Assembly (NCBI GenBank): GCA_000504605.1
Contig: AZHQ01000019.1
Span: 2,469 to 11,605 of the forward strand
Direction of reading: 5' to 3'
Length of the DNA: 9,137 nt
From: an alpha proteobacterium SCGC AAA288-E13
GTDB lineage: Bacteria; Pseudomonadota; Alphaproteobacteria; Pelagibacterales; Pelagibacteraceae
The notes under the pieces were generated by a model that saw nothing but the letters and a program-made list of their open reading frames with translations, was not told the origin of the DNA and searched no databases. Made by a program: the position numbers and the translations under genes. Positions 1 to 9,137 of this stretch are shown in pieces; position 1 is the first letter of the stretch; each line of letters starts with the position of its first letter.

Positions 1-19
1 CTTTTGATAGGATTTTATT

Positions 20-592
20 ATGAAAAAAATATTCTTAATTATAATTTGTTTATTAATTGCAAATTCTGCATTTGCGGGATTTAGATCCCCATTAAAAGAA
101 TTAAATGAAAAATATAAAACTCATAAAAATGGTGAGTTGATAAAAATTCAATCATATAATGCGGAAGATTATTTGGTTATAAAAGAAGGTCGATATAAAG
201 ATAGACCAGTCAAGGTGGATGCGTTAATTACATATCCTAAGGGCGAAGGTCCATTCCCAGTTTTAATATTAGTTCATTCAAGTGGTGGACCTGGTCAATT
301 TTACAATAAATGGTATAGATATTTAAGGACTCAGCAAAAGCCATTGCTGAAAATGGGAATAGCGGTAATGTACTTAGATAATTTTTCTGGAAGAAATGTA
401 ATAAATACATACGCAGATCAGCAACAAGCAACACATTGGTCAACTTATATTGATGCATTTATGGCGCTTGAACATTTATCAAAAGATCCAAAAATTAATA
501 TAAAAAAAGTTGGTATTTCTGGTTATTCACGAGGTGGGATAATTTCACTTATGATTTCTGAAAAAAAAATTAAGAGATGCGCTTGTGAGTAA
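20..592 (+). CDS. Exported dienelactone-hydrolase-like alpha/beta hydrolase, N-terminal part of a frameshifted gene
   Basis: This is the first half of a probable periplasmic alpha/beta hydrolase of the dienelactone hydrolase type; its substrate cannot be read from sequence. Residues 1-19 form a signal peptide (MKK, hydrophobic core, AFA then Gly), with no lipobox. HSSGG at 86-90 fits the oxyanion-hole strand, and GYSRGG at 168-173 is the nucleophile elbow with Ser170. The ATG at 20 is preceded by a weak AGGA. The frame runs into a stop just after an A9 run (561-569). Removing one A joins it to the ORF at 585-1121, which carries the Asp and His of the catalytic triad, giving a 366-residue protein. 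As written, this fragment lacks two of the three catalytic residues and should be inactive. The hydrolase fold is confident; the exact family is less so. Confidence 0.8.
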   Translation: MKKIFLIIICLLIANSAFAGFRSPLKELNEKYKTHKNGELIKIQSYNAEDYLVIKEGRYKDRPVKVDALITYPKGEGPFPVLILVHSSGGPGQFYNKWYRYLRTQQKPLLKMGIAVMYLDNFSGRNVINTYADQQQATHWSTYIDAFMALEHLSKDPKINIKKVGISGYSRGGIISLMISEKKIKRCACE

Positions 593-1121
593 AGATTTAT
601 ATTTTGCTGCTGCACAACCTAGATCTCCAGATTGTTGGAGTATAGGAATGTTTAGAAATCCTCAGCCGATAAAAGAAACTAAAACCTGGATGGTTCTAGG
701 CGGTAAGGATGACTATACACGAGCAGAACCATGTGTAGAGATGGGCGAAAAAATTAAAGCAAATGGAGGAGATATAGAAATAACAGTTAAAAAAGGATGG
801 CATCATGGATTCCTTGCTGGTTATGAAGTTGAAAAAGATTCAAGACCACAAACCTTTCATGATTGTCCTCCTTACTATACAGAAAATGATGGAAGCTGGA
901 ATAAGGAACAGATGGATCTTATGATAAAACATGGTGAAGTTAAATCTGAAGAAGAATTTCACAAACTTTTCAAAGAAGATAAACAAATGTTTCTTGTAAA
1001 AAACTGGGACGCTTACTATGCCGAACAATGTATTCGCACAGGTGCTCACGAAGGTGGAAATAAATGGGGATCGTTCAGAAAGAAGTACCTTAAGTTTTGG
1101 AAAGAAAATCTACTTAATTAA
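585..1121 (+). CDS. Dienelactone-hydrolase-like protein, C-terminal part of the same frameshifted gene
   Basis: This is the second half of the hydrolase that begins at 20. The nominal GTG start is probably not a real start. With one A removed from the run at 561-569, the reading continues SEKKLRDALVSKDLYFAAA, which is smooth for this fold. It supplies the acid residue in LGGKDDYT (Asp43 here, about 231 in the joined protein) and the catalytic His in WHHGF (His74 here, about 262). The last 100 residues form a charged C-terminal extension with no motif I recognise. Strong coding character on both sides of the break, and catalytic residues in the correct order (Ser, Asp, His), argue for a recent frameshift, a sequencing error, or rescue by slippage rather than two genes. 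Confidence 0.78.
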   Translation: MSKDLYFAAAQPRSPDCWSIGMFRNPQPIKETKTWMVLGGKDDYTRAEPCVEMGEKIKANGGDIEITVKKGWHHGFLAGYEVEKDSRPQTFHDCPPYYTENDGSWNKEQMDLMIKHGEVKSEEEFHKLFKEDKQMFLVKNWDAYYAEQCIRTGAHEGGNKWGSFRKKYLKFWKENLLN

Positions 1122-1275
1122 AAAAGATTTATCTAAGGTTTGCACGTATGATGAAGAAGAAGAATTTTGCATTGGATGCCATAGAAGCAAACAGGAATTG
1201 CAAGATTGGTGGATTATGACTCGAGAACAAAAGCTAGAAGTATTAAAAAAACTTGAGGACGGTTATGATGATTAA
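1018..1275 (+). CDS. DUF1289-type small Cys-motif protein, start uncertain
   Basis: The recognisable part is the C-terminal 52 residues (from about 1120), with the pattern VCTYDEEEEFCIGCHRS followed by ELQDWW and REQKLEVLKKLE. This matches the DUF1289 family, which carries closely spaced Cys residues (C..C..C) thought to bind a metal; its function is unknown. The usual leading SPC is missing. The only in-frame ATG is at 1018, with GTGs at 1042 and 1054. All lie inside the hydrolase gene in another frame, so the first 33 residues look like out-of-frame readthrough. The true start may be a rare ATT at 1117 immediately before the conserved part, or the 5' end may be damaged. The gene directly follows the hydrolase and is probably cotranscribed with it. 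The protein family call is fairly safe; the start is not. Confidence 0.6.
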   Translation: MPNNVFAQVLTKVEINGDRSERSTLSFGKKIYLIKKDLSKVCTYDEEEEFCIGCHRSKQELQDWWIMTREQKLEVLKKLEDGYDD

Positions 1276-1308
1276 CAATCTGCCTGAAACTGTTTCTATT
1301 TAAATTGA

Positions 1309-1539
1309 TTATTCTTTTTCAGATTTTTTGAAAAATAATACGGAAATATCCCCGCTGACTTGTCTGATGAAAATTGCCATTACAATCCAAACTAGAAAAT
1401 ATTCCCCGTGAGTTAGAGTATACGTTTGACCTGCAAAAAAATTAGCAATGAAAATTAAACAGTAAATCGCTATAAGCGACAAGATTAGATAAGCAAAAAA
1501 ATTAATTATAGCACGGACTATACATTCTAATAGTTTCAT
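1309..1539 (-). CDS. Small two-helix membrane protein
   Basis: This 76-residue protein matches no family I recognise. It has two hydrophobic segments, about residues 9-36 and 46-62, separated by a short polar turn (GQTYTLTHGE), and ends in a basic/acidic tail (KKSEKE). This suggests a hairpin inner-membrane protein with both ends in the cytoplasm. It starts 10 bases after the nfu stop codon on the same strand, so it is very likely read from the nfu transcript. Position alone does not give it an Fe-S role. The start ATG at 1539 is the only reasonable one. No Shine-Dalgarno sequence is visible. Confidence 0.6.
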   Translation of the reverse strand: MKLLECIVRAIINFFAYLILSLIAIYCLIFIANFFAGQTYTLTHGEYFLVWIVMAIFIRQVSGDISVLFFKKSEKE

Positions 1540-1549
1540 GATTGCTATT

Positions 1550-2104
1550 TTAAGCTATCGGTCGTACCTCGCGCACTTCAGGAACATAGTGTTTGAGCAT
1601 ATTTTCAATGCCCGCTTTTAAGGTTGCTGTAGAACTTGGGCAGCCAGAACAAGATCCCTTCATATGAAGATAGACAATGCCGTTATCAAAACTTTGAAAA
1701 GTAATATCTCCACCATCCTTTGCAACGGCAGGTCTCACTTTAGTATCTAATATTTCTTTTATTTTAATCACTGCTTCATTATCTTCGGTATCACTTGCAC
1801 TAGTTTTATCCTCTTCACCTTGAGGCATGATAGCGGTCCCTGATTTATAGTACTCTATAATAGTTTCAGAAATTGAAGGCTTGAGCGTTTGCCATTCATG
1901 ATTATCATTTTTTGTAATTGAAATAAAATCTGAACCAAAAAAAACTCCCTTGACGCCATCAATTTTGAATAAATTTAAAGCGAACGGAGAACGCTTCGCT
2001 TCCTCCACATTGCGAAAATCGGCCGTTCCCTTTTCCATTACAATTTTTCCTGGCAAAAATTTCAAACTAGAAGGGTTAGGAGTAATTTCTGTTTGTATAT
2101 CCAT
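1550..2104 (-). CDS. nfu: Nfu/NifU-like iron-sulfur cluster scaffold or carrier
   Basis: This cytoplasmic protein should hold a [4Fe-4S] cluster and pass it to target enzymes. At 184 residues it has the two-domain layout usual in alphaproteobacteria and mitochondria. An Nfu N-terminal domain spans about 1-90 (starts MDIQTEITPNPSSLKFLPG). An acidic linker covers 95-110. A NifU C-terminal domain spans about 112-182, with VRPAVAKDGGD and the cluster-binding CSGC at 152-155. Family members bridge two subunits through this CxxC. A good promoter lies directly upstream, so it need not depend on cysK, which ends 92 bases before it on the same strand. Sulfur for clusters comes from cysteine, so its position after cysE-cysK is sensible. 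A GAAGG about 13 bases before the ATG may serve as a ribosome binding site. Confidence 0.93.
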   Translation of the reverse strand: MDIQTEITPNPSSLKFLPGKIVMEKGTADFRNVEEAKRSPFALNLFKIDGVKGVFFGSDFISITKNDNHEWQTLKPSISETIIEYYKSGTAIMPQGEEDKTSASDTEDNEAVIKIKEILDTKVRPAVAKDGGDITFQSFDNGIVYLHMKGSCSGCPSSTATLKAGIENMLKHYVPEVREVRPIA

Positions 2105-2141
2105 ACTAATTCAGCATCCTTCACTATAGTTGTTTTGATAT

Positions 2142-2171
2142 ATTATATATTCTTTTTTTAAAAAAAGACAA
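2142..2171 (-). promoter_or_regulatory. Predicted sigma70-type promoter of nfu, with an A/T palindrome in its spacer
   Basis: Read on the minus strand, TTGTCT (2171-2166) is followed by 18 bases and a perfect TATAAT (2147-2142). Transcription would start near 2135, about 30 bases before the nfu ATG. The spacer largely consists of the perfect 18-bp palindrome TCTTTTTTTAAAAAAAGA (2151-2168), which should bend the DNA. The T7 stretch could also help end cysK transcripts, but there is no GC stem. The call rests on box matches in AT-rich DNA, so it is moderate. Confidence 0.5.
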
Positions 2172-2196
2172 TTTAAAACGAATGTTTAATTATTGA

Positions 2197-3198
2197 TTAT
2201 AACCACTTTGGGTAAGGAAGTCCTTTCTCAGTTAAAAATTTCTTATTAAATATCTTGCTACGATATATATCAGATTTATCACACAGAATTGTTACAATGG
2301 TATGATTGGGACCTAAATCTTTTGCTAATTTTATAGCACCAGCAACATTAATTCCTGTGCTTGTGCCTAAACTTAAACCTTCTTTTTCCAGCAATTCAAA
2401 TAAGACTGTTAATGCATCATGATCATTAATGGAATATGCATCATCAATTGGAGCTTGTTCGAAATTTTTAGTCACACGACTAGAGCCTATACCTTCAGTA
2501 ATTGATTTTCCTTCTATTTTTAATTCACCATGTTTGATGTGATTATAAAGAGCAGATCCTTTTGGATCCGATAAGACAATTTTAATATTTTTATTTTTTT
2601 CCTTAAGAGCTTTACCCACACCAGCGATAGTTCCTCCCGTTCCCGAGGCACAAATAAAAGCATTAACTTTACCTTCTGTTTGATCCCAAATCTCTGGGCC
2701 TGTTGTTTCGTAATGACCTTTATAATTAGCAATATTATCGAATTGATTTGCCCAAAATACACCTTGTGAATGTTCCTTTTTTAAATCTTCTGCAAGTTTA
2801 CCTGAATACTTTACATAATTATTTGGATCCTTATAAGGTTTTGCCGGAACTAAACGTAAGTCGGCACCAATAGACTTGAGAATATCTTTTTTTTCTTGAG
2901 TTTGGGTTTCGGGCATTACAATAATAGTTTTGTAACCTCTGGAATTTCCAATTAAACATAATCCAATTCCAGTATTTCCTGCAGTTCCTTCGACAATAGT
3001 TCCTCCTTTGGAGATTAATTTTTTTTCCTCTGCATCTTTGATCAAGGCCCATGCCGCTCTATCTTTAACTGAACCGCCAGGATTTAAAAATTCAGCTTTT
3101 CCATAAATATTACAACCGGTTAATTCTGAAGGACCATTTAATCTAATGAGAGGTGTATTTCCTATGCCATTAACGAAATTATTAAATGTATTTTTCAT
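2197..3198 (-). CDS. cysK: Cysteine synthase A (O-acetylserine sulfhydrylase)
   Basis: This PLP enzyme combines O-acetylserine, made by the CysE encoded just upstream, with sulfide to give cysteine. In the 333-residue sequence, Lys45 in NPGGSVKDR is the PLP Schiff-base lysine, GTAGNTG (71-77) is the substrate-binding loop, and GTGGT (186-190) binds the cofactor phosphate. NQFDN is at 151-155, and TSTG near the C-terminus contacts the pyridine ring. EGTAGNTG with MPETQTQEKKD and PYKDPNNYVKYSG marks the alphaproteobacterial subgroup, which is related to cystathionine beta-synthase-like enzymes. A CysM-type use of thiosulfate cannot be excluded and would suit the neighbouring sulfur cluster. It lies 28 bases after cysE and is surely cotranscribed with it. 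Confidence 0.93.
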   Translation of the reverse strand: MKNTFNNFVNGIGNTPLIRLNGPSELTGCNIYGKAEFLNPGGSVKDRAAWALIKDAEEKKLISKGGTIVEGTAGNTGIGLCLIGNSRGYKTIIVMPETQTQEKKDILKSIGADLRLVPAKPYKDPNNYVKYSGKLAEDLKKEHSQGVFWANQFDNIANYKGHYETTGPEIWDQTEGKVNAFICASGTGGTIAGVGKALKEKNKNIKIVLSDPKGSALYNHIKHGELKIEGKSITEGIGSSRVTKNFEQAPIDDAYSINDHDALTVLFELLEKEGLSLGTSTGINVAGAIKLAKDLGPNHTIVTILCDKSDIYRSKIFNKKFLTEKGLPYPKWL

Positions 3199-3226
3199 TT
3201 AGCTATGAACCATAAATTTTATATCC

Positions 3227-3820
3227 TTAACAAGCAGGAATATCATCTTCATCAATAATCCCATAGGGTTTGAATGAAGTATCTTTAATCTCAGGTTTAG
3301 TTCTAATATTTTTTGCAGGAATCCCAACCATGATAGCGTGCTCTGGTACATCACGTGTGACCACAGCATTTGCACCAATTTTAGCAAATTCTCCAACTAT
3401 GATTGGTCCTAAAACTTGCGCTCCAGATCCCACCACAACATTATTTTTTAAGGTTGGATGACGTTTAGTTCCTCTTTGTCCGTCTGAATTAATACTGGGT
3501 GATATCCCTCCAAGAGTAACAGAGTGATAAAGTGTTACATTATCTTCAATTTCGGAAGTTTCTCCAATTACTACACCCATTCCATGATCAATAAAAAAGT
3601 TTTTTCCAATCTTTGCCGCCGGATGTATTTCTATTCCAGTTAAAAATCTCGAAGATTGGGAAACAATTCTTGCAATTAAAGTAAGTCCGGCTTTAGAAAA
3701 AAAATTTGCTATTCGATGAAAAAAAATTGCTTTTACCCCAGGATAAGTTAGGATAATACCTAGCTTAGATTTGGCCGCAGGATCTCGATCCATAATAGAT
3801 TTTATATACTCGTTCATCAT
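3227..3820 (-). CDS. cysE: Serine O-acetyltransferase
   Basis: This enzyme makes O-acetylserine from serine and acetyl-CoA, the committed step of cysteine synthesis. At 197 residues it is the short (EpsC-like) form. An alpha-helical N-terminus (1-60) is followed by left-handed beta-helix hexapeptide repeats (about 62-170). Catalytic features are EIHPAAKIG (64-72, acidic residue) and [12 protein letters not shown] (77-88, with His79). SVTLGG is at 100-105 and KRHP at 119-122. The C-terminus ends IPAC. An Ile at the very end is commonly used by CysE to dock into CysK; here the last residues are Ile-Pro-Ala-Cys, so docking is uncertain. The start ATG at 3820 overlaps the regulator's stop (ATGA), with a second ATG at 3817. 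Either start implies translational coupling. Confidence 0.92.
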
Positions 3821-4275
3821 ATGTAATGTAACGGAAGATTGCTGGTTTGTTTAAGTTCTTCCATGGAAAAACTTGTTGTAACATCCGATAGATCTATTTT
3901 ATCGGTCAGTTTTTTATAAAACTCATCAAATTTATCTATACTTGGAACCAATACTTTTAAGAGATAATCAGTTGTTCCACTTAATCGATAAAATTCTACC
4001 ACCTCATCCATTTCTTTAACGCCTTCTATAAATTTTTTTGACCATGTCATATTATGTTGACTTGTTCTGATTTGAACAAAAGCCACAGTAGAAAGATTTA
4101 TTTTCGCTCGGTCAATAACGGCTACTTTTTTTTTAATGTATCCTTGCTTGTAAAGTTTATTTATTCTTAGCCAGCAAGGCGTTGATGATAAATTCACCTT
4201 TTTTGACAATTCGGCAACGGGTATGTCAGCATTGGTTTGTAATAGTGATAAAATTTTCTTATCTATATCATCCAT
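3817..4275 (-). CDS. Lrp/AsnC-family regulator, DecR/CuyR-like, probable cysteine-responsive
   Basis: This 152-residue DNA-binding protein has an N-terminal winged helix-turn-helix (about 1-60, with [13 protein letters not shown] and [13 protein letters not shown]) and a C-terminal RAM ligand-binding domain (about 65-145). From memory of E. coli DecR (YbaO), the shared stretches are striking: STPCW.R...[31 protein letters not shown] and an end like T.LP. DecR/CuyR regulators respond to cysteine and control its degradation. Here the gene instead heads a cysE-cysK operon, so it may adjust synthesis to cysteine level. The stop codon overlaps the cysE start. A predicted promoter with a dyad across its -35 box lies directly upstream, which suggests autoregulation. 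The family is sure; the effector is inferred. Confidence 0.88.
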
Positions 4276-4291
4276 AATGTTTTATTCTAGA

Positions 4292-4320
4292 ATTATATAA
4301 TAATATAGATTTTTTATCTA
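4292..4320 (-). promoter_or_regulatory. Predicted promoter of the DecR-like regulator-cysE-cysK operon
   Basis: On the minus strand, TAGATA (4320-4315, four of six matches to the -35 consensus) is followed by 17 bases and a perfect TATAAT (4297-4292). Transcription would begin near 4285, leaving only about 10 bases before the ATG. That agrees with the absence of a Shine-Dalgarno sequence there. AT-rich DNA makes chance matches common. Confidence 0.45.
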
Positions 4321-4322
4321 TA
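4304..4322. promoter_or_regulatory. Candidate operator: 19-bp perfect dyad TATAGAT-N5-ATCTATA
   Basis: Two 7-base arms (4304-4310 and 4316-4322) are perfect inverted repeats separated by TTTTT. Lrp/AsnC proteins bind as dimers to short AT-rich palindromes of similar size. The right arm covers the predicted -35 box of the regulator's own promoter, the expected position for autorepression. It could also influence the divergent plus-strand promoter, whose -35 box is about 46 bases away. This is inferred from symmetry and position only. Confidence 0.4.
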
Positions 4323-4367
4323 AAATAGCAATATTTTGATAAATTTTAACTTATTTTCCTAAAAAAT

Positions 4368-4396
4368 TTTACTTTATTAGAATTATATCCTACAAA
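4368..4396 (+). promoter_or_regulatory. Weak predicted promoter for the sulfur-uptake leader
   Basis: TTTACT (4368-4373) and TACAAA (4391-4396) each match four of six consensus bases with a 17-base spacer. This would start RNA near 4403, just before the first possible leader helix at 4408. The agreement with where structure begins is the main support. Confidence 0.3.
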
Positions 4397-4402
4397 TCTC
4401 GT

Positions 4403-4494
4403 CGAATAGTGCTGAGTTGCATCAGATTGCGGGCGCTTTAAAAATTCCTGCTAAAGCGATTTATAACCACCGCTTCAGCAGGTGGTTTTTTTTT
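4403..4494 (+). promoter_or_regulatory. Candidate transcription attenuator or riboswitch leader of the sulfur-uptake operon
   Basis: The stretch is GC-richer than its surroundings and can form competing helices. Hairpin A pairs CGCTTTA (4434-4440) with TAAAGCG (4452-4458). Hairpin B pairs CCTGCTAAAGCG (4447-4458) with CGCTTCAGCAGG (4471-4482), 11 of 12 positions paired, and excludes both A and the terminator. CCTGC in the loop of A (4447-4451) can also pair with GCAGG (4478-4482) while A stays formed, giving an H-type pseudoknot that would block the terminator. Upstream, AGTGC (4408-4412) can pair with GCGCT (4433-4437), and CTGA (4412-4415) with TCAG (4422-4425). The downstream gene handles sulfur, so a sulfur metabolite (cysteine, SAM or a relative) is a reasonable ligand guess. 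A free small RNA ending at the terminator is the alternative. Confidence 0.5.
4465..4494 (+). terminator. Intrinsic terminator inside the leader, 84 bases before the rhodanese gene
   Basis: AACCACC (4465-4471) pairs with GGTGGTT (4481-4487). The stem continues inward as GC/GC around a TTCA loop with one bulged A, and is followed by an unbroken T run to 4494. It is a textbook rho-independent terminator facing the operon it precedes, which implies attenuation or the end of a separate small RNA. Its 3' arm is shared with the competing helix at 4447-4482. Confidence 0.8.
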
Positions 4495-4538
4495 GGAAAT
4501 CATTTTTTCATCAAAGAACTGGGTAATTTAACTGTATT

Positions 4539-4573
4539 GTGCACCCGACATATGTCGAAGCACTAAAAAGGAG
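4539..4573 (+). promoter_or_regulatory. Hairpin with 12-bp palindrome next to the Shine-Dalgarno of the rhodanese gene
   Basis: CGACATATGTCG (4546-4557) is a perfect 12-base palindrome. Outside it, GTGC (4539-4542) pairs with GCAC (4560-4563) across a small internal loop. The stem ends five bases before AAGGAG (4568-4573), the only strong Shine-Dalgarno sequence in the window, five bases from the ATG at 4579. It may affect ribosome access or mRNA stability, or be a DNA site for a dimeric protein. Confidence 0.4.
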
Positions 4574-4578
4574 AAAAA

Positions 4579-5484
4579 ATGAAAAAAATACTAGTAACGA
4601 TCTTTTTCTTTATTATTTTTAGTTTTACTGCTTTTGCAGCAGAACCATTAGTAGATACAAAATGGTTGAATGATAATTTAAAAAATAAGGAAGTTTTTGT
4701 TTTGGATATTCGAAACAAAATCGATAAAGGTTCTTATGAAACGTTCACACAAGGTCATATTCCAGGTTCCATATATTCGGATTATCTTCAAGATGGTTGG
4801 AGAACAGAAGTTGATGGAATTATCGGACAATTGCCACCCGTTAAAGATCTTGAACTGTTAATCGGTAGTCTTGGAATTGGTAATAAAAATCATGTAATCG
4901 TCGTTTACGGCGGAGTTAGTTCAAGTGATTTTGGCAGTGCCTCAAGAGTCTATTGGACGTTTAAAACTTTGGGCCATGACGAAGTATCCATCTTAAATGG
5001 TGGTTATAAAGCTTGGGAGTCTTCAGGTTTTAAAATTGAAACTGGCGAACATAATCCAAAACTCGCAAAGTTTATAGCTAACTATACTAACAAGTATTAT
5101 GCTAATGCTGACGACGTTATTAAAGTTATCGAGAATACTAACATTGGCTTGATTGATGCCAGACCTGCTGCTTTCTTTGTTGGAGAAAAGAAAAAGAAGC
5201 AAGCTTTAAGAGCAGGAAGAATTAAAAATTCTTTTAACTTAGAACAACAAACTTTGGTTAACGAAGATGGTACCTTTAAATCGGTAGAGGAAATTAAGAT
5301 ACTAATTTCACAAGCGGGCTTGAATGGTAAAGACGGCTACATATCCTACTGTAACACAGGGCACTGGGCTTCCATACCATGGTTTGCTTTAAGTGAAATA
5401 GCTAAAGAACCAAATGTTAAGAACTACGACGGCTCTATGGTCGATTGGACATTTGATCCTAATAGAGAAGTTATAACAGGCTAA
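4579..5484 (+). CDS. Exported two-domain rhodanese, thiosulfate or 3-mercaptopyruvate sulfurtransferase
   Basis: This 301-residue sulfurtransferase moves sulfane sulfur from a donor such as thiosulfate to an acceptor through a persulfide on cysteine. Residues 1-20 are a signal peptide (MKK, hydrophobic core, AFA then AEP), so it should act in the periplasm. The N-terminal rhodanese domain (about 22-155; LDIRN, GHIPGS, ASRVYWTFKTLGH, LNGGYKAW) lacks a cysteine at the loop after VIVVY and is inactive, as is usual. The C-terminal domain (about 172-298) carries the active loop YCNTGHWAS with Cys258, then YDGSMVDW. This loop differs from the CG[ST]GVTA of mercaptopyruvate enzymes, so thiosulfate is at least as likely a substrate. 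It is the first gene of the sulfur-uptake cluster, preceded by a strong AAGGAG and the structured leader. Confidence 0.88.
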   Translation: MKKILVTIFFFIIFSFTAFAAEPLVDTKWLNDNLKNKEVFVLDIRNKIDKGSYETFTQGHIPGSIYSDYLQDGWRTEVDGIIGQLPPVKDLELLIGSLGIGNKNHVIVVYGGVSSSDFGSASRVYWTFKTLGHDEVSILNGGYKAWESSGFKIETGEHNPKLAKFIANYTNKYYANADDVIKVIENTNIGLIDARPAAFFVGEKKKKQALRAGRIKNSFNLEQQTLVNEDGTFKSVEEIKILISQAGLNGKDGYISYCNTGHWASIPWFALSEIAKEPNVKNYDGSMVDWTFDPNREVITG

Positions 5485-5503
5485 TTTGAGAAATTAGCTA
5501 TAG

Positions 5504-5566
5504 TCAGAAAAAGGGGGAGGACGTATTCCTCGTTATTTTATTAAGTTTTGCCTCCTCCTTTTCTGA
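5504..5566 (+). repeat. Long imperfect inverted repeat between the rhodanese and YeeE genes
   Basis: TCAGAAAAAGGGGGAGG (5504-5520) pairs with CCTCCTCCTTTTCTGA (5551-5566) along all 16 positions of the 3' arm, with one G-T wobble and one bulged A. It encloses a 30-base loop. No U tract follows it, so it is not a normal intrinsic terminator. It may protect or process the mRNA so that the rhodanese message outlasts or outnumbers the transporter part. The 3' arm resembles the anti-Shine-Dalgarno CCTCCTTT of 16S rRNA. It fills most of the 109-base gap. Confidence 0.6.
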
Positions 5567-5593
5567 TCTAAATAAATCATATAACTTTTCAAT

Positions 5594-6760
5594 ATGATAC
5601 AAACAAAAAAAACTGATTTTTTCGTACTTTCATTTGGTTTAGTCAGTTCGACTTTTTTAGTATATTTTTTCAAACAGATAATTAACTTCCAACATTCTTT
5701 GATATTTCTAATAGGTCTGTTGTTGGGACTTACTTTATATCACGCTTCGTTTGGATTTACTGGTGGATGGAGAAACTTTATAGAACGATCTGATAGCAGT
5801 GCCCTTAGAGCACAATTTTTAATGTTGGCATTTGCAATTCTCTTATTCTCCGGATTTGTAAATTCAAAAAGTATATTCTATGGCAATCCAATTATAGGAT
5901 CTATAGCTCCCACAAATGTTTCTGTAATTATAGGTTCGTTTATTTTTGGTTTTGCTATGCAACTTGCAGGAGGATGCGGTTCTGGCACTCTGTTTACCTT
6001 GGGCGGGGGTAATACAAAAATGTTTATAACTCTAATTTTCTTTATAGTTGGTTCATTGGTTGGAACTTATAATTTTACATTTTGGCTAGATTTACCTTCT
6101 TTGGGAAACATATCTTTACTCGAAAAATTTGGAATTATTAATACAGTGTTAATACAAATTATATTTATTGGTCTTTTATACATACTGTGTTCTTTTATTG
6201 ATAAAAAAAAAAATACAGTGATTAACCACAGTGATATTTTTATATCCAATGGTTTTAATGCAATCAAAGGCCCTTGGCCTTTATTTCTTGGAGCGATTCT
6301 TTTAGCAATACTGAATTTCTTAATGCTAAACATTGCTGGTCACCCATGGTCTGTAACCTTTGCTTTTGGTTTATGGGGAGCTAAAATTGCCGACTTTATT
6401 GGAATTGATGTTGCAAGTTGGACTTTCTGGACTTTTGAGTATCCTAAAATTGCTCTTAAAAATAGTATTTTTGCTGATCATACCTCAATATCCAACATTG
6501 GAATTATTTTAGGCGCTTTAATCGCCTCGAGTCTCGTGGGATCATTTAGTAAAAAAACTAAGCTTAATTATAAAATCGTATTAGCTGCAATTATAGGAGG
6601 TTTTTTAATGGGTTTTGGAGCTCGTCTTGCTTTTGGTTGCAACATTGGAGCTTTATTCAGTGGTATTGCCTCTGGCAGTTTACATGGTTGGACTTGGTTT
6701 TTGTTTGCTTTCATTGGAGCCTATTTTGGAGTTAAAGCAAGAAGGTGGTTTTATTCATGA
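5594..6760 (+). CDS. Long YeeE/YedE-family (TsuA-like) sulfur-compound transporter
   Basis: This 388-residue inner-membrane protein is mostly hydrophobic helices. It belongs to the YeeE/YedE family, in which TsuA imports thiosulfate by passing it along conserved cysteines. Two inverted-repeat halves can be seen. The first has FGFTGGWRNF (53-62) and AMQLAGGCGSGTLFTLGGG (121-139, Cys128). The second has GHPWSVTFAFGLWG (249-262) and GARLAFGCNIGALFSGIASG (342-361, Cys349). The first-half FGFTGGWR site lacks the extra cysteine present in TsuA, so one relay position is missing or replaced. A charged loop near 203-212 joins the halves. It follows the rhodanese gene and overlaps the next small gene by four bases. 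No Shine-Dalgarno sequence is visible. The family is sure; thiosulfate as cargo is inferred. Confidence 0.88.
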   Translation: MIQTKKTDFFVLSFGLVSSTFLVYFFKQIINFQHSLIFLIGLLLGLTLYHASFGFTGGWRNFIERSDSSALRAQFLMLAFAILLFSGFVNSKSIFYGNPIIGSIAPTNVSVIIGSFIFGFAMQLAGGCGSGTLFTLGGGNTKMFITLIFFIVGSLVGTYNFTFWLDLPSLGNISLLEKFGIINTVLIQIIFIGLLYILCSFIDKKKNTVINHSDIFISNGFNAIKGPWPLFLGAILLAILNFLMLNIAGHPWSVTFAFGLWGAKIADFIGIDVASWTFWTFEYPKIALKNSIFADHTSISNIGIILGALIASSLVGSFSKKTKLNYKIVLAAIIGGFLMGFGARLAFGCNIGALFSGIASGSLHGWTWFLFAFIGAYFGVKARRWFYS

Positions 6761-6933
6761 AATTGATAATTTTTGTAGTAGTTTTTTGTTTTTTTATAGG
6801 ACTGGGTTACATTGACCACTCGCGATATGGTATAGTTTATAATCCGCTTGAGAAGCTTAAATCAGATTTATTAGAAGATAATGATAAAAAACAATTATTA
6901 AGTGCTCCATGCTCGGAATTTGGTGGTGGTTAA
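6757..6933 (+). CDS. 58-residue membrane-anchored peptide, unknown function
   Basis: I do not recognise this protein. It has one hydrophobic N-terminal segment (residues 2-18) with a lysine before it, so the rest should face the periplasm. A polar, charged middle (20-48) is followed by an ending of SAPCSEFGGG with a single downstream cysteine (Cys52) and three terminal glycines. The ATG at 6757 overlaps the transporter stop (ATGA), which implies coupled translation and argues for a real gene. A GTG at 6745 in the same frame is less likely. Set among sulfur transporters, it could be an accessory subunit or a small sulfur carrier, but that is only inference from position and the lone cysteine. 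Confidence 0.6.
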   Translation: MKLIIFVVVFCFFIGLGYIDHSRYGIVYNPLEKLKSDLLEDNDKKQLLSAPCSEFGGG

Positions 6934-6982
6934 ATTATGATCTTCCACCCCGTACTTTGTTGCTTTGTTGAACAAAATTAAT

Positions 6983-7201
6983 ATGAATATTGTAAATTTT
7001 ACACCGCAATCTGCTTTTATAGGAGGAATAATAATTGGCTTTGCTGTAATAGTATTTTTTATTGGAAACGGTCGACTAGCGGGAATTAGCGGTATTGTAA
7101 ATGCTACTCTTGTTTCAAAACAAAACAGAACTGACAATTTTTTATTTATAATCGGGTTAGTTTTAGGACCCATTTTTTATGCATTTTTTTGCAAAAATTG
7201 A
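6983..7201 (+). CDS. Half-length YeeE/YedE transporter subunit A, N-terminal part of a frameshifted gene
   Basis: This is the first part of a short YeeE/YedE protein. [18 protein letters not shown] (5-22) and [12 protein letters not shown] (28-39) are typical of the N-terminal half of these roughly 140-residue membrane proteins. The frame ends within a few codons after a T7 run (7184-7190). Removing one T joins it to the ORF at 7179-7397 and gives a 137-residue protein, the normal family length. I chose the ATG at 6983; an in-frame TTG at 6965 adds only six residues. As written it lacks the conserved cysteine motif. It lies 49 bases after the small-peptide gene, in the same transcription unit. 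Confidence 0.75.
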
Positions 7202-7397
7202 TATTCCTTTTTTAATAACGTCGTCGCTACCAATAATTATTACGGCTGGCTTTTTAGTTGGCGTAGGAACAAAAATTGGAAGAGGTTGTACAAGTGGCCA
7301 TGGGATTTGTGGTATTAGTCTTTTGTCGCCAAGATCTATTGTAGCAACGATCATTTTTATGATTACAGCAATAATAACAGTTAAGTTGATTGGATAA
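7179..7397 (+). CDS. Half-length YeeE/YedE transporter subunit A, C-terminal part of the same frameshifted gene
   Basis: This continues the gene starting at 6983 in the frame reached by dropping one T from 7184-7190. It holds the signature of the family: [18 protein letters not shown] (28-45; cysteines about 102 and 109 in the joined protein) followed by [13 protein letters not shown]. The nominal ATG at 7179 lies inside the preceding coding region and is probably not a genuine start, though a separately translated fragment is possible. In the family this cysteine motif lines the sulfur-compound path. The stop at 7397 is nine bases before the partner gene. Confidence 0.77.
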
Positions 7398-7406
7398 AAA
7401 ACAATA

Positions 7407-7838
7407 ATGTCTAAAATTATCTCTTTAGTCAGTGGAATAATTTTTGGTGTTGGTTTATCCGTTTCTAATATGATCAATCCAGAAAAGGTTCTTGGATTTC
7501 TAGATTTATTTGGTCAATGGGACCCTTCATTAATTTTTGTGATGATGGGCGCAATCATTGTAAGTGCTCCAGTATTTTTTATACTTAGAAATAAAAACAA
7601 ACCTTTATTCGCTGACAATTTTGCTATTCCTACTCTGAAATCTATTGATAAAAATTTAATTATAGGTTCTGGTACGTTTGGCATTGGATGGGGTATGGTT
7701 GGATTTTGTCCGGGTCCAGCAATATCATCTCTTTCATTATTAAATACTTATTCTGTGTTTTTTGTATTATCTATGCTAGGAGGGTTTTTGTTAACTGAAT
7801 TGGTAAATAGAATGATTTTTACAACTAAATTATCTTAA
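7407..7838 (+). CDS. Half-length YeeE/YedE transporter subunit B (DUF6691-type)
   Basis: This 143-residue membrane protein has about four helices and is the usual partner of subunit A. Motifs are [22 protein letters not shown] (13-34), [14 protein letters not shown] (36-49), a polar segment to DKNL (81-84), and [19 protein letters not shown] (87-105) with Cys101. Similar A/B pairs occur in sulfur operons such as PmpAB and those controlled by BigR, beside rhodanese or persulfide-dioxygenase genes. With the long YeeE upstream, the cluster holds two versions of the same transporter design. The gene ends by overlapping purC, on the opposite strand, by 14 bases. Confidence 0.85.
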
Positions 7839-8550
7839 TTCCAAGTCTTTCTGCTACTTCTTGATAAGCTTGTATTATATTTCCTAAATCTTTTCTGAAT
7901 CTGTCTTTATCTAATTTTTTATCACTTACTACATCCCACAGTCTGCAAGTGTCAGGACTTATTTCGTCCGCCAGCATTATTTGTGATTTACCATTTTTTT
8001 TTAACCTTCCAAATTCTAATTTGAAATCAACAAGCTTTATTCCTACTTTTTTAAACATATTTGACAAAAAAATGTTTATTTTAGAACATCTTGAGTTAAT
8101 GTAGTTTAATTCAGCCGCTGTGGACCAATTGAAAGCAAGTATATGTTCTTTAGCGATTAATGGATCGCCTAATTCATCTTTTTTGTAACAATATTCAAAT
8201 AAAGGTTTTTTTAGAACAGTTCCATCTGGAATTCCTAATCTTTTTGTCAGAGAACCTGTAGCTATATTTCTAACTATGAATTCTATGGGAATGATTTCTA
8301 ACTGGTGTATTAGTTGCTCACGCATATTTAATCTTTTTATAAGATGTGTCTTGATACCAGCCTTACCAAGTTTTTGAAAAATGTGTTCAGATATTTTGTT
8401 ATTTAAAATTCCCTTTTCTTTAATAGTAGATTTTTTTTGATTATTAAATGCAGTAGCGTGATCCTTAAAATATTGAATGGCAGTATTTTTTTTTGTACCT
8501 TTATAAAGAATCTTAGCTTTTCCTTCGTATATTTTTTTTCCTCTATTCAT
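7825..8550 (-). CDS. purC: Phosphoribosylaminoimidazole-succinocarboxamide (SAICAR) synthase
   Basis: This enzyme joins CAIR and aspartate using ATP in purine biosynthesis. The 241-residue sequence shows YEGKAKILY (8-16), [10 protein letters not shown] (27-36), [10 protein letters not shown] (49-58), LNMREQL (74-80), [15 protein letters not shown] (93-107), [10 protein letters not shown] (173-182) and [14 protein letters not shown] (193-206), all in family order and at the normal length. It begins five bases after the purE stop on the same strand and should share its mRNA. Its 3' end overlaps the convergent transporter gene by 14 bases, with no obvious terminator between them. Confidence 0.96.
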
Positions 8551-8555
8551 TAATA

Positions 8556-9047
8556 TTAATTTTTTGGTTTTTTTGGCACCGCTTTTTCCATTTCCTTTAT
8601 ATGTTGGTCAAGTTTTTTAGCTATTCCAGTATTTTCTAACGCAAGAACTCTAACTGCGCAAAGAGCAGCATTTTTTGAACCAGCACTACCTATTGAAAAT
8701 GTTGCAACAGGAACACCGGATGGCATTTGTACAGTCGATAAAAGACTATCCAAACCAGATAGTTTGCTTTCCATGGGTATTCCAAATACGGGAAGAGGTG
8801 TGAGAGCAGCAGTAATACCTGCAAGATGTGCTGAACCACCAGCGGCAGCTAAAATAACTTTTATACCCCTTTTTTTTGCATTTTCTGAAAAAACTTTATG
8901 ACGATCAGGAGTTCTATGCGCGGAAATAATTTTACATTCATGTGGAATTAAAAATTTTTTTAATATTTCACTAGCAGGTTTTACAAATTCCCAGTCAGAT
9001 TGACTGCCCATAATAATACTTACTAACGGATTTTTTTTATTACTCAT
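8556..9047 (-). CDS. purE: Class I N5-carboxyaminoimidazole ribonucleotide mutase
   Basis: This 163-residue enzyme converts N5-CAIR to CAIR, the substrate of PurC. Motifs are MGSQSDW (13-19), SAHRTPDRH (42-50) with catalytic His44, [11 protein letters not shown] (67-77), [19 protein letters not shown] (86-104) and [13 protein letters not shown] (108-120). GGSAHLAG differs slightly from the commoner GGAAHLPGM, but the rest is standard class I. I chose the ATG at 9047, which overlaps the purD stop by four bases (ATGA). A TTG at 9062 in the same frame would add five residues inside purD and is unlikely. purK, the usual partner of class I PurE, is not adjacent. Confidence 0.95.
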
Positions 9048-9137
9048 GTTAAATATTTCCAACCAATATCCTTCCTAAAATATGCGTTCTTCCAATCAAT
9101 TTCATTAATTATATTATAAGCATTATTTCTGGCTTCC
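9044..9137 (-). CDS. purD: Phosphoribosylamine-glycine ligase, C-terminal end only
   Basis: The last 30 codons of a gene run in from the window edge. They translate as EARNNAY..., then INEIDW, then [12 protein letters not shown] before TGA at 9044-9046. The W...FRKDIGW ending is the characteristic C-terminus of PurD, which joins phosphoribosylamine and glycine in purine synthesis. The stop overlaps the purE start, so purD, purE and purC form one minus-strand operon. The 5' end lies beyond the window. Confidence 0.85.
   Translation of the reverse strand, partial: EARNNAYNIINEIDWKNAYFRKDIGWKYLT

Follow-up and report, generated by a model that had tools for sequence, protein, structure and literature searches.

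A SAM-II/SAM-V tandem leader, probably of the published bi-mechanism type, ahead of a rhodanese/YeeE sulfur-uptake operon in a Pelagibacteraceae genome, with signs of cassette exchange

The window, a stretch of 9,137 nucleotides from the alphaproteobacterium SCGC AAA288-E13 (Pelagibacteraceae), contains a plus-strand operon for a rhodanese, YeeE-type proteins and a DUF6691 membrane protein, preceded by a structured leader (Table 1). Genes for an Lrp/AsnC regulator, a hexapeptide-repeat protein, a PLP enzyme and an Nfu protein are divergent from this operon; by our reading, the hexapeptide-repeat protein is serine acetyltransferase-like and the PLP enzyme cysteine synthase-like. PMC11582611 describes YeeE proteins as importers of thiosulfate or sulfur in other forms, and pairs of short YeeE-like proteins as PmpA/PmpB. 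Since cysteine-type genes adjoin the YeeE genes, feedback of S-adenosylmethionine (SAM) on uptake would make sense.

The short YeeE-like gene is a single frame of 137 aa in loci L050, L085 and L087 and is split in the window, which is either a sequencing error or a real break. Overlapping frames were also found at 20-592 and 585-1121, the first with sub-cut-off hydrolase matches, and a single interrupted gene may account for 20-1121. Between its two YeeE genes, the related island in L050 (9573-11128) carries two extra genes, a small rhodanese-like one and a PLP sulfhydrylase-like one (assigned by eye), which are absent from the corresponding place in the window (about 6933-6974).

Table 1. Features of the leader and the operon in the window (all on the + strand).
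Feature	Position	Strand	Evidence
SAM-II (SAM_alpha, RF00521) match; structural core about 4408-4460	4399..4475	+	Rfam 24.7 bits, 53-row alignment
SAM-II P1, one G-U pair	4408-4412 with 4433-4437	+	98.8% of cells paired, 51 distinct rows
SAM-II P2 (pseudoknot), U4452 bulged	4427-4432 with 4448-4454	+	four core pairs invariant
SAM-II P2a	4421-4423 with 4458-4460	+	covariation above shuffles
Putative antiterminator (competing helix of the sequence-only reading)	4447-4458 with 4471-4482	+	11/12 pairs, -14.7 kcal/mol
Intrinsic terminator; stem 4465-4471/4481-4487 and U tract	4465..4494	+	energy, conservation, consensus scan
SAM-V (RF01826), 3′ end over Shine-Dalgarno GGAG 4570-4573	4512..4576	+	Rfam 62.7 bits
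Rhodanese, two domains; N-terminal signal-like segment (our reading)	4579..5484	+	PF00581, 93.9 bits, 2 stretches
YeeE-type sulfur transporter	5594..6760	+	PF04143, 223.2 bits
Short YeeE-like gene, two overlapping frames (6965-7201, 7179-7397)	6965..7397	+	PF04143 in second frame, 34.9 bits
DUF6691 membrane protein	7407..7838	+	PF20398, 140.7 bits

The sequence-only reading had described the leader as a set of mutually exclusive helices: a hairpin A, a helix competing with it, a pseudoknot and a terminator. The hairpin, the competing helix and the terminator are present and pair as described. Hairpin A (4434-4440/4452-4458) forms 7 of 7 pairs with a computed energy of -4.9 kcal/mol, A4453 opposite C4476 is the sole non-pair of the competing helix, and the terminator stem forms 7 of 7 pairs (-10.9 kcal/mol). 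The pseudoknot pairing also exists and corresponds to the outer half of the competing helix, shown as pairing with the hairpin A loop. A consensus scan of 4270-4640 gave two terminator-like sites, one per strand, against 0.2 expected, and a simple promoter scan of the same interval called four sites, all on the minus strand, and none on the plus strand.

Both 4403-4578 (z -2.64; 3 of 200 shuffles at least as good) and 4400-4494 (z -2.38; 6 of 200) fold better than their shuffled versions. In computed folding of free 4400-4494, the probability of the antiterminator was 0.985 and that of the terminator 0.003. With P1 held and the P2 strands blocked, the terminator rose to 0.999, a switch to be read with the fact that this aptamer-held constraint itself rules out the antiterminator. 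Together with conservation in relatives, these folds support the proposed mutually exclusive terminator and antiterminator ahead of a sulfur operon and, at the level of a model, transcription attenuation.

No known riboswitch class had been recognized in the leader, with SAM-II and SAM-V named among the Rfam models to be searched and a hit to a known class said to remove the novelty. The search matched both, and the novelty of the class is therefore gone. SAM-V was found over model positions 1-66 of 66, above the cut-off of 41 bits (E 1.1e-8), and SAM-II was found upstream of it, under its cut-off of 36 bits (E 0.031 in the window and 7.9e-4 in a 231-nt search). The guess of a sulfur metabolite as the likely ligand is supported, the class matches pointing to SAM. 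What had been overlooked was the 5′ half of SAM-II (P1 and the loop 4413-4432) and the entire second aptamer.

The SAM-V pseudoknot could be read from the sequence, with P1 at 4521-4524/4543-4546 and P2 at 4537-4542/4560-4566, U4564 being bulged. Like marine SAM-V (RF01826), the element combines a full-length Rfam match with a Shine-Dalgarno sequence at its 3′ end, ahead of ATG 4579, and its score lies below the 81.7-86.9 bits reached by 20 of the 30 loci that scored highest. By Rfam, SAM-V was found in 190 of 297 genomes, in 186 of them above the cut-off. The matches in genome G027 sit at the coordinates given in PMC2704228 for bhmT, metY and mmuM of 'Candidatus Pelagibacter ubique' HTCC1062, which is our ground for using the label SAR11. 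The SAM-V pocket is described in PMC6061858.

The SAM-II element has the expected pseudoknot arrangement, with all pairs of P1 (5/5), P2 (6/6, with the bulged U) and P2a (3/3) formed. It shares P1, P2 with the bulged U, the GCUAAA core and P2a with the alphaproteobacterial SAM-II of RF00521 and differs in a short loop, a P2a of three pairs and a score under the Rfam cut-off, which is a screening score and no structural definition. Such a low score is usual for these leaders, and the window falls inside the range of its relatives: among 20 related elements scanned out of 30 fetched, 16 gave a SAM_alpha match (24.6-35.4 bits) and none passed 36, while SAM-V was matched in 14, of which 12 were above its cut-off. 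In the same Rfam search, the published bhmT leader (G027) scored 84.4 bits for SAM-V and 15.5 for SAM-II, which weakens the idea that a low SAM-II score is a sign of decay.

The ligand-pocket bases, which we take to be U10, U11, U12, U44 and GCUAAA, are all found in the window by our alignment, except that G4416 stands where U10 is expected. This position faces the bulged U and is U in the Rfam consensus. Across 53 aligned leaders (alignment column 13) the base takes two forms, being U in 33 leaders and G in the other 20, and G4416 was rejected as an oddity of the window. By our alignment, the bhmT SAM-V of G027 has G at the place corresponding to 4416.

The relatives were collected with a search model made from seven hand-picked leaders, the window among them. 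At E ≤0.001 it had hits in 280 of 297 genomes, many of them weak (about 1e-5). The 53 leaders comprise 30 top hits, 20 hand-picked from the listed hits, the window, L001 and L019, and the conservation across these rows is partly by construction, because the model was built from hand-picked leaders including the window. The structure of the model contained neither P2, P2a, the antiterminator nor hairpin A, and the register of P2a was chosen by eye on the same rows. Structure was tested on 51 distinct rows. P1 shows changes on both sides at two of its five pairs, the two outermost positions of P2 fail to pair in 27 and 16 rows, and 99.2% of the cells of the terminator stem are paired. Jointly, the three have a covariation score above 500 of 500 shuffles, their count of pairs changed on both sides being unremarkable (45/500 shuffles). 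P2a covaries at 0.297 against 0.134 in shuffles (0/500 as high), and 16 of its cells carry changes on both strands; its weak points are an outermost pair that fails in 25 rows and a changed-pair count reached by 259 of 500 shuffles.

The sequence-only reading had proposed covariation in the leaders of related genomes as a check of its helices, and the outcome was divided. The pairing of the terminator is kept, as is that of the antiterminator, with 89.5% of cells paired in relatives against 19-55% for all six slid versions. However, covariation of the antiterminator stayed at shuffle level in the 51 rows (270/500 as high) and does not demonstrate this helix, the case for which comes from energy and conservation. 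Hairpin A did not hold as a conserved helix: 90.8% of its cells are paired, two of its pairs are broken in 12 and 16 of the 51 rows, and no covariation was seen in them. With breaks at several pairs, it was rejected as a regulatory helix; in it, two strands of the aptamer pair in an alternative way.

By eye, the gene next to the 53 leaders is of bhmT type in 23 cases, metF in 13 and metY in 10; it is a rhodanese in two (the window and L001), a peroxiredoxin in two, metE and cysH in one each, and one has no label. A simple motif for the SAM-V P2 core was present within 200 nt in 35 leaders and absent in 18. Thirteen leaders (e.g., L051, L054 and L056) have SAM-II and the same terminator without SAM-V, before metF-type genes (by eye).

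A compact form was observed as well: in 28 of 31 loci (L002-L032), a SAM-II-like core lies 11-22 nt upstream of where the SAM-V model begins, and no terminator motif separates the two. An example is L003:1450-1567, where SAM-II scores 16.0 bits by Rfam, and equivalents were seen in L003-L032; the seven next genes checked resemble metY (by eye). This form may be a distinct arrangement, because in the first 120 tandems of PMC9481103, SAM-II is said always to precede a terminator.

The window has the order SAM-II, intrinsic terminator and SAM-V over the ribosome site. PMC9481103 describes this order as a bi-mechanism tandem with 149 examples, and the bhmT leader is listed as SAM-II/SAM-V in PMC2704228. 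The window and the bhmT tandem share the order SAM-II, terminator, SAM-V and start codon, the SAM-II/terminator parts align end to end, and in both the GCUAAAG strand overlaps the terminator loop. Unlike the bhmT tandem, the window has G for U at 4416 and precedes a rhodanese/YeeE sulfur-uptake operon and no methionine enzyme. The regulatory leader is real, well formed and of a kind already known, and we consider it probable that it belongs to the published SAM-II/SAM-V bi-mechanism tandem, with a modelled two-level control by SAM.

Based on this assignment, we suggest the following scheme. At low SAM, the SAM-II 3′ strand 4447-4458 would pair with the terminator loop and arm (4471-4482); this pairing would block the terminator, and the operon would be transcribed. 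With enough SAM, SAM-II would close through P1, P2 and P2a and sequester the strand 4447-4458, so that the terminator could form and transcription would stop in the U tract near 4494. In transcripts that read through, the SAM-bound SAM-V pseudoknot would cover the Shine-Dalgarno sequence of the rhodanese gene. In this way, the uptake of sulfur for cysteine and methionine synthesis would be subject to end-product repression at two levels. We infer SAM binding, termination and translation control in the window RNA, as well as the sulfur species transported by the operon.

Several observations speak against the tandem reading, among them the sub-cut-off SAM-II score, G4416 in place of the consensus U, the poorly kept outer pairs of P2, the shuffle-level covariation of the antiterminator and the lack of a plus-strand promoter call in the simple scan. 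In addition, PMC11508383 reports that in full-length bhmT RNA the linker stops SAM-II from responding to SAM. The score, the G opposite the bulged U and this linker report would also fit a leader in which SAM-V is the only active element, while in the full-length RNA SAM-II would no longer respond to its ligand and the hairpin would serve as a fixed partial terminator. We regard this as unlikely, since P1, the P2 core and the bulged U are kept in the 53 relatives, the G recurring in 20 of these, and P2a covaries; moreover, PMC5069961 reports a KD of 1.2 uM for SAM binding by the bhmT SAM-II, which scores lower. Much less probable still is a novel class of riboswitch that binds a different sulfur compound. 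The sulfur-uptake operon downstream and the sub-cut-off SAM-II score could be quoted in its favor, but SAM-V lies above its cut-off immediately downstream, the homologous leaders precede methionine-pathway genes, and bhmT is a published SAM-II/SAM-V case; the Rfam matches and the relatives led us to reject it.

The rhodanese was found in nine of 297 genomes at E ≤1e-40, and among these a SAM riboswitch lies directly upstream only in L001 at the sensitivity used, the contig of G024 offering only 152 bases ahead of the gene. In two other rhodanese genomes, SAM-II was seen downstream of the rhodanese.

L001, from the single cell SCGC AAA288-G21, was the sole relative locus found by the genome scan. 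It shares with the window a block covering 2183-6933 (89.7% identity) and 6974-7829 (89.3%), and beyond this block the 15 kb compared gave no further match. One window protein, PurC-like by our reading, is 78% identical in the L001 genome and was not found in three other genomes (1/4 overall). Identity to L001 is 93.2% in the upstream spacer, 79.1% from SAM-II to the U tract, 85.7% with 20 gapped columns in the linker and SAM-V, and 96.6% (DNA) in the rhodanese gene, which makes the riboswitch stretch the part of the block most unlike its neighbours. The YeeE gene is divergent too (69-83% per 100 nt from 5901 to 6900), so the block is not uniform.

The cassette 4407-4577 is 91.3% identical over 173 nt to the bhmT leader L059 of another genome. 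Within 4401-4575, there are 40 sites where the window sides with L059 and differs from L001, and 5 where it sides with L001 and differs from L059; the counts in the flanks only mark where homology starts, because L059 leads another gene and is non-homologous outside the cassette. In a tree that left out 14 of the 53 rows (metF and cysH types; gene labels by eye), the L001 cassette grouped with L085 and L087, leaders of peroxiredoxin-YeeE operons (support 100/98), and the window grouped with L059 (81/89, from a bootstrap that had not settled). An Rfam search of 33 kb at E ≤0.5 did not pick up the SAM-II part of L001. In L001 (4925-5000), L085 and L087, the SAM-V loop before the P2 strand is shortened, the L085 and L087 copies lying just 3′ of their SAM-II matches; these shortened elements may lack activity, or they may represent a variant that binds differently.

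Since the cassette is nearer to a bhmT leader (91%) than to its orthologue (79% and 86%) in spite of flanks at 93-97%, an exchange of the whole cassette is suggested. It is the simplest reading of these sequences and is not proven. We lean towards SAM-II/SAM-V leaders being exchangeable cassettes, of which a complete bhmT-type one, joined close to where P1 begins and immediately ahead of the start codon, would have replaced the resident leader of the rhodanese/YeeE sulfur-uptake island. As the resident type (L001, L085, L087) has the shortened SAM-V loop, such a swap would bring full two-level SAM control. A less probable, though not negligible, explanation is that nothing was exchanged and that the orthologous L001 leader evolved fast after loss of function. 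The single orthologous locus, the modest and unsettled support for the window with L059, and the shortened SAM-V of L001, at 34.3 bits under the cut-off, are in line with fast evolution. On the other hand, the L001 cassette groups with leaders of another operon, all three of these share the shortened SAM-V, and 40 sites against 5 place the window with L059.

Two aspects are possibly new: a SAM tandem on a rhodanese/YeeE sulfur-uptake operon, and a cassette closer to the bhmT leader of another genome than to the orthologous leader. For the former, no report of a SAM riboswitch before rhodanese/YeeE was found in the open-licence literature, which does not establish its absence from print.

It should be noted that the Rfam SAM-II cut-off misses such elements (0/20 pass), so leaders of this kind will go on seeming novel. 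Should the cassette exchange be confirmed, it would stand as a clear-cut example of a regulatory module passing from one leader to another. For HTCC1062, PMC5069961 reports that sulfur acquisition is constitutive and that SAM riboswitches control methionine enzymes. As against this constitutive acquisition, the leader in the window suggests that the sulfur-uptake operon is under SAM control in its group.
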